A stretch of DNA of 64,000 bases. Origin: Roseibaca calidilacus (GTDB taxonomy: Bacteria; Pseudomonadota; Alphaproteobacteria; Rhodobacterales; Rhodobacteraceae). This document shows, in pieces, positions 1 to 64,000 of this stretch; position 1 is the first letter of the stretch, and each line of letters begins with the position of its first letter. Where the stretch lies: NCBI RefSeq assembly GCF_001517585.1, contig NZ_FBYC01000004.1:1116001-1180000 (forward strand). The letters run 5' to 3'. A program made the position numbers and the translations under genes. Below the pieces are notes generated by a model that saw only the letters and a list, made by a program, of their open reading frames with translations, ran no database searches and was not told the origin of the DNA.

Positions 1-125
1 AGGTCGAGCACGGTTTCCCCGTCCAACCCCGCTTCCAATTCGGCCAGCGCGCCAAGGGTCAGGCGCAGGGTATGGGGCTGCCCGTTCAGAACCAGTTCCA
101 CCTCGCCCGCGAATGGGTTTACCAT
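1..125 (-). CDS. GTA gp10-like tail protein, 5' end only
   Basis: This is the N-terminal 41 codons of a gene that runs off the left edge. It begins MVNPFAGEVELVLNG, followed by a hydrophobic LRLTLGALAELE stretch. That matches the start of the gene transfer agent family protein encoded by g10 of the R. capsulatus GTA (a tail assembly chaperone-like family), as I recall the family. Its ATG overlaps the TGA of the major tail gene (TGATG), which implies translational coupling. Position in the cluster, directly after the tail tube gene, supports the call. The rest of the protein cannot be judged. Confidence 0.75.
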   Translation of the reverse strand, partial: MVNPFAGEVELVLNGQPHTLRLTLGALAELEAGLDGETVLD

Positions 126-547
126 CAGGCCCCCCCATCGGTGATGAAGTCGAGTTGCCCGGCGCTGGCGAGCGACAATTCGAACGTGGCCTCGCCGTTA
201 TGGCTGCCCGCATAATCCAAGCCGGTGATCTGGAACGCGCCTTCGATAATGCCGAAATCGGGGATGATGACCTGAAATTCCGGTGTTTCGCCATTAAAGA
301 AGATGGCGCGCGCGCGCTCATCGGTGCCTGCGTCGCGGAACACCCCCGCGCCTGAGATGCTGGCCGATTTCACGCCCGCACCACCCAACAGTTCGCGCCA
401 GCCCCCGGCGCTGGAAAGCGACGTGACATCAACGGTTTCTGCGTTAAAGCTGATGCGCGTGGCGCGCAGCCCCGCCACCGTTTCGAACTGGCCATCGCCG
501 GTCATATCCACCTTGACCAGCAGGTCTTTTCCGTTCTGTGCGCCCAT
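125..547 (-). CDS. GTA major tail (tube) protein, gp9-like
   Basis: This 140-residue protein fits the TP901-1-type phage major tail protein family and corresponds to g9 of the R. capsulatus GTA. It starts with a GKDLLVKVD strand. Features typical of tail tube subunits follow: a segment after residue 35 rich in T, D and V, and a C-terminal half of alternating beta strands (GEATFELSLASAG). It would polymerise into the tail tube around the tape measure protein. It lies between the DUF3168 tail-completion gene and g10, the standard GTA order. There is no sign of truncation. Confidence 0.85.
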   Translation of the reverse strand: MGAQNGKDLLVKVDMTGDGQFETVAGLRATRISFNAETVDVTSLSSAGGWRELLGGAGVKSASISGAGVFRDAGTDERARAIFFNGETPEFQVIIPDFGIIEGAFQITGLDYAGSHNGEATFELSLASAGQLDFITDGGA

Positions 548-571
548 CGGGGTGCCCTCCGTTAGTTGCGT

Positions 572-979
572 TCAATCCTCGACCCGCGCACGAAAGCGCA
601 GGTCGATGCGGCGGGTCTGGTCGCCTTCGATCTTGCGGGCCTCTGCCCGGTCGAACCACAGCGCCACCAGCCGCCCGCGCGAGAGCGCAAGCGCGGGTGC
701 GTCCAGCAGCTCGGCAATCCGCGCGGCAATTGCCTTGGCGGGCAGGAACCCGGTGGCGTTGGTCAGCACGCTGATCGTCAGCCGGTGTTCCGCGCCGTGG
801 CCGGTTGTGTCAGAGGCATCCGTTACCTCTTCCGGGCCGATCAGCGCATAGGTGGCGGGCGGTGTGGCGGGTGGGATCGCGTCATAAATCGCGCCGCCCA
901 GCAGCGTGGCCAATTCACTATCGGCGGCAAGATGCTGAAAAATCGCCGCTTGCAGCGCGGGGGAAAGCTGGTAGCTCAT
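572..979 (-). CDS. GTA gp8-like tail completion protein (DUF3168)
   Basis: The 135-residue product begins MSYQLSPALQAAIFQHLAAD and carries the DUF3168 pattern of phage tail terminator/completion proteins: an N-terminal helix, a central YALIGPEE strand, and a C-terminal basic strand (RRIDLRFRARVED). In the GTA it would cap the tail at the head-tail interface. I chose the ATG that overlaps the stop of the preceding head-closure gene by 4 bp (ATGA). The reading frame stays open upstream, but that part has no ribosome site and overlaps the neighbour. The position matches g8 of the R. capsulatus GTA. Confidence 0.82.
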   Translation of the reverse strand: MSYQLSPALQAAIFQHLAADSELATLLGGAIYDAIPPATPPATYALIGPEEVTDASDTTGHGAEHRLTISVLTNATGFLPAKAIAARIAELLDAPALALSRGRLVALWFDRAEARKIEGDQTRRIDLRFRARVED

Positions 980-1314
980 GCCGGTAGCTCCTCTGTCGCG
1001 GTGCAGATTAGGTAGCGGCCTTGCGAGTCGGCCTCTGCCACGGTCAGAATGCGGTAGATGCGCTGCCCTTCGACAAAGCGTTGGTCGGGGCGCGGGCGGC
1101 GGTCGCTGCCAAAGGGCGCGGCGCGCAGCGTGATGCGCAAGGCCACCTGTCCCGACGGGCCCAAAGCGCCAAAGCGTTCCTGCCCCGTGCGCGCGTCGAT
1201 CGCGGCCCAATGGGTGCCAAGGCTGTGCCATGTGGTTGTAAACCCCCCGGCCCCGTCGGGCGTGGCCACCGGGCTTTGCAGCACCAGCGCGCGGCTCAGG
1301 TTCGGCGCGCTCAT
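976..1314 (-). CDS. GTA gp7-like head closure (head-tail joining) protein
   Basis: This 112-residue protein is of the phage head-tail joining type. It begins MSAPNLSRALVLQSPV, then has DGAGGFTTTWH and a HWAAIDARTGQE segment, typical of SPP1 gp16-like closure proteins, which are small beta-barrels. It would seal the capsid exit after packaging. It overlaps both neighbours by 4 bp, so translation along this stretch of the cluster is coupled. The order connector, closure, tail completion, tail tube is that of the R. capsulatus GTA. Confidence 0.8.
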   Translation of the reverse strand: MSAPNLSRALVLQSPVATPDGAGGFTTTWHSLGTHWAAIDARTGQERFGALGPSGQVALRITLRAAPFGSDRRPRPDQRFVEGQRIYRILTVAEADSQGRYLICTATEELPA

Positions 1315-1892
1315 GCGCCACCCCCAAGGCGCAGGTCGCGCCAGCGTTCCAGAAGGCTGCGGATGCCGAAATCCATGTCTTCGGACGCGCCGCCATCGCG
1401 GTTCTCATAGCTTTGCGCGGCCAGCAAAAACACCGCCTGGCGCAGGTCGGCGGGGATGTCGCCCCACATACCGAAGCCCGCTGTGAAGACCACCACCGCC
1501 TGCCCGCCCGTGGGAATAGGCGGCAATATGCTGCCCGTGGGCACAAGGCGCGGGCGCGGGCCATCGGCCTGCAAAGCGTAGCGGGCGGGGTCGATCACGG
1601 TTGCCGCGCCGTCGCGGGTGACGAGCGTTACAGAGGCCACCGCGCTGACCGGAGCCACCGGCAAAACCTGCCCGCAGTCAGTACGCCAACGGGCCAGCCG
1701 CAGCGACATATCACGCGCGATCAGCGCGCGCGCCGTGCGGCCTTCGACCGTGGCAAGGGCCGCGCGCAGATATTGTTCCAGCAGCGCATCTTGCGTGGTG
1801 TCATCGGCAAAGCCGCTGGACAGGCGCAGATGATCGCGAAAGGCGGCAATCGGCAGGGCGGCAAGCGGAATGGGGCTGTCTATCAGGTCCAT
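1311..1892 (-). CDS. GTA gp6-like head-tail connector protein
   Basis: The 193-residue protein belongs to the phiE125 gp8-type head-tail connector family. It has an N-terminal helical DHLRLSSGFADD segment followed by the characteristic ALLEQYLRAALATVEGRTARAL helix, then a beta-rich middle and a C-terminal helix with QSYENRDGG. It forms the ring below the portal. Of two in-frame ATG codons I chose the downstream one (MDLIDS), because it has AGAGG at good spacing. The upstream ATG lacks a ribosome site. It ends in a 4-bp overlap with the closure gene. Confidence 0.82.
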   Translation of the reverse strand: MDLIDSPIPLAALPIAAFRDHLRLSSGFADDTTQDALLEQYLRAALATVEGRTARALIARDMSLRLARWRTDCGQVLPVAPVSAVASVTLVTRDGAATVIDPARYALQADGPRPRLVPTGSILPPIPTGGQAVVVFTAGFGMWGDIPADLRQAVFLLAAQSYENRDGGASEDMDFGIRSLLERWRDLRLGGGA

Positions 1893-2001
1893 GGGGGCCT
1901 CTTGCATGGGAAATGGGTCGGGTGCCCCGCAACCGGGGGACGGGGTGTTACAGGGCACCCTGCCCCGCCGCGACATCCGCGACGGGGATCGCGTATGCGC
2001 C

Positions 2002-3204
2002 TTAGCTCAGGCCGAATTTCAGCAGCTTGATCGCCTTGAAGTCGGACACATCGCCGCCCACGCGCTTGGTCGCGTAGAACAGCACATGGGGCTTGGCGCT
2101 GAACGGGTCGCGCAGGACGCGCATGTCGGGGCGCTCGGCAATGGTGTAGCCCGCGTTGAAATCGCCAAAGGCAATGGCGTAGCTGTCCGACGCGATATCG
2201 GGCATGTCTTCGGCCACCAGCACCGGGTAGCCCATCAGCCGCGCGGGTTCACCAGAGGCCAGACCGTCCGACCACAGGAAGCGGCCATCGGCATCTTTCA
2301 TCTTGCGCACGGCACCGGCGGTTTTCGAGTTCATGACGAAAACCGCGTTGGCGCGGTAGCTGGCCCCCAGCGCATAGACCAGATCCACGATGGAATCGGC
2401 GGCGTTCACGCTTGCGAAATCGCCATCGGCACCGGTGGCGATATAGCCCAGGTTGTCCCATTCCCAAATCGCGTCATCAACCTTTGGGTGGTCCAGAAAG
2501 CCGCGCGGCTTGTCCACGCCGTCGCCATTGATAAAGGCCGCCGCTTCGGCGCGGGCAAATTTGCCCGCAATGCGGTCTGCCAGCCACCCTTCAATATCGA
2601 AGGCGCTGTCATCCAGCAGCCGCTGGCTGGCCTTGGGCATGGCCGACAATTCGTGCAGGCGGATGGAAATTCGGTCAATCGTCGGCGTGTCGGATTCGGC
2701 CAGATTACCCGATTCCGTGGCCCAGCCCGAAGAAATATCAGTATGATCCACCAGCACATCGAAAGAGGAGCTCTCGACCATCACCACCGATGCAATTGCC
2801 CGGATGGACGCCGCGTTATGCAGCACGCCGCGAATGGTCGCAGCCGTGGCCGGGTCCACCAAATAGCCTCCCTCGGCGGCGACAGCGGTGTTCAGCCCCT
2901 TCGCTTCCAGTTGCAGCCCGCGCAAATCGGCCTCGTTGCCGGAGCGCAGATAGGCGTCGAACGCTTTGTGGTGCAGCGTGTCTGCCGCATCAGTGCGGTC
3001 CAGAACAGGGCGGGCGGGGGAAAGGGCAGTCTTGCGGTCCAACATGGTCAATCGCTCTTCGGTTTGGGAAAGTTTACGGGTGAGATCGGCCTGAAACGCG
3101 TCAAACTCGGCGGCAAAGCCGTGCCATGCGGTTTTCAGTTCGGGAGCGTCGGACATCTCGGGCGCAGCGGGCTGGCCCGCCGCCTGTGGCGCGGGTGTGG
3201 TCAT
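2002..3204 (-). CDS. GTA major capsid protein, HK97 family
   Basis: The 400-residue protein is an HK97-fold phage capsid subunit matching g5 of the R. capsulatus GTA. Residues 1 to about 110 form the helical scaffold-like delta region. It contains the heptad-like DLTRKLSQTEERLTML stretch and precedes AAEGGYLVDP, where the mature capsid typically begins after protease trimming. The remainder shows family patterns: FINGDGVDKPRG, a YRANAVFVMN strand, GYPVLVAEDMPD and the GDFNAGYTI segment. It lies directly downstream of the prohead protease, which would remove the N-terminal arm. Confidence 0.93.
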   Translation of the reverse strand: MTTPAPQAAGQPAAPEMSDAPELKTAWHGFAAEFDAFQADLTRKLSQTEERLTMLDRKTALSPARPVLDRTDAADTLHHKAFDAYLRSGNEADLRGLQLEAKGLNTAVAAEGGYLVDPATAATIRGVLHNAASIRAIASVVMVESSSFDVLVDHTDISSGWATESGNLAESDTPTIDRISIRLHELSAMPKASQRLLDDSAFDIEGWLADRIAGKFARAEAAAFINGDGVDKPRGFLDHPKVDDAIWEWDNLGYIATGADGDFASVNAADSIVDLVYALGASYRANAVFVMNSKTAGAVRKMKDADGRFLWSDGLASGEPARLMGYPVLVAEDMPDIASDSYAIAFGDFNAGYTIAERPDMRVLRDPFSAKPHVLFYATKRVGGDVSDFKAIKLLKFGLS

Positions 3205-3311
3205 GGGTCTCTCCTATGACAATCGGTGGATTTCGGGTCTTGAGGGCCAAGCTACCGCCTGCCGCCCAAGATCGGGTGAAAGCAGCGTGCGCTATGTTAA
3301 CCGCGCCGGGG

Positions 3312-3845
3312 CTAAAGCTGTGCCAGCGCCGCCCGTGCAGCCCGCAGCCTGGCGGTCAGCAGCGACAGCTCGTCCAATTCGTCCGACTTGCGGTCAATGC
3401 GCGCGGTGGCCTGCATGGGAAAGGTCACAAGGCTCACTTCCCACAACTCCAGCTCCAGCAGCCGCCGCCCGCCACCGGGCACGGATTCGGCGCGCAAGGT
3501 GCGATAGCCGATGGACAGCCCATCGACCGCCCCCGCCGCCAAAAGCGCCTGCGCTTCGCGCGCGCGGGCCACATCGGGCAGCAGGCGGCCCTTGACGTAT
3601 AGGCCCGTGGCGTCCTCGCGCACCTCGTCCCAAATGCCGATGGGCTGGGCGGGGTCGTGCTGCCACAACATGCGCACCGCGTCACCCTTCGCAGCCAACC
3701 GCGCGAGCGAGGCGGCATAGGCCCCCGCCATCACCGTATCGCCGCCGCGGTCGCGCTGGCCGAAAATGCTGGCATAGCCCGCAATCTCATGGCCTTCCAC
3801 AACCCGCAACCCCGGCGCGGTGCCGGTGAACTTGTATTCCAACAT
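3312..3845 (-). CDS. GTA prohead protease (HK97 family), gp4-like
   Basis: The 177-residue protein fits the HK97 prohead maturation protease family. It has GYASIFGQRDRGGD near the start, a MLWQHDPAQPIG histidine motif, and a DGLSIGYRT serine motif. His and Ser in these positions are the expected catalytic residues. It would cleave the capsid delta domain and itself during head maturation. The chosen start (MLEYKF) has GGAAAGG upstream; an earlier in-frame extension reads into g3.5 and lacks a start signal. The C-terminus, rich in L, A and R, is typical of the family. Confidence 0.88.
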   Translation of the reverse strand: MLEYKFTGTAPGLRVVEGHEIAGYASIFGQRDRGGDTVMAGAYAASLARLAAKGDAVRMLWQHDPAQPIGIWDEVREDATGLYVKGRLLPDVARAREAQALLAAGAVDGLSIGYRTLRAESVPGGGRRLLELELWEVSLVTFPMQATARIDRKSDELDELSLLTARLRAARAALAQL

Positions 3846-3859
3846 GGGCAAACCCTTTC

Positions 3860-4102
3860 CTATGTCGTCAACTGCACCAGCGCCAGCGCGCCATGCAGCA
3901 AAACCCCGGCGGCCACGCCATAGACGGCCAGCCACAAGCGGCGCTCCAGCCGCTCCACGGCTTGCTCCAGCCGCATAATGCGGAATTCCAGCGCTTCCTT
4001 GCGGGCCTCGAACACGCGTTCTTGCGCGTCAATGCGGGCCTGCGCGGCCTCGAAACTGTCATACAGGTAGCGCGAGCCGCCCACTGCGCGGCGCGCGCTC
4101 AT
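3860..4102 (-). CDS. GTA gp3.5-like small membrane protein
   Basis: This 80-residue protein sits between portal and protease, the place of g3.5 in the R. capsulatus GTA. Residues 15 to 55 form a strongly charged amphipathic helix or coiled coil (FEARKEALEFRIMRLEQAVERLERR), and residues 57 to 77 form one transmembrane segment. Its ATG overlaps the portal stop by 4 bp. Its role in particle formation is not known to me. The call rests on position, length and helix-plus-membrane architecture rather than on a domain. Confidence 0.7.
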   Translation of the reverse strand: MSARRAVGGSRYLYDSFEAAQARIDAQERVFEARKEALEFRIMRLEQAVERLERRLWLAVYGVAAGVLLHGALALVQLTT

Positions 4103-5307
4103 TGCTCCTCCAGCCGCGGGGGCAGGCCCAGAAGGGCGCGCTTCTCGGCATCAGTCAGGAAAGACGCCTCGCCCACGCGCCGCCAGTGCTGGTCGCGTTC
4201 CACCGCCAAGGCGGGCACTTGGTCCAGATCGGGGCGCAGGGTCAGATCACCGGGCAGGAAATGCGACATCCAATGCGACAGCGCCGCAGTCACGCGCGTT
4301 GCCATGGGCAGCACCGTCAGCCGGTAGAACGCGCGGTTGGCCTCTTGGTAATTGGCATAGGTCGCATCCCCCGGAATGCCCAGCAACATGGGCGGAATGC
4401 CAAAGGCAATCGCAATCTCGCGCGCCGCCGCCTCCTTGGTTTTCTGGAACTCCATGTCAGAAGGCGAAAAGCCCATCGGTTTCCAATCCAAGCCGCCATC
4501 CAGCAGCATCGGTCGGCCCGCATTGCGCGCGCCGATGTGATGGGCCTCCATCTCGGCTTGCAGGCGGTCATATTGGTCCTGCGTCAGGCTGCCATGGCCA
4601 TCCACGCCGCGATAGACAATCGCACCCGTGGGCCGCGCGGCATTGTCCAGCAACCCTTTCGACCAGTTGGAGGCCGCGTTATGCACATCGACAGCCCGGC
4701 TGGCCGCTTCCAACGGCGACAACCCGTAATGGTCGTCTTGCGGGTGAAAGGACCGGATATGGCAGATCGGCCCCACACCGTCTTGCATGGCAAACCGGTG
4801 CGCCCGTCCGCCGACGCGGTATTCATAGGCCACAGGCCAGCCGTCAGCCCCGGGGACAACCCGCATCCGGTCCGCGCGCAGAATGTGCAATTCCTGCACC
4901 CCGCCCAAGGCATCTGGCACGGCTTCCACATAGGCATTGCCCGTCAGCAAAAGCTGGCCATACAAAGCCTCCAGCAACTCGGCCCGCCCCTGCCCCGGAT
5001 TGGGCCGCGCCAGCAGGTCCAGAAACGGGTGGCGCTCGTAGCGGGCCTCGGCATCTTGCAACACCAAGGGCAAAGCGGCGGCGGCCTCGGCAATCAGGCG
5101 CACGGCGCGAAAGCCCACCGGGTTGCCAATGAACCCGGCCCGCGCCAGCGACACGCCATCGCGCATCTGGCCCACCGCGCCCACGGCTTCGGGCAAGCGC
5201 GCCCCCAGCCGCCCGGCCATCAGCGGGCCAACGGCGCTGGCCTTGGCCTCTTCCACCGGACGGGCCGCTGTTTCGGGCGCACGCCCCTTGCGCAGGAATT
5301 CGAACAT
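4099..5307 (-). CDS. GTA portal protein, HK97 family
   Basis: The 402-residue protein is an HK97-type phage portal, the dodecameric channel through which DNA enters the capsid, equivalent to g3 of the R. capsulatus GTA. Seen in the sequence are the portal signatures ERHPFLDLLARPNPGQ, LLTGNAYVEAVPD, HIRSFHPQDDHYGLSPLEAA and the stem/clip-like EAAAREIAIAFGIPPMLLGI. I chose the ATG at MFEFLRKG, preceded by GGAGAGGCGG, over an ATG 28 codons upstream that would run into the repeat element between this gene and the terminase. It overlaps g3.5 by 4 bp. Confidence 0.92.
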   Translation of the reverse strand: MFEFLRKGRAPETAARPVEEAKASAVGPLMAGRLGARLPEAVGAVGQMRDGVSLARAGFIGNPVGFRAVRLIAEAAAALPLVLQDAEARYERHPFLDLLARPNPGQGRAELLEALYGQLLLTGNAYVEAVPDALGGVQELHILRADRMRVVPGADGWPVAYEYRVGGRAHRFAMQDGVGPICHIRSFHPQDDHYGLSPLEAASRAVDVHNAASNWSKGLLDNAARPTGAIVYRGVDGHGSLTQDQYDRLQAEMEAHHIGARNAGRPMLLDGGLDWKPMGFSPSDMEFQKTKEAAAREIAIAFGIPPMLLGIPGDATYANYQEANRAFYRLTVLPMATRVTAALSHWMSHFLPGDLTLRPDLDQVPALAVERDQHWRRVGEASFLTDAEKRALLGLPPRLEEQ

Positions 5308-5331
5308 ATCCGCCTCTCCAAAACCTGCCCC

Positions 5332-5392
5332 CTTCATCCTTGCAAAAATATCCTCGGGGGGCGCGGGGGGCAGACAGCCCCCCGCCTGCATG
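5332..5392 (-). repeat. Three-copy 3'-end element, copy 1 (between GTA terminase and portal)
   Basis: On the plus strand this reads TTCATCCTTGCAAAAATATCC followed by a G-run and a perfect 9-bp hairpin (GCGGGGGGC, loop AGACA, GCCCCCCGC at 5363-5385). The same AT-rich core occurs near 22217 and 63736. Read as minus-strand RNA, it begins about 35 nt after the terminase stop, forms the GC hairpin, then runs into GGATATTTTTGCAAGGATGAA. That resembles an intrinsic terminator or attenuator placed between g2 and g3 of the GTA operon. From memory, very similar sequences are common in Rhodobacterales intergenic regions. Confidence 0.75.
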
Positions 5393-5426
5393 GATCAAAC
5401 CCTAACGAAAGGATATGAACGCGGCG

Positions 5427-6734
5427 CTAGCCCAGCGTGCGCAGCTTGGGCTGCGACCAACGCGCGGCAGGGGCAAGCATCAGCTCATGCAAGGCCCAGA
5501 CCAGCGCATCCACCCGGTCGGGGCTGCCGGTGCCGGTGAACCCTTGCGCGGTCATCAGCCCCATCTGGTCCTCCAATTCGCGCAAGGGCGCGGCATGGAA
5601 CACCCGGCCTTGCTCATACAAAGCCGCCACAGGCTCCGCCCGCACCGCCTTGCCCCGCGCGGCGTGAACGGCACGGTAGGGGACCAGCGGGTCCACCTGC
5701 CGCAGCACCTCGCCCACAAGGTTGCCGCCTTGGTTCACCTCGGCCACGATGCGGTCGGCGCCATGGCGGCGCGCGGCGTCTATGGCCGCCTGCGCCCAAG
5801 CCGTGGGCGAAGAGGCGCGCAAGGATGCATCCTCCAGCACATAAGCGCGCCAGTCGGCGGGCGGCCCTTCTGCCCACACGCCGGCAACGACAATCCCGCA
5901 CAGGTCCGATTTCGCGCCAGAGGACACCGCCGGGTCCACCGCAACCACCACGCGGCTTAGCCCCGGCACATCGCGCACCCGCGCGCGCGCCAGCAGTTCC
6001 AGCGGCCAAAGCGTGCCCTCGGCATCGGCCACAAGTGCGCCGTCCAACTCCTGCCGTTCCAGATGCGTGCCCGCATAGCGCGCACGAATTTCCGCCAGAA
6101 AGGACGGGGCCAGCCACGCGCGGTTCGCTTCGGTTGCGGCATGGGTCATCACCGTCGATGGCGCGGCAAGGATTGCTTTCAACGTGTCTTGGTTGCGCGG
6201 CGTGGTCGTGACCAATTGGCGCGGATGCGTGCCCAGCCGCAACGCGAATTGCAGCATGTCCCATGTCTCTTCTGCGCGCGGCCATTTCGCCAATTCGTCG
6301 CACCATGCCGCGTCGAATTGCGGACCGCGCAGTGCCTCTGGGTCCGACGCGCTGAAGCATTGCGCCACCGCCCCGTTGGGCCAGACCAAACGGCGGCGTG
6401 TCGCTTCCCATTGCGGCAGGCGGTCGGGGGGCGAACAGGCCAGAATGCCGCTATCGCCGAAGACCATCACCTCGCGCGCTTGGTCATAGGTTTCGGCCAC
6501 CAATGCCACGCGGCGCGCGGTACCAGCATCCAACGGCCTCGCCCCCTCAACCATGTTGCGCACCCATTCAGCACCCGCGCGAGTCTTGCCTGCGCCGCGC
6601 CCGCCAAGGCAGACCCATGTGCGCCAGTCGCCCGCAGGGGGCACTTGGTGCGGGGCGGCCCAGAACGAAAACAGCCAAGGCAAGCTGGCCAAAGCGTTCT
6701 CACTCAGGCTGTCCAGAAACGCCGCCCTCTCCAT
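5427..6734 (-). CDS. GTA large terminase subunit, gp2-like
   Basis: The 435-residue protein is a phage-type large terminase, the ATPase-nuclease that packages DNA into heads. In the GTA it packages host DNA. Walker A is GGRGAGKT at about residues 44-51 and Walker B is AAWCDE at about 142-147. The coupling motif TTTPR lies near 176-180. The nuclease domain shows VVAVDPA with the first catalytic Asp near 267, and DRVDALVWAL at the C-terminus. The start (MERAAFLD) overlaps the end of g1 by 35 bp and has only a weak ribosome site, so an upstream start is possible. The first 40 residues are less certain. Confidence 0.92.
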   Translation of the reverse strand: MERAAFLDSLSENALASLPWLFSFWAAPHQVPPAGDWRTWVCLGGRGAGKTRAGAEWVRNMVEGARPLDAGTARRVALVAETYDQAREVMVFGDSGILACSPPDRLPQWEATRRRLVWPNGAVAQCFSASDPEALRGPQFDAAWCDELAKWPRAEETWDMLQFALRLGTHPRQLVTTTPRNQDTLKAILAAPSTVMTHAATEANRAWLAPSFLAEIRARYAGTHLERQELDGALVADAEGTLWPLELLARARVRDVPGLSRVVVAVDPAVSSGAKSDLCGIVVAGVWAEGPPADWRAYVLEDASLRASSPTAWAQAAIDAARRHGADRIVAEVNQGGNLVGEVLRQVDPLVPYRAVHAARGKAVRAEPVAALYEQGRVFHAAPLRELEDQMGLMTAQGFTGTGSPDRVDALVWALHELMLAPAARWSQPKLRTLG

Positions 6735-7044
6735 GGGCGGCGCGCAGGCGATCCAGTCGGCGGGCGATCTCGTCTCGGGCGGCGTGCAGGTCAAGAGCGG
6801 CCCCTCCGACCGGCCCAATGCCCTTGAGCTTTTGAATATTGGCGCGTTCATGATAGGCAATCTCCAAGGCTTTGCGCAAACTGCGGAACTCTTCGGCAAG
6901 CTCTTTCCCGGTTTGCGGTGTGATCTCATCATACCCTTCCAGCAAGCGCGTCAGCCGCGCGATGCTGAGGGCCAGCAACTGCTCGGAATAGGACACCATG
7001 TTTTCCGGCGTCGGCCCTTCCGGGGGCGTGTGGCGTGTGCTCAT
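6700..7044 (-). CDS. GTA gp1-like protein (candidate small terminase)
   Basis: The 114-residue protein heads the GTA cluster, the place of g1 in R. capsulatus, which has been discussed as a small terminase subunit. It is helical and charged: SEQLLALSIARLTRLLEG, then EEFRSLRKALEIAYHERANIQKL, then a second helix rich in R and D. This suits a DNA-recognition/oligomerisation subunit, though I see no clear helix-turn-helix. The frame continues 73 codons upstream, but that part is low-complexity P/R/S sequence with no start signal. I take the ATG at MSTRHTPPEG. Confidence 0.75.
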   Translation of the reverse strand: MSTRHTPPEGPTPENMVSYSEQLLALSIARLTRLLEGYDEITPQTGKELAEEFRSLRKALEIAYHERANIQKLKGIGPVGGAALDLHAARDEIARRLDRLRAAHGEGGVSGQPE

Positions 7045-7202
7045 TCGGTCTGCCTGTGCTGTTGGTCCCCCTTGGCGCGTCTTGGGCGCAGGGGGCAGGA
7101 TAGGCGGGCGGCGTGAAGACCGGGTTCGGGCAGCGCACGGCGGGGTTGTGGGTGGCCCCCGTTTGGGGGATGCTGGTGCGATTGGATCAGGGGATTTGAA
7201 GG

Positions 7203-8333
7203 ATGGATGCGGCGGAACAGGCGTATGAGGCGGCACGGGCCGAGATTGCGCGGGTGAAGGCAACTGTTGGGGATACGCTGTATTTCGACGCCGAAGACTA
7301 TCGCGCCCTGACGACGCTCCCGCCAGAGATTGCAGAACTGACGGGGTTGGAGACCCTCGTCCTCCGCAACACCCAGATCACGGACCTCGCGCCCCTCGCT
7401 GGGTTGACAAGGTTGCAGACCCTCGTCCTCCGCAATACCCAGATCACCGACCTCGCGCCCCTCGCTGGTTTGACGGGGTTGAAGCGCCTCGACCTCTGCA
7501 ACACCCAGATCACGGACCTCGCGCCCCTCGCTGGGTTGACGGGGTTGAAGCGCCTCAACCTCCACAGCACCCAGATCACGGACCTGCGCCCGATTGAAGC
7601 TTTGCACAAGCTGAGGACAGATATCCTCGGCCTTACTTTCCAAAACACGCCTGCCGCCGACCACGACGCCAAGCTAACAGAACTGGCCGAACTCGAAGAC
7701 ACCCAGGACCGCACTCGCCAAACCCTCGCCTACCTGCGCAGCCTGCCGCCTTGGCCGGACCCCTACACCCCCGCCGCCACCCCGGATGGCTCCCCGCCCA
7801 AGCCGATTGGGGGTGTGCCAGAGCGGAAGAAGATCAAGACTGCGCAAACGCAAATCCAGCATCTGATCCATAGCGCGACCGTCACACGTATCAGCGCGCA
7901 GAATTTCGCAACTCAAATAGAAGCCGCGCTGAAAGATATGCCAGCCTCGTATGGTAACAGGCTTGCCGAACCGTTCCAAACAATGCTCGATTTTGCAGAG
8001 GTTCTGCGCAACCTCGCGCCAGATAGCGAGCCACCATCGGACCCATTGGACCGCGCGCATCTGGAATTGCGGATCGCTCAGCTTGAAACATTGGTCGACC
8101 GCCTGACACGCCAGCTTGCGGATGAAACATTGGCACGCGAAGCGGCAGAGGCTTTGGCGAAAAAAGAAGGGTTCTGGTCAAAGTATAGGCAGAGCGCAGG
8201 ATGGTTTTCTGGAGCCGCCACGGTTTCAATAGCCACTGTCGGTGTGCCAACCGCTGCGATCTATTTTCTTGGAGTGGAGCATCCTTTGGTTCAAGCGTTT
8301 CTAACCGCCATGGGACGCTTGCCCAAAAGCTGA
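7203..8333 (+). CDS. Leucine-rich repeat protein with C-terminal membrane segment
   Basis: The 376-residue protein has no assigned function. Residues about 30-150 hold leucine-rich repeats of the internalin-like 22-residue type (LxxLxLxxTQITDLAPLAGLT), at least four units. They are nearly identical at DNA level. The middle (about 200-260) is helical and polar. Residues about 290-335 look like a coiled coil (LELRIAQLETLVDRLTRQLADE). One hydrophobic segment near 345-365 (ATVSIATVGVPTAAIYFLG) could anchor it in the membrane. There is no signal peptide, so the repeats are probably cytoplasmic. It is divergent from the GTA cluster with 158 bp between them. The repeats suggest protein binding; the partner is unknown. 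Confidence 0.85.
   Translation: MDAAEQAYEAARAEIARVKATVGDTLYFDAEDYRALTTLPPEIAELTGLETLVLRNTQITDLAPLAGLTRLQTLVLRNTQITDLAPLAGLTGLKRLDLCNTQITDLAPLAGLTGLKRLNLHSTQITDLRPIEALHKLRTDILGLTFQNTPAADHDAKLTELAELEDTQDRTRQTLAYLRSLPPWPDPYTPAATPDGSPPKPIGGVPERKKIKTAQTQIQHLIHSATVTRISAQNFATQIEAALKDMPASYGNRLAEPFQTMLDFAEVLRNLAPDSEPPSDPLDRAHLELRIAQLETLVDRLTRQLADETLAREAAEALAKKEGFWSKYRQSAGWFSGAATVSIATVGVPTAAIYFLGVEHPLVQAFLTAMGRLPKS
7362..7595 (+). repeat. Tandem 66-bp repeats encoding the LRR units
   Basis: Units begin at about 7362, 7428, 7494 and 7560, exactly 66 bp apart. They share long identical blocks such as CAGATCACSGACCTCGCGCC and CTCGCTGGGTTGAC. Identity at silent positions, not only in the protein, points to recent duplication or gene conversion. 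The repeat number may vary between strains. Confidence 0.9.
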
Positions 8334-8656
8334 CACATCCGTAAACACTCATCACGCCCCAGCGCGACACCCCGCGAGCGCACGCCCCCCGGGACGCAGG
8401 CAAGGCCGCCCAGAGCGCATAGGCGGCGGTGCCAAATTTCGCTTGGGGGGTCGTCAGTGCTTGGGTTTAGGGGCTGGTTTCAGCAGCCGGGGTGCTGAAT
8501 GGGGTCACGCCCTGATGCCGTAACTGGCGTTCGCGAAAGGGCGCGCAGCTATGGCGACAGCGAAAACCCATCAACGGTTTTGCTCTGTCTGACCGCCCCA
8601 GCTTGCGCCCAATCGCGCCGCAGCTTCTCATTCCGGCCCCGCGATCTGGCTGGGGA
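8334..8656. other. Intergenic region, LRR gene to LysE/ArgO-type exporter
   Basis: There is no gene I can support in these 323 bases between two convergent genes. It holds a small inverted repeat TTCAGCA...TGCTGAA near 8480-8500. A second imperfect one, AGCGAAAACC...GGTTTTGCT, lies near 8559-8585 and might act as a weak terminator. Open frames crossing the region have no ribosome site and overlap the exporter on the opposite strand. Confidence 0.5.
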
Positions 8657-9271
8657 TCACCCCATCCAGACCAGCTTCAGCGCGATGCCCCACATCACCA
8701 GCGCGATCAGCCCGTCCAGCACCCGCCACGCGCGCGGGCTGGCAAACAAGGGGCGCAGCAGGCGCGCGCCATATCCAAGGCTGAAAAAGAACAGGAACGA
8801 CCCCATGACGGCCCCTGCCCCAAAGCTGAATTCCGCACCCGGAAACCGGGTCGAGATGGTGCCCAACAGCACCACCGTATCCAGATACACATGCGGGTTC
8901 AGCCATGTCAGCGCCAGACAGGTGGCCAGCACGCGGCCCAAGGGCGCAGCCTCTGCCCCGCCTGCGACCACCAGCGCTTCGGTTGACCGAAACGCACTGA
9001 CCGCCGCGCGCCAGCCATACCAGCCCAGAAACGCCGCCCCCGCATAGCGCATGACCGGGTCCAGCCATGGCAGCACCAAAGCGATCCGCGCAAAGCTGGT
9101 CACACCCAGCACGATCAGAGCCGCGTCGGATATCGCGCAGGCCAGAACCACGGCCAGCACATGTTCGCCCCGCAGGCCTTGGCGCAAGACAAACGCGTTC
9201 TGCGCGCCGATGGCCAAGATCAGCCCAAGACCAACACCAAGGCCGGTCAGAAACACGGAAAGTGTAATCAT
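8657..9271 (-). CDS. LysE/ArgO family amino acid exporter
   Basis: The 204-residue membrane protein fits the LysE/ArgO family, which exports basic amino acids. The N-terminus has the family pattern GLGLILAIGAQNAFVLRQGL followed by ISDAALIVLGV. A middle TWLNPHVYLDTVVLLG segment is diagnostic for LysE (NPH/VYLDT). About six hydrophobic segments are visible, the family's usual count. The long upstream open frame is an antisense artefact; the ATG at MITLSVFL is the natural start. The specific substrate (arginine or lysine) cannot be told from the sequence. It diverges from the next gene. Confidence 0.85.
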   Translation of the reverse strand: MITLSVFLTGLGVGLGLILAIGAQNAFVLRQGLRGEHVLAVVLACAISDAALIVLGVTSFARIALVLPWLDPVMRYAGAAFLGWYGWRAAVSAFRSTEALVVAGGAEAAPLGRVLATCLALTWLNPHVYLDTVVLLGTISTRFPGAEFSFGAGAVMGSFLFFFSLGYGARLLRPLFASPRAWRVLDGLIALVMWGIALKLVWMG

Positions 9272-9361
9272 TTCCGCGCTGCCAGAGTGTAATGCATTGA
9301 CATGAAACCCCTTTGCCTCAGCTTTGGCTAAAGCATTCCCCGGTAAAGCGAAACCGCAAAC

Positions 9362-10270
9362 ATGAGCTTTGACAACATCGCCGTTCTGGACTGGTCGGCG
9401 GCCAGCACGCCCAAGCGCGGGCGCGATTCGATCTGGCTGGGTCTGGCCGGGCCAGAGGGGGTGCAGGCCGAAAACCTGCCCACGCGGGCGCTGGCCGCCG
9501 AACGGCTGGCCGCCCTGTTTAACGCCACATTGGCGCGCGGGGCGCGGCTGTTGCTGGCCTGCGATCTGTCTTTCGGCTTTCCGGCAGGTTTTGCGCCGGT
9601 CGTGGCCGGGCAACCCCATGCGCTTGCGGTCTGGGATTGGCTGGCGCGCCACATTCAGGATGACGCCAGCAACCGCCACAACCTGCGCGAGGTGGCGGCG
9701 CTGGCGAACGGGCATTTCCCCGGCAGCGGCCCATTCTGGGGCAATGGCGCGAAGCTGGAGGTGCCCGGCCTGCCCCGCCGCAAACCCGCCCTGCCCGACG
9801 GACTGGCAGAGTTTCGCCAGACCGAAGATCTGGCCCGCGCGCAGGGTCTGAACCCGAAATCGAGTTGGCAACTGGCCGGCGCGGGCGCGGTGGGCGCGCA
9901 GAACCTTGTTGGCCTGCCGGTTCTGGCGCGACTGCGCGCGCGGTTTGGTGCGGCGGTGGCGGTCTGGCCGTTTCAGGCACCCGACACCCCCATCGTGCTG
10001 GTCGAAACCTATACCGCGCTGGTGGATGGACCCGTGCGCCGCGCCGACCCGGCCTTGGTGCGCGATGCGGCGCAGGTCACGCTTCTGGCACAGGCTTTGC
10101 GCGGCATGGCGCGGGCGGGCCGGCTAAACGCCCTGTTTGCCCCGCCGCCGCCCAAGACCTTGCCGGAAGAAGGCTGGATCTTTGGGCTGGGGCATCAGGC
10201 CGCGTTGGCCGAATTTACAACCAACGGTCACGACCCGGTCACGCGCTCATACCAGTCGCGGATGTCCTGA
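9362..10270 (+). CDS. DUF429-like / putative molybdopterin-associated protein
   Basis: The function of this 302-residue protein is not established. It begins with VLDWSAAS (acidic residue at 10), has ACDLSFGFPAGF around residue 65, and VETYTALV near 215. These three sites echo the acidic residues of the RNase H-like DUF429 fold. I recall close relatives in Rhodobacterales being labelled molybdopterin guanine dinucleotide synthesis proteins, often near xanthine dehydrogenase genes. That would fit the purine context here, but it is a recollection and not proof. Its 3' end overlaps the convergent puuD gene by 43 bp. Confidence 0.6.
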   Translation: MSFDNIAVLDWSAASTPKRGRDSIWLGLAGPEGVQAENLPTRALAAERLAALFNATLARGARLLLACDLSFGFPAGFAPVVAGQPHALAVWDWLARHIQDDASNRHNLREVAALANGHFPGSGPFWGNGAKLEVPGLPRRKPALPDGLAEFRQTEDLARAQGLNPKSSWQLAGAGAVGAQNLVGLPVLARLRARFGAAVAVWPFQAPDTPIVLVETYTALVDGPVRRADPALVRDAAQVTLLAQALRGMARAGRLNALFAPPPPKTLPEEGWIFGLGHQAALAEFTTNGHDPVTRSYQSRMS

Positions 10271-11457
10271 CGGGCATAGTCGTCCATCAGCACGGTGCTG
10301 CCCGGCGGCATGGCATGGCTGATCCCCGATTGCAGGTAGATGGTTTGGGCGGCGCGGGCGACCTGCGCTTCGGTTTCCAGCTTGACTGCTTTCGGCGCCC
10401 AGTGCAGGCCCGGCCAAAGCGGGTCCTCGGCATGGCACATGGAACAATGGCCCTGCACCGTCCAATACACATCTTCGAAAGCAGGATCTTCCATGAAGCG
10501 TGCAGCGCTGGGGGACAGGCTGGCGACCTCTTCTTGCGCATCTTTGGGCTGGCCCATGACCGACAGGATCACCACGCCCACGAACAACACCGCCGTCGCG
10601 CCCCATGTCCACCATTTATACCCCTGCCCCATATGCATGGAGTTGAAGAAATGCCGGATCGTGACCCCCATTAGAAACACAAGCCCTGCAATCAGCCAGT
10701 TATAGTCGGACGCAAAAGCCATAGGGTAATGGTTGGACAGCATCAGGAACAACACCGGCAGCGTCAGGTAGTTGTTATGGGTCGAACGTTGCTTGGCGAT
10801 CTTGCCGTATTTGGCATCTGGCACCCGGCCCGCTTTCAGATCGGCCACAACGATCTTCTGGTTCGGGATAATGATGAAGAACACATTGCCCGACATGATG
10901 GTGGCGGTGAACGCGCCCAAATGCAAAAGCGCGGCGCGGCCGGTAAACATCTGCGTGTAGCCCCAAGCCATGATGACCAGCAGCACGAACAGGAACACCA
11001 TCAGGCGGGTGTTGTCCTCGCCAAAGCGGGATTTGCAAAGCTGGTCATAGATCACCCAGCCAAACCCCAGCGACGCCATGGAAATGCCCACCGCCTGCCA
11101 GACCTGCAAATCCATCTTCTCTAGGTCGATCAGGTAAAATTCCGCGCCAACATAATAGACCAGCACCAGCAGCATGAAGCCGGAGATCCATGTCCAGTAG
11201 CTTTGCCATTTGTGCCAGATCAGGTGGTCGGGCAGCTTGTCGGGGGCGACCAGATATTTCTGGATATGATAAAAGCCGCCACCATGGACCTGCCATTCCT
11301 CTCCATGCGCACCCGGCGCAAGGCTGGGCGACTTGCGCAAGCCCAGATCCAGCGCAATGAAATAGAAGCTCGACCCGATCCATGCAATCGCGGTGATCAC
11401 ATGCAGCCAGCGCACGGCGAATTCAGCCCATGCACCGATCACGGCAAGTTCGAACAT
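10228..11457 (-). CDS. puuD: Urate oxidase PuuD-type (membrane, cytochrome c domain)
   Basis: The 409-residue protein matches the PuuD family of membrane urate oxidases (urate hydroxylases), which convert urate to 5-hydroxyisourate and pass electrons to the respiratory chain through a C-terminal cytochrome c domain. About eight hydrophobic segments fill residues 10-310 (for example VRWLHVITAIAWIGSSFYFI). The C-terminal part has one haem-binding motif, CSMCH, with a later Met in AMPPG as a likely axial ligand. The start MFELAV has AGGAAAGGGG upstream. It is divergent from a LysR regulator and lies in a urate-degradation island, which supports the function. Confidence 0.9.
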   Translation of the reverse strand: MFELAVIGAWAEFAVRWLHVITAIAWIGSSFYFIALDLGLRKSPSLAPGAHGEEWQVHGGGFYHIQKYLVAPDKLPDHLIWHKWQSYWTWISGFMLLVLVYYVGAEFYLIDLEKMDLQVWQAVGISMASLGFGWVIYDQLCKSRFGEDNTRLMVFLFVLLVIMAWGYTQMFTGRAALLHLGAFTATIMSGNVFFIIIPNQKIVVADLKAGRVPDAKYGKIAKQRSTHNNYLTLPVLFLMLSNHYPMAFASDYNWLIAGLVFLMGVTIRHFFNSMHMGQGYKWWTWGATAVLFVGVVILSVMGQPKDAQEEVASLSPSAARFMEDPAFEDVYWTVQGHCSMCHAEDPLWPGLHWAPKAVKLETEAQVARAAQTIYLQSGISHAMPPGSTVLMDDYARQDIRDWYERVTGS

Positions 11458-11563
11458 GGTGGCCCCTTTCCTGTTGGTCACTCGCCGCAGGCTATACCGG
11501 CGCGGCGTTTTCTGTTAATTCCATAAAACACCCAGCACTTTCAAATGCAGCCTGAAAATACCA

Positions 11564-12472
11564 ATGGCCTATCTGAGCAATCTGCGCATGTTCGTGCGTG
11601 TCTATGAATTGGGCAGCATGTCGGCGGCGGCGCGCGACCAGCGCACATCGCCTGCGGTGGCATCCTCGCGCGTGGCGGAACTGGAAAAGCACCTTGGCGT
11701 GCGGCTGTTCAACCGAACCACGCGGTCGTTGCAGCCTACTTCGAATGGGCGGTTGTTTTATGACGGCGCGCAGCGCGTGCTAGATGCCGTGGCAGAGGCA
11801 GAAGCGTCGCTGACCCATGCCAGTTCGCAGCCGCGTGGCACGCTGTTCGTGGCAGCACCCTTGGGCCTTGGGCGGCGGCTAATTGCGCCGCATGTGCCCG
11901 CCTTCAAGGACGAACACCCCCAGATTGACCTGCGCCTGCGCCTGTCGGACCGCAAGGTGGATGTGACCGCAGAAGGGTTGGATCTGGCCTTTCACCTTGG
12001 CACGCTCGAAGATTCGGGGCTGAAAATGCGGGTGCTGGCCGAATGCCCGCGCGTGCTATGCGCCGCGCCCGATTACATCGCCCGCCGTGGCCTGCCCCGC
12101 GACGGCGCGGCGCTGGTCGCGGACGGGCATGATTGCCTGACCCTGCGCTTTCCCGGCGCGACAGAGTTTCAATGGGCGCTGCAAACGCCCGACGGGCCGC
12201 GCCGCTTCAAGATATCGGGGCCATTCGAATCCGATGACGGGGACGTGCTGACCGGTTGGGCGCTGGATGGGCGCGGGATTATCCTGAAACCCGTCTTCGA
12301 GGTCGCCGACCATCTGGCCAGCGGCGCGCTGGTGGAAGTGGCGAGCCAAACGCCGCCCCTGCCCGTGACCTTGGCGGCACTGACACCGCACCGCCGGTTG
12401 CGCGACCCCAAGGTGATGCTGTTTGCCGATTTCATCGCCACGCATATCCGCGCAGCTATGGCGGGCAATTAA
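11564..12472 (+). CDS. LysR-family transcriptional regulator
   Basis: The 302-residue protein is a standard LysR regulator. An N-terminal winged helix-turn-helix (residues about 5-62: MSAAARDQRTSPAVASSRVAELE, then LFNRTTRSLQPT) is followed by a two-lobe effector-binding domain. It is read away from puuD across about 106 bp, the classic LysR arrangement, so control of puuD and probably the purine island is a fair inference. The effector is unknown; urate or a related purine is plausible. It ends overlapping the convergent HPP gene by 4 bp. Confidence 0.88.
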   Translation: MAYLSNLRMFVRVYELGSMSAAARDQRTSPAVASSRVAELEKHLGVRLFNRTTRSLQPTSNGRLFYDGAQRVLDAVAEAEASLTHASSQPRGTLFVAAPLGLGRRLIAPHVPAFKDEHPQIDLRLRLSDRKVDVTAEGLDLAFHLGTLEDSGLKMRVLAECPRVLCAAPDYIARRGLPRDGAALVADGHDCLTLRFPGATEFQWALQTPDGPRRFKISGPFESDDGDVLTGWALDGRGIILKPVFEVADHLASGALVEVASQTPPLPVTLAALTPHRRLRDPKVMLFADFIATHIRAAMAGN

Positions 12473-13611
12473 TCGGCCCCCAAAGCCGCGCGCCGCGCCA
12501 GCACGGCGACCAGATCGGTGCGCGACACCACGCCCACCACGCGGCCCGCATCTATGACCGGAACGGCGTGGACCTCTCCATCCGCCATCAGGGGCAACAG
12601 TGCGGCGAGGGGGGTCTCTGGGGCCGCGCCATCCGCCCCCATGCGCAGGATGTCCTGCGCGACCTCTGGCGTGGCGCCGCCCTGCCCCAGCAAGCGCGCC
12701 ATGGCTGCGCCAAACCGCCCTTTCAGCGCCCCTGCATTGCGCGCCGCGCGCGCGATCAGGTCAATCTGGTGCAAGCTGCCCATGTAGCGCCCATCCGCCC
12801 CGACTACGGGAATGGTCGTAAAGCGGTGTTTCTGGAACAGCTCTGCCACCTTGCCCAAAGGTGTATCCGGCGCAACTGTCACCGGGTCGGGCGACATGAT
12901 CTCGCGCGCGGTCAGCGGGCCAGCAAATTGCGCCGCCGCTTCCATCTGCGCGGCGCCGATCAGCCGGGCAAGATCCGCCGCGCCAAGGTTAGAGGATTGC
13001 CGATACCGCTCCAAGATCGCCGATAGCTGACCTTCCGACAGGCCCAGCCGGGCGCTGACGCCTTGCACATTGCCCGCCCGCCGGTCCGGTCCCTCATACT
13101 GGCGAAACGGATAGATCCGCCCAGTCAGCCGCGCATAGACTGCCGCCATCGCAACCAGCGACACAGCACCCAGCCCGATCGGGGTCAGCACGAACCAAAA
13201 ACCCAGCGGGAAAACCTCTTCAGGGTGCAGCGCGGCGGCCATGGCCACCCCGCCCGCAGGCGGGTGCAAGGCGCGCAGCATTGCCATGGCAAAGGCCGCA
13301 CCCGCCACGGCCAGCGCCACGCGCAAAGACGCATCCGGCACAAGGTAGCACATCGCCACGCCAATCAGCGCGCCCAGCATATTACCCACGATCACAGACC
13401 ATGGCTGGGCCAGCGGACTGTTGGGAATGGCAAAGACCATCACCGCCGATGCCCCGAAAGGCGCAACCAGATAAAGGCCAAATTCCGTATCAATCTCTGG
13501 CGCAAGCAGGAACACCGCGATCAGCGCGATGGCCACAAGCGCGCCGAAACTGGCGCGCAGGGCCTCTAAGGGGGTAACGCGCGCCATCGCCGGGCCAAGG
13601 GATTTCCACAT
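12469..13611 (-). CDS. HPP-family membrane protein with two CBS domains
   Basis: In this 380-residue protein, residues about 15-170 hold an HPP-type integral membrane domain of four to five hydrophobic segments. It contains the name-giving motif in LRALHPPAGG near residue 115 and PFGASAVMVFA. Residues about 235-375 hold a CBS pair (EIMSPDPVTVAPDTPLGKV...FTTIPVVGADGRYMG, and AVPVIDAGRVVGVVSRTDLV), which usually binds adenine nucleotides. HPP proteins have been linked to nitrite/anion transport in plastids and cyanobacteria; the bacterial role is unclear. The start has AGGGGCAG upstream. It is not obviously part of purine breakdown. Confidence 0.85.
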   Translation of the reverse strand: MWKSLGPAMARVTPLEALRASFGALVAIALIAVFLLAPEIDTEFGLYLVAPFGASAVMVFAIPNSPLAQPWSVIVGNMLGALIGVAMCYLVPDASLRVALAVAGAAFAMAMLRALHPPAGGVAMAAALHPEEVFPLGFWFVLTPIGLGAVSLVAMAAVYARLTGRIYPFRQYEGPDRRAGNVQGVSARLGLSEGQLSAILERYRQSSNLGAADLARLIGAAQMEAAAQFAGPLTAREIMSPDPVTVAPDTPLGKVAELFQKHRFTTIPVVGADGRYMGSLHQIDLIARAARNAGALKGRFGAAMARLLGQGGATPEVAQDILRMGADGAAPETPLAALLPLMADGEVHAVPVIDAGRVVGVVSRTDLVAVLARRAALGAD

Positions 13612-13642
13612 GTCGATCTGCCCCTGTCTGTGCCTTTGGCGC

Positions 13643-14815
13643 CTATCCCGCCAAACCCGCCACCTTGCGCCAATGCGCCATGCGGGCGGAAAACACGCCA
13701 TCGAATTCGTGATCGGCAGCAAAGGCACGCGCATGGCCGCAGGCCCTAATCAAGGCGTCGCGGTCATGGTGCCAGCGCGCAACCACATCGGCCAGCGCGG
13801 CGACATTGCCCAACTGCGCCAGCGCGCCGCCGCCGCTGCGGGTCTGGACCCCGCGCCACATGGCATTGTCGAACCCGGCCACCGCCAAGCCGCAGCCCAT
13901 TGCTTCCAGATAGGTGCAGGACGGGTCTGACTGGCGGTGGCAGGACAGGAACACATCGGCCCGACTGCGGTTGATCGGCACCAATTCGCGCGCGAAATCG
14001 ACCGGAGCGTGCAGCCGCACGCGCCCGCCGAAACGGTCCAGCCCCGCCCGTATATCCCCTTCCAGACTGCCCGTGCCGTAAATATCCAGCGTGGCATCCA
14101 CCCCGCGCGTGGCCAGCGCATCCATCACCGGCAGCAGGTCTTGCGCGCCTTTCATCGGCTCCAACCGGCCCGAATGGATCAGCCGCAAGGGCGCGCCCGA
14201 ACGCAGCCTTTCGGCGCGGGCAGTCATCTCTGGCGCGGTGGCCAGCATCGCGGCGCTTAGGCGATTGTCCAGATAGAGATGCGCATCGCGCACCAGCCCG
14301 CGATAGGCGTCGTAGGCCGGGTAACCGTTGAACTGCACCGCATCTGCCACGCGCAAGGCCCGGCGCAGGCGGCGTTCCTGCTGCAAGGTCCATAGCGCAG
14401 AGCGTGCGCGCCGCAATGGGTTGCGCGTGCGGTCCATCCAGACAATGCGCAGCCGCGTGCCCAAGGTGTATTCCAGCACATAGACCAGCTTGGCCCCCAG
14501 CGCCTGCGCCAAGGCGGGGAAATCCAGCGCCTCGTGGTCATCCGCCGCTGCCGCCAAAAGCGCCACATCCCGCCCCAGATGCGGCGCGACCGCGGCCCTG
14601 CGCGGCACGATCGCCAGATCAAAGCCAAGCGACCCCGGCGGGCAATGCACGCCAAAAGGCAAAGGCAGACCCGCATCGCGCAACACCACAGAAACCGGCC
14701 CCGGCCATTCGGCCACATGCCGTTCCATGCCCTGCACGAATTTCGCGTCCAGCCACAGCCCATCGGCGCGTTGCTGCGCCGGAGCGCTGGAATATATGAC
14801 CAATCTGCCTGTCAT
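13643..14815 (-). CDS. Glycosyltransferase, family 4-like
   Basis: This 390-residue GT-B type glycosyltransferase carries a C-terminal domain with LRLIHSGRLEPMKGAQDLLPV, ATLDIYGTGSLEGDI and the nucleotide-sugar-binding region DPSCTYLEAMGCGLAVAGFDN, where the family's EX7E glutamate is visible. The N-terminal half is less conserved. It probably adds a sugar to a surface glycan or lipid; donor and acceptor are unknown. I chose MTGRLVIYSS as start rather than an ATG 17 codons upstream. Its neighbours (HPP protein, HiuH) give no pathway hint. Confidence 0.82.
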   Translation of the reverse strand: MTGRLVIYSSAPAQQRADGLWLDAKFVQGMERHVAEWPGPVSVVLRDAGLPLPFGVHCPPGSLGFDLAIVPRRAAVAPHLGRDVALLAAAADDHEALDFPALAQALGAKLVYVLEYTLGTRLRIVWMDRTRNPLRRARSALWTLQQERRLRRALRVADAVQFNGYPAYDAYRGLVRDAHLYLDNRLSAAMLATAPEMTARAERLRSGAPLRLIHSGRLEPMKGAQDLLPVMDALATRGVDATLDIYGTGSLEGDIRAGLDRFGGRVRLHAPVDFARELVPINRSRADVFLSCHRQSDPSCTYLEAMGCGLAVAGFDNAMWRGVQTRSGGGALAQLGNVAALADVVARWHHDRDALIRACGHARAFAADHEFDGVFSARMAHWRKVAGLAG

Positions 14816-14871
14816 GCCTGTTCCCGCCTGTGCGCAAGCTATGCGCAAGCGGGCAAGGCCGGTCAAGCGCC

Positions 14872-15228
14872 TTAGCTGCCGCGATAGGTGGAAAACCCGA
14901 AGGGCGACAGCAACAGGGGCACATGGTAATGGCTGTCCGGGTCACTCATGCCGAAGCGGATCGGCACCTCGTCCAGAAACAGCGGGTCCGCCCCGGCCTG
15001 CCCGGTGGCGCGCAGATATGCGCCAGCCGCGAAAACCAGTTCATAGCGGCCCGGACCGAAACGGTCCTGCGGCAAGATCGGGCTGTCCGTGCGCCCGTCG
15101 GCATTGGTGGTCATGCGCGCCAATTCATGGCGCTCTGCCCCGTCCAGCCGATAGAGCACAACCTCCAGCCCCGCTGCGGGCAGCCCGCGCGCGGTGTCCA
15201 GAACATGGGTGGTCAGAAATCCGGCCAT
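14872..15228 (-). CDS. hiuH: 5-hydroxyisourate hydrolase (transthyretin-like)
   Basis: The 118-residue protein is the transthyretin-related 5-hydroxyisourate hydrolase, which turns 5-hydroxyisourate into OHCU in the second step of urate breakdown. It has the N-terminal LTTHVLDTARGLPA motif (catalytic His), a central FGPGRYELVF strand, HYHVPLLLSPFGFSTYRGS near the end, and the diagnostic C-terminal YRGS. Length is normal for the family. The start is preceded by GGAGG. It is divergent from the allantoinase/decarboxylase gene, which acts on its product. Confidence 0.95.
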   Translation of the reverse strand: MAGFLTTHVLDTARGLPAAGLEVVLYRLDGAERHELARMTTNADGRTDSPILPQDRFGPGRYELVFAAGAYLRATGQAGADPLFLDEVPIRFGMSDPDSHYHVPLLLSPFGFSTYRGS

Positions 15229-15386
15229 TATGCCCTCCAGTTGGGGTGATTTCCCGCATCTAGGCGCAAACACGCGCGAAATACCAGCCTGCGGGCTTGC
15301 GCGGCGCGCGCAGGTCTTTCAAGAAATTCCAGAAAGCGGAAATGATTATTCCGTATTAACACATAATCATCAGATCGGAGGCTCTC

Positions 15387-16802
15387 TTGCAACGATACCC
15401 ACGCAACCTGACAGGTTATGGTGCCACCCCGCCCAAGGCCGCTTGGCCGAACGGGGCGAAAATTGCCGTCTCGCTGGTGCTGAACTATGAAGAGGGCGGC
15501 GAAAATTGCCTGCTGCATGGCGATGCCGCGTCCGAAGCCTTCTTGTCCGACATTCCGGGTGCCGCGCCCTGGCCGGGCCAGCGCCATTGGAACATGGAAT
15601 CGATCTATGATTACGGCGCGCGCGCCGGGTTCTGGCGGCTGCACCGGCTGTTCACGGGCCGGGGCCTGCCCGTGACCATCTTTGGTGTGGCCAGCGCGCT
15701 GGCGCGCAGCCCCGAACAGGTCGCGGCCATGCAATCCGCCGGGTGGGAGATTGCCAGCCATGGGCTGAAATGGGTCGAACACCGCGACATGCCAGAGGAG
15801 GAAGAACGCGCCGCGATTGCAGAGGCCATCCGCCTGCATACCGAAGTGACAGGCGCAGCCCCGCGCGGCTGGTATACCGGGCGCTGTTCGGTCAACACCG
15901 TGCGGCTGGTGGCTGAAACTGGAGCGTTCGACTGGATTTCTGACACCTATGACGATGACCTGCCGCATTGGATGGAATTCGGCCCCCGCGACCAGTTGAT
16001 CCTGCCCTACACGCTGGAAGCCAATGACATGCGCTTTGCGACCGCGCCCGGCTGGGTCACGGGGCGCGATTTCGAGGATTACCTGAAAGACGCCTTCGAC
16101 ACGCTTTATGACGAAGGGCACGCGGGCGCGCCCAAGCTGCTGTCCATCGGGCTGCATTGCCGCCTTGTCGGGCGTCCGGGCAAGATCGCGGGGCTGATGC
16201 GGTTTCTGGACCACTCCATGGCGCATGAGGGCGTCTGGTTCGCCACGCGCGGGCAGATCGCGGCGCATTGGGCCGCGCAGCACCCGCATAAGCGCATCGA
16301 GCGCCCCTCTGCCATGGACCGCGACACCTTCATCGCCAAATTCGGCGGCATCTATGAACATTCGCCTTGGGTGGCCGAAGCCGCCCATGCGCTTGAACTT
16401 GGCCCCGCGCATGACAGCGCCACGGGGCTGGCCAATGCCATGGCGCGCGCGTTCCGGTCGGGCAGTGCGGAGGCGCGGATGCAGGTCTTGCGCGCGCACC
16501 CGGACCTTGCGGGCAAACTGGCCGCCGCCAAGCGGCTGACTGCTGAGTCGACGGCAGAGCAATCCAGCGCGGGCCTCGATGCCCTGACCGACGAAGAACG
16601 CGCCACCTTCCAGCGGCTGAACGCGGCCTATGTCGAAAAACACGGCTTCCCCTTCATCATCGCGGTGCGCGACAACACCAAGGACAGCATTCTAGCCGCG
16701 TTCCACAGCCGCATCGACAATGACAGCGCGACCGAATTCGCCACCGCCTGCGCGCAGGTCGAACGGATTGCCGCGCTGCGGCTGGCGGAACTGCTGCCAT
16801 GA
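15387..16802 (+). CDS. puuE: Fusion: allantoinase PuuE + OHCU decarboxylase (UraD)
   Basis: The 471-residue fusion has two domains. Residues 1 to about 305 form the PuuE allantoinase of the polysaccharide-deacetylase fold: NYEEGGE, GWEIASHGLKW, GWYTGRCSVNT and LLSIGLHCRLVGRPG. Residues about 315-471 form OHCU decarboxylase (UraD): AHPDLAGKL with the catalytic His, EQSSAGLDAL, NAAYVEKHGFPFIIAVR. It would make S-allantoin from OHCU and hydrolyse it to allantoate. The start is TTG, supported by GGAGG six bases upstream and the absence of an ATG in a suitable place. The domain order is the reverse of the pathway order. Confidence 0.93.
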   Translation: MQRYPRNLTGYGATPPKAAWPNGAKIAVSLVLNYEEGGENCLLHGDAASEAFLSDIPGAAPWPGQRHWNMESIYDYGARAGFWRLHRLFTGRGLPVTIFGVASALARSPEQVAAMQSAGWEIASHGLKWVEHRDMPEEEERAAIAEAIRLHTEVTGAAPRGWYTGRCSVNTVRLVAETGAFDWISDTYDDDLPHWMEFGPRDQLILPYTLEANDMRFATAPGWVTGRDFEDYLKDAFDTLYDEGHAGAPKLLSIGLHCRLVGRPGKIAGLMRFLDHSMAHEGVWFATRGQIAAHWAAQHPHKRIERPSAMDRDTFIAKFGGIYEHSPWVAEAAHALELGPAHDSATGLANAMARAFRSGSAEARMQVLRAHPDLAGKLAAAKRLTAESTAEQSSAGLDALTDEERATFQRLNAAYVEKHGFPFIIAVRDNTKDSILAAFHSRIDNDSATEFATACAQVERIAALRLAELLP

Positions 16803-16851
16803 TCGCGCCATCGTGCCCAGACAAGACAGGGCAGCGCGGCGGGGGCCGGAC

Positions 16852-17343
16852 ATGACGCAGGTCTTGATTGCCCACCCCCTAAACGCCGCCGCCTTTGCCC
16901 CCTATGGCGATGTGCTGGACGCCACCGGCGCGCCCGACAAGCTGATAAACCAAGGGCTGTGCGCGCGCTTTCATGACCGCGCAACGCTCGATTTCGGGGC
17001 AGATGGCCGCGCGGGGATTTCCATGTTCAACGCCGAACCCTGCGCCTTGCCCTTTGCGCTGGCAATGGTCGAACGCCACCCGGACGGGTCGCAAGCCTTC
17101 ATCCCGCTGCACCAGAATCCGTTTTTGGTTGTCGTGGCGCCGGATGAAAACGGCACCCCGGGCAGGCCGCAAGCCTTCATCACCACCGGCGCGCAGGCCA
17201 TCAACCTGCACCGCAACATCTGGCACGGGGTTTTGACACCCCTAGCCGCGCCGGGGCTATTCGCGGTTATCGACCGCATCGGCCCCCCCCCGAACCTAGA
17301 GGAGCACTGGTTCACCACCCCGTGGGAGGTGCGCACCGCCTGA
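16852..17343 (+). CDS. allA: Ureidoglycolate lyase
   Basis: The 163-residue protein matches the AllA family, which splits ureidoglycolate into glyoxylate and urea. Family patterns seen are AAFAPYGDVLDA near the start, SMFNAEPCALPF, MVERHPDGSQAFIPLHQNPFLVVV and NIWHGVLTPL. The ATG follows a GGGGGCCGG stretch, 49 bp after the puuE-uraD stop, and the frame is open upstream, but that region lies inside puuE. It is probably cotranscribed with puuE-uraD and the permease. The enzyme that would feed it (allantoicase or an allantoate route) is not in the window. Confidence 0.92.
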   Translation: MTQVLIAHPLNAAAFAPYGDVLDATGAPDKLINQGLCARFHDRATLDFGADGRAGISMFNAEPCALPFALAMVERHPDGSQAFIPLHQNPFLVVVAPDENGTPGRPQAFITTGAQAINLHRNIWHGVLTPLAAPGLFAVIDRIGPPPNLEEHWFTTPWEVRTA

Positions 17344-17414
17344 CCACAGCCCTACCCGACCGGCACACCCGCCTTGGCGGCAGGATCGGTCATGTCTTTG
17401 GAGGAGGACAGACA

Positions 17415-18839
17415 ATGGCAGACAACACCCTTGGCACGCCCGAACAGCTACGCGATGTGGATTACATGCCCCCCATACACAAGGCGATCCCGCTGGGCGT
17501 GCAGCATGTGCTGGCAATGTTCGTGTCGAACGTCACCCCCGCGATCATCGTGGCGGGGGCTGCGGGCTTCGGCTTTGGGTCGAACTCGCCCGAGTTTCCA
17601 AACCTGATCTACATGATCCAGATGTCGATGTTCATGGCGGGCGTGGCAACACTGTTCCAGACCATCACTTTCGGCCCCGTAGGCGCGCGTATGCCCATTG
17701 TGCAAGGCACATCTTTCGCCTTCATCCCCATCATGATCCCGTTGGTTGCGGGCAAAGGGGTGGATGCGATGGCGGCCGTCATGGGCGGCATCCTTGTGGG
17801 CGGGCTGTTTCATGCCGCGCTGGGATTGGTGATCGGGCGCATTCGCTTTGCGCTGCCGCCCTTGGTCACGGGGTTGGTCGTGACCATGATCGGTTTGGCA
17901 CTGGTGCAGGTGGGCGTGCAATATGCCGCCGGCGGCGTGCCCGCCATGGGAACAGAAGCCTTCGGCAACCTGCAAAGCTGGACAGTGGCGTTGGTGGTGA
18001 TCTTTGTCACGCTGGGGCTGAAATTCTTCACACGCGGCATGTTGGCCATTTCGGCGGTGCTGCTGGGCTTGTTGGCGGGCTACGCGCTGGCCTTCGCGCT
18101 TGGCATGGTCAGCTTTGACAGTGTTGGCCGCGCAGCCGCCTTCGCGCTGCCCAACCCTTTCCATTTCGGGATGGAATTCAGCACCGCCGCGATCATTGGC
18201 TTTTGCGCCATGGCATTTGTGTCGGCGGTCGAAACCGTGGGCGATGTGTCGGGCATTGCCAAGGGCGGCGCGGGGCGTGAGGCGACCGACCGCGAAATCG
18301 CGGGTGCCACCTATGCCGATGGTCTGGGCACCGCCGTATCGGGCCTGTTCGGCGCGCTGCCCAATACCAGCTTCAGCCAGAATGTGGGCCTGATTGCCAT
18401 GACCGGCGTCATGTCGCGCCATGTCGTGACCTTTGGCGCGGTGCTGCTGGTGGTTGCGGGGCTGTTTCCGAAGGTGGGCGCGGTCATTTCCACCGTCCCC
18501 ATCGAAGTGCTGGGCGGCGGCGTGATCGTGATGTTCGGCATGGTCGTGGCCGCCGGGATCTCCATGCTGTCGGACGTGCATTGGAACCGCCGCAACATGG
18601 TGATCTTCGCCATCGCACTGTCGCTGGGGCTGGGGCTGCAACTGGAACCGTCGGCGCTGCAACACCTGCCCGACACGCCGCGCGTGCTGCTGACATCCGG
18701 CATCCTGCCCGCGGCCTTCATCGCCATTCTGCTAAACCTGATCCTGCCGCAGGAACTGGCTGGGGAAGCGACCGAAGAAGTCTCTGGCGGGCTGCATGGC
18801 AGTGGCGCGGGGCTGCACCCCGCCGACCGCAAAGGCTAA
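17415..18839 (+). CDS. NCS2 family purine (urate/xanthine) permease
   Basis: The 474-residue transporter of the nucleobase-ascorbate (NCS2) family has about 13-14 hydrophobic segments. The family motif GVQHVLAMF is near residue 25 and the signature QNVGLIAMTGV near residue 325; SAVETVGDVSGIA holds the substrate-site Glu. The context among urate genes suggests urate or xanthine uptake by proton or sodium symport. The start follows GGAGGAGGACAG. It ends the plus-strand purine block. Confidence 0.92.
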   Translation: MADNTLGTPEQLRDVDYMPPIHKAIPLGVQHVLAMFVSNVTPAIIVAGAAGFGFGSNSPEFPNLIYMIQMSMFMAGVATLFQTITFGPVGARMPIVQGTSFAFIPIMIPLVAGKGVDAMAAVMGGILVGGLFHAALGLVIGRIRFALPPLVTGLVVTMIGLALVQVGVQYAAGGVPAMGTEAFGNLQSWTVALVVIFVTLGLKFFTRGMLAISAVLLGLLAGYALAFALGMVSFDSVGRAAAFALPNPFHFGMEFSTAAIIGFCAMAFVSAVETVGDVSGIAKGGAGREATDREIAGATYADGLGTAVSGLFGALPNTSFSQNVGLIAMTGVMSRHVVTFGAVLLVVAGLFPKVGAVISTVPIEVLGGGVIVMFGMVVAAGISMLSDVHWNRRNMVIFAIALSLGLGLQLEPSALQHLPDTPRVLLTSGILPAAFIAILLNLILPQELAGEATEEVSGGLHGSGAGLHPADRKG

Positions 18840-18881
18840 GCCGACCGCACCGGGCGCGCGGGGGTTTTTGCCCGCCGCCCC

Positions 18882-18912
18882 TTGACGGTTGCGGGCACAG
18901 GTCTCTTATAAG
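18882..18912 (+). promoter_or_regulatory. Likely sigma70-type promoter of sodB
   Basis: TTGACG at 18882-18887 and TTATAA at 18906-18911 are 18 bp apart, about 36 bp upstream of the sodB start codon. The spacing and the AT-rich -10 stand out in GC-rich surroundings. Confidence 0.6.
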
Positions 18913-18947
18913 GGGCAGCGAAACCATAACGAAAGACGAGGAACACC

Positions 18948-19547
18948 ATGGCTTTTGAGCTTCCCGACCTTCCCTACGCCCATGACGCGCTGGCCGATCT
19001 GGGTATGAGCGCCGAGACGCTGGAATTCCACCATGACATCCACCACAAGGCCTATGTCGACAATGGCAACAAGCTGATCGCCGGGACCGAGTGGGAAGGC
19101 AAATCGCTGGAAGATATCATCACCGGCACCTACCAGTCGGGCGCGGTGGCGCAGTCGGGCATCTTCAACAATGCCAGCCAGCACTGGAACCACGTCCAGT
19201 TCTGGGAGATGATGGGCCCGGGCACCGGCGGCATGCCGGGAGAGCTGGAAAAAGCGCTGGTTGAAAGCTTCGGCTCTGTCGACAAGTTCAAAGAAGATTT
19301 CGCCGCTGCGGGCGCGGGCCAGTTCGGCTCTGGCTGGTGCTGGCTGGTCAAAGACAAGGATGGCTCGCTGCGCGTGACCAAGACCGAAAACGGCGTGAAC
19401 CCGCTGTGCTTTGGTCAGACTGCCCTGCTGGGCTGCGACGTGTGGGAGCACAGCTACTACATCGACTTCCGCAACAAGCGCCCGGCGTACCTGTCGAACT
19501 TCCTTGAAAAGCTGGTGAACTGGGAAAACGTCGCATCGCGGATGTGA
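18948..19547 (+). CDS. sodB: Superoxide dismutase, iron type
   Basis: The 199-residue cytoplasmic superoxide dismutase converts superoxide to peroxide and oxygen. The four metal ligands are visible: His28 (LEFHHDIHH), His82 (WNHVQFW), Asp164 and His168 (CDVWEHSYY). Gln78 in NNASQHWNH, with Gly at the position used by Gln in Mn enzymes (ENGVNPL), indicates the Fe or cambialistic type. It is monocistronic, with its own promoter and a strong terminator just after the gene. Confidence 0.96.
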   Translation: MAFELPDLPYAHDALADLGMSAETLEFHHDIHHKAYVDNGNKLIAGTEWEGKSLEDIITGTYQSGAVAQSGIFNNASQHWNHVQFWEMMGPGTGGMPGELEKALVESFGSVDKFKEDFAAAGAGQFGSGWCWLVKDKDGSLRVTKTENGVNPLCFGQTALLGCDVWEHSYYIDFRNKRPAYLSNFLEKLVNWENVASRM

Positions 19548-19570
19548 CCCAACACAATCGCACAGCAAAA

Positions 19571-19596
19571 GGGCGCCCCAACTGGGCGCCCTTTTT
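19571..19596 (+). terminator. Rho-independent terminator of sodB
   Basis: GGGCGCCC, loop CAACT, GGGCGCCC, then TTTTT, beginning 23 bp after the sodB stop. Confidence 0.9.
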
Positions 19597-19785
19597 CATG
19601 ATCTGACCCCATCATGTGGCAGGACAAGGGCACCGCCTGCCGCACCAGAGCTTGGCCATGCTGCCCCGTTTGCCCCCAACCCTTGCATCCCATGCAACGC
19701 GGCTTTGCATCCCTGTGGCTTGTGCTGCGCCGCAGCATGGCCCATCTCTGGGGCAAGTTGCCGCAAACACCGAAAGGAGCCTGAC

Positions 19786-19950
19786 ATGACCGCGCTTCTC
19801 GAAACCCTGCAGACCCGCCTGAAGCAACGCGCCGCCTATGCCCGCACCAAGGCGGAACTGGAAGCCATGCCGCTCGACGTGGCAATCGACCTTGATATCT
19901 ACAAACCCGACGCCGCCAAGATCGCGGCGCAGGCCGTTTACGGGCGCTGA
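19786..19950 (+). CDS. Small conserved-looking protein, DUF1127-like
   Basis: The 54-residue protein has a clear ribosome site (AAAGGAG) and begins MTALLETLQTRLKQRAAYARTKAEL, then LDVAIDLDIYKPDAAKIAAQAVYG. The basic N-terminal helix followed by an acidic LDxxIDLDI motif resembles the small DUF1127 (YjiS-like) proteins that are abundant in Rhodobacterales, some of which act in RNA and phosphate regulation. I infer kinship only from this layout. It overlaps the 3' end of convergent coaD by 13 bp. Its function is unknown. Confidence 0.72.
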   Translation: MTALLETLQTRLKQRAAYARTKAELEAMPLDVAIDLDIYKPDAAKIAAQAVYGR

Positions 19951-20438
19951 TCCAGCTTCGCTAGCAGCGATGCCCTGATCGCGGGGGGCACGAATTTCGT
20001 GACATCCCCGCCCAGCCGGGCAATTTCCTTGACCAGTTTCGATGCAATCGCCTGATGGCGGGCCTCTGCCATCAGGAACACCGTTTCCACGCTGTCATCC
20101 ATCGCGCGGTTCATGCCGACCATCTGGAATTCATATTCGAAATCCGTGACCGCGCGCAGACCGCGAATGATGATCGTCGCGCCCACGTCATGGGCGCAGT
20201 CAATCAGCAGGTTCTCGAACGGATGGGCCACAATCTCGACCCCGGTGCGGCGCGACAGCTCCGACACCTCGGCCTCGATCATCCTCACGCGTTCTTCCAG
20301 ACTGAACAACGGTCCCTTGTCGCGGTTGATCGCCACGCCAATCACCAGACGGTCCACCAATTGTGCCGCGCGCGTTATGATATCGACATGACCCAGCGTC
20401 AGCGGGTCAAAGGTTCCGGGGTATAATCCGATGCGCAT
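19938..20438 (-). CDS. coaD: Phosphopantetheine adenylyltransferase
   Basis: The 166-residue enzyme of coenzyme A synthesis joins ATP and 4'-phosphopantetheine to give dephospho-CoA. The nucleotidyltransferase motif TFDPLTLGH is at residues 9-17. The family segments LVIGVAINRDKGPLFSLEER, IIRGLRAVTDFEYEFQM and ASKLVKEIA are present. The ATG follows GAGGGACAG; the upstream in-frame extension is unsupported. Length is normal. Confidence 0.96.
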   Translation of the reverse strand: MRIGLYPGTFDPLTLGHVDIITRAAQLVDRLVIGVAINRDKGPLFSLEERVRMIEAEVSELSRRTGVEIVAHPFENLLIDCAHDVGATIIIRGLRAVTDFEYEFQMVGMNRAMDDSVETVFLMAEARHQAIASKLVKEIARLGGDVTKFVPPAIRASLLAKLDQRP

Positions 20439-20498
20439 TCTGTCCCTCGCGTTTTGGCACACGCAACAATATTGCGCGGCAAAACGCAACCCTTGGCG

Positions 20499-20936
20499 TC
20501 AATAGCCCGCGATCATGCCGGTCAGCGCGTCTTTCTCCAGTTGCAGTTCCGACAAACGGCCCGCAACCACGTCCCCGATCGAAATCAGCGCGATCATGCG
20601 GCCATCCTCCATCACCGGCAAATGGCGAAAGCGTTTCGCGGTCATGGTCTGCAACACCACATCGGCGTCATCCTCTGGCGCACAGCCGAACACATCGCGC
20701 GTCATGACGGAATCGACCTTGTCGGCCATGCAAGCGGCGCCGCGCTTGCCCAATTCACGCACGATATCGCGCTCGGACAAGATTCCCGCCACCGTCACAC
20801 CGTCATCCGAGATGACCACCGCCCCGATCCGCTTTTCCGATAAAAGCTGCGCGGCCTGTTCCAGCGACGCGCCGCGCGGCAAGGTGACCACCCCGCCGCT
20901 TCCGGCTTTGTTGCGCACGATCTGACTGACAAGCAT
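20499..20936 (-). CDS. CBS-domain protein
   Basis: The 145-residue protein is made almost entirely of two CBS motifs: LEQAAQLLSEKRIGAVVISDDGVTVAGILSERDIV and VVLQTMTAKRFRHLPVMEDGRMIALISIGDVV. Such stand-alone CBS pairs bind adenosine nucleotides and modulate partner proteins; the partner is unknown. The start is preceded by GGAGGA. It lies 60 bp from coaD on the same strand and may be cotranscribed with it, but there is no functional link I can show. Confidence 0.88.
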   Translation of the reverse strand: MLVSQIVRNKAGSGGVVTLPRGASLEQAAQLLSEKRIGAVVISDDGVTVAGILSERDIVRELGKRGAACMADKVDSVMTRDVFGCAPEDDADVVLQTMTAKRFRHLPVMEDGRMIALISIGDVVAGRLSELQLEKDALTGMIAGY

Positions 20937-21025
20937 GGGCATTCCTCCTTCGCTGGCGGGCCGCAACATGTGCGACACCGTGCCACAGCATCCGCCAGCA
21001 GGCCCATCGCTGTCAAGCGTAGCGA

Positions 21026-22201
21026 TCACGTCGCAGCGCGGATCGCCGTCTCGAACTCGGAACACAGCATCCCAATATCTTCCACCCCGACCGACACCCG
21101 GAAGAACCCTTCCGAGATACCAAGCGCCGCGCGCCCCTCGGGCCCCAGCGCCCGGTGCGAAGAACTGGCCGGATGCGACAGTGTTGTGCCGATATCCCCC
21201 AAGGTGGGCGCAAAGGCGATGTTTGGCGCGGCCTGCGTCAGCCGGTTGGCCGCCGCGCGCCCGCCGCCAATCTCGAAACTAACCATATGGCCGCCGCGCG
21301 CGCCCAGCAGCGCCACGGCCCGGTTATGGTCGGGGTGGTCAGGGCGCGTGGGGTATAGCACACGGCTTACCCCCGGCAGGCCCGCGATATGATCGGCCAA
21401 GGCTGCCGCATTCGCCTCGGCCCGGTCATAGCGCAGCTCGAATGAATAGAGCCCCCGCTCGGCCAGCCAGCAATCGAAGGGGCTGGGGGTAAAGCCCACG
21501 GTCACGGCGAAATCGTAAATCGCTTTGCGATGGCTCGCGTCGCGGGCGGCAACATAGCCCAAGGTCGCGTCCGAATGCCCGGCCAGCATCTTCGTGACCG
21601 AATGCACGACAATATCCGCGCCATGGTCAAACGGGCGGTAGCCGCGCGGCGTGGTAAAGGTATTGTCCACCACCACCAGCACGCCCCGCGCCTGCGCCCC
21701 GTCGATAATCGCCGCCAAATCCGCCACGCGCAGCGTGGGGTTCGACACCACCTCTAGCAGGATCAGCTTCGTTTCAGGCCGGAGCGCTGCCAGAAAGGCC
21801 GCCGCATCGGTCGGATCGGCCAGCGATGTCGCCACGCCCAGACGCGGCAGATCCTCGCGCATAAGCCGCAAGGACCGCCCGTAGAGCTGGTCGCCCCCCA
21901 GCACATGATCGCCCGCGCGCGTCAGCCCCATCAGCACCGCCGCGACCGCCGCCATGCCGGACCCCAGCACGACCCCCCCTGTCGCCCCTTCCATCTGGTC
22001 AATCTTGCGGGCCAACACATCGGCATTGGGGTGCCCCTCGCGCGCATAGGTATACCCCTGCGCGCGGCCCTCGTATTGGGCATCCAGCGTGTCGGGGTCG
22101 GGAGAGGCATACACCACCGAAGGCTGGATCGGTGTTCCCACAGCCCGCGATACGCTTTCAGGCCAACCCATCCGCCGCACCAGGCTCTCATGCTCACTCA
22201 T
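21026..22201 (-). CDS. PLP-dependent Cys/Met metabolism enzyme (cystathionine gamma-synthase family)
   Basis: The 391-residue fold-type I PLP enzyme of the trans-sulfuration family has the PLP lysine in HSVTKMLAGHSD, at about residue 204. YTYAREGHPN near 50, GSGMAAVAAVL near 80, VVSNPTLRVAD and SSHRALGPEGR near the C-terminus all fit. It could be a cystathionine gamma-synthase, beta-lyase or methionine gamma-lyase; sequence reading alone does not separate them. Two ATG codons lie 6 bp apart; the second is preferred because AGGGAG is then properly spaced. Confidence 0.88.
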   Translation of the reverse strand: MSEHESLVRRMGWPESVSRAVGTPIQPSVVYASPDPDTLDAQYEGRAQGYTYAREGHPNADVLARKIDQMEGATGGVVLGSGMAAVAAVLMGLTRAGDHVLGGDQLYGRSLRLMREDLPRLGVATSLADPTDAAAFLAALRPETKLILLEVVSNPTLRVADLAAIIDGAQARGVLVVVDNTFTTPRGYRPFDHGADIVVHSVTKMLAGHSDATLGYVAARDASHRKAIYDFAVTVGFTPSPFDCWLAERGLYSFELRYDRAEANAAALADHIAGLPGVSRVLYPTRPDHPDHNRAVALLGARGGHMVSFEIGGGRAAANRLTQAAPNIAFAPTLGDIGTTLSHPASSSHRALGPEGRAALGISEGFFRVSVGVEDIGMLCSEFETAIRAAT

Positions 22202-22216
22202 CACCATCTCCCTTGT

Positions 22217-22282
22217 TTCATCCTTGCCTAAATATCCTGGGGGAGTTGCGCGGCACGCGCAACGGGGGCAAAGCCCCCGCGC
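22217..22282 (-). repeat. Three-copy 3'-end element, copy 2 (downstream of dNTPase gene)
   Basis: The core TTCATCCTTGCCTAAATATCC is followed by GGGGGAG, then a perfect 8-bp hairpin GTTGCGCG-GCA-CGCGCAAC (22245-22263), then CGGGGGC-AAA-GCCCCCG (22263-22279). Further G/C hairpins continue to the dNTPase stop at 22335. In minus-strand RNA it follows the dNTPase stop by about 50 nt and ends in AT-rich GGATATTT. This suggests a transcript 3'-end or processing structure. Confidence 0.75.
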
Positions 22283-22334
22283 GTTTCACGCGCCGCCGCG
22301 CGGCCCCCTCGATGGGGGGCGTGCGGCGCCCCCT

Positions 22335-23510
22335 TTACCGATCAGGCGCCCCAACCAGCCGCGCGTGTTCCTGAATGGCAAAACGGTCGGTCATCCCCGA
22401 CACATAATCCGCCACGATCCGCGCCAGCGCCGTCTCATCGGCGGCCTGCGCCACATCCAGCCGCCATTCCGCCGGCAACAGGTCGGGCCGCGCCATGAAC
22501 AAAGGGAACAACTCCTCGACCATGGCGGTCACCTTGGCGCGCATTTCGACCACGCTGGGCGCACGATACATGCGGGTGAACAGGAACTGCCGGATCACCT
22601 TCAATTCGCGGAACAGGCGGTCGGAAAACCGGATAATCGTCAGCCCCAGATCGCGGATATCCTGCGCCGAGCGCAGATCCGCCGGTCCCAGCCGCGTGCC
22701 TGCCACCAGCAGCACATCCTCGACCATCACCCCGAACACGCGGCGCAGCGCCTCATGGCGGCGGCGCATCACCTCCAGCCCCGGATAAAGCCGGTCAACC
22801 TCGGCAAAGGCCGGGCCGGTGATCGGCAGGTCCATCAGGTCAGCTTCGGTAAACAGGCCCGACCGCAAACCATCGTGCAAATCATGGTGGTTATAGGCGA
22901 TGTCATCGGCAATGGCGGCGACCTGTGCTTCGGCGCTGGCATAGCCCGACAATTCCAGATCGAAGGCTGCATTGCATTCGGCCAGCGCATAGGGCAGCAC
23001 CCCGTCTTTCAGCGGCGCGCCTGCGGCATCCGTCACCGGGCCGTTATGCTTGGCGATCCCTTCCAGCGTTTCCCATGTCAGGTTCAGCCCGTCGAAATCG
23101 GCGTAATGGCGTTCCAGTTTGGTCACGATGCGCAGGGCTTGAGCGTTGTGGTCAAAGCCGCCATAGGGGGCCATCAATGCGCAGAGCGCGTCCTCGCCCG
23201 TATGGCCAAAGGGCGGGTGGCCCAGATCATGCGCCAGCGCAATGGCTTCGGCCAGATCGGTGTTCAGCCCCAAGGCGGAGGCCAGCGTGCGCGCGACCTG
23301 TGCCACTTCTATCGAATGGGTCAGGCGGGTGCGGTAATAGTCGCCCTCATGTTCGATGAACACTTGTGTCTTGTGCTTCAGCCGCCGGAACGCGCTGGAA
23401 TGGATAATCCGGTCGCGGTCGCGTTGAAAGGGCGAGCGGAAGGTGCTCATCGCTTCCGCGTGCGCGCGGCCCCGCGACTGGTCGGGCTGGGTGGCATAGG
23501 GTTTGAGCAT
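22335..23510 (-). CDS. dGTPase-like deoxynucleotide triphosphohydrolase (HD domain)
   Basis: The 391-residue HD-superfamily protein is of the dGTPase-like type that removes triphosphate from deoxynucleotides. HD motifs seen are RLTHSIEVAQVAR near residue 65, AHDLGHPPFGHTGE near 98, and a later DDIAYNHHDLHDGL segment. An N-terminal STFRSPFQRDRDRIIHSSAFRRLKHKTQVF is diagnostic of the family. The start is preceded by GGAG. It is divergent from erpA, an arrangement I recall as common in alphaproteobacteria. Substrate range is unknown. Confidence 0.93.
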   Translation of the reverse strand: MLKPYATQPDQSRGRAHAEAMSTFRSPFQRDRDRIIHSSAFRRLKHKTQVFIEHEGDYYRTRLTHSIEVAQVARTLASALGLNTDLAEAIALAHDLGHPPFGHTGEDALCALMAPYGGFDHNAQALRIVTKLERHYADFDGLNLTWETLEGIAKHNGPVTDAAGAPLKDGVLPYALAECNAAFDLELSGYASAEAQVAAIADDIAYNHHDLHDGLRSGLFTEADLMDLPITGPAFAEVDRLYPGLEVMRRRHEALRRVFGVMVEDVLLVAGTRLGPADLRSAQDIRDLGLTIIRFSDRLFRELKVIRQFLFTRMYRAPSVVEMRAKVTAMVEELFPLFMARPDLLPAEWRLDVAQAADETALARIVADYVSGMTDRFAIQEHARLVGAPDR

Positions 23511-23597
23511 GATTTCTCCGTCCGGCTTGCCCCGCGCGCTCTGCACGCTTATATCAGAGTGGAGTTATCGGGAATATGACAGGAAAAGGCGCTTTCA

Positions 23598-23930
23598 ATG
23601 TCCTTCGCCATCCCCCCCCGCGTCAGTGACCGGGCCTTTGCCCGCTTGGCCGAGATTGCCGAAGACGCGGGCGAGGTCAAGGCCCTGCGCGTTGCCGTCG
23701 ATGGCGGCGGCTGTTCGGGCTTTCAGTATGACATCCGCTTCGATGACCCGGCAGAGGATGATCTTGTGCTGGAAAAGGGCGGCTACAAGGTGCTGGTCGA
23801 CCCTGTGTCGCTGCCCTTTCTGGAAAACGCCGTGATCGACTTTTCCGAAGACCTGATCGGCGCGCGTTTCGTGATCGACAACCCGAATGCCTCTTCCAGT
23901 TGCGGTTGTGGCATCAGTTTCTCGATGTAA
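23598..23930 (+). CDS. erpA: Iron-sulfur cluster insertion protein ErpA/IscA-type
   Basis: The 110-residue A-type carrier has the three cluster-binding cysteines in place: Cys39 (GGGCSGFQY), Cys102 and Cys104 (SSCGCG). It delivers Fe-S clusters to target enzymes. Assignment to ErpA rather than IscA/SufA rests on its stand-alone position, divergent from the dNTPase gene and with no isc/suf genes nearby, so the exact subtype is inferred. Confidence 0.9.
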   Translation: MSFAIPPRVSDRAFARLAEIAEDAGEVKALRVAVDGGGCSGFQYDIRFDDPAEDDLVLEKGGYKVLVDPVSLPFLENAVIDFSEDLIGARFVIDNPNASSSCGCGISFSM

Positions 23931-24013
23931 CGCGCACGTCATGGGCAAAAGCTGTATAGCGGGTTGAAATTTCTCCAAAGCTCCGTGATCCTGCGGGCAA
24001 TAGGGAGAGATAC

Positions 24014-24631
24014 ATGAAACCCGAAGCGATTACCTCCAGCTACAAACGCTGGGCCCCGATTTATGACGCAACTTTTGGCAAGATCACCCATGCCGGGCGC
24101 CATCACGCCACCAAGGTCGCCAACCAGATCGGCGGCGATGTGCTGGAAGTGGGCGTGGGCACAGGGCTGGCCCTGCCGTTCTATGCGCCCGGTGTGACCG
24201 TCACGGGAATAGATTTTTCCGAGGATATGCTGCAACGCGCCCGCGCCAAAGTTGCCGAAGAGAACCTGACCCATGTGCGCGAATTGCGCCAGATGGACGC
24301 ACGCAAACTAGAGTTTCCGGATAACAGCTTCGACACCGTGGTGGCGATGCACCTGATTTCGGTCGTGCCGGACCCCGAACAGGTCATGTTGGAAATGGCG
24401 CGCGTGTGCAAACCCGGCGGGCAAATTCTGGTGGTCAACCATTTCGCCCGCGATGAAGGCTGGCTTGCGTGGTTCGAACGCAAATTCGCGCCCTTTGCCG
24501 ATTATCTGGGCTGGCATTCCAACTTCCCCAAGGACCGCGTTCTTGGGGTGGATGCGCTTAGCCTTGTCGAGGAAAAGCACCTGACCAAGCTGGGCCTGTT
24601 TACCTTCCTGCGCATGGAAAAAGCCGCCTGA
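24014..24631 (+). CDS. pmtA: Phospholipid N-methyltransferase, PmtA-like
   Basis: The 205-residue class I SAM methyltransferase has motif I VLEVGVGTGLALPFY (about residues 43-57), motif II-like GIDFSEDMLQRAR, then ARKLEFPDNSFDTVVAMHLISVVPDPEQ and VCKPGGQILVVNHF. The N-terminal SYKRWAPIYDATFGKIT and the overall length resemble the Rhodobacter sphaeroides-type PmtA, which methylates phosphatidylethanolamine to phosphatidylcholine. A related ubiquinone/menaquinone-type methyltransferase is the main alternative. Confidence 0.78.
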   Translation: MKPEAITSSYKRWAPIYDATFGKITHAGRHHATKVANQIGGDVLEVGVGTGLALPFYAPGVTVTGIDFSEDMLQRARAKVAEENLTHVRELRQMDARKLEFPDNSFDTVVAMHLISVVPDPEQVMLEMARVCKPGGQILVVNHFARDEGWLAWFERKFAPFADYLGWHSNFPKDRVLGVDALSLVEEKHLTKLGLFTFLRMEKAA

Positions 24632-24642
24632 GGTAGAAAAAA

Positions 24643-24665
24643 CCGGGCCAGAGCGGCCCGGTTTT
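24643..24665. terminator. Bidirectional terminator between pmtA-like gene and Na+/alanine symporter
   Basis: CCGGGCC, loop AGAGC, GGCCCGG, flanked by an A-run on the left and TTTT on the right, so it can end transcription from both convergent genes. Confidence 0.88.
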
Positions 24666-24671
24666 CTGGTG

Positions 24672-26198
24672 TTACTTATAGGCTTTAATCTCGCCCGATT
24701 TCAGCCGGTCCATGTAGCTTTTCAGCTCTCGCTTGACGATCGGCATCAGCAGATACAGCCCGATCACGTTGACCACGCCCATGGCGAACAGCGCCGCATC
24801 CGAGAAGTTCAGCACCGACCCAAGGCTGGAAACGGCCCCAACAAAGACGAAGAAGCAGAAAATGACCTTGAAGATCATTTCCTTGCTCTTGCCTTCGCCA
24901 AACAGGTAGGTCCAGCCCTTCATGCCATAGTAAGACCATGTAATCATCGTCGAAAACGCAAACAGGAACACCGCGACGGACAAGGCGTAAGGCGCCCAAG
25001 AAAACGCCGCCCCAAAGGCCGCAGAGGTCAGCGGCACGCCCGCTTCGACATTGCCCACGGTGGCAATGCCGCCCGCGTCATTCAGAATGTAGCGCCCGGT
25101 TTCAGCGTCGATCATCAACTGTTGCGTGATGACAATGACCAGCGCGGTCATGGTGCAGACGATCACGGTGTCGATGAACGGCTCCAGCAGCGACACGAAG
25201 CCCTCGGTAATCGGTTCCTTGGTCCGCACGGCCGAATGGGCAATCGCCGAAGACCCGATCCCGGCCTCGTTCGAAAATGCTGCGCGGCGGAAGCCTTGAA
25301 TGATCGCGCCAATGATCCCGCCGACAATGCCGGTATCGGTAAACGCACCTCGGAAGATTTCGCCAAAGGCCCAGAGGATCATATCTGCATTGGCAAACAA
25401 GATCAGCAGCCCGACCAGCACGTAGCCCACGCCCATGAAGGGCACGACCTTTTCCGTGACCCGCGCGATGGATTTGATGCCGCCGATAATCACGACGAAC
25501 ACGATGCCCGCCAGCACCAGCCCCGTCACCCAGGCGGGCACGCCCAGCACGCTTTGCACCTGGCTTGCGGCTTGGTTGGCCTGAAACATGTTGCCGCCCC
25601 CCAATGCGCCCAACACGCAGAAGATGGAAAACAACACCGCCATGAACTTGCCCAAGGGCAAGCCGCGCTCGCGGAACCCTTTTTCAAGGTAATACATCGG
25701 GCCACCCGACACGGTGCCATCAGGGTATTCGTTGCGGTATTTCACGCCCAAGGTGCATTCGGTGAACTTGGTCGCCATCCCCAGAATGCCCGCAAGGATC
25801 ATCCAGAACGTGGCCCCGGCCCCGCCAATGCTGACGGCCACGGCCACACCGGCAATGTTGCCAAGCCCAACGGTGCCCGAAAGCGCGGTGGCCAGCGCTT
25901 GGAAATGGCTGACCTCGCCCGCGTCTTTCGGGTCGGAATACTTGCCGCGCACAAGCGCCAAGGCATGGCCAAAGGCCCGAAACTGGATAAAGCCGAAATA
26001 GAGCGAGAAGACCACCGCACCGATCACCAGCCAGCCCACGATCCATGGAACATTTGTGCCCGGCAGGTTTGCGAAGATCAGGGCCACGAACCACCCGGTA
26101 GAGGCAGAGAAGACACCGTCAATCGTCTCTCCGATATTGGCCTGTGCGCGGCCTGCGGCCAGAAGTGCCAACAAAGTGGCAAAAGTTAACTTTTTCAT
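24672..26198 (-). CDS. Sodium:alanine (glycine) symporter, AGCS family
   Basis: The 508-residue transporter of the alanine/glycine:cation symporter family has ten or more hydrophobic segments. Family patterns seen are GTVGLGNIAGVAVAVSIGGAGATFWM, GGPMYYLEKGFRERG, the conserved GFRRAAFSNEAGIGSSAIAHSA, and EPITEGFVSLLEPFIDT. The hydrophobic N-terminus MKKLTFATLLALLAAGRAQA may be a cleavable signal, unusual for AGCS but seen in some members. The ATG follows GGAGGCAAGC. It lies 17 bp downstream of a universal stress protein gene, so they probably form one operon. Confidence 0.9.
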   Translation of the reverse strand: MKKLTFATLLALLAAGRAQANIGETIDGVFSASTGWFVALIFANLPGTNVPWIVGWLVIGAVVFSLYFGFIQFRAFGHALALVRGKYSDPKDAGEVSHFQALATALSGTVGLGNIAGVAVAVSIGGAGATFWMILAGILGMATKFTECTLGVKYRNEYPDGTVSGGPMYYLEKGFRERGLPLGKFMAVLFSIFCVLGALGGGNMFQANQAASQVQSVLGVPAWVTGLVLAGIVFVVIIGGIKSIARVTEKVVPFMGVGYVLVGLLILFANADMILWAFGEIFRGAFTDTGIVGGIIGAIIQGFRRAAFSNEAGIGSSAIAHSAVRTKEPITEGFVSLLEPFIDTVIVCTMTALVIVITQQLMIDAETGRYILNDAGGIATVGNVEAGVPLTSAAFGAAFSWAPYALSVAVFLFAFSTMITWSYYGMKGWTYLFGEGKSKEMIFKVIFCFFVFVGAVSSLGSVLNFSDAALFAMGVVNVIGLYLLMPIVKRELKSYMDRLKSGEIKAYK

Positions 26199-26215
26199 GT
26201 GCTTGCCTCCGGGCA

Positions 26216-26650
26216 TTATGGGACGATGGTGCAAGGCACCGGCGCAGCCTGAGCCAGCGTGCCAGCCACAGAGCCGAACAACCGCGCGGTCAGCCCCGAC
26301 TGGCCCATCCGCCCGACCACGATCTGCGTGGCGTTGAACTCCTTGGCAATCTCGCACAGGGTTTCGGTTACATGGCCGTAGCGCACCACGCTCTGCGCGT
26401 CCAAACCTTGATCCGCCAGGATTTTCTGCATCGGCCCCAGCACGATCGTTTCCGCGCGCGCCACTTCCTGCTTGCGCCGGGCATGGCGTTCTTCCAGTTC
26501 TTCTTTTGTCAAAAAGGAATAGGGCGACCATTCCAGCACATGCGCCAGCACCACTTTGGCGCCAGAAGCTTTGGCCCGTTCCGCAGTATAGCGCAGCGCC
26601 CGGTGGCTGGCGCTGCTGCCATCCACCGCGACAAGATATATTTCTGTCAT
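26216..26650 (-). CDS. Universal stress protein (UspA family)
   Basis: The 144-residue UspA-fold protein begins IYLVAVDGSSASHRALRYTAERA. Near the C-terminus the ATP-binding pattern IVVGRMGQSGLTARLFGSVAGTLAQAAPVPCTIV shows the G-2x-G-9x-G(S/T) motif, so it is probably an ATP-binding type. It is the first gene of an operon with the symporter, and Usp partners are often regulators of the linked transporter. The start follows GGAG. Confidence 0.92.
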   Translation of the reverse strand: MTEIYLVAVDGSSASHRALRYTAERAKASGAKVVLAHVLEWSPYSFLTKEELEERHARRKQEVARAETIVLGPMQKILADQGLDAQSVVRYGHVTETLCEIAKEFNATQIVVGRMGQSGLTARLFGSVAGTLAQAAPVPCTIVP

Positions 26651-26929
26651 AACACTCTCCTGTTGTCTGACCCAATCCGTCAGTGACGGCGGAATAACAA
26701 ATATGTGACACACAATTTTCCGAAAATTCCCCGCATGACCGGCACCCCTGCGGAAAAAACCGACACGGAATGCCCAAAAGCGACGAATCTTGCGCGCACC
26801 CCGTGTATACGTCCCCGGCCTTAGCCGCGCCCGATTGCCGCAGCCCGCGGCGTGATGGGTGCGGCCAAGGGCTTGCCCCAAAGGCGGCGCTTGACTACAC
26901 ATTCCCGGCAACAACAAGAGCCAACCGCC

Positions 26930-28717
26930 ATGACCGACACGACTGCCGAGCGCGATGCGCGGGCCAAATCGAAGAACCTATCGGCCCTACGCGGTCTTTG
27001 GCCCTTCATCAGACCGTATCGCAAACTGCTGATCGTGGCGATTGTGGCGCTGGTTTCGACCGCCGCGATCACGCTGGCGCTGCCCTTGGCCGTGCGCCGC
27101 GTGGTTGACGGGTTCGAAGCGCGCGAAATGGCCATGCTGAACCAGTATTTCGGCGCGGCCTTGGGGCTGGCGGGGCTGTTAGCACTTGGCACGGGGTTGC
27201 GGTATTATTTCGTGACCCGCTTGGGTGAACGCATTGTGGCCGATATCCGCAAGGCGCTCTTTGCCCGCGTGATCGACCGCTCGCCCGCCTTTTACGAACG
27301 CATCATGACGGGCGAGGTGCTGTCGCGCCTGACCACCGACACCACGCTGATCCAGTCGGTCATCGGCTCTTCCGTGTCCATCGCGCTGCGCAATGCGCTG
27401 ATGCTGATCGGCGGGCTGGCGCTGCTGGCCCTGACCAGTGCCAAGCTGACCGGCTTCGTGCTGCTGATGGTGCCGGTCATCATCGTGCCGATCGTGGTCA
27501 TGGGGCGCAAGCTGCGCAAGCTGTCGCGCGAGAACCAAGATTGGATCGCCGCCAGTTCCGGCAATGCATCCGAAGCACTTAGCGCCGTGCAAACCGTGCA
27601 GGCCAACACCGCAGAGGCCGCCAGCCGCGCCGAATTCGACCGCGTGACAGAGATCAGCTTTGACGTGGCGCGCAAGCGCATCTTCACCCGCGCAGCGCTG
27701 ACGGTCGTGGTCATTTTCCTTGTCTTTGCGGGCATTCTGGGCACGCTTTGGGTGGGCGCGCGCGATGTGTCGGCAGGCATCATGACGCCGGGCGAATTGG
27801 CGCAATTCGTCATCTACGCCGTGATCGTCGCGGGGTCCGTGGGCGCTTTGTCCGAAATCTGGTCCGAATTGCAGCGCGCGGCGGGCGCGACCGAACGGCT
27901 GGTGGAACTTCTGACCGCCATCGACACGGTGCTGGACCCTGACGCCCCAAAGGCCCTGCCCCGCCCCGCGCGGGGGGCCGTGCGGCTTCAGGACGTGACC
28001 TTCAACTACCCCACACGGCCCGACATGCGCGCGCTGAACGGTGTCACGCTTGATGTGCAACCGGGCGAAACCGTGGCGCTTGTCGGCCCGTCGGGCGCGG
28101 GCAAGACGACCATCCTGCAACTGCTGATGCGGTTTTATGACCCGGCAGCAGGCAAGGTCATGATCGACGGGATGGACCTGCGCGACATGGCGCGCACCGA
28201 TTTCCGGCAAGTCATGGCGCTGGTGCCGCAAGACCCGATGATCTTTGCCACCTCTGCCTTGGAAAACATCCGTTTCGGGCGGCCCGGTGCCACCGATGCA
28301 GAGGTGAAGGACGCAGCAACCGCCGCTGCCGCCGATGAGTTCATCGAAAAGCTGCCCAAGGGCTACATGACCGAATTGGGCGAGCGCGGGGTGATGCTGT
28401 CGGGCGGGCAACGCCAACGCATCGCCATCGCCCGCGCTATCCTGCGCGACGCGCCTATTTTGCTTTTGGACGAGGCAACCTCGGCGCTGGATGCCGAGTC
28501 AGAGGCTTTGGTGCAAAAGGCGGTCGACAAGCTGTCGCAAGGCCGCACGACGCTGGTGATCGCTCACCGGCTGGCAACCGTGAAGCAAGCCGACCGGATC
28601 GTGGTATTCGAGGAAGGCCGCATCGTCGCGCAGGGGCGGCATGACGAATTGGTGGCCGAGGGCGGGCTATACGCGCGACTGGCGCGGTTGCAGTTCACGG
28701 CGGATCGGGCGGCGTGA
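26930..28717 (+). CDS. ABC exporter, fused permease-ATPase (MsbA/multidrug type)
   Basis: In this 595-residue half-transporter, residues about 20-320 form six membrane helices. The ATPase domain has Walker A GPSGAGKTT, the Q-loop, the signature LSGGQRQRIAIARAI, Walker B ILLLDEATSALD and the H-loop VIAHRLATVKQADRIVVFEEG. It would work as a homodimer exporting lipids or drugs; the substrate is unknown. The C-terminus is intact, and its stop lies 3 bp before the AT-rich toxin-antitoxin insert. Confidence 0.92.
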   Translation: MTDTTAERDARAKSKNLSALRGLWPFIRPYRKLLIVAIVALVSTAAITLALPLAVRRVVDGFEAREMAMLNQYFGAALGLAGLLALGTGLRYYFVTRLGERIVADIRKALFARVIDRSPAFYERIMTGEVLSRLTTDTTLIQSVIGSSVSIALRNALMLIGGLALLALTSAKLTGFVLLMVPVIIVPIVVMGRKLRKLSRENQDWIAASSGNASEALSAVQTVQANTAEAASRAEFDRVTEISFDVARKRIFTRAALTVVVIFLVFAGILGTLWVGARDVSAGIMTPGELAQFVIYAVIVAGSVGALSEIWSELQRAAGATERLVELLTAIDTVLDPDAPKALPRPARGAVRLQDVTFNYPTRPDMRALNGVTLDVQPGETVALVGPSGAGKTTILQLLMRFYDPAAGKVMIDGMDLRDMARTDFRQVMALVPQDPMIFATSALENIRFGRPGATDAEVKDAATAAAADEFIEKLPKGYMTELGERGVMLSGGQRQRIAIARAILRDAPILLLDEATSALDAESEALVQKAVDKLSQGRTTLVIAHRLATVKQADRIVVFEEGRIVAQGRHDELVAEGGLYARLARLQFTADRAA

Positions 28718-28719
28718 TG

Positions 28720-28733
28720 GATCACGAGAATTC
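28720..28733 (+). repeat. Left imperfect direct repeat flanking the TA insert
   Basis: GATCACGAGAATTC; its partner GATCTCGTGAATTC at 29911-29924 matches at 12 of 14 positions in the same orientation. The repeat begins just after the ABC exporter stop and marks the left edge of an AT-rich segment. It may be a target-site or attachment remnant, but it is short and imperfect. Confidence 0.45.
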
Positions 28734-28792
28734 GGTCACGAGTTAGTACTTGTGACTTGCCAAATCGGCTCGCCAAAGACTACACCCAAACT

Positions 28793-29476
28793 ATGATTGA
28801 CACTGATCTCGTAGGTATTGGGCTTTATACTGCCTCTGAAGCACAGCGCTTGCTTGGTGTTCCAACCACCAAAATCAAGCGTTGGCTTCATGGCTACGAG
28901 CGGAATGGTATATGCTATGAGGCACTCTGGACGCCTCAAGTGGACTTGCAGGATAATCGTGTATATTTAAGCTTCTACGACTTGATGGAAGTTCGCGCTG
29001 CCAATCAGTTCATACTTGCCGGAGTATCCCCACAAACAGTGAGGAGAGCGATTGTTCTTGCAAGAGATCTGGTCGACAATGAGCGACCGTTGTCAACAAC
29101 CAGATTCAGGACTGATGGTCGAACAATTTTCTTAGAGATTGCGCAAGGCGAAGAAGACAAAAAACTTCTCGACTTGTTCAAAAGACAGTACGCGTTTTCA
29201 AAGATCATGGAACGCAGTCTTAAAGATGTAGAATTTGAAGGCATTTCGCCCAAGCGATGGTGGGTCCAATCCCAGAATGCTGGTATCGTTATTGATCCAA
29301 GCGTTTCTTTTGGGCAGCCAATCGAACACGAGACAGGAATTCCAACTTCTGTTCTCGCGAATGCGGTCACTGCCGAAGGAAGCATTTCAAAAGCGGCAAA
29401 AGCTTGGATGGTTGATAAAAAGCATATTCAAAGGGCAGTCAATTTTGAAAATTCATTCCATGGTATGGCGGCTTGA
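28793..29476 (+). CDS. Putative antitoxin, VapB45-like (HTH + DUF433-like)
   Basis: The 227-residue protein has an N-terminal helix-turn-helix of MerR-like style (GLYTASEAQRLLGVPTTKIKRWLHGYER), a central YLSFYDLMEVRAANQFILAGVSPQTVRRAI, and a C-terminal helical segment GIPTSVLANAVTAEGSISKAAKAWMV of DUF433 type, which usually binds the toxin. Size, order and partner resemble M. tuberculosis VapB45 (Rv2018). The ATG was chosen over a TTG 12 codons upstream; neither has a strong ribosome site. The gene is AT-rich relative to both flanks, pointing to recent transfer. It overlaps the toxin start by 4 bp. Confidence 0.72.
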   Translation: MIDTDLVGIGLYTASEAQRLLGVPTTKIKRWLHGYERNGICYEALWTPQVDLQDNRVYLSFYDLMEVRAANQFILAGVSPQTVRRAIVLARDLVDNERPLSTTRFRTDGRTIFLEIAQGEEDKKLLDLFKRQYAFSKIMERSLKDVEFEGISPKRWWVQSQNAGIVIDPSVSFGQPIEHETGIPTSVLANAVTAEGSISKAAKAWMVDKKHIQRAVNFENSFHGMAA

Positions 29477-29880
29477 AAGTCTACTTTGATAATTGCACAT
29501 CCCCAGTTATGGCGAGCACTTTGGGTGGCTATTTGTTGCGAACTCCCCATGAGGTTTACCATGCGCGCGATCTCGGTTTACACAAGAAACCAGACGTTGA
29601 GTGGATCGAACATCTTTCTGCAACGGGTGAAGACTGGCTAATCATTTCTGGTGATGGTCGCATAAGAAAAAACCCTGCCGAACGGACAGCATACCGCCGT
29701 GCAAAATTGAAAGGAGTATTGCTAGCTCCTGCCTATCAAAAGACCCCAATGGGGAAATGTTGCGGAAATATCGTAGCAAGATGGGACGATGTACTTGATT
29801 TCACTTCGAAGATAGCCGCTCCATACTTGGTCGAACTTTCAATCAATCAGTCATCAAAGATCAAGATTCTTCCGCTTTGA
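29473..29880 (+). CDS. Putative PIN-like toxin, VapC45-like
   Basis: The 135-residue protein begins KVYFDNCTSPVMASTL, with the acidic Asp near residue 6 expected of a PIN-fold nuclease. It continues HARDLGLHKKPDVEWIEHLS and WLIISGDGRIRKNPAER (second acidic site), then LLAPAYQKTPMG. This is the PIN-like (VapC45/DUF5615-related) pattern; such proteins are ribonuclease toxins or their relatives. The start is TTG inside the TTGA overlap with the antitoxin stop. It is AT-rich like its partner. Toxicity is inferred from the family only. Confidence 0.7.
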   Translation: MKVYFDNCTSPVMASTLGGYLLRTPHEVYHARDLGLHKKPDVEWIEHLSATGEDWLIISGDGRIRKNPAERTAYRRAKLKGVLLAPAYQKTPMGKCCGNIVARWDDVLDFTSKIAAPYLVELSINQSSKIKILPL

Positions 29881-29910
29881 ACTAGAGATTATAAAATCAA
29901 GCTTAACAAC

Positions 29911-29924
29911 GATCTCGTGAATTC
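29911..29924 (+). repeat. Right imperfect direct repeat flanking the TA insert
   Basis: GATCTCGTGAATTC, a 12/14 match to 28720-28733 in direct orientation, 11 bp from the stop of the DUF3422 gene. GC content returns to the window norm immediately beyond it. Confidence 0.45.
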
Positions 29925-29934
29925 TATTCCAAGC

Positions 29935-31239
29935 TCACTCAAACTTCGCCCTGATCCGCCGCACCATCCCCCAGACCCCCAGCACCACCACGGGCGCCAG
30001 CACCGCCATGGCGACGGGTTTCGACACGCCCGCAGGTTCCGCCAAGGGCATGACCAGATAGGCCACCAAATTCACCGCATAATAGCTGATGGCGACCACC
30101 GACAGCCCCTCGACCGTGTGTTGCAGGCGCAGTTGCAGGTCGGCGCGTTTGTCCATGCTGGCCAGCAATTCCTGATTCTGGGCAGAGCGTTCCACATCCA
30201 CCCGCGTCGATAGCAACTGCCCCGCCCGCATGGCGCGTTCGGCCATTTTCGCCAAGCGCCCTTCGGCGGATTTCACCGTGCGCATGGCCGGGTCGAAGCG
30301 GCGCATCATGAATTCATGCAGGGTCTGGCGGCCATTGAACCGCGCCTCGCGCAGCACGTCGATGCGTTGATGCACCAACGCCTCATAGGCGCCCGTCGCG
30401 CCAAACCGGAACGACGATTCGACGACCATATTCTCCAACTCGGACGAAATGCGCAGAAGCGCTTCCAGCGTCTCCTCGGACCGAGACGCGCCGTCATTCA
30501 TGGCCCGCGTCAGCCGTGTCAGCTCATCATCCAGCGCGCCCATCTGCGGCGACATGGCGCGCGCGCGCAGCAGCCCCAGCATGGAGATGGTCTTGTAGGT
30601 CTCAATCTCGCACATGCGCTGGACAATGCGGCCCACGCGCCGCCCGCCGGTGCCGGGTTTGACGAACATCGCCATGCGGATATGGCCCGCCGCATCTATT
30701 CGGAAGTCGCTGGCGATCACTGCCACCCCGTCCAGCACGCTCGATGCCGCAAGGCTTTCGGGCACGAACCACTCCAGCATCTTTTCGATCATGCTGGCGG
30801 TGTCATCCGGCATCACCTCTATGCGCATGATGATAGAAGTCAGCCGATTGCCCGGCGCAGCCCCCAGCCAGTCGGCCGGGTAGACATCGAAACTGGAGGG
30901 GTCAAAGGGCCGGTCGGTCAGGCCCTGCTCAAACGTGGTATAGGTCACGAACTCTGTATGGCTTTCCCACTTCATGTGGTAGCGGCCCATATCGGTCGAG
31001 AAATGCGTGGCATCGGGGGCCGGGTGCGCCGCGCCGTGCCGGTCCAGAAGCGCCAACAAATGCGCGCGGTCATCGCTGCGCGAGCGTTTGGCGGCAAAGC
31101 GCGGCGGCTTGATGGCCAAAAAGGTCGCCGTCGCCGGTGCCGTGATCTTGGCCGCCGGGCGTGCGTGCAACTCGTTGACCATGGCGTAGCGGTCGGGATG
31201 GTCCTGAATGGGCGGCATGGGGCTGACCTTGGTTGGCAT
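29935..31239 (-). CDS. DUF3422 family membrane-associated protein
   Basis: The 434-residue protein fits DUF3422, a proteobacterial family of unknown function. Residues 1-110 are soluble, with the conserved ELHARP motif near 25 and KWESHTEFVTYT near 95. A long helical middle (about 215-375) has coiled-coil character (LDDELTRLTRAMNDGASRSEETLEALLRISSELE). The C-terminus has two membrane segments (about 385-425) ending in a basic RRIRAKFE. An alternative ATG lies seven codons inside. No pathway can be inferred from its neighbours. Confidence 0.88.
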   Translation of the reverse strand: MPTKVSPMPPIQDHPDRYAMVNELHARPAAKITAPATATFLAIKPPRFAAKRSRSDDRAHLLALLDRHGAAHPAPDATHFSTDMGRYHMKWESHTEFVTYTTFEQGLTDRPFDPSSFDVYPADWLGAAPGNRLTSIIMRIEVMPDDTASMIEKMLEWFVPESLAASSVLDGVAVIASDFRIDAAGHIRMAMFVKPGTGGRRVGRIVQRMCEIETYKTISMLGLLRARAMSPQMGALDDELTRLTRAMNDGASRSEETLEALLRISSELENMVVESSFRFGATGAYEALVHQRIDVLREARFNGRQTLHEFMMRRFDPAMRTVKSAEGRLAKMAERAMRAGQLLSTRVDVERSAQNQELLASMDKRADLQLRLQHTVEGLSVVAISYYAVNLVAYLVMPLAEPAGVSKPVAMAVLAPVVVLGVWGMVRRIRAKFE

Positions 31240-31449
31240 GTCGGACTGCCCTTAAAGCATATTCTGCGCCGCCGCAAAGAAAAGCCTGCGCGCGGTGTCC
31301 CGGCGCATACTTGCAAGCGGGCAACACCGGTCAAGCCCAAGATCGACGGGCGTTCAGCTTTCTTTAGCCATTTTTCCAGCTATCCTCTTTGGCCCCTAAG
31401 ATTGCGCCAAGAAAACTCGTTTATTTAAGTATACAAAAAGGGGTTCGAC

Positions 31450-32283
31450 ATGACAGCCGAAGGTTTTCAACCGGCGCGATTGCCGGCGAATGAAACCAAC
31501 AGGCTACAAAGTGTAAAACGCTCTGGCCTGATCGGCACGGACAACAAAGCGCGCTTTGACCTGTATACCAAATTATTTCGGCATATTGGTCAGGTGCCGG
31601 TATCCTATACCGGCCTGATCGACGAGGCGCGCCAGTATTTCTTGTCAGAGAACTTCCAAGGCTGCCTGACCGGTGCAACCGAAGTCCCCCGGCAGGAAAC
31701 GATTTGCCAACACGCGTTGGCGACGACCAAACCCTTCATCGTTAACGATATGCGGGTGCACCCCACGTTCAAGGATCATCCGCTTGTGCATGATACGCCG
31801 CCTTGGGTCTTTTGGGCGGGTTTCCCCTTGGTCACGCCAGAGGGATATGTTCTTGGCACGGTCTGCTTGGTCGATTTCACACCGCGCACGCTGGACGCGG
31901 CACAGGTAGAGCTTTTGACCGGGGTTGCCGCCGATATGACCCTAACCATTCAGCTTCAGACCGATCATCAAGAAACCAGGGCCAAGAACTGCGAGCACCT
32001 AATGGCATCCTTGCAGGATCAAGGCGTGACCACGCTTGCGACCGCGCGGGCCTTTCTAAACCTATGTATGGGACTGCCGGTTCGCCACGATAGCCGCGAG
32101 GCGCTTTTGTCCTTGGGTCTGGCCATGTTGCAAGACGGCGCTCTGTGCCTAAGCGACAAGGGCAATTCTGTGAAAACCGGCCAAGGTTTGGGGCCATCAC
32201 AATACAAGCAACGCGCGGCACCCATCCATAACGAAGCCTTGCTGTCGTCAATGCTTGATATGATGACAATCGAAGAAGACTGA
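31450..32283 (+). CDS. GAF-domain protein without recognisable output domain
   Basis: In this 277-residue soluble protein, residues about 30-180 form a GAF domain: FDLYTKLFRHIGQVPVSYTGLID, ETICQHALATTKPFIVNDMRVHPTF, FWAGFPLVTPEGYVLGTVCLVD. The remaining 95 residues (about 180-277) are helical and lack a kinase, cyclase, EAL or DNA-binding motif. GAF domains bind cyclic nucleotides, haem, bilins or other small ligands; the ligand is unknown. It is followed after 1 bp by a 103-residue gene. GC content is lower than in neighbouring genes, so transfer is possible. Confidence 0.8.
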   Translation: MTAEGFQPARLPANETNRLQSVKRSGLIGTDNKARFDLYTKLFRHIGQVPVSYTGLIDEARQYFLSENFQGCLTGATEVPRQETICQHALATTKPFIVNDMRVHPTFKDHPLVHDTPPWVFWAGFPLVTPEGYVLGTVCLVDFTPRTLDAAQVELLTGVAADMTLTIQLQTDHQETRAKNCEHLMASLQDQGVTTLATARAFLNLCMGLPVRHDSREALLSLGLAMLQDGALCLSDKGNSVKTGQGLGPSQYKQRAAPIHNEALLSSMLDMMTIEED

Positions 32284-32284
32284 C

Positions 32285-32596
32285 ATGTATTCGAAGGTCT
32301 ATACACTGAAATTCCCGTCTCTCGAAGCTGCAAAGATCGGGGTCGGCCATCTGTCACAAGAACTCGGCGGAAGTATTGCAGACTCGAATATCGTCAGTCT
32401 CAGTATTCTTTTGCACAAGGATGGAAACGTAACGCTTTTGGCACGCTTTGACACCTTGCAGGACATGCAGGAATTCGAACGCCTGCAAAAGACGATTCTA
32501 CAAACGCTCGAATCTGTTTTCAACCTACGAGAAATCGTGCAGCGCAGCGCCGTGGCTGTCTTCGTCTTTGATCGCGAAGCGACATCGATCACATAA
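32285..32596 (+). CDS. Small protein of unknown function, partner of the GAF protein
   Basis: I do not recognise this 103-residue protein. Predicted pattern by eye is beta-alpha-beta (SKVYTLKFPSLEAAKIGVGHLSQEL, VSLSILLHKDGNVTLLARFDTLQDMQEFERL), a helix, and a final strand (VAVFVFDREA), suggestive of a small ferredoxin-like fold. There are no cysteines, no membrane segment and no signal. It starts 1 bp after the GAF gene stop with no separate promoter, so the two are surely cotranscribed and share the terminator that follows. Confidence 0.65.
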   Translation: MYSKVYTLKFPSLEAAKIGVGHLSQELGGSIADSNIVSLSILLHKDGNVTLLARFDTLQDMQEFERLQKTILQTLESVFNLREIVQRSAVAVFVFDREATSIT

Positions 32597-32624
32597 CCAT
32601 TCGGCTAGCATAATAAGCAAACGT

Positions 32625-32655
32625 AAAAGCCCCGGCACAAGGCCGGGGCTTTTTC
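32625..32655. terminator. Terminator after the GAF/small-protein operon
   Basis: AAAGCCCCGGC, loop ACAAG, GCCGGGGCTTT, then more T. The A-run on the left side lets it also serve pntB from the opposite strand. Confidence 0.9.
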
Positions 32656-32674
32656 TGTTCGCTTGACAATACGA

Positions 32675-34111
32675 TCAGTCGATCAGCGGCAACAAGCTGT
32701 CGAAACTTGCTTTCGCATCGCCGTAGAACATACGGGTGTTGTCCTTGTAGAATAGCGGGTTTTCGATGCCGGAATAGCCGGTGCCCTGCCCGCGTTTGGA
32801 CACGAAAACCTGTTTGGCTTTCCACACTTCCAGCACCGGCATACCGGCGATGGGGCTGTTTGGGTCATCCTGTGCCGCCGGGTTCACAATGTCGTTCGAG
32901 CCGATGACGATGACCACATCCGTATCCGGGAAGTCGTCATTGATCTCGTCCATTTCCAGCACGATGTCATAGGGCACTTTGGCTTCGGCCAAGAGCACGT
33001 TCATATGCCCCGGCAAGCGGCCCGCCACGGGGTGGATGGCAAAGCGCACCGTCTTGCCCTGCGCGCGCAGTTTGCGCGTCAGTTCCGCCACTGTCTGCTG
33101 GGCTTGCGCCACTGCCATGCCATAGCCCGGCACGATGACGATGCTGTCCGCCTCGTTCAGCGCAGCTGCCACGCCGCCTGCGTCAATGGCGACCTGTTCA
33201 CCTTCGACCGCCATTTGCTCGCCAGCAGCGCCGCCGCCGAAGCCGCCAAGAATGACGCTGACAAAGCTGCGGTTCATCGCTTTGCACATGATGTAGCTTA
33301 GGATTGCACCGCTAGAGCCGACCAGCGCGCCCACCACGATCAGCAGGTCATTGCCAAGGCTGAAGCCGATCGCCGCCGCCGCCCAGCCCGAGTAGCTGTT
33401 GAGCATGGACACCACGACCGGCATGTCGGCCCCGCCGATGCCCATAATCAGGTGATAGCCGATGAACAATGCCAGCAGCGTCAGCAAGATCAGCGTCCAG
33501 CTACCGCTTCCGCCCAGATAGGCAAACATCAACGCCAGAGAGCCTGCGGCTGCGGCCGCGTTCAGCATATGCCCGCCCGGCAGTTTCTTGGCCGATGTGT
33601 CGACCTTGCCCGCCAGCTTGCCATAGGCAATGACCGACCCGGTGAAGGTGACAGCACCAATCCAGATGCCCAGCACCAGTTCGATGCGCAGAATGGCAAT
33701 TTCAACGCCGTCCTTCTTGGCCACCAGCGTGGCGAAGGCGCCTTCCACGGCGTCACCGGCCGCTTGTGCGGCCTGCACCATGTTGATGGTCATATCGGCG
33801 TTGAAGCCCACGATGACCGCCGCCAGACCAACCAGCGAATGCATGATCGCCACCAGCTCGGGCATCTGCGTCATCTGAACCTTGGTGGCCAGTTGGTAGC
33901 CCACGCCCGCGCCAAGCGCGATCAGCACAAGGGAAGCACCCCAAAGCCCCGCGCCCGGCCCGATCAGCGTGCCGATCACGGCAATCGCCATGCCCGCAAT
34001 GCCATACCAGACCGCGCGTTTGGCGCTTTCCTGGCCAGACAAACCGCCCAAGCTAAGGATGAAAAGAACTGCCGCGACCGCATAGGTCGCAATCGTGAAT
34101 CCGTATTCCAT
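32675..34111 (-). CDS. pntB: NAD(P) transhydrogenase subunit beta
   Basis: The 478-residue membrane subunit of the proton-translocating transhydrogenase has about nine membrane segments filling residues 1-270. The C-terminal NADP(H)-binding domain III shows [67 protein letters not shown] and [10 protein letters not shown]. It couples hydride transfer from NADH to NADP+ to proton entry, supplying NADPH. The ATG lies 15 bp after the pntA stop in the same operon. Confidence 0.97.
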
Positions 34112-34126
34112 GACGTGTCCCCCGCC

Positions 34127-35698
34127 TTAGGATTTCTGGAACATGGCGAGCATGCGCCGTGTCACGAGGAAGCCGCCGAAAATATTGATCGACGCCATGA
34201 AGATGCCTGCCGCGGCAAGGATCGTGATCAGCATGCTGCTTGACCCGATTTGGATCAATGCGCCCAAGATGATGATCGACGAAATCGCGTTGGTCACGGC
34301 CATCAGCGGTGTGTGCAGCGAATGCGCGACATTCCAGATAACCTGGAACCCGATGAAGACCGACAGCACGAAAACAATGAAATGCTGCATGAAGCTGGCG
34401 GGGGCCACAAGCCCCACGGCCAGCAACAGCGCCCCTGCCACGGTCAGCAATGTAACCTGTTGCCGGGTCTGCGCCTTGAAGGCCGCAATCTCTGCCGCAC
34501 GCTTTTCTTCCGGCGTCGGTTCCTTGACCTTTTCCTTGGGCTTGGCGGCAATCGCGGCCACCTTGGGCGGTGGCGGCGGGAAGGTGATCTCTCCCGCATG
34601 GGTGACCGTCGCGCCGCGGATCACGTCATCTTCCATGTTGTGGTTGATGACACCGTCCTTCTCGGGGGTCAGGTCGGTCAGCATGTGGCGAATGTTCGTC
34701 GCGTAAAGCGTGGAAGATTGCGTGGCCATCCGCGACGGGAAATCCGTGTAACCGATGATGATGACACCGTTTTCGGTGACAACGCGCTCATCCATCACGG
34801 TCAGGTCGCAATTGCCGCCTTTTTCAGCGGCAAGGTCAACGATGACCGATCCCGGCTTCATCATCGCGACCATGTCTTCGGTCCACAGCTTGGGCGCGGG
34901 CCGCCCCGGAATCAGCGCCGTGGTGATGACGATATCGACATCGGGCGCCAATTCGCGGAACTTCGCCAGCTGCTTTTCGCGGAATTCGGGGCTGGACGGG
35001 GCGGCATAGCCCCCGGTTGCCGCACCGTCCTGCGCCGGTTCGTCGAATTCAAGGAACACGAATTCCGCGCCCATCGATTCGATCTGCTCGGACACTTCCG
35101 GGCGCACATCAAACGCCATGGTAATCGCGCCAAGGCTTGTGCTGGTGCCAATCGCGGCCAGGCCCGCCACGCCAGCGCCCACGATCAACACGCGCGCGGG
35201 CGGGATCTTGCCCGCCGCCGTCACCTGCCCGGTGAAGAAACGGCCAAAATTGTTGCCCGCTTCGATTACCGCGCGGTAGCCCGCGATATTGGCCATGGAT
35301 GACAGCGCATCCATTTTCTGCGCGCGGCTGATGCGTGGCACCATGTCCATGGCGATCACGGTCGCGCCGGTTGCCTTGGCCGCTTCCAGCATTTCTGCGT
35401 TCTGCGCTGGCCAGAAGAAGGAAATCAGCGTCTGCCCTTCGCGCAGGCGCTTGACCTCGTCCAGTTCCGGTTCGCGCACCTTGACAACGATATCCGACGC
35501 ATCGAGCACAGCCTGCGCATCGGCCACAACGGTCACGCCAGCAGCCTCGTAGGTTGCATCATTGAACCCGGCGGCATCGCCCGCGCCGGACTGAACAACA
35601 CATTCATGCCCCAGCTTTTGCAACTGCGCAGCTGAGTCCGGCGTCAATGCGACACGCGCTTCGCCCGGCTTGATCTCTTTTAAGGCCCCGACTTTCAC
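34127..35698 (-). CDS. pntA: NAD(P) transhydrogenase subunit alpha
   Basis: The 523-residue undivided alpha subunit begins with KVGALKEIKPGEARVALTP. Its NAD-binding domain I has RVLIVGAGVAGLAAIGTSTSLGA and AFDVRPEVSEQIESMGAEF. A hinge rich in K, P and E precedes three or four C-terminal membrane helices (HSLHTPLMAVTNAISSII). Some alphaproteobacteria split alpha into two genes; here it is one. The start must be GTG: no ATG fits the conserved N-terminus, and GGGGGGAC lies just upstream. The frame open further upstream lacks homology. Confidence 0.96.
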   Translation of the reverse strand: MKVGALKEIKPGEARVALTPDSAAQLQKLGHECVVQSGAGDAAGFNDATYEAAGVTVVADAQAVLDASDIVVKVREPELDEVKRLREGQTLISFFWPAQNAEMLEAAKATGATVIAMDMVPRISRAQKMDALSSMANIAGYRAVIEAGNNFGRFFTGQVTAAGKIPPARVLIVGAGVAGLAAIGTSTSLGAITMAFDVRPEVSEQIESMGAEFVFLEFDEPAQDGAATGGYAAPSSPEFREKQLAKFRELAPDVDIVITTALIPGRPAPKLWTEDMVAMMKPGSVIVDLAAEKGGNCDLTVMDERVVTENGVIIIGYTDFPSRMATQSSTLYATNIRHMLTDLTPEKDGVINHNMEDDVIRGATVTHAGEITFPPPPPKVAAIAAKPKEKVKEPTPEEKRAAEIAAFKAQTRQQVTLLTVAGALLLAVGLVAPASFMQHFIVFVLSVFIGFQVIWNVAHSLHTPLMAVTNAISSIIILGALIQIGSSSMLITILAAAGIFMASINIFGGFLVTRRMLAMFQKS

Positions 35699-35973
35699 CC
35701 GTCGTCCCCCCTTTGCTTGTTGATGCGCCCGTGATGCGGACAAACCCGCGATCTTTTCGATCCTGCGCCTGCATAGCTTGCGCAAGAATATTTCACAAGG
35801 TGCCAATAAACGTTACGATAAGATCGTTGCGGCAGTGCAGCGATCCGCTCCTCTCATCACGCATCCTGAATTGCGGAAATGTGCCCGATTTGCAAGGGTT
35901 GCCAAACATTTCCGACCGTTTGGCGCGCCGATGCGACCGGGTGTCGCGACGTTGCGCCCTGTGACAGACCGGA
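35699..35973. other. Intergenic region upstream of pntAB
   Basis: The pntA leader/promoter must lie in these 275 bases, transcribed to the left; the convergent-side gene ends at 35974. Short AT-rich patches occur near 35785-35830. I see no promoter or structured RNA I can assign with confidence, and the open frames across it look like chance frames. Confidence 0.4.
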
Positions 35974-36420
35974 TTAGACCCAACGCCGAGTGCGGGCGAA
36001 AAACGCGTCTGCCTTAGGGCCGAAAGCCGCGCGCAAGCGCGCTTCTTCGGGTTCGATGAAGCGCCGGGTCAGAATCCGGCCCAGAACCGGCACCAAGACC
36101 AGCCCCGCAACAGACCCCCAGACCAAGGCCAACCCGCCCAGAAGCAGCAGGTCGGCCAAGTAGATCGGGTTGCGCGACAGGCGATACAAACCGCCGGTAA
36201 TCAGCTTGGCGGGTTGTTCATGCGGCACAATGGTGGACCGCGCACGCAAGAAAGACAGCGCCGCCGCCCCCATGAGCGCCAGACCCGCCCAAAACAGCAG
36301 ATTGCCGATCAATGTCAGCGCATCGACCTGAAAGGCCGGGCCAAGCAGCAGCGTTTCAACCTTGGCAAGGCCCAAGGCCCCCAGCAGCCAGACCGGTGGG
36401 TAATCAAGCGTCAGCTTCAC
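35974..36420 (-). CDS. Isoprenylcysteine carboxyl methyltransferase-like (ICMT/PEMT) membrane protein
   Basis: The 148-residue integral membrane protein has four hydrophobic segments. The signature of the ICMT/PEMT superfamily is seen: LITGGLYRLSRNPIYLADLLLLGG, then RRFIEPEEARLRAAFG, where the Glu-Glu pair helps bind SAM. Small bacterial members methylate lipids, isoprenoids or unknown acceptors. The start overlaps the end of the rhodanese gene by 4 bp, so the two are cotranscribed. Its substrate is unknown. Confidence 0.82.
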   Translation of the reverse strand: MKLTLDYPPVWLLGALGLAKVETLLLGPAFQVDALTLIGNLLFWAGLALMGAAALSFLRARSTIVPHEQPAKLITGGLYRLSRNPIYLADLLLLGGLALVWGSVAGLVLVPVLGRILTRRFIEPEEARLRAAFGPKADAFFARTRRWV

Positions 36421-36812
36421 GGCTGGAACGCCGCGCGCCCGCCTTGCAGCACCAGCACATTGTCATGCCCCATCAGCCGGGCCACCAACATTGCCTGCGA
36501 TGACAGAATGGCCGTGTTGCAATACATCACCACCATACCGCTTGCGGGCAGTTCATCGGCACGCGCCACGACCTGCCGCCATTCGATATGGATGGCCCCG
36601 TCAATCGCATCGGCGGCGTATTCCTCGGCAGAGCGCACATCGACAAAGGTAACACCGGGCAAGATGTCGGCGGTCAGTTGTTCGGGCTGGACAACGCCCT
36701 CTGTATAGCCTGCAAAATCCAGATACCCTGCAATATCGTCGGCCAGATCGCTGGCCGCGACGGGCGCACCCCACAAGCTGGCTGCCATCACCGACGCAAG
36801 AATAATGCGCAT
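36417..36812 (-). CDS. Periplasmic rhodanese-like protein
   Basis: The 131-residue protein has a signal peptide (residues 1-20, MRIILASVMAASLWGAPVAA). It is followed by a rhodanese fold: TFVDVRSAEEYAADAIDGAIHIEW, a loop MVVMYCNTAILSSQAMLVARL with the candidate catalytic Cys near residue 97, and VLVLQGGRAAF. The active-site loop CNTAILSS is unlike the common CxxGxR loop, so sulfur-transfer activity is uncertain. It is the upstream member of a two-gene unit with the ICMT-like protein. Confidence 0.82.
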   Translation of the reverse strand: MRIILASVMAASLWGAPVAASDLADDIAGYLDFAGYTEGVVQPEQLTADILPGVTFVDVRSAEEYAADAIDGAIHIEWRQVVARADELPASGMVVMYCNTAILSSQAMLVARLMGHDNVLVLQGGRAAFQP

Positions 36813-36926
36813 AACGCTCTCCCTTCAAACATGTGATGACATTCAAGTATGTGCATCTGGAATGCAAGAGCCTTGACCTTTGCGCCCCGTGTCGCCACCG
36901 ATAGGCCCAGCAAAAGGAACCCGCCC

Positions 36927-38120
36927 ATGACCGATTTCGCCGCCACCCGCGCCATGTTCGACCTGCCCAAAGGGGTGATCTACTTGGATGGAAACTCGCT
37001 TGGCCCGCTGCCGCACGCCGCGAAAGAGCGGGTCGCGCGGGCCATTGCCGATGAATGGGGGCAAATGCTGATTACCGGCTGGAACAAGGCAGGCTGGATG
37101 GACCTGCCCGCCCGCGTCGGCGACCGCGTGGGCCGCTTGATCGGGGCGGCACCGGGAACGGTCGTGATGGGCGATACACTGTCGATCAAGGTTTATCAGG
37201 CGCTGGCCTCTGCGTTGGAGCTGCGGCCCGACCGGCGGGTCATCCTGTCCGATACCGGCAATTTCCCTTCAGACCTGTATATGGCCGAGGGGCTGTGCCG
37301 CACGCTGGGGTCGGATTATGCCCTAAAAACCGTCGCCCCCGAAGCGGTCGAAGATGCGATTGACGATAGCGTCGCCGTTCTGATGATAACCGAAGTCGAT
37401 TACCGCACCGGGCGCAAACATGACATGGCCCGCCTGATCGCAAAGGCCCATGCCGCGGGCGCGTTGGTGGTCTGGGATCTGGCGCATTCGGCGGGGGCAA
37501 TCCCGGTCGATGTGGCGGGCAATGACACGGATTTCGCCGTGGGGTGCAGCTACAAATACCTCAACTCCGGCCCCGGTGGCCCGGCCTTCATCTATGTCGC
37601 GCCACGGCTGGCTGACCAAGTGCGCCCGGCGCTGTCGGGTTGGCTGGGGCATGAATCGCCTTTCGCCTTTGACCTAGACTACCGCCCCGGCGCAGGCATT
37701 GAGCGGATGCGCGTGGGCACGCCGCCGGTGTTGCAACTGGCAGCACTCGACGCAGCACTTGACGTGTGGGAAGGCGTGGATATGAACGATCTGCGCAGCC
37801 GGTCGCTGGAATTGCAAGACAGGTTCATCGCCGTGGTCGAGGCCGCCTGCCCTGCCCTGACCCTTGCCACCCCGCGCGCGCACGCGCAGCGCGGCAGCCA
37901 AGTCAGCTTCCGCCATAGCCAAGGCTACGCGATCATGCAGGCGCTGATTGCCGAGGGTGTGATCGGCGATTTCCGCGCACCCGATATTTTGCGTTTCGGA
38001 TTCACGCCGCTTTACCTGTCGCCCGAAGATGTCACGCAAGCCGCCGAAACGCTTTGCGACATCATGGCCACAGGCCGCTGGGACCGTCCCGAATTTCACG
38101 CACGCGCCAAAGTCACCTAA
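36927..38120 (+). CDS. kynU: Kynureninase
   Basis: The 397-residue PLP enzyme cleaves kynurenine to anthranilate and alanine in tryptophan breakdown. Seen are YLDGNSLGPLPHAAKERV near the N-terminus, GWNKAGWMDLPARVGDRVG, VDYRTGRKHDM, VVWDLAHSAGAIPVDV and the PLP lysine at about residue 210 in GCSYKYLNSGPGGPAFIYV. The start has AAAAGGAA upstream. No other kynurenine-pathway gene is adjacent in this window. Confidence 0.95.
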   Translation: MTDFAATRAMFDLPKGVIYLDGNSLGPLPHAAKERVARAIADEWGQMLITGWNKAGWMDLPARVGDRVGRLIGAAPGTVVMGDTLSIKVYQALASALELRPDRRVILSDTGNFPSDLYMAEGLCRTLGSDYALKTVAPEAVEDAIDDSVAVLMITEVDYRTGRKHDMARLIAKAHAAGALVVWDLAHSAGAIPVDVAGNDTDFAVGCSYKYLNSGPGGPAFIYVAPRLADQVRPALSGWLGHESPFAFDLDYRPGAGIERMRVGTPPVLQLAALDAALDVWEGVDMNDLRSRSLELQDRFIAVVEAACPALTLATPRAHAQRGSQVSFRHSQGYAIMQALIAEGVIGDFRAPDILRFGFTPLYLSPEDVTQAAETLCDIMATGRWDRPEFHARAKVT

Positions 38121-38188
38121 GGCGTGTCACAAGATTGCCGGGTTTTCGGATTAGCCCGGCGACACCCCAAGCCAAAGGCCCGACACGC

Positions 38189-39547
38189 ATGAGCGCAGGC
38201 ACAGATCCGATCCAGCCCCCCCGCAGTTTCGTGCAGCGCGTGATGCGCGGCGCGGCTTTTACCTCTGGCGGGTTTGTCCTGTCGCAGGGGATGCGCTTTG
38301 CCTCTAACCTGATTCTAGCGCGCCTGCTGTTTCCCGAAGCCTTTGGCCTGATGGCGCTGATGGCCATGGTGCTGACCGGGCTGACCATGCTGTCGGATAC
38401 CGGTGTGCCGCAATCCATTATGCAAAACAAACGCGGCGAAGACCCGGATTTTCTGAACACCGCCTGGACCCTGAACCTGATGCGCGGCGTCGTGCTGTGG
38501 TTGATCGCCTGTGCCTTGGCTTGGCCTGCCGCATGGCTTTATGAAGCGCCGGAACTGATGTGGATTCTGCCCTTGGGCGGTCTGTCGCTGGTCATGCTGG
38601 GGGCCGCGCCCACGCGCGTGTTCCTTGCGCAGCGCCACCTGCAATTGGGGCGCATCATGGGCATAGAGCTTGGATCGCAGTTCGTTGGCATCCTTGCCAT
38701 GGTCACGCTGGCTTGGTTGTATCAGACCTATTGGGCGCTGGTCGCTGGCGTTCTGGTCACCGGGCTTGCCAAGCTTGTCATGGAATGGACCCTGCTGACC
38801 GGCCCGCGCAACCGCCTGCGCTGGGAACAGGCGGCGGGCCACGAATTGCTGCGCTTTGGCGGTTGGATCATGCTGTCATCCGCCTTTGGCTTTGTGCTGC
38901 TGCAAGGCGACCGCGCCATTTTGGGCGTGTTCCTGACGGTGGAAAAACTGGGCATCTACAATATCGCCTATTTCCTAGCCTTCTTTCCCGTTCTCATGGC
39001 CCATACCATGATGTCGAAACTGCTGATCCCGTCCTACCGCGAAATGTTCGCCGGGCGGGACGGCGAACATGACCGCAAAATCCGCCGTATGCGCATGGGC
39101 TTGACCGCGGCTGTCATGGCAATGCTGACCATCATGGCGCTGATCGGGCCTGCGCTGATCGACCTGCTTTACGACGACCGCTATGCAGAGGCCGGGCCGA
39201 TCATCGTCATGATTAGCTGCGCGCAGATGTTCTCGCTGGTTATCCTGACTTATGAACAGGCGGCGCTCGCGCGGGGCGACTCGCGACGGTTTTTCTGGGT
39301 CGTCGCCTTTCGCGCCACAGTGCAAACCGGCTGCTTTGTGACAGGGGCCGCACTGGCAGGGTTGCCGGGCGCGCTTTTGGGACAGGCCATCGCCTTTGTG
39401 CTGGCCTATCCGGCGGTGGCGGCACTGGCGCGGCATACAGGCGTCTGGGACAAACGGCATGACGCGATCTTTGGGGCGCTGGCGTTCGTGCCTATTGCGG
39501 CGGCGCTCAGCCTGCACTGGGACAAGATCGCACCGCTGCTTCCGTAA
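38189..39547 (+). CDS. Polysaccharide/oligosaccharide flippase family protein
   Basis: The 452-residue membrane protein is of the MOP superfamily (Wzx-like), with about 12 hydrophobic segments. The N-terminal AAFTSGGFVLSQGMRFASNLILARLLFPEAFGLMALM is typical of lipopolysaccharide/exopolysaccharide flippases, followed by the LSDTGVPQSIMQ loop. It would move lipid-linked sugars across the membrane; the cargo is unknown. There are no glycosyltransferase genes next to it, so its operon role is unclear. It begins 68 bp after kynU. Confidence 0.85.
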   Translation: MSAGTDPIQPPRSFVQRVMRGAAFTSGGFVLSQGMRFASNLILARLLFPEAFGLMALMAMVLTGLTMLSDTGVPQSIMQNKRGEDPDFLNTAWTLNLMRGVVLWLIACALAWPAAWLYEAPELMWILPLGGLSLVMLGAAPTRVFLAQRHLQLGRIMGIELGSQFVGILAMVTLAWLYQTYWALVAGVLVTGLAKLVMEWTLLTGPRNRLRWEQAAGHELLRFGGWIMLSSAFGFVLLQGDRAILGVFLTVEKLGIYNIAYFLAFFPVLMAHTMMSKLLIPSYREMFAGRDGEHDRKIRRMRMGLTAAVMAMLTIMALIGPALIDLLYDDRYAEAGPIIVMISCAQMFSLVILTYEQAALARGDSRRFFWVVAFRATVQTGCFVTGAALAGLPGALLGQAIAFVLAYPAVAALARHTGVWDKRHDAIFGALAFVPIAAALSLHWDKIAPLLP

Positions 39548-39622
39548 TGCTTACACTATCGTAACCCCCTGCGGGCTATTTCTGATCTCGAACTTGCAGA
39601 AGCGTTCGAATCGGAGTGTGCC

Positions 39623-40360
39623 TTGCCCGCATCCAGACCCGCCCGTTATGGCCTGAAATCCGCTTGGCTTTGCTTTGCCGCAGCCTCGGCAATACTGATC
39701 GCAGCCTTTGGGCCTGCATTGGCGGCGTCGGACGCTGCACTTTGCGACCGCGCAGCCCTTGCCGCCGCGCAAAGGCACAACGTGCCCCCCGATGTGCTGC
39801 GCACGGTGGCCTTGCTGGAAACCGGGCGCAAACAGGGCGGGGCCATGCGCCCCTGGCCATGGGCGCTGAACGCAGGTGGCCAAAGCCATTGGCTGCCCGA
39901 CAAATCAGGTGCCAAGGCCACCGCGCGCGCCCTCCTCGACAGCGGGCGGCGCAATCTCGATTTCGGCTGTTTCCAGCTGAACTACCGCTGGCATGGCGAA
40001 AACTTCGCCAGCCTCGACGACATGCTCGACCCGGCGCAGAATGCCGATTATGCGGCGCGCTACCTACGCTCGCATTATCAGCGCTTGGGCGACTGGAAAG
40101 AAGCGGTCGGGGCCTATCACTCACGCAACCCCGATCATGCCAAGCGCTATCTGGCGCGCTATGAAGGCTATGCGCGCCAACTTCTGCCCGCTGCTGATCT
40201 GGCAGTGAACCCCTTGGCGCACCCCACCGCCACGCGCCCCGCACAGACTGGCTTTGCGCTGCTTACAGGCCCCGGCGCGGGCAGTCGCGGCTCGCTCGTG
40301 CCGGCCTCTATATTGGGCGGGGCGCGGCCACTGATCCAGCTTGGGAAAACCGCGAAATGA
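39623..40360 (+). CDS. Lytic transglycosylase, probably flagellar (SltF-like)
   Basis: The 245-residue protein has an N-terminal signal (about 1-35) and an SLT-type transglycosylase domain. The catalytic Glu is in VALLETGR near residue 66, followed by FGCFQLNYRWHGENF and DYAARYLRSHYQRLGDWKEAVGAYHS. It would open peptidoglycan for rod passage, like the R. sphaeroides SltF. This is inferred from its 4-bp overlap with flhA. The start is TTG with GGAG upstream; there is no usable ATG. The C-terminal 60 residues are low-complexity. Confidence 0.83.
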   Translation: MPASRPARYGLKSAWLCFAAASAILIAAFGPALAASDAALCDRAALAAAQRHNVPPDVLRTVALLETGRKQGGAMRPWPWALNAGGQSHWLPDKSGAKATARALLDSGRRNLDFGCFQLNYRWHGENFASLDDMLDPAQNADYAARYLRSHYQRLGDWKEAVGAYHSRNPDHAKRYLARYEGYARQLLPAADLAVNPLAHPTATRPAQTGFALLTGPGAGSRGSLVPASILGGARPLIQLGKTAK

Positions 40361-42438
40361 CACTGCTCAACCCGCGTTTGGTGTTTCAACCCACGATCCT
40401 GCTGGCGCTCGCCCTCATGGCAGTGATCGTGATGATGATCCTGCCCATCCCGGCTTGGGCGCTGGACCTTGGGCTGGCCCTGTCCTTCGGGCTGGCGATC
40501 CTGATGTTCACGGTCACACTGTTCATTCAGCGCCCGCTGGATTTTTCGATCTTCCCGACCGTGCTTTTGGCGTCGCTCATGCTGCGTTTGTCGCTGAACG
40601 TATCCTCGACCAAACTTATCATAGGCGAAGGGCATACCGGCACGGATGCGGCTGGCGGCGTGATCCAAGGCTTTGCCAATTTCGTCATGGGCGGATCGGT
40701 GTTTCTGGGGGTCGTGATCTTCCTTGTGCTGCTGATCGTGAATTTCATCGTCATCACCAAGGGCGCAGGCCGCATGGCCGAAGTGGGCGCACGCTTCGCG
40801 CTGGACGGGATGCCGGGCAAACAGCTTGCCATTGACAGCGACATGTCGGCGGGTGCCATCGACCATGCCGAAGCCAAGCGCCGCCGCGAAACCGAACAGG
40901 CGGAAACCAATTTCTACGGCTCGCTGGATGGCGCGTCGAAATTCGTCAAGGGCGACGCGGTGGCGGGGCTGCTCATCACCCTTCTGAATATTATCATGGG
41001 GCTGATAAACGGCACCATGATGCATGGCATGTCACTGGGCAACGCGTTTGAAACCTACGCCATTCTGACCGTGGGCGACGGGCTGGTCAGCCAGATCCCG
41101 GCGGTCATCATCTCTATCGCGGCCGCACTTCTGCTGGCGCGTGGCGGGGCAAATGGCGCAACCGACAGCCAGCTCTTCGACCAATTGGGCCGCTACCCTT
41201 CGGCGCTGGCCACGGTGGGGGTGCTGATGGGCCTGTTCGCGCTGGTGCCGGGCTTGCCCTTCGTGCCCTTCATGGCGGGGGCGGCGCTGCTTATCGGTCT
41301 GGCCTGGATCGCGCAGCGCAAAGCCGCGCAGGCCGCCGAACCCGAAGCTGTCCCGCTGCCTGCCTCTGCGCCCGGGCCGGGCTTGGGAGACGTGCTCGAC
41401 CTTGACGAAATTCATGTCCAATTCGCCCCCGACCTTGTGCCAATGGTGCTGGACCCCGCGCTTGGGCTGGATGCGCGTATCAGCAACATTCGCGCCCATG
41501 TCGCGCGCGAATTCGGGCTGATCCTGCCCGAAATCCGCCTGACGGACGAGGCCAGCCTGCCCGCAGGCAGCTATGCCATTCTGATCCACGGGGTCGAACA
41601 GGCCCGCGACCGGCTGCGGCAAGACAAGGTGCTGGCCCTGATCGGCGCCGACAAGACCCTTGCCACACCGGGAGAGGACGTGTCCGAACCCGTATACCAT
41701 GCCCCGGCCCGCTGGATTGACCGCGCCGCACAGGAAGACGCCGCACTCTCGGGCGCAACGGTCGTTGCCCCCATAGAAGTGCTGGCCACCCATCTGCTGG
41801 AAGTGCTGAAAGCGAACCTTGGGCGGCTTCTGACATATCGCAGCCTGAACCGCGTGCTGGACGAATTGAGCAGCCTGAGCGATGCCACGCGCGCCGATGC
41901 CAACAAACGGCTGCTGTCAGAACTGATCCCCGACAAGGTGCCGCTCGACACGCTGCTAAGCGTGCTGCGCTTGTTGTTGGACGAACGTGTGTCAATCCGC
42001 AACCTGCCGCTTATCCTAGAAGCGCTGGCAGAAATGCGCGGCACGGGCCAATCGCCCGAAACCCTGTGCGAACATGTGCGCCAGCGGTTGGGTTTTCAGC
42101 TTGTCGCCAAGCTAAAGCGCCCCGATGGCACAGTGCCGCTGGTGCAGCTTGCCCCGGAATGGGAAACCCTGTTTTCCACTTACCAACTTTCCGGCGATCA
42201 GGGCAGCGCCGACATCGCCTTGCCGCCAGAGGATTTCGGACGCCTGACAAACAGCATTGCCGAGAAGCTGTCAGGGCTTGGCGCAAATGGCATCAGCCCG
42301 GCGCTGGTCATTTCGTCGCGCCGCCGCCGGTTCCTGCGCACGGCGATGGTGGCCAAGGGGCTGCAAGCGCCAGTGCTCAGCTACGAGGAAATCGGCTTCG
42401 AGGCGCGGCCCGCGCTGGTCGGAACGGTCGCGGCATGA
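40357..42438 (+). CDS. flhA: Flagellar export gate protein FlhA
   Basis: The 693-residue core of the flagellar type III export gate has about eight membrane segments in residues 1-330. They carry the FHIPEP-family signature RPLDFSIFPTVLLASLMLRLSLNVSSTKLI and GDALDGMPGKQ-like RFALDGMPGKQLAIDSD. A large cytosolic domain follows, with GLDARISNIRAHVAREFG, NLGRLLTYRSLNRVLDEL and RRFLRTAM near the end. It is the second gene of a plus-strand operon with fliR and flhB, each joined by ATGA overlaps. Confidence 0.97.
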   Translation: MTLLNPRLVFQPTILLALALMAVIVMMILPIPAWALDLGLALSFGLAILMFTVTLFIQRPLDFSIFPTVLLASLMLRLSLNVSSTKLIIGEGHTGTDAAGGVIQGFANFVMGGSVFLGVVIFLVLLIVNFIVITKGAGRMAEVGARFALDGMPGKQLAIDSDMSAGAIDHAEAKRRRETEQAETNFYGSLDGASKFVKGDAVAGLLITLLNIIMGLINGTMMHGMSLGNAFETYAILTVGDGLVSQIPAVIISIAAALLLARGGANGATDSQLFDQLGRYPSALATVGVLMGLFALVPGLPFVPFMAGAALLIGLAWIAQRKAAQAAEPEAVPLPASAPGPGLGDVLDLDEIHVQFAPDLVPMVLDPALGLDARISNIRAHVAREFGLILPEIRLTDEASLPAGSYAILIHGVEQARDRLRQDKVLALIGADKTLATPGEDVSEPVYHAPARWIDRAAQEDAALSGATVVAPIEVLATHLLEVLKANLGRLLTYRSLNRVLDELSSLSDATRADANKRLLSELIPDKVPLDTLLSVLRLLLDERVSIRNLPLILEALAEMRGTGQSPETLCEHVRQRLGFQLVAKLKRPDGTVPLVQLAPEWETLFSTYQLSGDQGSADIALPPEDFGRLTNSIAEKLSGLGANGISPALVISSRRRRFLRTAMVAKGLQAPVLSYEEIGFEARPALVGTVAA

Positions 42439-43226
42439 GCGCCGATCTGGTCGCAGCGCTGAATGACCTTGGCGCGGCTTTCGGCCCCATATTGCAGGCC
42501 GCATTGGTCGTGTTCCTGCGCGTCGGCGCGATGATGACCTTGCTGCCCGCCTTCGGCGAAGCGGTCGTCCCGGTCCGGGTGCGCATCGCATTGGCACTGG
42601 CCTTCACCGCCGTCATCACCCCCGCGCTGGCCCCCGATCTTCCCCCCTTGCCGCAAAGCCCGGTGCCACTTCTTTCCCTTGTTGCCACGGAAACCGTTGC
42701 CGGGTTTGCCTTGGGCGCGGGGCTGCGCTTGTTCGTGGTGGTGCTGCAAATTGCCGGAACCATCGCCGCGCAAGCCACGTCGCTATCGCAATTTTTTGGT
42801 GGCGCAGGGGTGGACCCGCAACCGGCCATGTCGCAAATTCTGGTCATGGGCGGGCTGGCCTTGGCGGTCACATTGGGGCTGCATGTGCGGCTGACGGAAT
42901 TGCTGCTGCTGTCCTATCAATTCATTGCGCCCGGCCGCTTCCCCAACGCAAGCGATATGGGCGATTGGGGCGTGGCGCAGGTCTCGCGCGCTTTCGCGCT
43001 GGCCTTTTCGCTGTCTATGCCATTCGTCATCCTATCGCTGGTCTTCTACGTTGCGCTTGGCGCCATCAACAAAGCCATGCCGCAATTGATGGTCGCCTTT
43101 GTCGGGGCGCCCGCGATCACCTTTGCCGGGCTGGCGCTTTTGTTGCTGACCGTGCCGATGATCCTGCCAATCTGGCATGACGCATTTGCCAGCTTCATTG
43201 CCGACCCGTTGGAGGGCACGCCATGA
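42435..43226 (+). CDS. fliR: Flagellar export gate protein FliR
   Basis: The 263-residue inner-membrane component of the export gate has six hydrophobic segments. FLRVGAMMTLLPAFGEAVVPVRVRIALALAFT near the start and GALRLF-like GAGLRLFVVVLQIAGTIAAQATSLS are typical of FliR. FGGAGVDPQPAMSQIL matches the conserved loop. The start overlaps the flhA stop (ATGA) and its end overlaps flhB likewise. The reading frame stays open upstream inside flhA but without a start signal. Confidence 0.95.
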   Translation: MSADLVAALNDLGAAFGPILQAALVVFLRVGAMMTLLPAFGEAVVPVRVRIALALAFTAVITPALAPDLPPLPQSPVPLLSLVATETVAGFALGAGLRLFVVVLQIAGTIAAQATSLSQFFGGAGVDPQPAMSQILVMGGLALAVTLGLHVRLTELLLLSYQFIAPGRFPNASDMGDWGVAQVSRAFALAFSLSMPFVILSLVFYVALGAINKAMPQLMVAFVGAPAITFAGLALLLLTVPMILPIWHDAFASFIADPLEGTP

Positions 43227-44308
43227 GCGAAGAGGACAGCACCGAAAAGGAATTCGAGGCAAGCCAGCGCAAGCTGGAAGAGCAGCGCCGCAAGGGCGAG
43301 GTGCCACGCTCGACCGATATCAATACCGCCGCCGCCTATCTGGGGCTGCTGATCGCGGCCGTGGCACTTGGGCAATCCGGCATAACCCGGCTTGGAGAGT
43401 TGGGCACCGTGCTGCTGCAACAGGCCGACAGCCTGTCGGCACTGGCCGCACAGGGCGCGCGCCCTGTGATCGGCACCGTCATTGCTGACACCGTGCTGGC
43501 CAGCCTGCCCCTATTCGCACTGCCCTTCGCGCTGGTCTGGGCGGCCTTGTTTGCGCAGCGCGCCGTCATTTTCGCCCCCGAGAAACTGCACCCCAAGCTG
43601 TCGCGCATTTCCCTGATCTCGAACGCGCAAAACAAGTTCGGGCGGGGCGGCTTGTTCGAATTCGCCAAGAGCACCGTCAAACTGGCGGTCATCTCTGCGG
43701 TGCTGTGGGTGTTCCTGTTGCACGAATTGCCCAATATTCTGCACAGCCTGTATCTGACCCCGGCGCTCGCCTCGACAGAGCTGATGCAGATGGTCCTGCG
43801 CTTTTTGCTGCTGGTTTTCGTGCTGTCCATGCTTATCGGCGCGATCGATTTTTTCTGGCAACGCGCAGAGCATCTGCGCAAGAACCGCATGTCGCACAAG
43901 GAAATGCGCGACGACATGAAGTCGACAGAGGGCGACCCCCATGCCAAAAGCGAACGCACCCGCCGAGGGCGCGAGATTGCCACCAACCGCATGTTGGCAG
44001 ATGTGCCGCAAGCGAATGTGGTGATCGTGAACCCCGAACATTATGCCGTCGCGCTGAAATGGTCCGCCACCGATCTGGGCGCGCCGGTCTGCGTGGCCAA
44101 GGGCACCGATGAGGTTGCCGCGCGCATCCGCGAGCGCGCGCAAGAAGCAGGTGTGCCCTTGCACCGCGACCCGCCCACTGCCCGCGCGCTGCATGCCAGT
44201 GTCGATATCGGCGCGGAAATTGCGCCGGAACATTACGGCGCGGTCGCTGCCGCCATCCGCTTTGCAGAGGCGATGCGCGCCAAGGCCGCCAAAGGCCGCT
44301 GGGCATGA
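43223..44308 (+). CDS. flhB: Flagellar export switch protein FlhB (NPEH variant)
   Basis: The 361-residue export-specificity switch has a basic N-terminus (EFEASQRKLEEQRRKGEVPRSTD), four membrane helices (about 30-215), and a cytosolic domain with MSHKEMRDDMKSTEGDPH. The self-cleavage site, NPTH in most FlhB proteins, reads NPEH here at about residues 270-273. Asn-Pro, the cleaved bond, is retained. The final segment (VARIRERAQEAGVPLHRDPPTARALH) is typical. Operon overlaps on both sides are 4 bp. Confidence 0.95.
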   Translation: MSEEDSTEKEFEASQRKLEEQRRKGEVPRSTDINTAAAYLGLLIAAVALGQSGITRLGELGTVLLQQADSLSALAAQGARPVIGTVIADTVLASLPLFALPFALVWAALFAQRAVIFAPEKLHPKLSRISLISNAQNKFGRGGLFEFAKSTVKLAVISAVLWVFLLHELPNILHSLYLTPALASTELMQMVLRFLLLVFVLSMLIGAIDFFWQRAEHLRKNRMSHKEMRDDMKSTEGDPHAKSERTRRGREIATNRMLADVPQANVVIVNPEHYAVALKWSATDLGAPVCVAKGTDEVAARIRERAQEAGVPLHRDPPTARALHASVDIGAEIAPEHYGAVAAAIRFAEAMRAKAAKGRWA

Positions 44309-44646
44309 GCGGCGCTGGGTTGGAGCAATTGGGCCAGCTTGCCGCGCTGTTGCGCGACCGCGATCTTGCGCGGCTGGGCAGGCTTGCGCGCGAACGTCAG
44401 GCGCTTGCGAACAAAATCGACCGCCTATCCACCCGGATCGAGATTGACGAAGATCCGGCACTGAATGCCGCGCGTCTGGCCCATGCGCGCTGGGCAGAGC
44501 AAAACCGCATTCGCCTGAACCCGGTTCTGGCCCGCCAGACCGCGCAGGTCATGGCCCAAAAAGCGGTTTGCGCCCGCAGCATGGGGCGCGCGCAAGTGCT
44601 GGAGAAACTGCGCGCCAAACGCGCCCCGAAAGGTCAGGAGCGCTAG
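44305..44646 (+). CDS. Small coiled-coil protein at end of flhA-fliR-flhB operon
   Basis: This 113-residue protein was not recognised by domain. It is mostly one long charged helix (LAALLRDRDLARLGRLARERQALANKIDRLSTRIE, later ARWAEQNRIRLNPVLARQTAQVMAQKAVCARSMGRAQVLEKL). The layout resembles small flagellar export chaperones such as FliJ or FlgN, and the ATGA overlap with flhB favours a flagellar role. That is inference. It ends overlapping the convergent aminopeptidase gene by 4 bp. Confidence 0.7.
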   Translation: MSGAGLEQLGQLAALLRDRDLARLGRLARERQALANKIDRLSTRIEIDEDPALNAARLAHARWAEQNRIRLNPVLARQTAQVMAQKAVCARSMGRAQVLEKLRAKRAPKGQER

Positions 44647-45884
44647 ATCACCCAAGCACCCGCGCGCATCAGCGGCACCGGGTCGGCGCCGTTGCGCAGC
44701 CCGTCCACATCGGTGCGCCCGTCGCCAATCATCCAATCCACATGGATCAGGCTGGAATTGCCGCCGCGCGCCGCGATCTCTTGCGGGGACAGGTCGGTCC
44801 CGTCCAAGCATGACGCATAACATTGCCCCATGGCGATATGCGACGCCGCGTTTTCATCAAACAGCGTGTTGTAGAACAGATGCCCGCATTGCGACACCGG
44901 CGAGCCATGCGGCACGAGCGCCACTTCGCCCAAACGTGCCGCCCCCGCATCGGTGCCGATCATCTGCGACAGCACGTCTTGTCCGCGAGTCGCCGTGGCG
45001 GATACCGCCCGCCCGCCCTCAAAGCGCATCTCGATCGCCTCGATCAGCGTGCCGTGGTGCGACAGGGGTTTCGTCGCACGCACCACCCCATCGACCCGGT
45101 CGGCATGGGGGGTGGTGAACACTTCTTCGGTCGGAATATTGGGGTTACATGTTACGCCGTTGCGCGCCTGTGACGCGCCGCCTTGCCAGACATGGCCATC
45201 GGCCAAACCGACACGCAAATCCGTGCCTGCGCCGGTAAAATGCAGCGCGTCAAAGCGCGCTGTGTTCAGCGCGGCGCAGCGGGCAGCCAGCGCGGCATTA
45301 TGCTCGGCCCAAGCGGCGACCGGGTCGTCGCGGTCCAGTCGCGCGGTGCGCGCAATTGACTGGGCCAGTTTCGCCACCGCCTCGGCCTCTGGCAAATCGG
45401 GGAAGATGCGTGCAGCCCAGGCCGGTGTCGGGCAGGCGATGATCGACCAGTTTATCCGAAACCCAGCGATATGCGACAGCGCCGGGCGGTAGGCCGACGC
45501 ATTGGCGTGGTTGGCGCGGCCGACATGGGCGCTGTTCTGGTCCGACAGCAAAAACGGGTCTTCGCCCACCAGCGCCAAGCGGGCAGCCCCGTCACTACAG
45601 GCTTGCGCCATCCCGTCATACAGCCAGCCCGGCGCATGATCGAACGCGGCGTCCGTGCCGTGCAGATAGCGCGCGCGCGTGATTTCCGCGTCGCTCAGGA
45701 TGGGTGTTACCAGTTTTGCCCCGGCGCGATAGGCTTCTGCCGTGATAGCGCGGGCCAAGGGCAAGGCGCTTGTGGGCGCGGTCATGACCAATTCCTGCTC
45801 GGGTTGCAGGTTTACACCAACCCGCACCGCAAGCCGCGCCAGCGCCTGCAACATATCTTGGTCCAGATCGGTCATATCACGCAT
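44643..45884 (-). CDS. M29 family aminopeptidase
   Basis: The 413-residue protein fits the thermophilic aminopeptidase (M29) family, dinuclear metallopeptidases. Seen are TDLRVGLADGHVWQGG, CNPNIPTEEVFTTPHADRVDGVVRATKPL (metal-ligand Glu and His), FYNTLFDENAASHIAMGQCY, and HVDWMIGDGRTDVDGL near the C-terminus, all family landmarks. The start (MRDMTD) has GGAGG six bases upstream. It lies 49 bp after fliL on the same strand and may be read from the flagellar operon, but it has no known flagellar role. Confidence 0.9.
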   Translation of the reverse strand: MRDMTDLDQDMLQALARLAVRVGVNLQPEQELVMTAPTSALPLARAITAEAYRAGAKLVTPILSDAEITRARYLHGTDAAFDHAPGWLYDGMAQACSDGAARLALVGEDPFLLSDQNSAHVGRANHANASAYRPALSHIAGFRINWSIIACPTPAWAARIFPDLPEAEAVAKLAQSIARTARLDRDDPVAAWAEHNAALAARCAALNTARFDALHFTGAGTDLRVGLADGHVWQGGASQARNGVTCNPNIPTEEVFTTPHADRVDGVVRATKPLSHHGTLIEAIEMRFEGGRAVSATATRGQDVLSQMIGTDAGAARLGEVALVPHGSPVSQCGHLFYNTLFDENAASHIAMGQCYASCLDGTDLSPQEIAARGGNSSLIHVDWMIGDGRTDVDGLRNGADPVPLMRAGAWVI

Positions 45885-45933
45885 CCCAGCCTCCATGTTA
45901 TTGGCCAGAAGCTGGGTCATCACAGGCGCGGGG

Positions 45934-46398
45934 TCAAGCGCCGTTGCGCAGGATATTGGTGATAAGCACTTCAAACACCACGCCGTCGCCCATGACCTGC
46001 ACAGCCGATTCCAGCAACGCCTTGCGCAGCAGCGCCAAGGTGTTATGCGCGGTGAACATCCCCTCGAACCCGCCGGTATTGGCATGGTCAAACAGGATTT
46101 GCAGCATCCGGTCGCGCAGCAACGGCTCTTTGTCGGCAACCGCAAGACTGCTGCTTGCCTCAACCTCCAGCGCCAGTTCGATCACCACGATAGAGGTCAC
46201 GCGCCCCGCCGCGACCAACGGGACAAGGAACTGTCCGTCGAACTCGTAAAGCTCGGTCACAGGGGCTTCGATCGGCGCTGCCGCTTCGGTCTGCGTGCCT
46301 TCGGGCAGCGGTTCTGGCGCCGGGCGCAGCACAAAGCCAGCCCCCGCCCCGCCCGCAAGGCCCAGCAACATCAACAGGATCGGTAGGATCTTGGCCAT
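45934..46398 (-). CDS. fliL: Flagellar basal body-associated protein FliL
   Basis: The 154-residue protein has a single N-terminal membrane segment (about 4-24, LPILLMLLGLAGGAGAGFVL), a linker rich in P and E, and a periplasmic domain. The conserved FliL pattern is present (LYEFDGQFLVPLV, VVIELALEVE, LRDRMLQILFDHANTG, and the C-terminal ALLESAVQVMGDGVVFEVLITNIL). FliL sits around the stator and supports motor function. GGAGGGG precedes the start, 17 bp after flgH. Confidence 0.9.
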   Translation of the reverse strand: MAKILPILLMLLGLAGGAGAGFVLRPAPEPLPEGTQTEAAAPIEAPVTELYEFDGQFLVPLVAAGRVTSIVVIELALEVEASSSLAVADKEPLLRDRMLQILFDHANTGGFEGMFTAHNTLALLRKALLESAVQVMGDGVVFEVLITNILRNGA

Positions 46399-46415
46399 GG
46401 CCCCTCCAGATGCCC

Positions 46416-47141
46416 TTAGAAAGGCGTGATGATTTCCAGAATCTGCGATCCATAGCGCGGCTGCTGCACGCCAGAGAGGATACCGCGCCCACCATAGGAA
46501 ATGCGCGCATTGGCGATCTTGTCATAGCCGATCTCATTTTGGCGCGAGATATCGGCGGGGCGCACATAGCCGGTGACAAGCAATTCGCGCAATTCATGAT
46601 TGACGCGCACCTCTTGCCGCCCTTCGATGCGCAGAATGTCATTGGGCAGCCGTTCCACCACGGTCGAGGCGACACGCAGGGTCAGTTGTTCATTGCGGCT
46701 GACGGACCCGCTGCCGGAAAACTCTGTCCCGCCTTGGGTTTCGATCCCGGCTGCAAGGCTTAGGCCCCCCGGCAAATTGCGGTCAATCGCTTCGGGAATG
46801 CCGAAAAGCGACGGACCGGCCATGCTATTGGAACCGCTGCGCCCGCGCGCGGTGGTGTTTGACATCTGCGCGCTGTCGTCAATCTCTATGACCACGGTCA
46901 GAATATCGCCGGGCGAGGACGCGCGCCGGTCCCCAAGTAAAGAACGCTCCCCGGCCGACCAGAGCGAGGCGCGGTCCTTGGGCGTGTCAACCACGCTTTC
47001 ATCGGGCAACGGCACCCGATATAGGGCAGCATGTTCGAAACCATCCTCTGGGGCGGTGAAATCTGGTGCGCGCCCCACTTGGGATAGCGGTTCGCAGGCC
47101 AAAAGCGGCAGGCACATCAAAGGCAGTATCAGCGGGCGCAT
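46416..47141 (-). CDS. flgH: Flagellar L-ring lipoprotein FlgH
   Basis: The 241-residue outer-membrane L-ring subunit has a lipoprotein signal, with the lipidated Cys at residue 16 (LPLLAC). Family motifs are SLWSAGERSLLGDRRASSPGDILTVVIEIDD, the NQLTLRVASTVVERLPNDILRIEGRQEVRVNHE stretch, the GYVRPADIS segment and the end YGSQILEIITPF. The start has AAGGAAA upstream; the open frame beyond it is unsupported. It is part of the minus-strand rod/ring operon. FlgI is not in the window. Confidence 0.96.
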   Translation of the reverse strand: MRPLILPLMCLPLLACEPLSQVGRAPDFTAPEDGFEHAALYRVPLPDESVVDTPKDRASLWSAGERSLLGDRRASSPGDILTVVIEIDDSAQMSNTTARGRSGSNSMAGPSLFGIPEAIDRNLPGGLSLAAGIETQGGTEFSGSGSVSRNEQLTLRVASTVVERLPNDILRIEGRQEVRVNHELRELLVTGYVRPADISRQNEIGYDKIANARISYGGRGILSGVQQPRYGSQILEIITPF

Positions 47142-47172
47142 GGGGTTTCCTTCGCGGCAGGGGGTGCATGTC

Positions 47173-47598
47173 TCATGGCGTTGTTGTCGGGCCGACATCG
47201 ACCTGGCCGAAGCTGGTGACACGGCCCTGCACCGATTGGCGCGAGGCAAGGTTCATCACCGTCACCGTATCGCCCAGTGCCGCGCGCCCCAGCGCGCGCC
47301 CTTCCGAACGTATGGTCAGACCGCCTTGGCGATAGAGCATCGTGACGGTTTCGTTGCGCTCTATCACCGCGGCGGGCGCAAGGTCGGCCAGCCGCAGCGG
47401 GCGGCCCGGATAGATGGCGACACGCGCTTCCAGCCCAACCACCTGCACCGGGTCGCTGGCCACGCCCGGAAGTTGGCCGCGCTGCACGGCCACATCGCCC
47501 GCGCGCACCACCTCTGTCGCGCGGATAAGCCGGGTTGCGACCAAGGCGTCGGCAAAGGCCGGCAGCGGCACCAACACCAGCAGCACAAGCGGCCACAT
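47173..47598 (-). CDS. flgA: Flagellar P-ring chaperone FlgA
   Basis: The 141-residue periplasmic chaperone for P-ring assembly has a signal peptide at residues 1-16 (MWPLVLLVLVPLPAFA). An SAF-type domain follows: TEVVRAGDVAVQRG, GLEARVAIYPGRPLRLADLAPA and VIERNETVTMLYRQGGLTI, ending GRVTSFGQVDVGP. It is shorter than E. coli FlgA, lacking the N-terminal extra domain, as is usual in alphaproteobacteria. The start shares one base with the flgG stop (TGATG). Confidence 0.92.
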   Translation of the reverse strand: MWPLVLLVLVPLPAFADALVATRLIRATEVVRAGDVAVQRGQLPGVASDPVQVVGLEARVAIYPGRPLRLADLAPAAVIERNETVTMLYRQGGLTIRSEGRALGRAALGDTVTVMNLASRQSVQGRVTSFGQVDVGPTTTP

Positions 47599-48383
47599 CA
47601 GCGCACCTGCGTCGTTGCGCCCATCATCTGGTCGGCGGCGGTGATGACCTTGGCATTCAGTTCATAGCCACGCTGCGCCTTGATAAGTTCAGTCATCTCG
47701 CGCACCGGGTCGACTGAGCTTTCTTCCAGATAGCCTTGGCGCAAGGTGCCCAAGCCATCTTGGCCCGGCACGCCCTGAAAGGCGGGGCCAGAGGCTTCGG
47801 TTTCCAAAAACAGGTTCGAGCCGATCGCCTCTAGCCCCTTTTCATTGGTGAAATTGGCAAGGGTCAACTGCCCCAGACGCTGCGGCTGGATATTGCCGAT
47901 GAAATAGGCGAATATCTCACCCTCTGAATTGATGCTTAGATCGCGCGCGTCACTCGGGATAACGATGCCGGGGGCCAGTTCGTAGCCTTCGGAATTCACG
48001 ATCAACCCGTCGCCGGTGCGCTTCAGGCCACCGTCGCGGGTATAGGCCGCATCGCCATTGGGCAGGGTCACTTCCAGATAGCCTTTGCCTTCGATCGCGA
48101 CATCCAGATCATTGCCGGTATAGGTTGAAGCCCCTTGCTGGATTTGCATCCCCACCGCGGCTGGTCGCACGCCAAGCCCAACCTGCACGCCGGTGGGCAA
48201 CACCGTGCCGTCAGAGGCCGAGATGGAACCGGCGCGCGCGAATTGCTGGTAATGCAGGTCGGCGAATTCGGCGCGGCGGGCATTATACCCCGTGGTGCTC
48301 ATATTCGCGAGATTGTTGGAAATTGTATCCACACGCATTTGTTGTGCGGTCATGCCGGTCGCGGCAATTTGCAGGGCTTTCAT
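47598..48383 (-). CDS. flgG: Flagellar distal rod protein FlgG
   Basis: The 261-residue distal rod protein has the rod/hook N-terminal motif MKALQIAATGMTAQQMRVDTISNNLANMSTTGYNARRAEF. Its central D1 domain has GNDLDVAIEGKGYLEVTLPNGD, and the C-terminal rod motif is ESSVDPVREMTELIKAQRGYELNAKVITAADQMM. The N- and C-terminal helices form the rod coiled coil. The length matches FlgG (about 260). The start has GGAGG upstream. Confidence 0.97.
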   Translation of the reverse strand: MKALQIAATGMTAQQMRVDTISNNLANMSTTGYNARRAEFADLHYQQFARAGSISASDGTVLPTGVQVGLGVRPAAVGMQIQQGASTYTGNDLDVAIEGKGYLEVTLPNGDAAYTRDGGLKRTGDGLIVNSEGYELAPGIVIPSDARDLSINSEGEIFAYFIGNIQPQRLGQLTLANFTNEKGLEAIGSNLFLETEASGPAFQGVPGQDGLGTLRQGYLEESSVDPVREMTELIKAQRGYELNAKVITAADQMMGATTQVR

Positions 48384-48401
48384 TCGAACCTCCGGTTCTG
48401 G

Positions 48402-49118
48402 TTAACGGCCAAGTGTCTGGATCACGCCCTTGATGCGGTCATCCTCGCGGTCCATCAGGCTTTTGCCGCGCTCATAGGCGCGCTGCACTTCGATCATGCG
48501 CGACAATTCCAGCATCGGGTCGACATTCGATTCTTCGAGGAAACCTTGCAGGATTTGCGGGTTCTCGACCGGGACCACGTCGCCCTCGACCGCGAAAAGC
48601 GTGCCTGCCGCGCGCGAGATGGCGACCGGGTCGGCGGGCATGACCAGCCCGACCTGCCCCAACGGCACGCCATTTGCCGACAGAGTGCCATCGCGCGCCA
48701 GTTTCACATCGCGCGCATCCGGGGGCACGAAGATCGGCGCGCCCCCGGCATCAAGCAGCCGATGACCATCGGGGTTGACCAGTTCACCTGCCGCATTCGG
48801 GGTGAATATACCCGCGCGTGTCAGCCTTGGGCCTTGGGCGGTTTCCAACTGGAAAAACCCGTCGCCTTCGACCGCGAAATCAAACGGAGCATTGGTCTGC
48901 GACATGCCCCCCTGAAGCTGTATTGTCTGGCGCGTATTGCCCAACGCCATCGAGATTGACGGCTCGGCCCTTCCCATGCCGACCACGAATTCGGAAAAGA
49001 CAACGCCTTCGCGGCGATAGCCCGTGGTGGCGGCGTTGGCGATATTATGCGCCACCACCTGCAATTCGCGCTGCAACCCCGACATTCGGGTCAGCATAAC
49101 ATAAGATGCATTGTCCAT
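48402..49118 (-). CDS. flgF: Flagellar proximal rod protein FlgF
   Basis: The 238-residue proximal rod protein begins MDNASYVMLTRMSGLQRELQVVAHNIANAATTGYRREGVVF. It has FAVEGDGFFQLETAQGPRLTRAGIF in the middle and ESNVDPMLELSRMIEVQRAYERGKSLMDREDDRIK at the end. It is distinguished from FlgG by shorter length, the MDNASY start and its place upstream of flgG. Its start codon is one base away from the fliQ stop, so translation is probably coupled. Confidence 0.95.
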   Translation of the reverse strand: MDNASYVMLTRMSGLQRELQVVAHNIANAATTGYRREGVVFSEFVVGMGRAEPSISMALGNTRQTIQLQGGMSQTNAPFDFAVEGDGFFQLETAQGPRLTRAGIFTPNAAGELVNPDGHRLLDAGGAPIFVPPDARDVKLARDGTLSANGVPLGQVGLVMPADPVAISRAAGTLFAVEGDVVPVENPQILQGFLEESNVDPMLELSRMIEVQRAYERGKSLMDREDDRIKGVIQTLGR

Positions 49119-49119
49119 C

Positions 49120-49386
49120 TTAGCCCCCCGCGATCAGTGGTAGGATTTCGTCCTGAAAATAGCTGACCAGCGTGGCGGTCATAAAGCTCATCGAGACCCA
49201 GAACACCGCGACAATGGCCAAAAGTTTTGGCACGAAGGTTAGCGACATTTCCTGAATAGAAGTCAGCGCCTGAAACAAGCCAACGCCCACCCCCGCTACC
49301 AGCGCCGCCCCAAGGATGGGCGCAGAGATCAGCGTGCCGATCCACAGCCCTTGCCGCAGAGTGTCGAAAAAGATCACCTCATCCAT
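49120..49386 (-). CDS. fliQ: Flagellar export gate protein FliQ
   Basis: The 88-residue protein is normal in length for FliQ. It has two membrane helices (about 16-40 and 53-75) with LRQGLWIGTLISAPILGAALVAGVGVGLFQALTSIQEMSLTFVPK, which carries the conserved QIQE/TFVPK core. It forms part of the FliPQR export pore. It sits in the rod operon between fliE and flgF; FliP is not in the window. Confidence 0.95.
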   Translation of the reverse strand: MDEVIFFDTLRQGLWIGTLISAPILGAALVAGVGVGLFQALTSIQEMSLTFVPKLLAIVAVFWVSMSFMTATLVSYFQDEILPLIAGG

Positions 49387-49390
49387 GGTG

Positions 49391-49681
49391 TCAGACCGGC
49401 ATCCGAAGGATTTCCAGATAGGCTTCGACCACCCTGTCGCGCACGCTGACGGCGGTCTGCACGGCAAGCTCTGTATCGGCCAGCGCCTGCACAAGCGCAT
49501 GGGGGTCGGCCCCGCTGACCATAGAGGCCGTGGCCGCCTGTTCATTGGCATGTAGCCCAGACACGACCCCCCCGACCGCCTGCCCAAAAGCCGCCTCGGC
49601 GCGGGCTGGGGTTGGGCCGGGTTGGGCCGCGTCGCGGGCGCGGTCATAGCCGCTGATGGCAAGAGAAGATGGAATTTGCAT
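49391..49681 (-). CDS. fliE: Flagellar hook-basal body protein FliE
   Basis: The 96-residue protein joins the MS ring to the rod. The C-terminal FliE pattern is clear: VSGLHANEQAATASMVSGADPHALVQALADTELAVQTAVSVRDRVVEAYLEILRMPV. I chose ATG over a TTG three codons upstream because AAGGATTG is then at proper spacing. It is adjacent to flgC and fliQ in the rod operon. Confidence 0.95.
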   Translation of the reverse strand: MQIPSSLAISGYDRARDAAQPGPTPARAEAAFGQAVGGVVSGLHANEQAATASMVSGADPHALVQALADTELAVQTAVSVRDRVVEAYLEILRMPV

Positions 49682-49696
49682 TGGTTTCAATCCTTG

Positions 49697-50089
49697 TTAG
49701 CGTCGCAGCAGGTCAATCAGGCTTTGTGACATCTGCCGCGCCTGATCGAACATCGCCAGATTTGCTTCGTAACTGCGCCCGGCCTCGCGGGCATCGGCCA
49801 TCTCGATCATGGTGGAGACGGTCGAGCCCAGGTAATAGCCGTCCTCATCCGCCAACGCGTGGCCGGGGTCATAAACGCGTGGCAGCTCGCCTCGGTCCAG
49901 CTTGACCGGTCCTGTGGCCACGGTTGTGACCCCGCGCGCGCGGTCAAGTTGGGCGATAAAATCGATGGTTTTGCGCCGGTAGCCGGGGGTGTCGGCATTG
50001 GCGATATTCTCTGCCACATGCCGCATCCGGCGCGATTGCGCATCCATGCCAGAGGCGGCAATGCTGAAGGTGGAAAACAGGTCTGCCAT
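49697..50089 (-). CDS. flgC: Flagellar proximal rod protein FlgC
   Basis: The 130-residue protein begins FSTFSIAASGMDAQSRRMRHVAENIANADTPGYRRKTIDF, the rod-protein motif. It ends with SYEANLAMFDQARQMSQSLIDLLRR, the family's C-terminal helix. VYDPGHALADEDGYYLGSTVSTMIEMADARE in between is characteristic of FlgC. It follows flgB with an 11-bp gap. Confidence 0.96.
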   Translation of the reverse strand: MADLFSTFSIAASGMDAQSRRMRHVAENIANADTPGYRRKTIDFIAQLDRARGVTTVATGPVKLDRGELPRVYDPGHALADEDGYYLGSTVSTMIEMADAREAGRSYEANLAMFDQARQMSQSLIDLLRR

Positions 50090-50100
50090 AGGCCCCCCTT

Positions 50101-50466
50101 CTATCGGCCAAGCGCCGCGCGCAGGATGCCCCGGGCAGAGCCATAGACAGCCAATGCCAGATCATGCGACTGCCGGGTTTCAGCGGCGCGCATCATCTCA
50201 TGCTCTAACGAAACACTGTTGCCATTGGGGGCTTGGGCGCCGCCAATTTCGAACAGGCGTGGCGGGTCCATGTGGTGCAGGCGGCCTGCGCGCAGATTGT
50301 CCATAACCCCTGCCTGTTGCAGGTAGGTGCCGAAGGACGCCACGTCACGCGCGCGAAAGCCGGGCGTGTCAGCATTGGCCACGTTCTGCGAGATGACGAC
50401 CTGACGCTGCGCGGCGTGGCGCGCCATGGCCTGTGACAGCCGCATGATGGTTGGTGTGTCTAACAT
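50101..50466 (-). CDS. flgB: Flagellar proximal rod protein FlgB
   Basis: This 121-residue protein is the first gene of the minus-strand rod operon. MARHAAQRQVVISQNVANADTPGFRARDVASF is the conserved N-terminal motif, and GNSVSLEHEMMRAAETRQSHDLALAVYGSARGILRAALGR the FlgB-specific C-terminus. An ATG ten codons upstream is possible, but the chosen one has GGGAGAAG at good spacing. It is divergent from fliI. Confidence 0.95.
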   Translation of the reverse strand: MLDTPTIMRLSQAMARHAAQRQVVISQNVANADTPGFRARDVASFGTYLQQAGVMDNLRAGRLHHMDPPRLFEIGGAQAPNGNSVSLEHEMMRAAETRQSHDLALAVYGSARGILRAALGR

Positions 50467-50570
50467 GAGGGCTTCTCCCGTCATTGCGATACACAAAGCC
50501 TTAAGGCTGATTCGCTTAATGTTCGGTAAGCAAGACCGTGCCTATGCGCGTTTAAGTTGAATGAGGGAAG
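50467..50570. promoter_or_regulatory. Divergent flgB/fliI control region with palindrome
   Basis: These 104 bases must hold promoters for both the rod operon and fliI. It contains a perfect 12-bp palindrome AGCCTTAAGGCT at 50497-50508 and a second TTAA 11 bp further (50516-50519). TTAA half-sites recall CtrA boxes, known regulators of one flagellar set in Rhodobacter, but the canonical spacing is 7 bp, so this is only a candidate site. Confidence 0.35.
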
Positions 50571-51893
50571 ATGGATCGTATCGCAAAACTCCGCGCTGCC
50601 GTGGCCACGCTTCGCCCGGTGCGATTGTTCGGGCATGTGATTGAAAGCCACGGACAATGCGTTGTGCTGGACGGGTTGTCGCAAAATGCGCGCTTGGGCG
50701 ACTGGATTGCGCTGCACCCGGCGCAAGGCGCGCCCATTCTTGCAGAGGTTGTGCGGCTGGAAAGCGACCGCCTTCACGCCTTTCCAAATGGTGACCCGGT
50801 CGGTCTGGCCTTGGGCGACAGTGCCGAATTGCTGGGGCCGCGCCAGCTTGCGCCCGACACAAGCTGGATCGGCCGCGTCATCGACCCGTTTGGCCAGCCG
50901 CTGGACGGGCGGCCATTGGCAATGGGCCCGCACCCGCGCACGGTCACTTCCGCACCGCCCAACCCCGCACGGCGCGGGCGTTTGGGCCAGCGTCTGGATA
51001 CCGGCATGGCCGTTTTCAACACGTTCCTGCCCTTGGTTGCCGGGCAGCGCATTGGCCTATTCGCAGGCTCTGGCGTGGGCAAAACCATGCTTTTGGGCAA
51101 TTTCGCGCGGCTGGTGCAGGCCGATGTGGTGGTTATCGGGCTGATCGGGGAACGGGGCCGCGAATTGCGCGAGTTTGTCGAAGACGTGCTGGGCGAAGAT
51201 GGCTTGAAACGCGCGGTGATCGTGACCGCGACATCCGACCAGCCCGCGCTGACCCGCAAACGCTGCGCCGAGGCCGCGATGACCGTGGCAGAGCATTTCC
51301 GCGATCAGGGCAAGCATGTGCTGCTGCTGGCGGATAGCGTCACACGCATGGCCGAAGCCCACCGCGAGGTGGCGCTGGCCAGCGGTGAAAGCGCCTCTTT
51401 GCGCGGTTTTCCCCCGTCGCTGTCGCACCGCATCATGGCCTTGGCCGAACGTGCGGGGCCGGGGCAAGACGGGGTTGGCGCGATCACGGCGGTGTTCACC
51501 GTCTTGGTGGCTGGGTCCGATATGGAGGAACCGGTGGCCGACATATTGCGCGGGGTGCTGGACGGGCATGTGGTCATGGACCGCGCCATTGCCGAACGTG
51601 GCCGCTTTCCGGCGGTGGATGTGCTGCGCTCTGTCAGCCGGTCGCTGCCGCGCGCGGCCAGCCCAGAAGAAAACGCAAGGCTGGCAGAGGCGCGCCGCCT
51701 GCTGGGCGCCTATGACCGGTCCGAGATGATGATACAGGCGGGCCTGTATGAGCCCGGCACAGACCCGCTGCTGGATCGCGCCGTGGCGGTCTGGCCTGCG
51801 CTGGATGCCTTCATGGCAGAGATGGCACCGCATGGGGTGCGCGGGGCATTCGCCAAACTTGCCCAATGTCTGGACCCACCCGCCAAGCCCTAG
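50571..51893 (+). CDS. fliI: Flagellum-specific export ATPase FliI
   Basis: The 440-residue F1-beta-like ATPase drives flagellar type III export. Walker A is GLFAGSGVGKTMLLG at about residues 162-176. Other motifs are VIGLIGERGRELREFVED, LLLADSVTRMAEAHREVALASGE (Walker B), and RGFPPSLSHRIMALAERAGPG. The N-terminal domain carries YGQVVESHG-like LFGHVIESHGQCVV. Length is normal. It is read divergently from the rod operon and lies upstream of metG without further flagellar genes. Confidence 0.96.
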   Translation: MDRIAKLRAAVATLRPVRLFGHVIESHGQCVVLDGLSQNARLGDWIALHPAQGAPILAEVVRLESDRLHAFPNGDPVGLALGDSAELLGPRQLAPDTSWIGRVIDPFGQPLDGRPLAMGPHPRTVTSAPPNPARRGRLGQRLDTGMAVFNTFLPLVAGQRIGLFAGSGVGKTMLLGNFARLVQADVVVIGLIGERGRELREFVEDVLGEDGLKRAVIVTATSDQPALTRKRCAEAAMTVAEHFRDQGKHVLLLADSVTRMAEAHREVALASGESASLRGFPPSLSHRIMALAERAGPGQDGVGAITAVFTVLVAGSDMEEPVADILRGVLDGHVVMDRAIAERGRFPAVDVLRSVSRSLPRAASPEENARLAEARRLLGAYDRSEMMIQAGLYEPGTDPLLDRAVAVWPALDAFMAEMAPHGVRGAFAKLAQCLDPPAKP

Positions 51894-51960
51894 ATAAGGG
51901 GTTTTCCCGGTGGCGCGATAGGTCTAAACCCATGCGCGAACCTGCATCACAGAGGGCGAC

Positions 51961-53676
51961 ATGGCGCGTATCCTGATTACCTCGGCCTTGCCGTATATCA
52001 ACGGCATCAAGCATCTGGGCAACCTGGTGGGCAGCCAACTGCCCGCAGACCTGTATGCCCGCTACATGCGCGGGCGCGGGCATGAGGTGATGTTCATCTG
52101 CGCCACCGACGAACACGGCACGCCCGCCGAACTGGCCGCCGCCAAAACCGGAGAGGCCGTGGCCGATTATTGCGCGCGTATGCATGATGTGCAGGCCGAA
52201 CTGGCGCGCGGGTTTCGGCTGTCATTTGACCATTACGGACGCTCTTCCAGCCCGCAGAACCATGCGCTGACGCAACATCTGGCCGCCAAGCTGGGCGAAG
52301 CCGGGCTGATAGAGGAAGTGACCGAGAAACAGGTCTATTCCATCACCGACGCGCGTTTCCTGCCGGACCGCTATATCGAAGGCACCTGCCCCAATTGCGG
52401 CTATGACCGCGCGCGCGGCGACCAATGCGAAAACTGCACCAAGCAGCTGGACCCGACGGATCTGGTCAACCCCCGCTCGGCCATCTCCGGCGCGACCGAT
52501 CTGGAAGTGCGCGAAACGAAACACCTGTTCTTGCGCCAATCCACGCTGCGCGACCGGCTGGACCAGTGGATCGACAGCCAACAGGGCTGGCCTATCCTGA
52601 CGACCTCTATTGCCAAGAAATGGCTGCATGACGGCAATGGCTTGCAGGACCGCGGCATCACCCGCGATCTGGATTGGGGCGTGCCCGCGCAGTTTGACGG
52701 CGCACCGTGGCAGGGCATGGATGGCAAAGTGTTCTATGTCTGGTTCGATGCGCCCATCGAATATATCGCGGCCACCGCCGAATGGGCCGAAGCGCAGGGC
52801 TTGGATGACAGCGCTTGGCGGCGCTGGTGGCGCACGGATGAAGGCGCAGCGGACGTGCGCTATGTGCAGTTCATGGGCAAAGACAACGTGCCCTTCCACA
52901 CCCTCAGCTTTCCCGCCACGCTGATGGGGTCGGGCGAGCCGTGGAAGATGGTCGATTACATCAAATCCTTCAATTACCTGAACTATGATGGCGGGCAGTT
53001 TTCGACATCTTTGGGGCGCGGCGTGTTCATGGATCAGGCTCTGTCCATCCTGCCCGCCGATTACTGGCGCTGGTGGTTGCTCAGCCATGCGCCCGAAAGC
53101 TCGGATTCGGAATTCACTTGGGAAAACTTCCAATCCTCGGTCAACAAGGATTTGGCCGATGTGCTGGGCAATCTGGCCAGCCGTGTGACCAAGTTCTGCC
53201 GTTCCAAATTCGGCGAAGTGGTGCCAGAGGGCGGCGCTTACGGCCCGCGCGAAGCGCAGTTGATCGCCGATCTGACCACCCGCCTGCGCGCCTATGAAAC
53301 CCATATGGAAGCGATGGATATTCGCAAATCCGCCGCCGAATTGCGCGCGCTATGGGTGCTTGGCAATGAATACCTGCAAGATGCCGCCCCTTGGTCTATT
53401 TTCAAAACCGACCCGGATGCCGCGGCGGCGCAAATCCGTCTGGCGCTAAACCTGATCCGGGTTTACGCCATCACCTCGCGCCCGTTTATCCCCGATGCGG
53501 CGGCCAGCCTGATGGCGGCCATGGGCAGCGACGACTGGTCTTGGCCCGAAGATCTGGACGCGGCACTGGGCACCTTGCCCGCTGGCCATGCCTTTACCGT
53601 GCCCGATGTCTTGTTTGCCAAGATCACCGACGACCAGCGCGAAGACTGGGAAAGCCGGTTCGCAGGGGGGCGCTAG
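51961..53676 (+). CDS. metG: Methionyl-tRNA synthetase
   Basis: The 571-residue class I synthetase has a HIGH-type motif HLGN at residues 18-21. A zinc knuckle has Cys143, Cys146, Cys156 and Cys159 (CPNCG...DQCENC). [13 protein letters not shown] and [18 protein letters not shown] are present. The KMSKS-equivalent near residue 345 is QFSTSLGRG, without the first lysine; as I recall this is usual in Rhodobacterales MetG. There is no C-terminal EMAP/tRNA-binding domain, again normal at this length. It is followed by a 134-bp gap with the rpmG promoter. Confidence 0.96.
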
Positions 53677-53719
53677 GGCGAAAATCCCCAGATGCAGGCC
53701 AAAACCGCGCGGAATCCGG

Positions 53720-53747
53720 TTGACACGCGCGGGCGGGCCAGTAGAAG
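53720..53747 (+). promoter_or_regulatory. Likely sigma70-type promoter of rpmG
   Basis: TTGACA (53720-53725), a 16-bp spacer and TAGAAG (53742-53747), about 63 bp before the rpmG start codon. Confidence 0.5.
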
Positions 53748-53810
53748 GCAGGTTCAAGAATTTGCGGGCAAGGTGTGTAGCACCATCTGTCCGGTGCAGG
53801 AGAGAATGAC

Positions 53811-53978
53811 ATGGCGAAGCCAACCACCATCAAGATCCGTCTGAACTCGACCGCGGGGACCGGGCATTTCTACGTAACCAAGAAAAACGCCCGCACCATG
53901 ACCGAGAAGATGACCGTGCGCAAATACGACCCCGTTCTGCGCAAGCATGTCGAATACAAGGAAGGCAAGATCAAGTAA
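53811..53978 (+). CDS. rpmG: 50S ribosomal protein L33
   Basis: The 55-residue protein begins [20 protein letters not shown]. It continues [21 protein letters not shown] and [14 protein letters not shown], the complete L33 sequence pattern. It has no zinc-binding cysteines, so it is the zinc-free form. A ribosome site (CAGGAGAG) precedes it, and a strong terminator follows. It is a stand-alone gene. Confidence 0.97.
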
Positions 53979-54008
53979 TCTTGCCGCCGCATTTTGGCAG
54001 TGTTGATG

Positions 54009-54033
54009 ACCGCGCCCCCAAGGCGCGGTTTTT
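54009..54033 (+). terminator. Rho-independent terminator of rpmG
   Basis: ACCGCGCC, short loop, GGCGCGGT, then TTTTT, about 30 bp after the rpmG stop. Confidence 0.88.
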
Positions 54034-54704
54034 CAGTTTGCGGGGCTGGGGCGCGCCATTAGCGTAAGGACCGCAACGATCAAAGCGAAGGTCAGCGCCC
54101 CGTCCAGCAAGAAGGCCGCGCCAGAGTGAAGCTGCACAACCGCAGCCACGGCAAATGTCTGAAGTTGCAGCGCAACCGCCAGCGCCAATGCAAGGCCCGC
54201 CGCGATACCGGCTTGCGCCCGGTCCAACAGCTTGCCCCATTTGGCGCGCTTGCCCCCGGCGGCACGCGTCAGCCCAAAGCCCAGCCAAAGCAGCAGCCAT
54301 AGCGAAACGGCATCAGCCGCAAAAATGGCATGCGGTGGCAGACCCCCTATGACAAGCGGCACGAACGGCAGCAGCGCCAAAAGGCTTAGCGCCGCCCCCT
54401 GCCCCCAGTAGCGCAGCGCCAGATTGGCTGTCAGCCGCGCGCGCGGACCAAAGAAGATTGCACGGTGCCACAGCAGGCCCATGACCGCCAAGGCCAGCCC
54501 CAAACTGCCGCGCAGCGCCAAATCAAGCGACCATGACGCGTCCACAGGCAGATCGGGCCAGACCTGCCCTGTGACCTGAACGCTGAGCCAAGCCTTGACT
54601 GCCATTGCCAATAGGAAGGGCGGCAGCAGCAACCGCTTTATCTGCTTGGGCTTGGCCGCAACAATGCGCCATGCCGCGCGAAGCTGTGTCACGCTTTGAG
54701 CCAT
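54033..54704 (-). CDS. Polytopic membrane protein of unknown function
   Basis: The 223-residue protein, not recognised, has about five or six hydrophobic segments. A basic amphipathic N-terminus (RAAWRIVAAKPKQIKRLLLP) recalls YIP1-like membrane proteins, but I cannot confirm that. A GTG four codons upstream is an alternative start. It stands alone on the minus strand between rpmG and the BI-1 family gene, and its end touches the rpmG terminator. Confidence 0.7.
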   Translation of the reverse strand: MAQSVTQLRAAWRIVAAKPKQIKRLLLPPFLLAMAVKAWLSVQVTGQVWPDLPVDASWSLDLALRGSLGLALAVMGLLWHRAIFFGPRARLTANLALRYWGQGAALSLLALLPFVPLVIGGLPPHAIFAADAVSLWLLLWLGFGLTRAAGGKRAKWGKLLDRAQAGIAAGLALALAVALQLQTFAVAAVVQLHSGAAFLLDGALTFALIVAVLTLMARPSPAN

Positions 54705-54714
54705 TGAATTTCCC

Positions 54715-54746
54715 ACAAAAAAGGGCCGGTCAACCGACCGGCCCTT
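54715..54746 (-). terminator. Terminator of the BI-1 family gene
   Basis: AAGGGCCGGTC, loop AACC, GACCGGCCCTT (54721-54746). The A-run on the plus strand gives a T-tract on the minus strand directly after the hairpin, so it serves the minus-strand gene ending at 54766. Confidence 0.85.
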
Positions 54747-54765
54747 ATTGCCCGAAACGGGCGGT

Positions 54766-55548
54766 TTATTCTTGCTGGCCCATGAACATCAGCAGGAACT
54801 GGAACATGTTCAGGAAGCTGATATACAGCGACAGCGCACCGTCGATGGCGGCCTTGTCCAGCCATTCCTGATCGCCTGCCATGGCATGTTCGACATATTC
54901 GCTTTTGATCATCTGCGTGTGGAACGCGGTCAGACCGGCGAAAACCAGCACACCAATGGCCGAGATGGCGAACATCATGGCCGGGCTTTGCAGGAAGATG
55001 TTGACGATCATCGCCACGATCAACCCGATCACACCCATCATCAGGAAGGTGCCCATACCGGACAGGTCTTTTTTCGTGGTGTAGCCGAACAGGCTAAGCC
55101 CCGCAAAGGCAATCGCGGTCACGAAGAAGGTCTGCGCGATCGAGAAACTGGTGAAGACCAGGAAGATAGAGCTGAGCGACAAGCCAATCGCCGCCGCGAA
55201 AACGAAGAAGCCAAGCTGCACCCCTGCGGCAGAGGCCCGGCGCATCAGCGCGCCCCAGCCAAACAGGATGAAGGCCAGCGGGGCAAACATGATGACCCAG
55301 CGCAGCGGCGACATGTAAATCGCGCCGCCAAGGCTGTTCAGGTAGGTGCCATTGGGCAATTGCGCGACAGCCGCCGACGGATCGGCAGTGGTCGCCAGAC
55401 CTGCAATGGCCCATGCGGCGGCACCTGTAATCAACATGCCCACGGACATCGTGCCGTAGACCTTGTTCATATGGGCGCGCAGCCCGGTATCGATCTGTTC
55501 AGCGCGAGCGCCGCTTACCTGCGCGCGCATCGTGTTGAAATCTGCCAT
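54766..55548 (-). CDS. Bax inhibitor-1/YccA family membrane protein
   Basis: The 260-residue protein has about seven membrane segments and matches the BI-1/YccA-like family: HMNKVYGTMSVGMLITGAAAWAIAG, SLSSIFLVFTSFSIAQTFFVTAIAFAGLSLFGYTTKKDLSGMGTFLMMGVIGL, and QMIKSEYVEH. The C-terminus has a DGALSLYISFLNMFQFLL segment, which holds the family's conserved Asp. Members are thought to act as pH-sensitive calcium leak channels or protease modulators. The start (MADFNT) has GGAGG upstream. Confidence 0.93.
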   Translation of the reverse strand: MADFNTMRAQVSGARAEQIDTGLRAHMNKVYGTMSVGMLITGAAAWAIAGLATTADPSAAVAQLPNGTYLNSLGGAIYMSPLRWVIMFAPLAFILFGWGALMRRASAAGVQLGFFVFAAAIGLSLSSIFLVFTSFSIAQTFFVTAIAFAGLSLFGYTTKKDLSGMGTFLMMGVIGLIVAMIVNIFLQSPAMMFAISAIGVLVFAGLTAFHTQMIKSEYVEHAMAGDQEWLDKAAIDGALSLYISFLNMFQFLLMFMGQQE

Positions 55549-55676
55549 TGAATCCTCCATAGGCGAAAACGGGCGGTGATAAGTCACCTCAGGATGAATA
55601 TTTGCATGTCGGGTGCTGTTTTCAAGCAAAACCCGTATCGCAGGCACTGGAAATCGCGCAAATCGGTTACCGCTGT

Positions 55677-56642
55677 TCAAATTGTGATGACAATCTTGCC
55701 TGTTGACCCCCTATGGCGCAGCAGATCCAGCCCCTCAAGCGCGCGCTCCAGCGGCAAGATACTGCTAATATGGGGGCGCAATGCGCCGGTGTTATACCAG
55801 TCAAACAGGGTGGCGATAGACCCGGCCATGATCTGCGGTGCAAAGCGCAGATAGGCGCCCCAATACAGGCCGATCACGCTCAGGTTCTTGACCAGCAGTA
55901 TATTGGCCGGAAAAGCAGGCGGCGTGCCCCCCGCGAAACCGATGGCCAGAAAGCGCCCCTCGGGCAGCAGCGCACGCATGGCCGGGGTGGCCAGCGGCTC
56001 GCCAATGGCGTCATAAATGACATGTGCGCCGCCAAGGGCTTTTAGTTCCGCGCGCAGGTCAAAGCCGGTCGCCCCGCTGTCCAGACATTCTGTTGCCCCG
56101 GCCTTGCGCGCCACGTCCAGCTTTGCCGCCCCGCGCGCCACGGCAACAACCCGTGCCCCCATCCGCGCGCCAATTTCAACCGCTGTCAAACCCACGCCCC
56201 CTGCCGCGCCCAGAACGACCAGCGTTTCGCCCGGCTGCAAATGGGCGCGATGCGCCAGCGCCAGATGCGATGTGCCATAGGCGACCAGAAACGCGGCAGC
56301 ATCTGTGAACGGCATGGCGTCTGGCATCCTGACGCAGCTTGCAGCCTTGCACAAGGCGTAGTCGGCAAGCCCGCCCTGCCCCGCAAACGCTGCCACCCGG
56401 TCGCCCACATGCCACGCGGTCACATCTGGCCCGACCGCATCGACCGTGCCGGCGATTTCCATGCCAAGCGTATAGGGCGGCGTGACCTTTTCCTGATATT
56501 GCCCGCGCATCATCAGAAGATCGGCAAAGTTCAGGCCGCAAGCTGCCACGCTTAGGCGCACCTCACCCGGTCCGGGGTCGGGGGTCTGGATCTGCTCCAG
56601 CTTTGGATGTGATTCGTAATCCGTCAATCGAAAAGCGCGCAT
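55677..56642 (-). CDS. NADPH:quinone oxidoreductase (zinc-free MDR family)
   Basis: The 321-residue protein of the medium-chain dehydrogenase/reductase superfamily is of quinone oxidoreductase type. Features are VRLSVAACGLNFADLLMMRGQY, PYTLGMEIAGTVDAVG, a Rossmann fold LVVLGAAGGVGLTAVEIGARMGARVVAVARG, and IYDAIGEP. It lacks the Cys/His zinc ligands of alcohol dehydrogenases. It would reduce quinones or enones with NADPH. Confidence 0.9.
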   Translation of the reverse strand: MRAFRLTDYESHPKLEQIQTPDPGPGEVRLSVAACGLNFADLLMMRGQYQEKVTPPYTLGMEIAGTVDAVGPDVTAWHVGDRVAAFAGQGGLADYALCKAASCVRMPDAMPFTDAAAFLVAYGTSHLALAHRAHLQPGETLVVLGAAGGVGLTAVEIGARMGARVVAVARGAAKLDVARKAGATECLDSGATGFDLRAELKALGGAHVIYDAIGEPLATPAMRALLPEGRFLAIGFAGGTPPAFPANILLVKNLSVIGLYWGAYLRFAPQIMAGSIATLFDWYNTGALRPHISSILPLERALEGLDLLRHRGSTGKIVITI

Positions 56643-56932
56643 CTGTCACCCCGTGTCATCAGCGCCAGCCTGCCGCGTGACGAAACCGGGCGCAAGCGGC
56701 AATGCGTCACGCAGAAGTTGTGCAATCCGCAACTCTCTTTTAAGTTGTTTTGCATTTTGCAATGCAATTTGCACAAAGTTGGCGATCCCATCCGTGAGGG
56801 GCAATTTTTACACCTTTTCCAGAAAAATATCGCCACGTTGCAACTGCGAGTGGTGCAGCGCCGTATCGTCGCCACGGGCGCTAAAGACGCGACTGCTCGC
56901 CGTATGAGTGAACATGACAGCAGGAGGTAAAC
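56643..56932. promoter_or_regulatory. Control region between quinone oxidoreductase and XRE regulator
   Basis: These 290 bases lie between divergent genes. An AT-rich patch at 56747-56773 holds repeated TTGCA/TGCAA half-sites in both orientations (TTTTGCATTTTGCAATGCAATTTGC). A further TGCAAT...TTGCAC-type spacing lies around it. This could be an operator for the adjacent XRE regulator, but no experiment or family rule backs it. Confidence 0.35.
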
Positions 56933-57295
56933 ATGGCACATCCCGTAGATCAGCATGTCGGGCAGCAAATGCGGCACCGGCGCTGGATGATCGGCATGAC
57001 ACAGCAACAACTGGCCGACGCTGTGGGCATCCGGTTCCAGCAAATCCAGAAATATGAAACCGGGGCAAACCGTGTGTCTGCATCGCGCCTGTGGGATATT
57101 GCCGCAGCGATGGATGTCTCTGTCGGCTTTTTCTTTGAAGGGTTGAATACCGCCGAAGACGGCCCCAACGCCCCCGCCCTGGATGTTATGGGCAGCAAAG
57201 AAACGCTGGACCTGTTGCGCACCTATTACGCCATTCCCGAAGCGCAGCGGCGACGGTTGTTCGACCTTGCACGCTCGCTGGGCGACGCGGCCTGA
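56933..57295 (+). CDS. XRE-family helix-turn-helix regulator
   Basis: In this 120-residue regulator, residues about 8-65 form the XRE HTH (GQQMRHRRWMIGMTQQQLADAVGIRFQQIQKYETGANRVSASRLWDIAAAMDV). A C-terminal segment has LDLLRTYYAIPEAQRRRLFDLARSL, a pattern common in alphaproteobacterial relatives. The target is unknown; it may be its own divergent region. The ribosome site AGGAGGT is near-perfect. Confidence 0.9.
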   Translation: MAHPVDQHVGQQMRHRRWMIGMTQQQLADAVGIRFQQIQKYETGANRVSASRLWDIAAAMDVSVGFFFEGLNTAEDGPNAPALDVMGSKETLDLLRTYYAIPEAQRRRLFDLARSLGDAA

Positions 57296-57359
57296 ACAGC
57301 TTGCATCCCGGCGCGGGACCGATAAAAAAGGCAGACCCTGCGATTTTAGGACATCTGCC

Positions 57360-58172
57360 ATGCGCCGCGCCGACCTGACCGACAAGGACATCACCAGCCT
57401 GATCGCGCTGTGCAACAGGCTGGCTGATGTGGCCGGAACAGAAGCACTGCGGTATTTCCGCACCCGCGATTTGACCGCCGACAACAAGTTGGCTGACGGG
57501 TTTGACCCCGTCACGCAGGCGGATCGCGCAGCCGAAGCCGCCATGCGCAAGATCCTTGATGCAGAGCGCCCTGCCGATGCCGTTCTGGGCGAAGAACACG
57601 GCGCACGCCCCGGCACCAGCGGTCTGAAATGGGTGCTGGACCCGATTGACGGCACCCGCGCCTATATCAGCGGCACCGCAACATGGGGCGTGCTGATAGC
57701 GCTATGCGACGCGGAGGGGCCATTTCTTGGCGTGATCGACCAACCCTATACAGGCGAGCGGTTCGTGGGCGGGCTTGGGCAGGCCCATCTCAGCGGCCCG
57801 CGCGGCACCGCGCCCTTGCAGACCCGCGCCACGCATGAGTTGAGCGCTGCGATCCTGTTTTCGACCTTTCCCGAAATCGGCACCGAGGCCGAACGCGCGG
57901 CCTTTCAGGCCGTGTCGGCGGCCTGCAAACTGACCCGATACGGTATGGATTGCTACGCTTACGGGCTGCTTGCCGCCGGGCATATTGACCTTGTGATCGA
58001 AGCCGGACTGAACAGCTACGACATTTGCGCGCCAATAGCGGTTATCGAGGCCGCGGGCGGCATTGTGACCGATTGGCAGGGCGGCCCGGCCCATGCCGGG
58101 GGGCAGGTTCTGGCCGCCGCAAATGCCGATCTGCACGCCGCGGCATTGGCACGGCTGCAACAGAAGGCTTGA
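57360..58172 (+). CDS. hisN: Histidinol-phosphatase, inositol monophosphatase type (HisN-like)
   Basis: The 270-residue Mg-dependent phosphatase of the inositol monophosphatase fold has motif A VLGEEHGAR (Glu-Glu), motif B VLDPIDGTRAYISGTATWGVLIAL, and the C-terminal SYDICAPIAVIEAAGGIVTDWQGG. The DPIDGT motif with RAY/ISG after it resembles HisN, which removes phosphate from L-histidinol phosphate. Inositol or CysQ-type substrates are the alternative. The stop codon overlaps the -35 box of the copA promoter. Confidence 0.85.
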   Translation: MRRADLTDKDITSLIALCNRLADVAGTEALRYFRTRDLTADNKLADGFDPVTQADRAAEAAMRKILDAERPADAVLGEEHGARPGTSGLKWVLDPIDGTRAYISGTATWGVLIALCDAEGPFLGVIDQPYTGERFVGGLGQAHLSGPRGTAPLQTRATHELSAAILFSTFPEIGTEAERAAFQAVSAACKLTRYGMDCYAYGLLAAGHIDLVIEAGLNSYDICAPIAVIEAAGGIVTDWQGGPAHAGGQVLAAANADLHAAALARLQQKA

Positions 58173-58199
58173 CCTTCCAGCTTGTGGAAACCCTATCTG
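58169..58199 (+). promoter_or_regulatory. CueR-type promoter/operator of copA
   Basis: -35 TTGACC (58169-58174), a 19-bp spacer and -10 TATCTG (58194-58199). The spacer carries the dyad ACCTTCC-AGCTTGT-GGAAACC, close to the E. coli CueR box. The overlong 19-bp spacer is the hallmark of MerR-family promoters, and the next two genes are CopA and CueR. It overlaps the last codons of hisN. Confidence 0.85.
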
Positions 58200-58227
58200 A
58201 TGCTCTGACATAGATCAGAGGTGAGTC

Positions 58228-60699
58228 GTGAACACGCAAGCCGCGCCAAACGGGCGCTACACGGAACTGGGGTTCGAGGTTGAAAAGATCAGCTGCGCAG
58301 GCTGCGTTGGCCGGGCCGAAAAGGCTCTGGCCGCCGTTCCGGGCGTGGTTGCAGCGCGGGTGAATCTGGCCACGCACCGCGCAGAGGTCACGGCCCGCCC
58401 CGAAGCCGGGTTGACTGATCTGCAAACCGCGCTGCGCCGCGCCGGCTATCCGATGCGGGTTCACACGCTGGAATTCGACGTCGGCAATATGAGCTGCGGA
58501 AGTTGCATTGCGCGGGTTGAACAGGCGCTGGCCATGCAGCCGGGGGTTCTGCGCGCCAGTGCCAACCTGACCTCCGGGCGCGTGCAGGCCGATGTGCTGG
58601 ACCCCGCCGCCAGCGCGGAATTGGCGCGCGCGCTGACATCTGCGGGCCACCCCGCCCAGCCTGTGGCCGACACCGCCACCCCTGACCCGACCGAACGCCA
58701 AGCGGTCGAAGCGCGCGCGCTTGCGCAGCGCTTCTGGCTGGCCTTGGTGCTGACCCTGCCGGTTTTCGTGGTGGAAATGGGCGGGCATCTGGTGCCGCCC
58801 TTCCATCATTGGCTGGTGCAGACTATTGGGCAAACCCCGCTTTGGCTGGGGCAATTTCTGCTGGCCACGGCGGTTCTGATCGGACCGGGGCGCGGGTTCT
58901 ACACTGCGGGCCTGCCTGCGCTGATGCGTGCCGCTCCGGATATGAACAGCCTTGTCGCCATCGGCACGCTGGCCGCATGGGGCTATTCCACCGTCGCGCT
59001 GTTTGCCCCTGCGCTGCTGCCAGAGAGCGCGCAAGCGGTGTATTTCGAGGCCGCCGCCGTTATCGTCACGCTGATCTTGCTGGGCCGCTGGCTGGAAGCG
59101 CGGGCGCGCGGGCGCACCGGGGCCGCCATTGCCCGGCTGGTCGGGCTGCAACCGCGCCATGCGCGCAAGCTGGTCGACGGGCAGGAAACCAAGGTAACGC
59201 TGGACAATATCGCGCCCGGCGACACGCTGCGCCTGCGGCCGGGCGAGCGGCTGGCCGCCGATGGCACCTTGCTGTCCGATCACGCCCTGCTGGATGAAAG
59301 CATGATCACCGGCGAACCCTTGCCTGCCGCCAAGGACCACAGCGCAAAGCTGGTCGGCGGCACTGTGAACGCGGGCGACGCCTTTGACATGCGCGTAACG
59401 GTCACGGGCGGGCAAACCGTGCTGTCGCAGATCATTCGCATGGTAGAGCGCGCGCAAGGCGCGAAACTGCCGGTGCAGGCGCTGGTGGACAAGGTGACCT
59501 TGTATTTCGTGCCAACCGTGATGGCTGTCGCGGCGCTGACCGTTGCGGTCTGGCTGGCCTTTGGCGCGGGGCTGAATTTGGCGCTGGTGGCAGGCGTGTC
59601 GGTTCTGATTATCGCCTGCCCCTGCGCGATGGGGCTGGCCACGCCAACATCTGTCATGGTGGGCACGGGCCGCGCCGCGGAACTGGGCGTGCTGTTTCGC
59701 AAGGGCAGCGCGCTGCAAACGCTGGAACGAGTGCGCGTGGTGGCCTTTGACAAGACCGGCACGCTGACCGAAGGGCGGCCCAGCCTGTCGCGGATCATCA
59801 CCACCGCTGACATGTCGCAAGATACGGCGCTTGCCTTGGCCACTGCGCTGGAGCGCGATTCGGACCACCCGATCGCCCTTAGTCTGCGCGAGGCCGCCGA
59901 GACCCGCAAACTGGATGTGCCGCAAACCGAGACGATCAAATCACTGACTGGGCTTGGGCTGCGCGGGCAGGTTGACGGGCAATCCGTGCTGCTGGGGGCC
60001 GCACGGCTGATGCAGGCCGAAAACATCGCCATAGACCGGCTGGCCGAAGCGGCAACAGACGCCGCGCAACAGGGGGAAACCCCGTTTTATCTTGCCGTGA
60101 ATGGCGTTGCGGTGGCGCTGATCTGCGTGGCGGACCGGGTTCGACCGGGCGCCGCCGAAATGGTCGCTTCACTGCACCGCAAAGGTTTGAAAGTTGCGAT
60201 GCTGTCGGGCGACGCGACCGCGACCGCACAGGCCGTGGCGCGCGCTCTGGGGATCGACCATGTCATGGCAGAGGTCATGCCCAAGGACAAACTGACCGCC
60301 CTGCAAGAGCTGCGCGCGGCGCATGGGCCGGTTGCTTTCGTCGGCGACGGGATCAACGACGCCCCCGCATTGGCAGAAGCCGATATCGGTCTGGCCATCG
60401 GCAGTGGCACCGATATCGCGGTCGAGGCCGCCGATATCGTGCTGGCCTCCAGCCAGCCGCGCGCGGTGCTGGGCGCGCTGGATGTGTCGGCGCAGACCAT
60501 GCGCAATATCCGCCAGAACCTGTTTTGGGCCTTTGCCTATAATACCGCGCTGGTGCCGGTTGCCGCAGGCGCGCTTTACCCCGCCACAGGGCTGATGCTG
60601 TCACCCATGCTGGCGGCGGGGGCCATGGCGCTTAGTTCCGCCTTCGTGCTGTCGAATGCATTGCGCCTGCGGTATATCCGCATTCAGGGGGTCACATGA
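58228..60699 (+). CDS. copA: Copper-exporting P1B-type ATPase CopA
   Basis: The 823-residue P-type ATPase has two N-terminal heavy-metal domains with Cys pairs at about 23/26 (SCAGC) and 89/92 (SCGSC). Membrane helices follow, with the transport motif CPC at 464-466, the phosphorylation site DKTGTLTEG at 508, TGEP in the actuator domain, SDHPIA and HP-type loop, and GDGINDAPALAEADIG. CPC and two metal domains indicate Cu+ (or Ag+) export. The start is GTG with AGAGGTGAG upstream. It overlaps cueR by ATGA, forming one operon under the CueR promoter. Confidence 0.95.
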   Translation: MNTQAAPNGRYTELGFEVEKISCAGCVGRAEKALAAVPGVVAARVNLATHRAEVTARPEAGLTDLQTALRRAGYPMRVHTLEFDVGNMSCGSCIARVEQALAMQPGVLRASANLTSGRVQADVLDPAASAELARALTSAGHPAQPVADTATPDPTERQAVEARALAQRFWLALVLTLPVFVVEMGGHLVPPFHHWLVQTIGQTPLWLGQFLLATAVLIGPGRGFYTAGLPALMRAAPDMNSLVAIGTLAAWGYSTVALFAPALLPESAQAVYFEAAAVIVTLILLGRWLEARARGRTGAAIARLVGLQPRHARKLVDGQETKVTLDNIAPGDTLRLRPGERLAADGTLLSDHALLDESMITGEPLPAAKDHSAKLVGGTVNAGDAFDMRVTVTGGQTVLSQIIRMVERAQGAKLPVQALVDKVTLYFVPTVMAVAALTVAVWLAFGAGLNLALVAGVSVLIIACPCAMGLATPTSVMVGTGRAAELGVLFRKGSALQTLERVRVVAFDKTGTLTEGRPSLSRIITTADMSQDTALALATALERDSDHPIALSLREAAETRKLDVPQTETIKSLTGLGLRGQVDGQSVLLGAARLMQAENIAIDRLAEAATDAAQQGETPFYLAVNGVAVALICVADRVRPGAAEMVASLHRKGLKVAMLSGDATATAQAVARALGIDHVMAEVMPKDKLTALQELRAAHGPVAFVGDGINDAPALAEADIGLAIGSGTDIAVEAADIVLASSQPRAVLGALDVSAQTMRNIRQNLFWAFAYNTALVPVAAGALYPATGLMLSPMLAAGAMALSSAFVLSNALRLRYIRIQGVT

Positions 60700-61082
60700 A
60701 TATTTCCGATGCTGGCAAACGCTCTGGCCTGCCGCCCAAGACCATCCGCTTTTACGAGGAGATCGGGCTGATTACCCCCACGCGGCAGGCGAATGGCTAT
60801 CGTGATTTCTCTGAGGAAGACCTGCACAAGCTGGCCTTCCTGCGCCGCGCGCGGGCCTTGGGGTTCACAACCGAAGAATGCCGCCAGTTGATGGGGCTTT
60901 ACACCGACAAAAGCCGCGCCAGCGCGGATGTAAAATCGCTGGCGACGGCGCATTTGGCGCGGATCGACGCGCAATTGGCCGAATTGCAGGAAATGCGCCG
61001 GACATTGGCACATCTGGTATCGGCCTGCGCGGGCGACGCGCGGCCCGATTGCCCAATCCTGTCAGACCTTGCGCGCGAATGA
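60696..61082 (+). CDS. cueR: MerR-family copper-responsive regulator CueR
   Basis: The 128-residue regulator has an N-terminal MerR HTH (ISDAGKRSGLPPKTIRFYEEIGLITPTRQANGYRDFSEEDL), a dimerisation helix, and the metal-binding loop with Cys111 and Cys119 (ACAGDARPDCPIL). That Cys spacing is as in E. coli CueR, specific for monovalent copper or silver. It is translationally coupled to copA. It probably activates the promoter upstream of copA and so its own synthesis. Confidence 0.93.
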   Translation: MNISDAGKRSGLPPKTIRFYEEIGLITPTRQANGYRDFSEEDLHKLAFLRRARALGFTTEECRQLMGLYTDKSRASADVKSLATAHLARIDAQLAELQEMRRTLAHLVSACAGDARPDCPILSDLARE

Positions 61083-61086
61083 CCGC

Positions 61087-61335
61087 TTAGGCGGGAACCG
61101 GCTTGGCGGCTTGTTCCGGCTTTTTGGCGGCGCGCGGACGCCGGTGCAGCGGTGTCGGCTTGGGCGCGTCACGGCGCAGGCTTTCAGCCCCGGCGGCAAC
61201 CTCTGCCGCCGTTTCGCGCGGCAAGGCATTTGCCATGTTGCACAGCATTTTCAGATACGCCTGATGCTGCGCCCGCAAGATCGTGGCCCAGAACATCGAC
61301 CCTTTCAGCCAGAATGTCAGTGGATCGCTTGGCAT
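61087..61335 (-). CDS. Small hypothetical protein, basic C-terminus
   Basis: The 82-residue protein has a strong ribosome site (GGGAGGG) properly spaced before MPSDPLTFWLKGSMFWATILRAQHQAYLKMLCNMANALP, an amphipathic helical segment. A C-terminal half of A/P/K/R residues (APKPTPLHRRPRAAKKPEQAAKP) follows. The FW/MF-rich helix recalls phasin-like or membrane-surface proteins, but no family is assigned. It converges on cueR with 4 bp between the stops. The case for a real gene rests on the ribosome site and helix. Confidence 0.6.
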   Translation of the reverse strand: MPSDPLTFWLKGSMFWATILRAQHQAYLKMLCNMANALPRETAAEVAAGAESLRRDAPKPTPLHRRPRAAKKPEQAAKPVPA

Positions 61336-61635
61336 TCATCCCTCCCGTCGTGATACGCGCGGCGGCGCGGTCCTCTACCCTCGTGACCTGACCCTAGCAG
61401 CCTTTCGCGCGAGATGTGTTGATCTTGCGCAGCCCAAGGCAGGTTTTCGCGTAATGTCGGCGCAAACATGGGCAGCAAAACAAGTATCGGCCTGTTTACC
61501 GCCCTGTCAAAGCCAAGGAAGCTCACATACGCTCACGAATGCGCAACTGCCCAGCGTTTTGGCATTGGCGCGGCATGGGCTTGCCTTGCGCCCGCGGAAC
61601 GGCCATCTAACAGGCAGGCAGACCAGGAGCGCGCC
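61336..61635. other. Intergenic region upstream of the DUF1499 gene
   Basis: These 300 bases lie between divergent genes and should contain both promoters. I see no repeat, terminator or RNA gene in them. An open frame from 61468 joins the DUF1499 frame, but its first 56 codons lack a start signal. Confidence 0.5.
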
Positions 61636-62085
61636 ATGCTGAAATTGATCCTGATCCTTTTGGGCGCGGTGGCGCTTGCAGGTGCGGTATGGGTGCGCAT
61701 CGCCCCAAGCGACCCGGCGCGCTGGCATCTGGACCCGCGCCGCGAAGCCCGGCCCGCGACGCCGAATTTCCACCTGCTGCGCATGGGCGATGGCGATGCC
61801 CCCGCCCCGATTTTCGATCTGCCCCCACAACAACTGGCTGAAGCCTTCGACAAGATCGCCACTGACAGCGGTGCAACCCGGATCGCCGGGCGCGTTGCCG
61901 ATGGGCATATGACCTACCTGACACGGTCGCGCCTGATGGGCTTTCCCGATTATACCACGGTGCTGATCGAACCGGCGGGCGCCGGGTCCATGTTGACCGG
62001 CTTTGCCCGGGCGCGGTTCGGCCATTCCGACATGGGCGCCAACCGCGAACGACTGGAGCGCTGGATCGCCGCGCTGGCCCCATAG
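61636..62085 (+). CDS. DUF1499 family protein with N-terminal membrane anchor
   Basis: In this 149-residue protein, residues 1-22 (MLKLILILLGAVALAGAVWVRI) form an uncleaved membrane anchor or signal. The rest has DUF1499 features: LAEAFDKIATDSGATRIAGRVADGHMTYLTRSRLMGFPDYTTVLIE, and ARFGHSDMGANRERLERWIAAL at the end. DUF1499 is of unknown function. The start has CAGGAG upstream. Confidence 0.85.
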   Translation: MLKLILILLGAVALAGAVWVRIAPSDPARWHLDPRREARPATPNFHLLRMGDGDAPAPIFDLPPQQLAEAFDKIATDSGATRIAGRVADGHMTYLTRSRLMGFPDYTTVLIEPAGAGSMLTGFARARFGHSDMGANRERLERWIAALAP

Positions 62086-62094
62086 GCCAAGCGC

Positions 62095-62571
62095 TCAGGC
62101 CTTCATCTGTTCGGGTGGAATTTCGGTGGTGAACTTGATTTCTTCCATCGACAACAGCGCGGTAACATTGAAAATACTGACATCCGCGATCAGCGATTGG
62201 TAAAATCGGTCATAAGCGCGCGCATTGGCGACCTTCACCTTCAGGATATAGTCGATATCACCCGCCAGCCGGTGCGCTTCCATCACCTCGGGCCGGGCGC
62301 GCACGGCATCCAAAAACGCGGCTTGCCACGCGGCTTCGTGCGAGGCGGTGCGCACCAGCACGAAGAAACAAGCTTCCAGCCCCAGCGCATATTCATCCAG
62401 CAACACGGTATAATGCCGGATAACCCCCGCCGCGCGCAGTTTGCGGATTCGGTTCCAAACCGGCGTCTTGCTGGACCCGGTCTTGCGTGCAATCTCGTCC
62501 AGCGACTGGCTGGCATCGCGTTGCAACTCCGCCAAGATGCGGCGGTCCAGATCGTCCAGATCTCCGGACAT
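62095..62571 (-). CDS. Lrp/AsnC-family transcriptional regulator
   Basis: The 158-residue regulator has an N-terminal HTH (LDDLDRRILAELQRDASQSLDEIARKTGSSKTPVWNRIRKLRAAGVIRHYTVLLD). A RAM effector domain follows (CFFVLVRTASHEAAWQAAF...AHRLAGDIDYILKVKVANARAYDRFYQSLI). An amino acid is the likely ligand. The ribosome site is AAGGAGAGGG. It is divergent from fpr across about 200 bp, so fpr may be a target, but that is conjecture. Confidence 0.92.
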   Translation of the reverse strand: MSGDLDDLDRRILAELQRDASQSLDEIARKTGSSKTPVWNRIRKLRAAGVIRHYTVLLDEYALGLEACFFVLVRTASHEAAWQAAFLDAVRARPEVMEAHRLAGDIDYILKVKVANARAYDRFYQSLIADVSIFNVTALLSMEEIKFTTEIPPEQMKA

Positions 62572-62776
62572 GGCCCTCTCCTTCGGTAATTCGCTAGAAA
62601 AATATTCCACCTTGCCCGGAATGAAAAGGGCAATATGGAACATTTTTCCAGCCACTTGCGCGCAGCCGTTCTTATCGTGCGCCAAAGCCTTGATCTTGAC
62701 CTGTATCAAGGCTTAGTCACGCGCAAACGCCGTATCACCGCCACAAGTTTGACCGCACCCCAAGAGAGTTGCCGCC

Positions 62777-63583
62777 ATGACCGACCAGACCCCCGTTGCC
62801 AAGGCAACCCCTACCCTGCCCGATGCGCAAACCGTCACCTCGGTCACGCATTATACCGACCGGCTGTTCGCGTTTCGCTGCACCCGTCCGCAAAGCCTGC
62901 GGTTCCGCTCGGGCGAATTCGTGATGATCGGGCTTCTGGGCGACAATGGCAAACCGCTGCTGCGCGCCTATTCCATCGCCTCGCCCTCATGGGACGAAGA
63001 GTTGGAATTCTACTCCATCAAGGTGCCTGATGGTCCGCTGACCTCGCGGCTGCAACATATTCAGCCGGGCGATCCGATCATACTGCGCCCCAAACCTGTC
63101 GGCACGCTGGTCATCGACGCGCTGTTGCCCGGAAAGCGGCTGTGGATGCTGGCCACGGGTACGGGCATCGCGCCCTTTGCCTCGCTCTTGCGCGATCCCG
63201 AAACATGGGAAAAATTCGAGCAGGTCATCGTCATGCATACCTGCCGCGAGGCGGCAGAGCTAACCTATGGCCGCACCCTTGTTGAGGCCCTGCCCAATGA
63301 TCCGCTGATTGGCGAGCTGGTCGCGGACAAGCTGCTTTACTACCCCACCACCACGCGCGAGCCGAGCGCGCAGATGGGCCGCATTACCGACAATATGGCC
63401 TCTGGCAAAGTCTTTGCCGATCTGGGCATCCCGCCGCTGGACCCAAGCATTGACCGCGCCATGGTCTGCGGCTCTCTGGCCTTCAATCTGGATATCAAGA
63501 AGGTGCTTGAAGCTGCGGGCCTGTCCGAAGGTGCCAATAGCGCGCCTGCGGAATATGTCGTCGAAAAGGCGTTCGTGGACTAG
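62777..63583 (+). CDS. fpr: Ferredoxin/flavodoxin-NADP reductase
   Basis: The 268-residue FAD enzyme passes electrons between NADPH and ferredoxin or flavodoxin. FAD binding: LLRAYSIASPSWDEELEFYSIKV, with RxYS at about residues 65-68, and GPLTSRLQHI. NADP binding: LWMLATGTGIAPFASLL, VMHTCREAAELTYG, and AMVCGSLAFNLDIKKVLEAAG. The C-terminus ends YVVEKAFVD, the extended bacterial FPR tail seen in Rhodobacter FPR. The stop codon TAG is also the first base-triplet of a palindromic repeat. Confidence 0.95.
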   Translation: MTDQTPVAKATPTLPDAQTVTSVTHYTDRLFAFRCTRPQSLRFRSGEFVMIGLLGDNGKPLLRAYSIASPSWDEELEFYSIKVPDGPLTSRLQHIQPGDPIILRPKPVGTLVIDALLPGKRLWMLATGTGIAPFASLLRDPETWEKFEQVIVMHTCREAAELTYGRTLVEALPNDPLIGELVADKLLYYPTTTREPSAQMGRITDNMASGKVFADLGIPPLDPSIDRAMVCGSLAFNLDIKKVLEAAGLSEGANSAPAEYVVEKAFVD

Positions 63584-63686
63584 AGCACGTCGCGCAAAAG
63601 TGGTTCCCGGTTTTGCGCAAAATGACGTGCGACCATAAAAGGTTAGAGTGGGGCGCGTGAATGCGAATGAGCGCGACGCGCTCTAA
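63581..63686. repeat. Alphaproteobacterial palindromic intergenic element (RIME-like)
   Basis: A nested palindrome: TAGAGC (63581-63586) pairs with GCTCTA (63680-63685). Inside is GCACGTC...GACGTGC (63585-63591 with 63624-63630), enclosing GCGCAAAA...TTTTGCGC (63592-63599 with 63611-63618). Then comes a GAGCGCG-A-CGCGCTC hairpin (63669-63683). The GTCGCGCAAAAGTGG/CCGGTTTTGCGC pattern is like the palindromic intergenic repeats of rhizobia and other alphaproteobacteria, as I recall them. It abuts the fpr stop. Confidence 0.7.
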
Positions 63687-63735
63687 TACGCGCCAGACTT
63701 CATACTGGCCGGGTCGCTTGCGCCAACTCGCCCAA

Positions 63736-63800
63736 TTCATCCTTGCAAAAATATCCCGGGGGAGTCGCGCGTGAACCGCGCGACGGGGGCAGCGCCCCCA
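63736..63800 (-). repeat. Three-copy 3'-end element, copy 3
   Basis: The core TTCATCCTTGCAAAAATATCC is followed by CGGGGGAG, then hairpin GTCGCGCG-TGAAC-CGCGCGAC (63764-63784), then GGGGGC-AGC-GCCCCC (63785-63799). Relative to copy 2 the first stem has T-A replaced by C-G at its second-from-outer pair region, keeping full pairing. It begins about 52 nt 3' of the stop of the partial minus-strand gene. Confidence 0.75.
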
Positions 63801-63851
63801 TGGGACACCGGCCATGACACCGGCCATGACATGGAGGCATGGCCGGTGCGG

Positions 63852-64000
63852 TCAGGTGCGGAACCTGTTTTGGGGCCGGAACCCCGTATCGACCGCCTCA
63901 CGCGGGTCACGCACCCAGACCGTCCGGTTCGGGTGCAGCCCCGCACCGCGCACTGCCGGAACGGCCATGTGCCGCGCGCGCTGCAACAATCGGCTTTCGG
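63852..64000 (-). CDS. 3' end of an unidentified gene running off the right edge
   Basis: The last 48 codons of a minus-strand frame read ...ESRLLQRARHMAVPAVRGAG, then LHPNRTVWVRDPREAVDTGF and end RPQNRFRT. The balanced composition, unlike the R/G/H-rich chance frames here, looks like real protein. The three-copy 3'-end element follows its stop at the distance seen for the other two copies. I do not recognise the family. A short version starting at the internal ATG (about 38 residues) cannot be excluded. Confidence 0.5.
   Translation of the reverse strand, partial: ESRLLQRARHMAVPAVRGAGLHPNRTVWVRDPREAVDTGFRPQNRFRT

Follow-up and report, generated by a model that had tools for sequence, protein, structure and literature searches.

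Three copies of a two-part element in the window

The window analysed here is a stretch of 64,000 nucleotides from Roseibaca calidilacus (contig NZ_FBYC01000004.1, positions 1,116,001 to 1,180,000), and three copies of a repeated element lie on its minus strand. Each consists of a 21-bp core and a hairpin module directly 5' of it, the module ending in one to three bases, here called x', that stand just before the core. The copies and their neighbouring genes are as follows.

4099-5307, minus strand: GTA-type phage portal protein gene (PF04860), after copy 1, start 25 nt past the core
5333-5353, minus strand: core of copy 1, 21 nt, GGATATTTTTGCAAGGATGAA
5354-5385, minus strand: hairpin module of copy 1, GC-G6-C-TGTCT-G-C6-GC / G / C6 / x'=GA
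5427-6734, minus strand: GTA-type terminase large subunit gene (PF03237, PF17289), before copy 1
21026-22207, minus strand: Cys/Met metabolism PLP enzyme gene (PF01053), after copy 2, start 9 nt past the core
22217-22237, minus strand: core of copy 2, GGATATTTAGGCAAGGATGAA
22238-22278, minus strand: hairpin module of copy 2, G5-C-TTT-G-C5, hairpin 2 GTTGCGCG/CGCGCAAC, third run C5, x'=A
22335-23510, minus strand: HD-domain phosphohydrolase (dGTPase-like) gene (PF01966, PF13286), before copy 2
62777-63583, plus strand: NAD-binding oxidoreductase (ferredoxin-NADP reductase-like) gene (PF00175), convergent to copy 3
63736-63756, minus strand: core of copy 3, GGATATTTTTGCAAGGATGAA
63757-63799, minus strand: hairpin module of copy 3, G5-C-GCT-G-C5, hairpin 2 GTCGCGCG/CGCGCGAC, third run C5, x'=G
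63852-64000, minus strand: dihydroxy-acid dehydratase family gene (PF00920, PF24877), before copy 3; its 3' end alone is inside the window, and the remainder was read in locus L016

An earlier sequence-only reading had pointed out these three copies, their G-run/C-run hairpin and a second hairpin shared by copies 2 and 3, and all of this stood: dinucleotide shuffles of the window give an expectation of zero for the core pattern, and the compensatory change that distinguishes the second hairpins is statistically backed on the larger sets described below. The hairpins start about 41-56 nt after the upstream stop codon, near the 35-55 nt that had been claimed. The statement that the copies always lie just 3' of a gene is incomplete or misleading: copies 1 and 2 can as well be described as lying directly upstream of the following gene, and copy 3 lies between convergent genes. 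Three features go beyond that reading, namely a third C-run that matches the G-run in length, a complementarity between loop and tail, and the fact that the core, not the hairpin, is the invariant part. In copy 1, which has no hairpin 2, the loop bases TC pair with the tail GA; in copy 2 the x' A complements the middle T of the loop, and in copy 3 the x' G complements the middle C. The covariance models of Rfam 15 gave no match in the window at the gathering score, and a terminator and promoter scan found no such site at the three copies. The terminase and portal genes flanking copy 1 (4099-6734) show the same layout in Roseibaca relatives. Viral carriage was considered and rejected, with 4 of 2.9 million viral contigs concerned, three of which (L345-L347) bear a module of the copy 1 type.

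Conservation of the core and rules of the hairpin module

Across the whole 3.35-Mb genome the core GGATATTTNNGCAAGGATGAA has 36 exact matches and three with one mismatch, while reversed-pattern controls have none in the same genome; relatives hold similar numbers. Matches with two mismatches include three decaying copies (L038-L040), in which the hairpins are damaged too. The pattern is bipartite, G(GA/AG)TATTT and NNR followed by a 5-nt "dialect" and A(T/A)GAA. The genus member G179 has orthologous copies at 36 of the 39 loci, with unchanged orientation and a flank identity of 74-92% (8-26% different). At these 36 loci the 18 positions 1-8 and 12-21 show one change in 648, whereas 25 of 72 bases at the NN positions have changed and about 32% of the 15 nt next to the core differ. 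Split by gene context, there are 0 changes in 180 for antisense copies, 0 in 216 for sense copies and 1 in 252 for convergent copies. Since antisense copies are constrained like sense copies, the action of the core is not confined to the transcript of the adjacent gene. The sequence-only reading had preferred function over neutral repeat DNA, and core conservation together with significant covariation strongly supports this.

The typical module reads Gn-C-loop-G-Cn, an optional hairpin 2, a third run Cn, and x'. The G-run and the third C-run are equally long in 34 of the 35 parsed copies of the genome (the shuffled mean is 14.4, and none of 2000 shuffles reaches this value) and in 212 of 252 parsed copies from all genomes. 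Moreover, x' is the reverse complement of the loop base or bases of hairpin 1. Among three-base loops, the middle base and x' are T and A in 18 copies of the genome and C and G in eight, with one other combination (G-G; Fisher p = 6e-7); over all genomes the figures are 77 T-A and 56 C-G against five exceptions. Loops of other lengths obey the same rule (TGTCT/GA, TTCAC/GTG, TTTGC/GCA, AC/GT, TGCC/GC, CC/TGG). So does a short form, GCCTYCGGCGR, with its linker nearly absent; a simple pseudoknot does not account for this.

Hairpin 2 was assessed in ungapped classes of equal length that were picked by the analyst, so that no alignment program shaped its structure. A class of 14 sequences has 96.2% of its cells paired (84.9 when shuffled) and a covariation of 0.297 (0.097), higher than in any shuffled or slid version, and a class of ten has 100% paired with a covariation of 0.287 (0.078). 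The 155 parsed copies together contain more than 1,100 Watson-Crick pairs in this hairpin, compared with two G-U pairs when it is read on the core strand and 22 when it is read on the opposite strand; visual inspection puts most of these 22 at a single outer position. This scarcity of G-U pairs in the stems is independent of gene orientation. Identical hairpin cassettes recur at several loci, so copying between loci occurs too, also contributes to uniformity, and may account for part of the stem covariation. Compensatory changes confined to a single locus (L028/L202, L037/L201) imply that cassette replacement is not the source of all of it.

The module is optional, in that the core persists with or without a hairpin at the orthologous pairs L004/L304 and L163/L330. 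Hairpin-less cores at G308 loci such as L330, and at L313 of G219, usually have TTT before them. A triplex by mirror symmetry was tried and put aside. The sole impure stem (L185 and its orthologues) can be accounted for just as well by the CT usually found ahead of the third run, which leaves the equality of run lengths as the remaining argument for a triplex.

Dialects, distribution and gene context

Positions 12-16 of the core are near-uniform within a genome and different between species. The dialect is CAAGG in R. calidilacus, CGACA in 42 of 42 copies of G177, CCAGA in 40 of 40 of G051 and GAACG in 11 of 11 of G290; within the genus, CAAAG is found in 40 of 40 copies of G295, CCAGA in 27 of 27 of G312 and, among the copies listed, GAGTATTT..GCAAG in G308. 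Two or more dialects occur in each of G111 (AACAG plus some CGAAG), G010 and G219, the last with three tail spellings in one genome. When copies were grouped as orthologous by their flanks, 33 of 63 groups held more than one spelling. Two of these differ by single deviant copies only, which leaves 31 of the 63 in which one place and orientation carries different recurrent dialects. A tag that is fixed within a genome but switched in place between species suggests a cellular factor that reads it in DNA.

With a relaxed pattern, 82 of 149 genomes of the family Rhodobacteraceae have at least ten copies (controls have at most five), and most carriers have 20-175 per genome. About 45% of the sampled family genomes have fewer than ten, and the element is therefore dispensable at the family level. 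G316, a genus member assembled in six contigs and 100% complete, is essentially element-free; its sole plausible copy (L329) lies directly past a T-tract hairpin. Replicons of Paracoccus pantotrophus and P. denitrificans hold the hairpin module with further tail spellings, in records without annotation there. The one hairpin form searched outside the family had no match in 187 sampled alphaproteobacterial genomes, and a supposed wider alphaproteobacterial family of GGGGCnnTGCCCCnGACCCC modules was likewise not found among them. A literature search of mainly open-access scope returned no description of the core sequence or the element.

The element is extragenic, occurs in either orientation and is practically never found within genes. 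For the 42 copies of the genome (two mismatches allowed, genes from a codon-usage gene caller), 17 lie in sense between co-directional genes, 15 between convergent genes, ten antisense between co-directional genes and none between divergent genes, and the uniform orientation toward the preceding gene that the three window copies had suggested thus fails genome-wide. Over all genomes the corresponding figures are 109, 102, 69 and 5 of 285; with orthologues counted, these are not independent observations. Of the 109 sense copies, 61 have the following start codon no more than 30 nt from the core, and 44 of the 69 antisense copies have the stop codon no more than 15 nt from it. Copies with named neighbours lie between leuC/leuD and bchN/bchB (both antisense), bchH/bchL (sense), an iscR-like gene and a cysteine desulfurase gene, cobO/cobQ, and the GTA-type terminase and portal genes around copy 1. 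Gene pairs such as leuC-leuD and bchN-bchB are co-transcribed in operons of this kind.

Paired arrangements were also seen. The cobO-cobQ gap of R. calidilacus (L012, C4:945903 and 946069) holds a convergent pair of elements with about 150 nt between them, one being the short GCCTCCGGCGG form, and the locus is kept in most sampled genomes (orthologues L041, L053, L058, L134, L138, L153). In G111 (e.g. L214, L219) there are many inverted half-element pairs about 61 nt apart, with GCCTCCGGCGG on one side and CGCTCCGCGGG on the other, that could form one larger hairpin, and in G219 (e.g. C18:470683/470713) convergent core pairs are just 7-19 nt apart. At L002 and L003, the element has a classical intrinsic terminator (AAAAAAGGCGGGC..GCCCGCCTTTTT) immediately upstream, and ordinary terminators are therefore also in use in this genome.

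Readings of the element and comparison with known systems

The element is best read, and in our judgement probably so, as a REP-like extragenic DNA mark that is recognised by a putative co-evolving factor. Observed for the mark are its conservation, covariation, loop-tail and run-length rules, uniformity within a genome, dialect switching in place and extragenic position in either orientation; to these the reading adds a protein as presumed reader, and DNA rather than RNA as what would be read. Independence of orientation, absence from promoter regions and genes, near-perfect, wobble-free palindromes and a co-evolving tag point to DNA recognition by a trans factor; the case for DNA over RNA is drawn from orientation, operon position and the scarcity of wobble pairs only. 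Each copy would be a dispersed mark of two abutting modules. A trans-acting factor with sequence specificity would recognise the 21-bp core, and this specificity presumably changed repeatedly in Rhodobacteraceae. The optional palindromic module, composed of hairpin 1, an optional hairpin 2, the equal-length third C-run and the one to three bases pairing with the loop of hairpin 1, would fold when the strands open, with the loop docking on its own tail and the third run placed alongside the stem in a pseudoknot- or triplex-like manner. The loop-tail pair and the equal third run would then be a requirement of a hairpin whose 3' tail runs along the stem and is docked on the loop, and the folded module would present the edge of the core to the factor in a fixed geometry. 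The benefit to the cell may lie in chromosome organisation or topology, in DNA exchange, or in the upkeep of a REP-like repeat population. More tentatively, and with doubts that outweigh our confidence, we propose that this is a previously undescribed Rhodobacteraceae DNA recognition system: a rapidly re-specifying factor, a 21-bp mark at extragenic sites that number 20-175 in each carrier genome, assistance by a folded single-strand hairpin with loop-tail pairing of a pseudoknot- or triplex-like kind, and a genome-wide rewrite of the marks in place after each change of specificity.

Extragenic palindromes in co-directional and convergent gaps, the inverted pairs of G111, identical cassettes at several loci, and the gain and loss of copies between species and of hairpins at orthologous sites would all suit a REP- or MITE-like selfish element, in which palindrome and tail are mobilised or copied between sites by a putative single-strand transposase or gene conversion, with dialects that change along with the enzyme. 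We consider this rather unlikely, given that a Y1/RAYT transposase (PF01797) has no match in the genome and none above the cut-off in at least 20 of 24 genus genomes, that 36 of 39 copies sit at positions conserved with another species, that the tail is invariant though stems vary among copies, and that in-place dialect switching is unexpected under transposition. Neutral repeats kept similar by gene conversion alone could share cassettes between loci, but this explanation is already disfavoured by the conservation test, which finds one change in 648 in the core while adjoining bases are about 30% different; unique compensatory stems at single loci and the joint loss of core and hairpin in the decayed copies also speak against it, and we regard it as highly improbable.

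The RNA 3'-end structure proposed by the sequence-only reading, whether an intrinsic or factor-assisted terminator or an mRNA-stabilising or processing hairpin that uses the core as its cleavage site or as a determinant further downstream, would agree with stable hairpins past stop codons, with an AU-rich ATATTT 3' of the structure and with a mild sense excess among co-directional copies (109 versus 69 antisense loci, orthologues included). It did not hold up, and we rejected it as a terminator or 3'-end RNA: antisense copies are as conserved as sense copies, no T-tract follows the stem, the terminator scan was empty at the window copies, G-U pairs are nearly missing from the stems (two on the core strand), cores exist that have no hairpin (L304, L330), and copies sit between adjacent co-directional genes of one pathway, about half of the co-directional copies being too close to the following start codon for a promoter to fit in between. 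We now think this origin improbable. A similarly low probability is given to a mark for natural transformation or DNA transfer, by which fragments of the right dialect would be preferentially acquired, driving near-identity wherever tolerated. Dialects, several of them in one genome, inverted pairs and independence of orientation resemble the DNA uptake sequences (DUS) of Neisseriaceae (PMC3630211), and gene transfer agents occur in the family (PMC9836097), but copies are far fewer than the 1500-3700 of DUS and practically never intragenic, unlike DUS, and the loop-tail and run-length rules would be left unexplained. On the other strand, ATATCCTG presumably resembles relaxase nic sites or the T-DNA border; this likeness was dropped because other dialects have GAGTATTT.

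The DNA mark that we favour shares with REP, REPIN and BIME sequences, which are GTAG-tagged and RAYT-associated (PMC3116915, PMC3733652), the form of short extragenic palindromes with an invariant tag, placed in co-directional or convergent gaps singly or in inverted pairs (as in G111) and in species-specific versions. It differs from them in its 21-nt bipartite tail, in positions conserved between species and in the switching of tail dialects in place; for its loop-tail complementarity and equal run lengths we found no description. By eye, no printed copy has GTAG or a variant at the foot of the hairpin, the invariant part being the 3' 21-mer, and membership in the REPIN/RAYT system was rejected as PF01797 is absent from the genome. 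Alphaproteobacterial CGTC-tagged REPs are likewise palindromes without a dedicated transposase, but they have a CGTC tag and an 8-9 bp stem with AT pairs at the first positions (PMC3733652); stems and tag differ here, and CGTC/GACG is absent from the three window copies. That study does not mention Rhodobacter, Paracoccus or Roseobacter. With intrinsic terminators the element shares a GC-rich hairpin close to stop codons, and it differs in having no U-tract directly past the stem, in lying between adjacent co-directional genes and in occurring in both orientations rather than in sense at the ends of transcription units, with 10 of 42 copies antisense. Hairpins of this type should not be annotated as terminators.

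Like Neisseriaceae DUS, which are about 12 nt long and often intragenic (PMC3630211), the element is an over-represented short motif whose dialect is constant inside one genome and changes from species to species; both have a conserved core, inverted pairs and sometimes two dialects per genome. It is set apart by its 21-bp length, its folded module, its extragenic position and its lower copy number, with 39 copies in 3.35 Mb and practically none in genes. When a motif hardly varies inside a genome yet changes its spelling at those very loci in sister species, this implies that one factor and dozens of sites have co-evolved strongly, as is known for these uptake sequences. The element is thus REP-like in genomic distribution and uptake-sequence-like in its dialects, yet it departs from both in their defining traits, and it is found across Rhodobacteraceae, laboratory genera like Paracoccus among them, with an overall make-up that matches none of REPs, uptake sequences and terminators.
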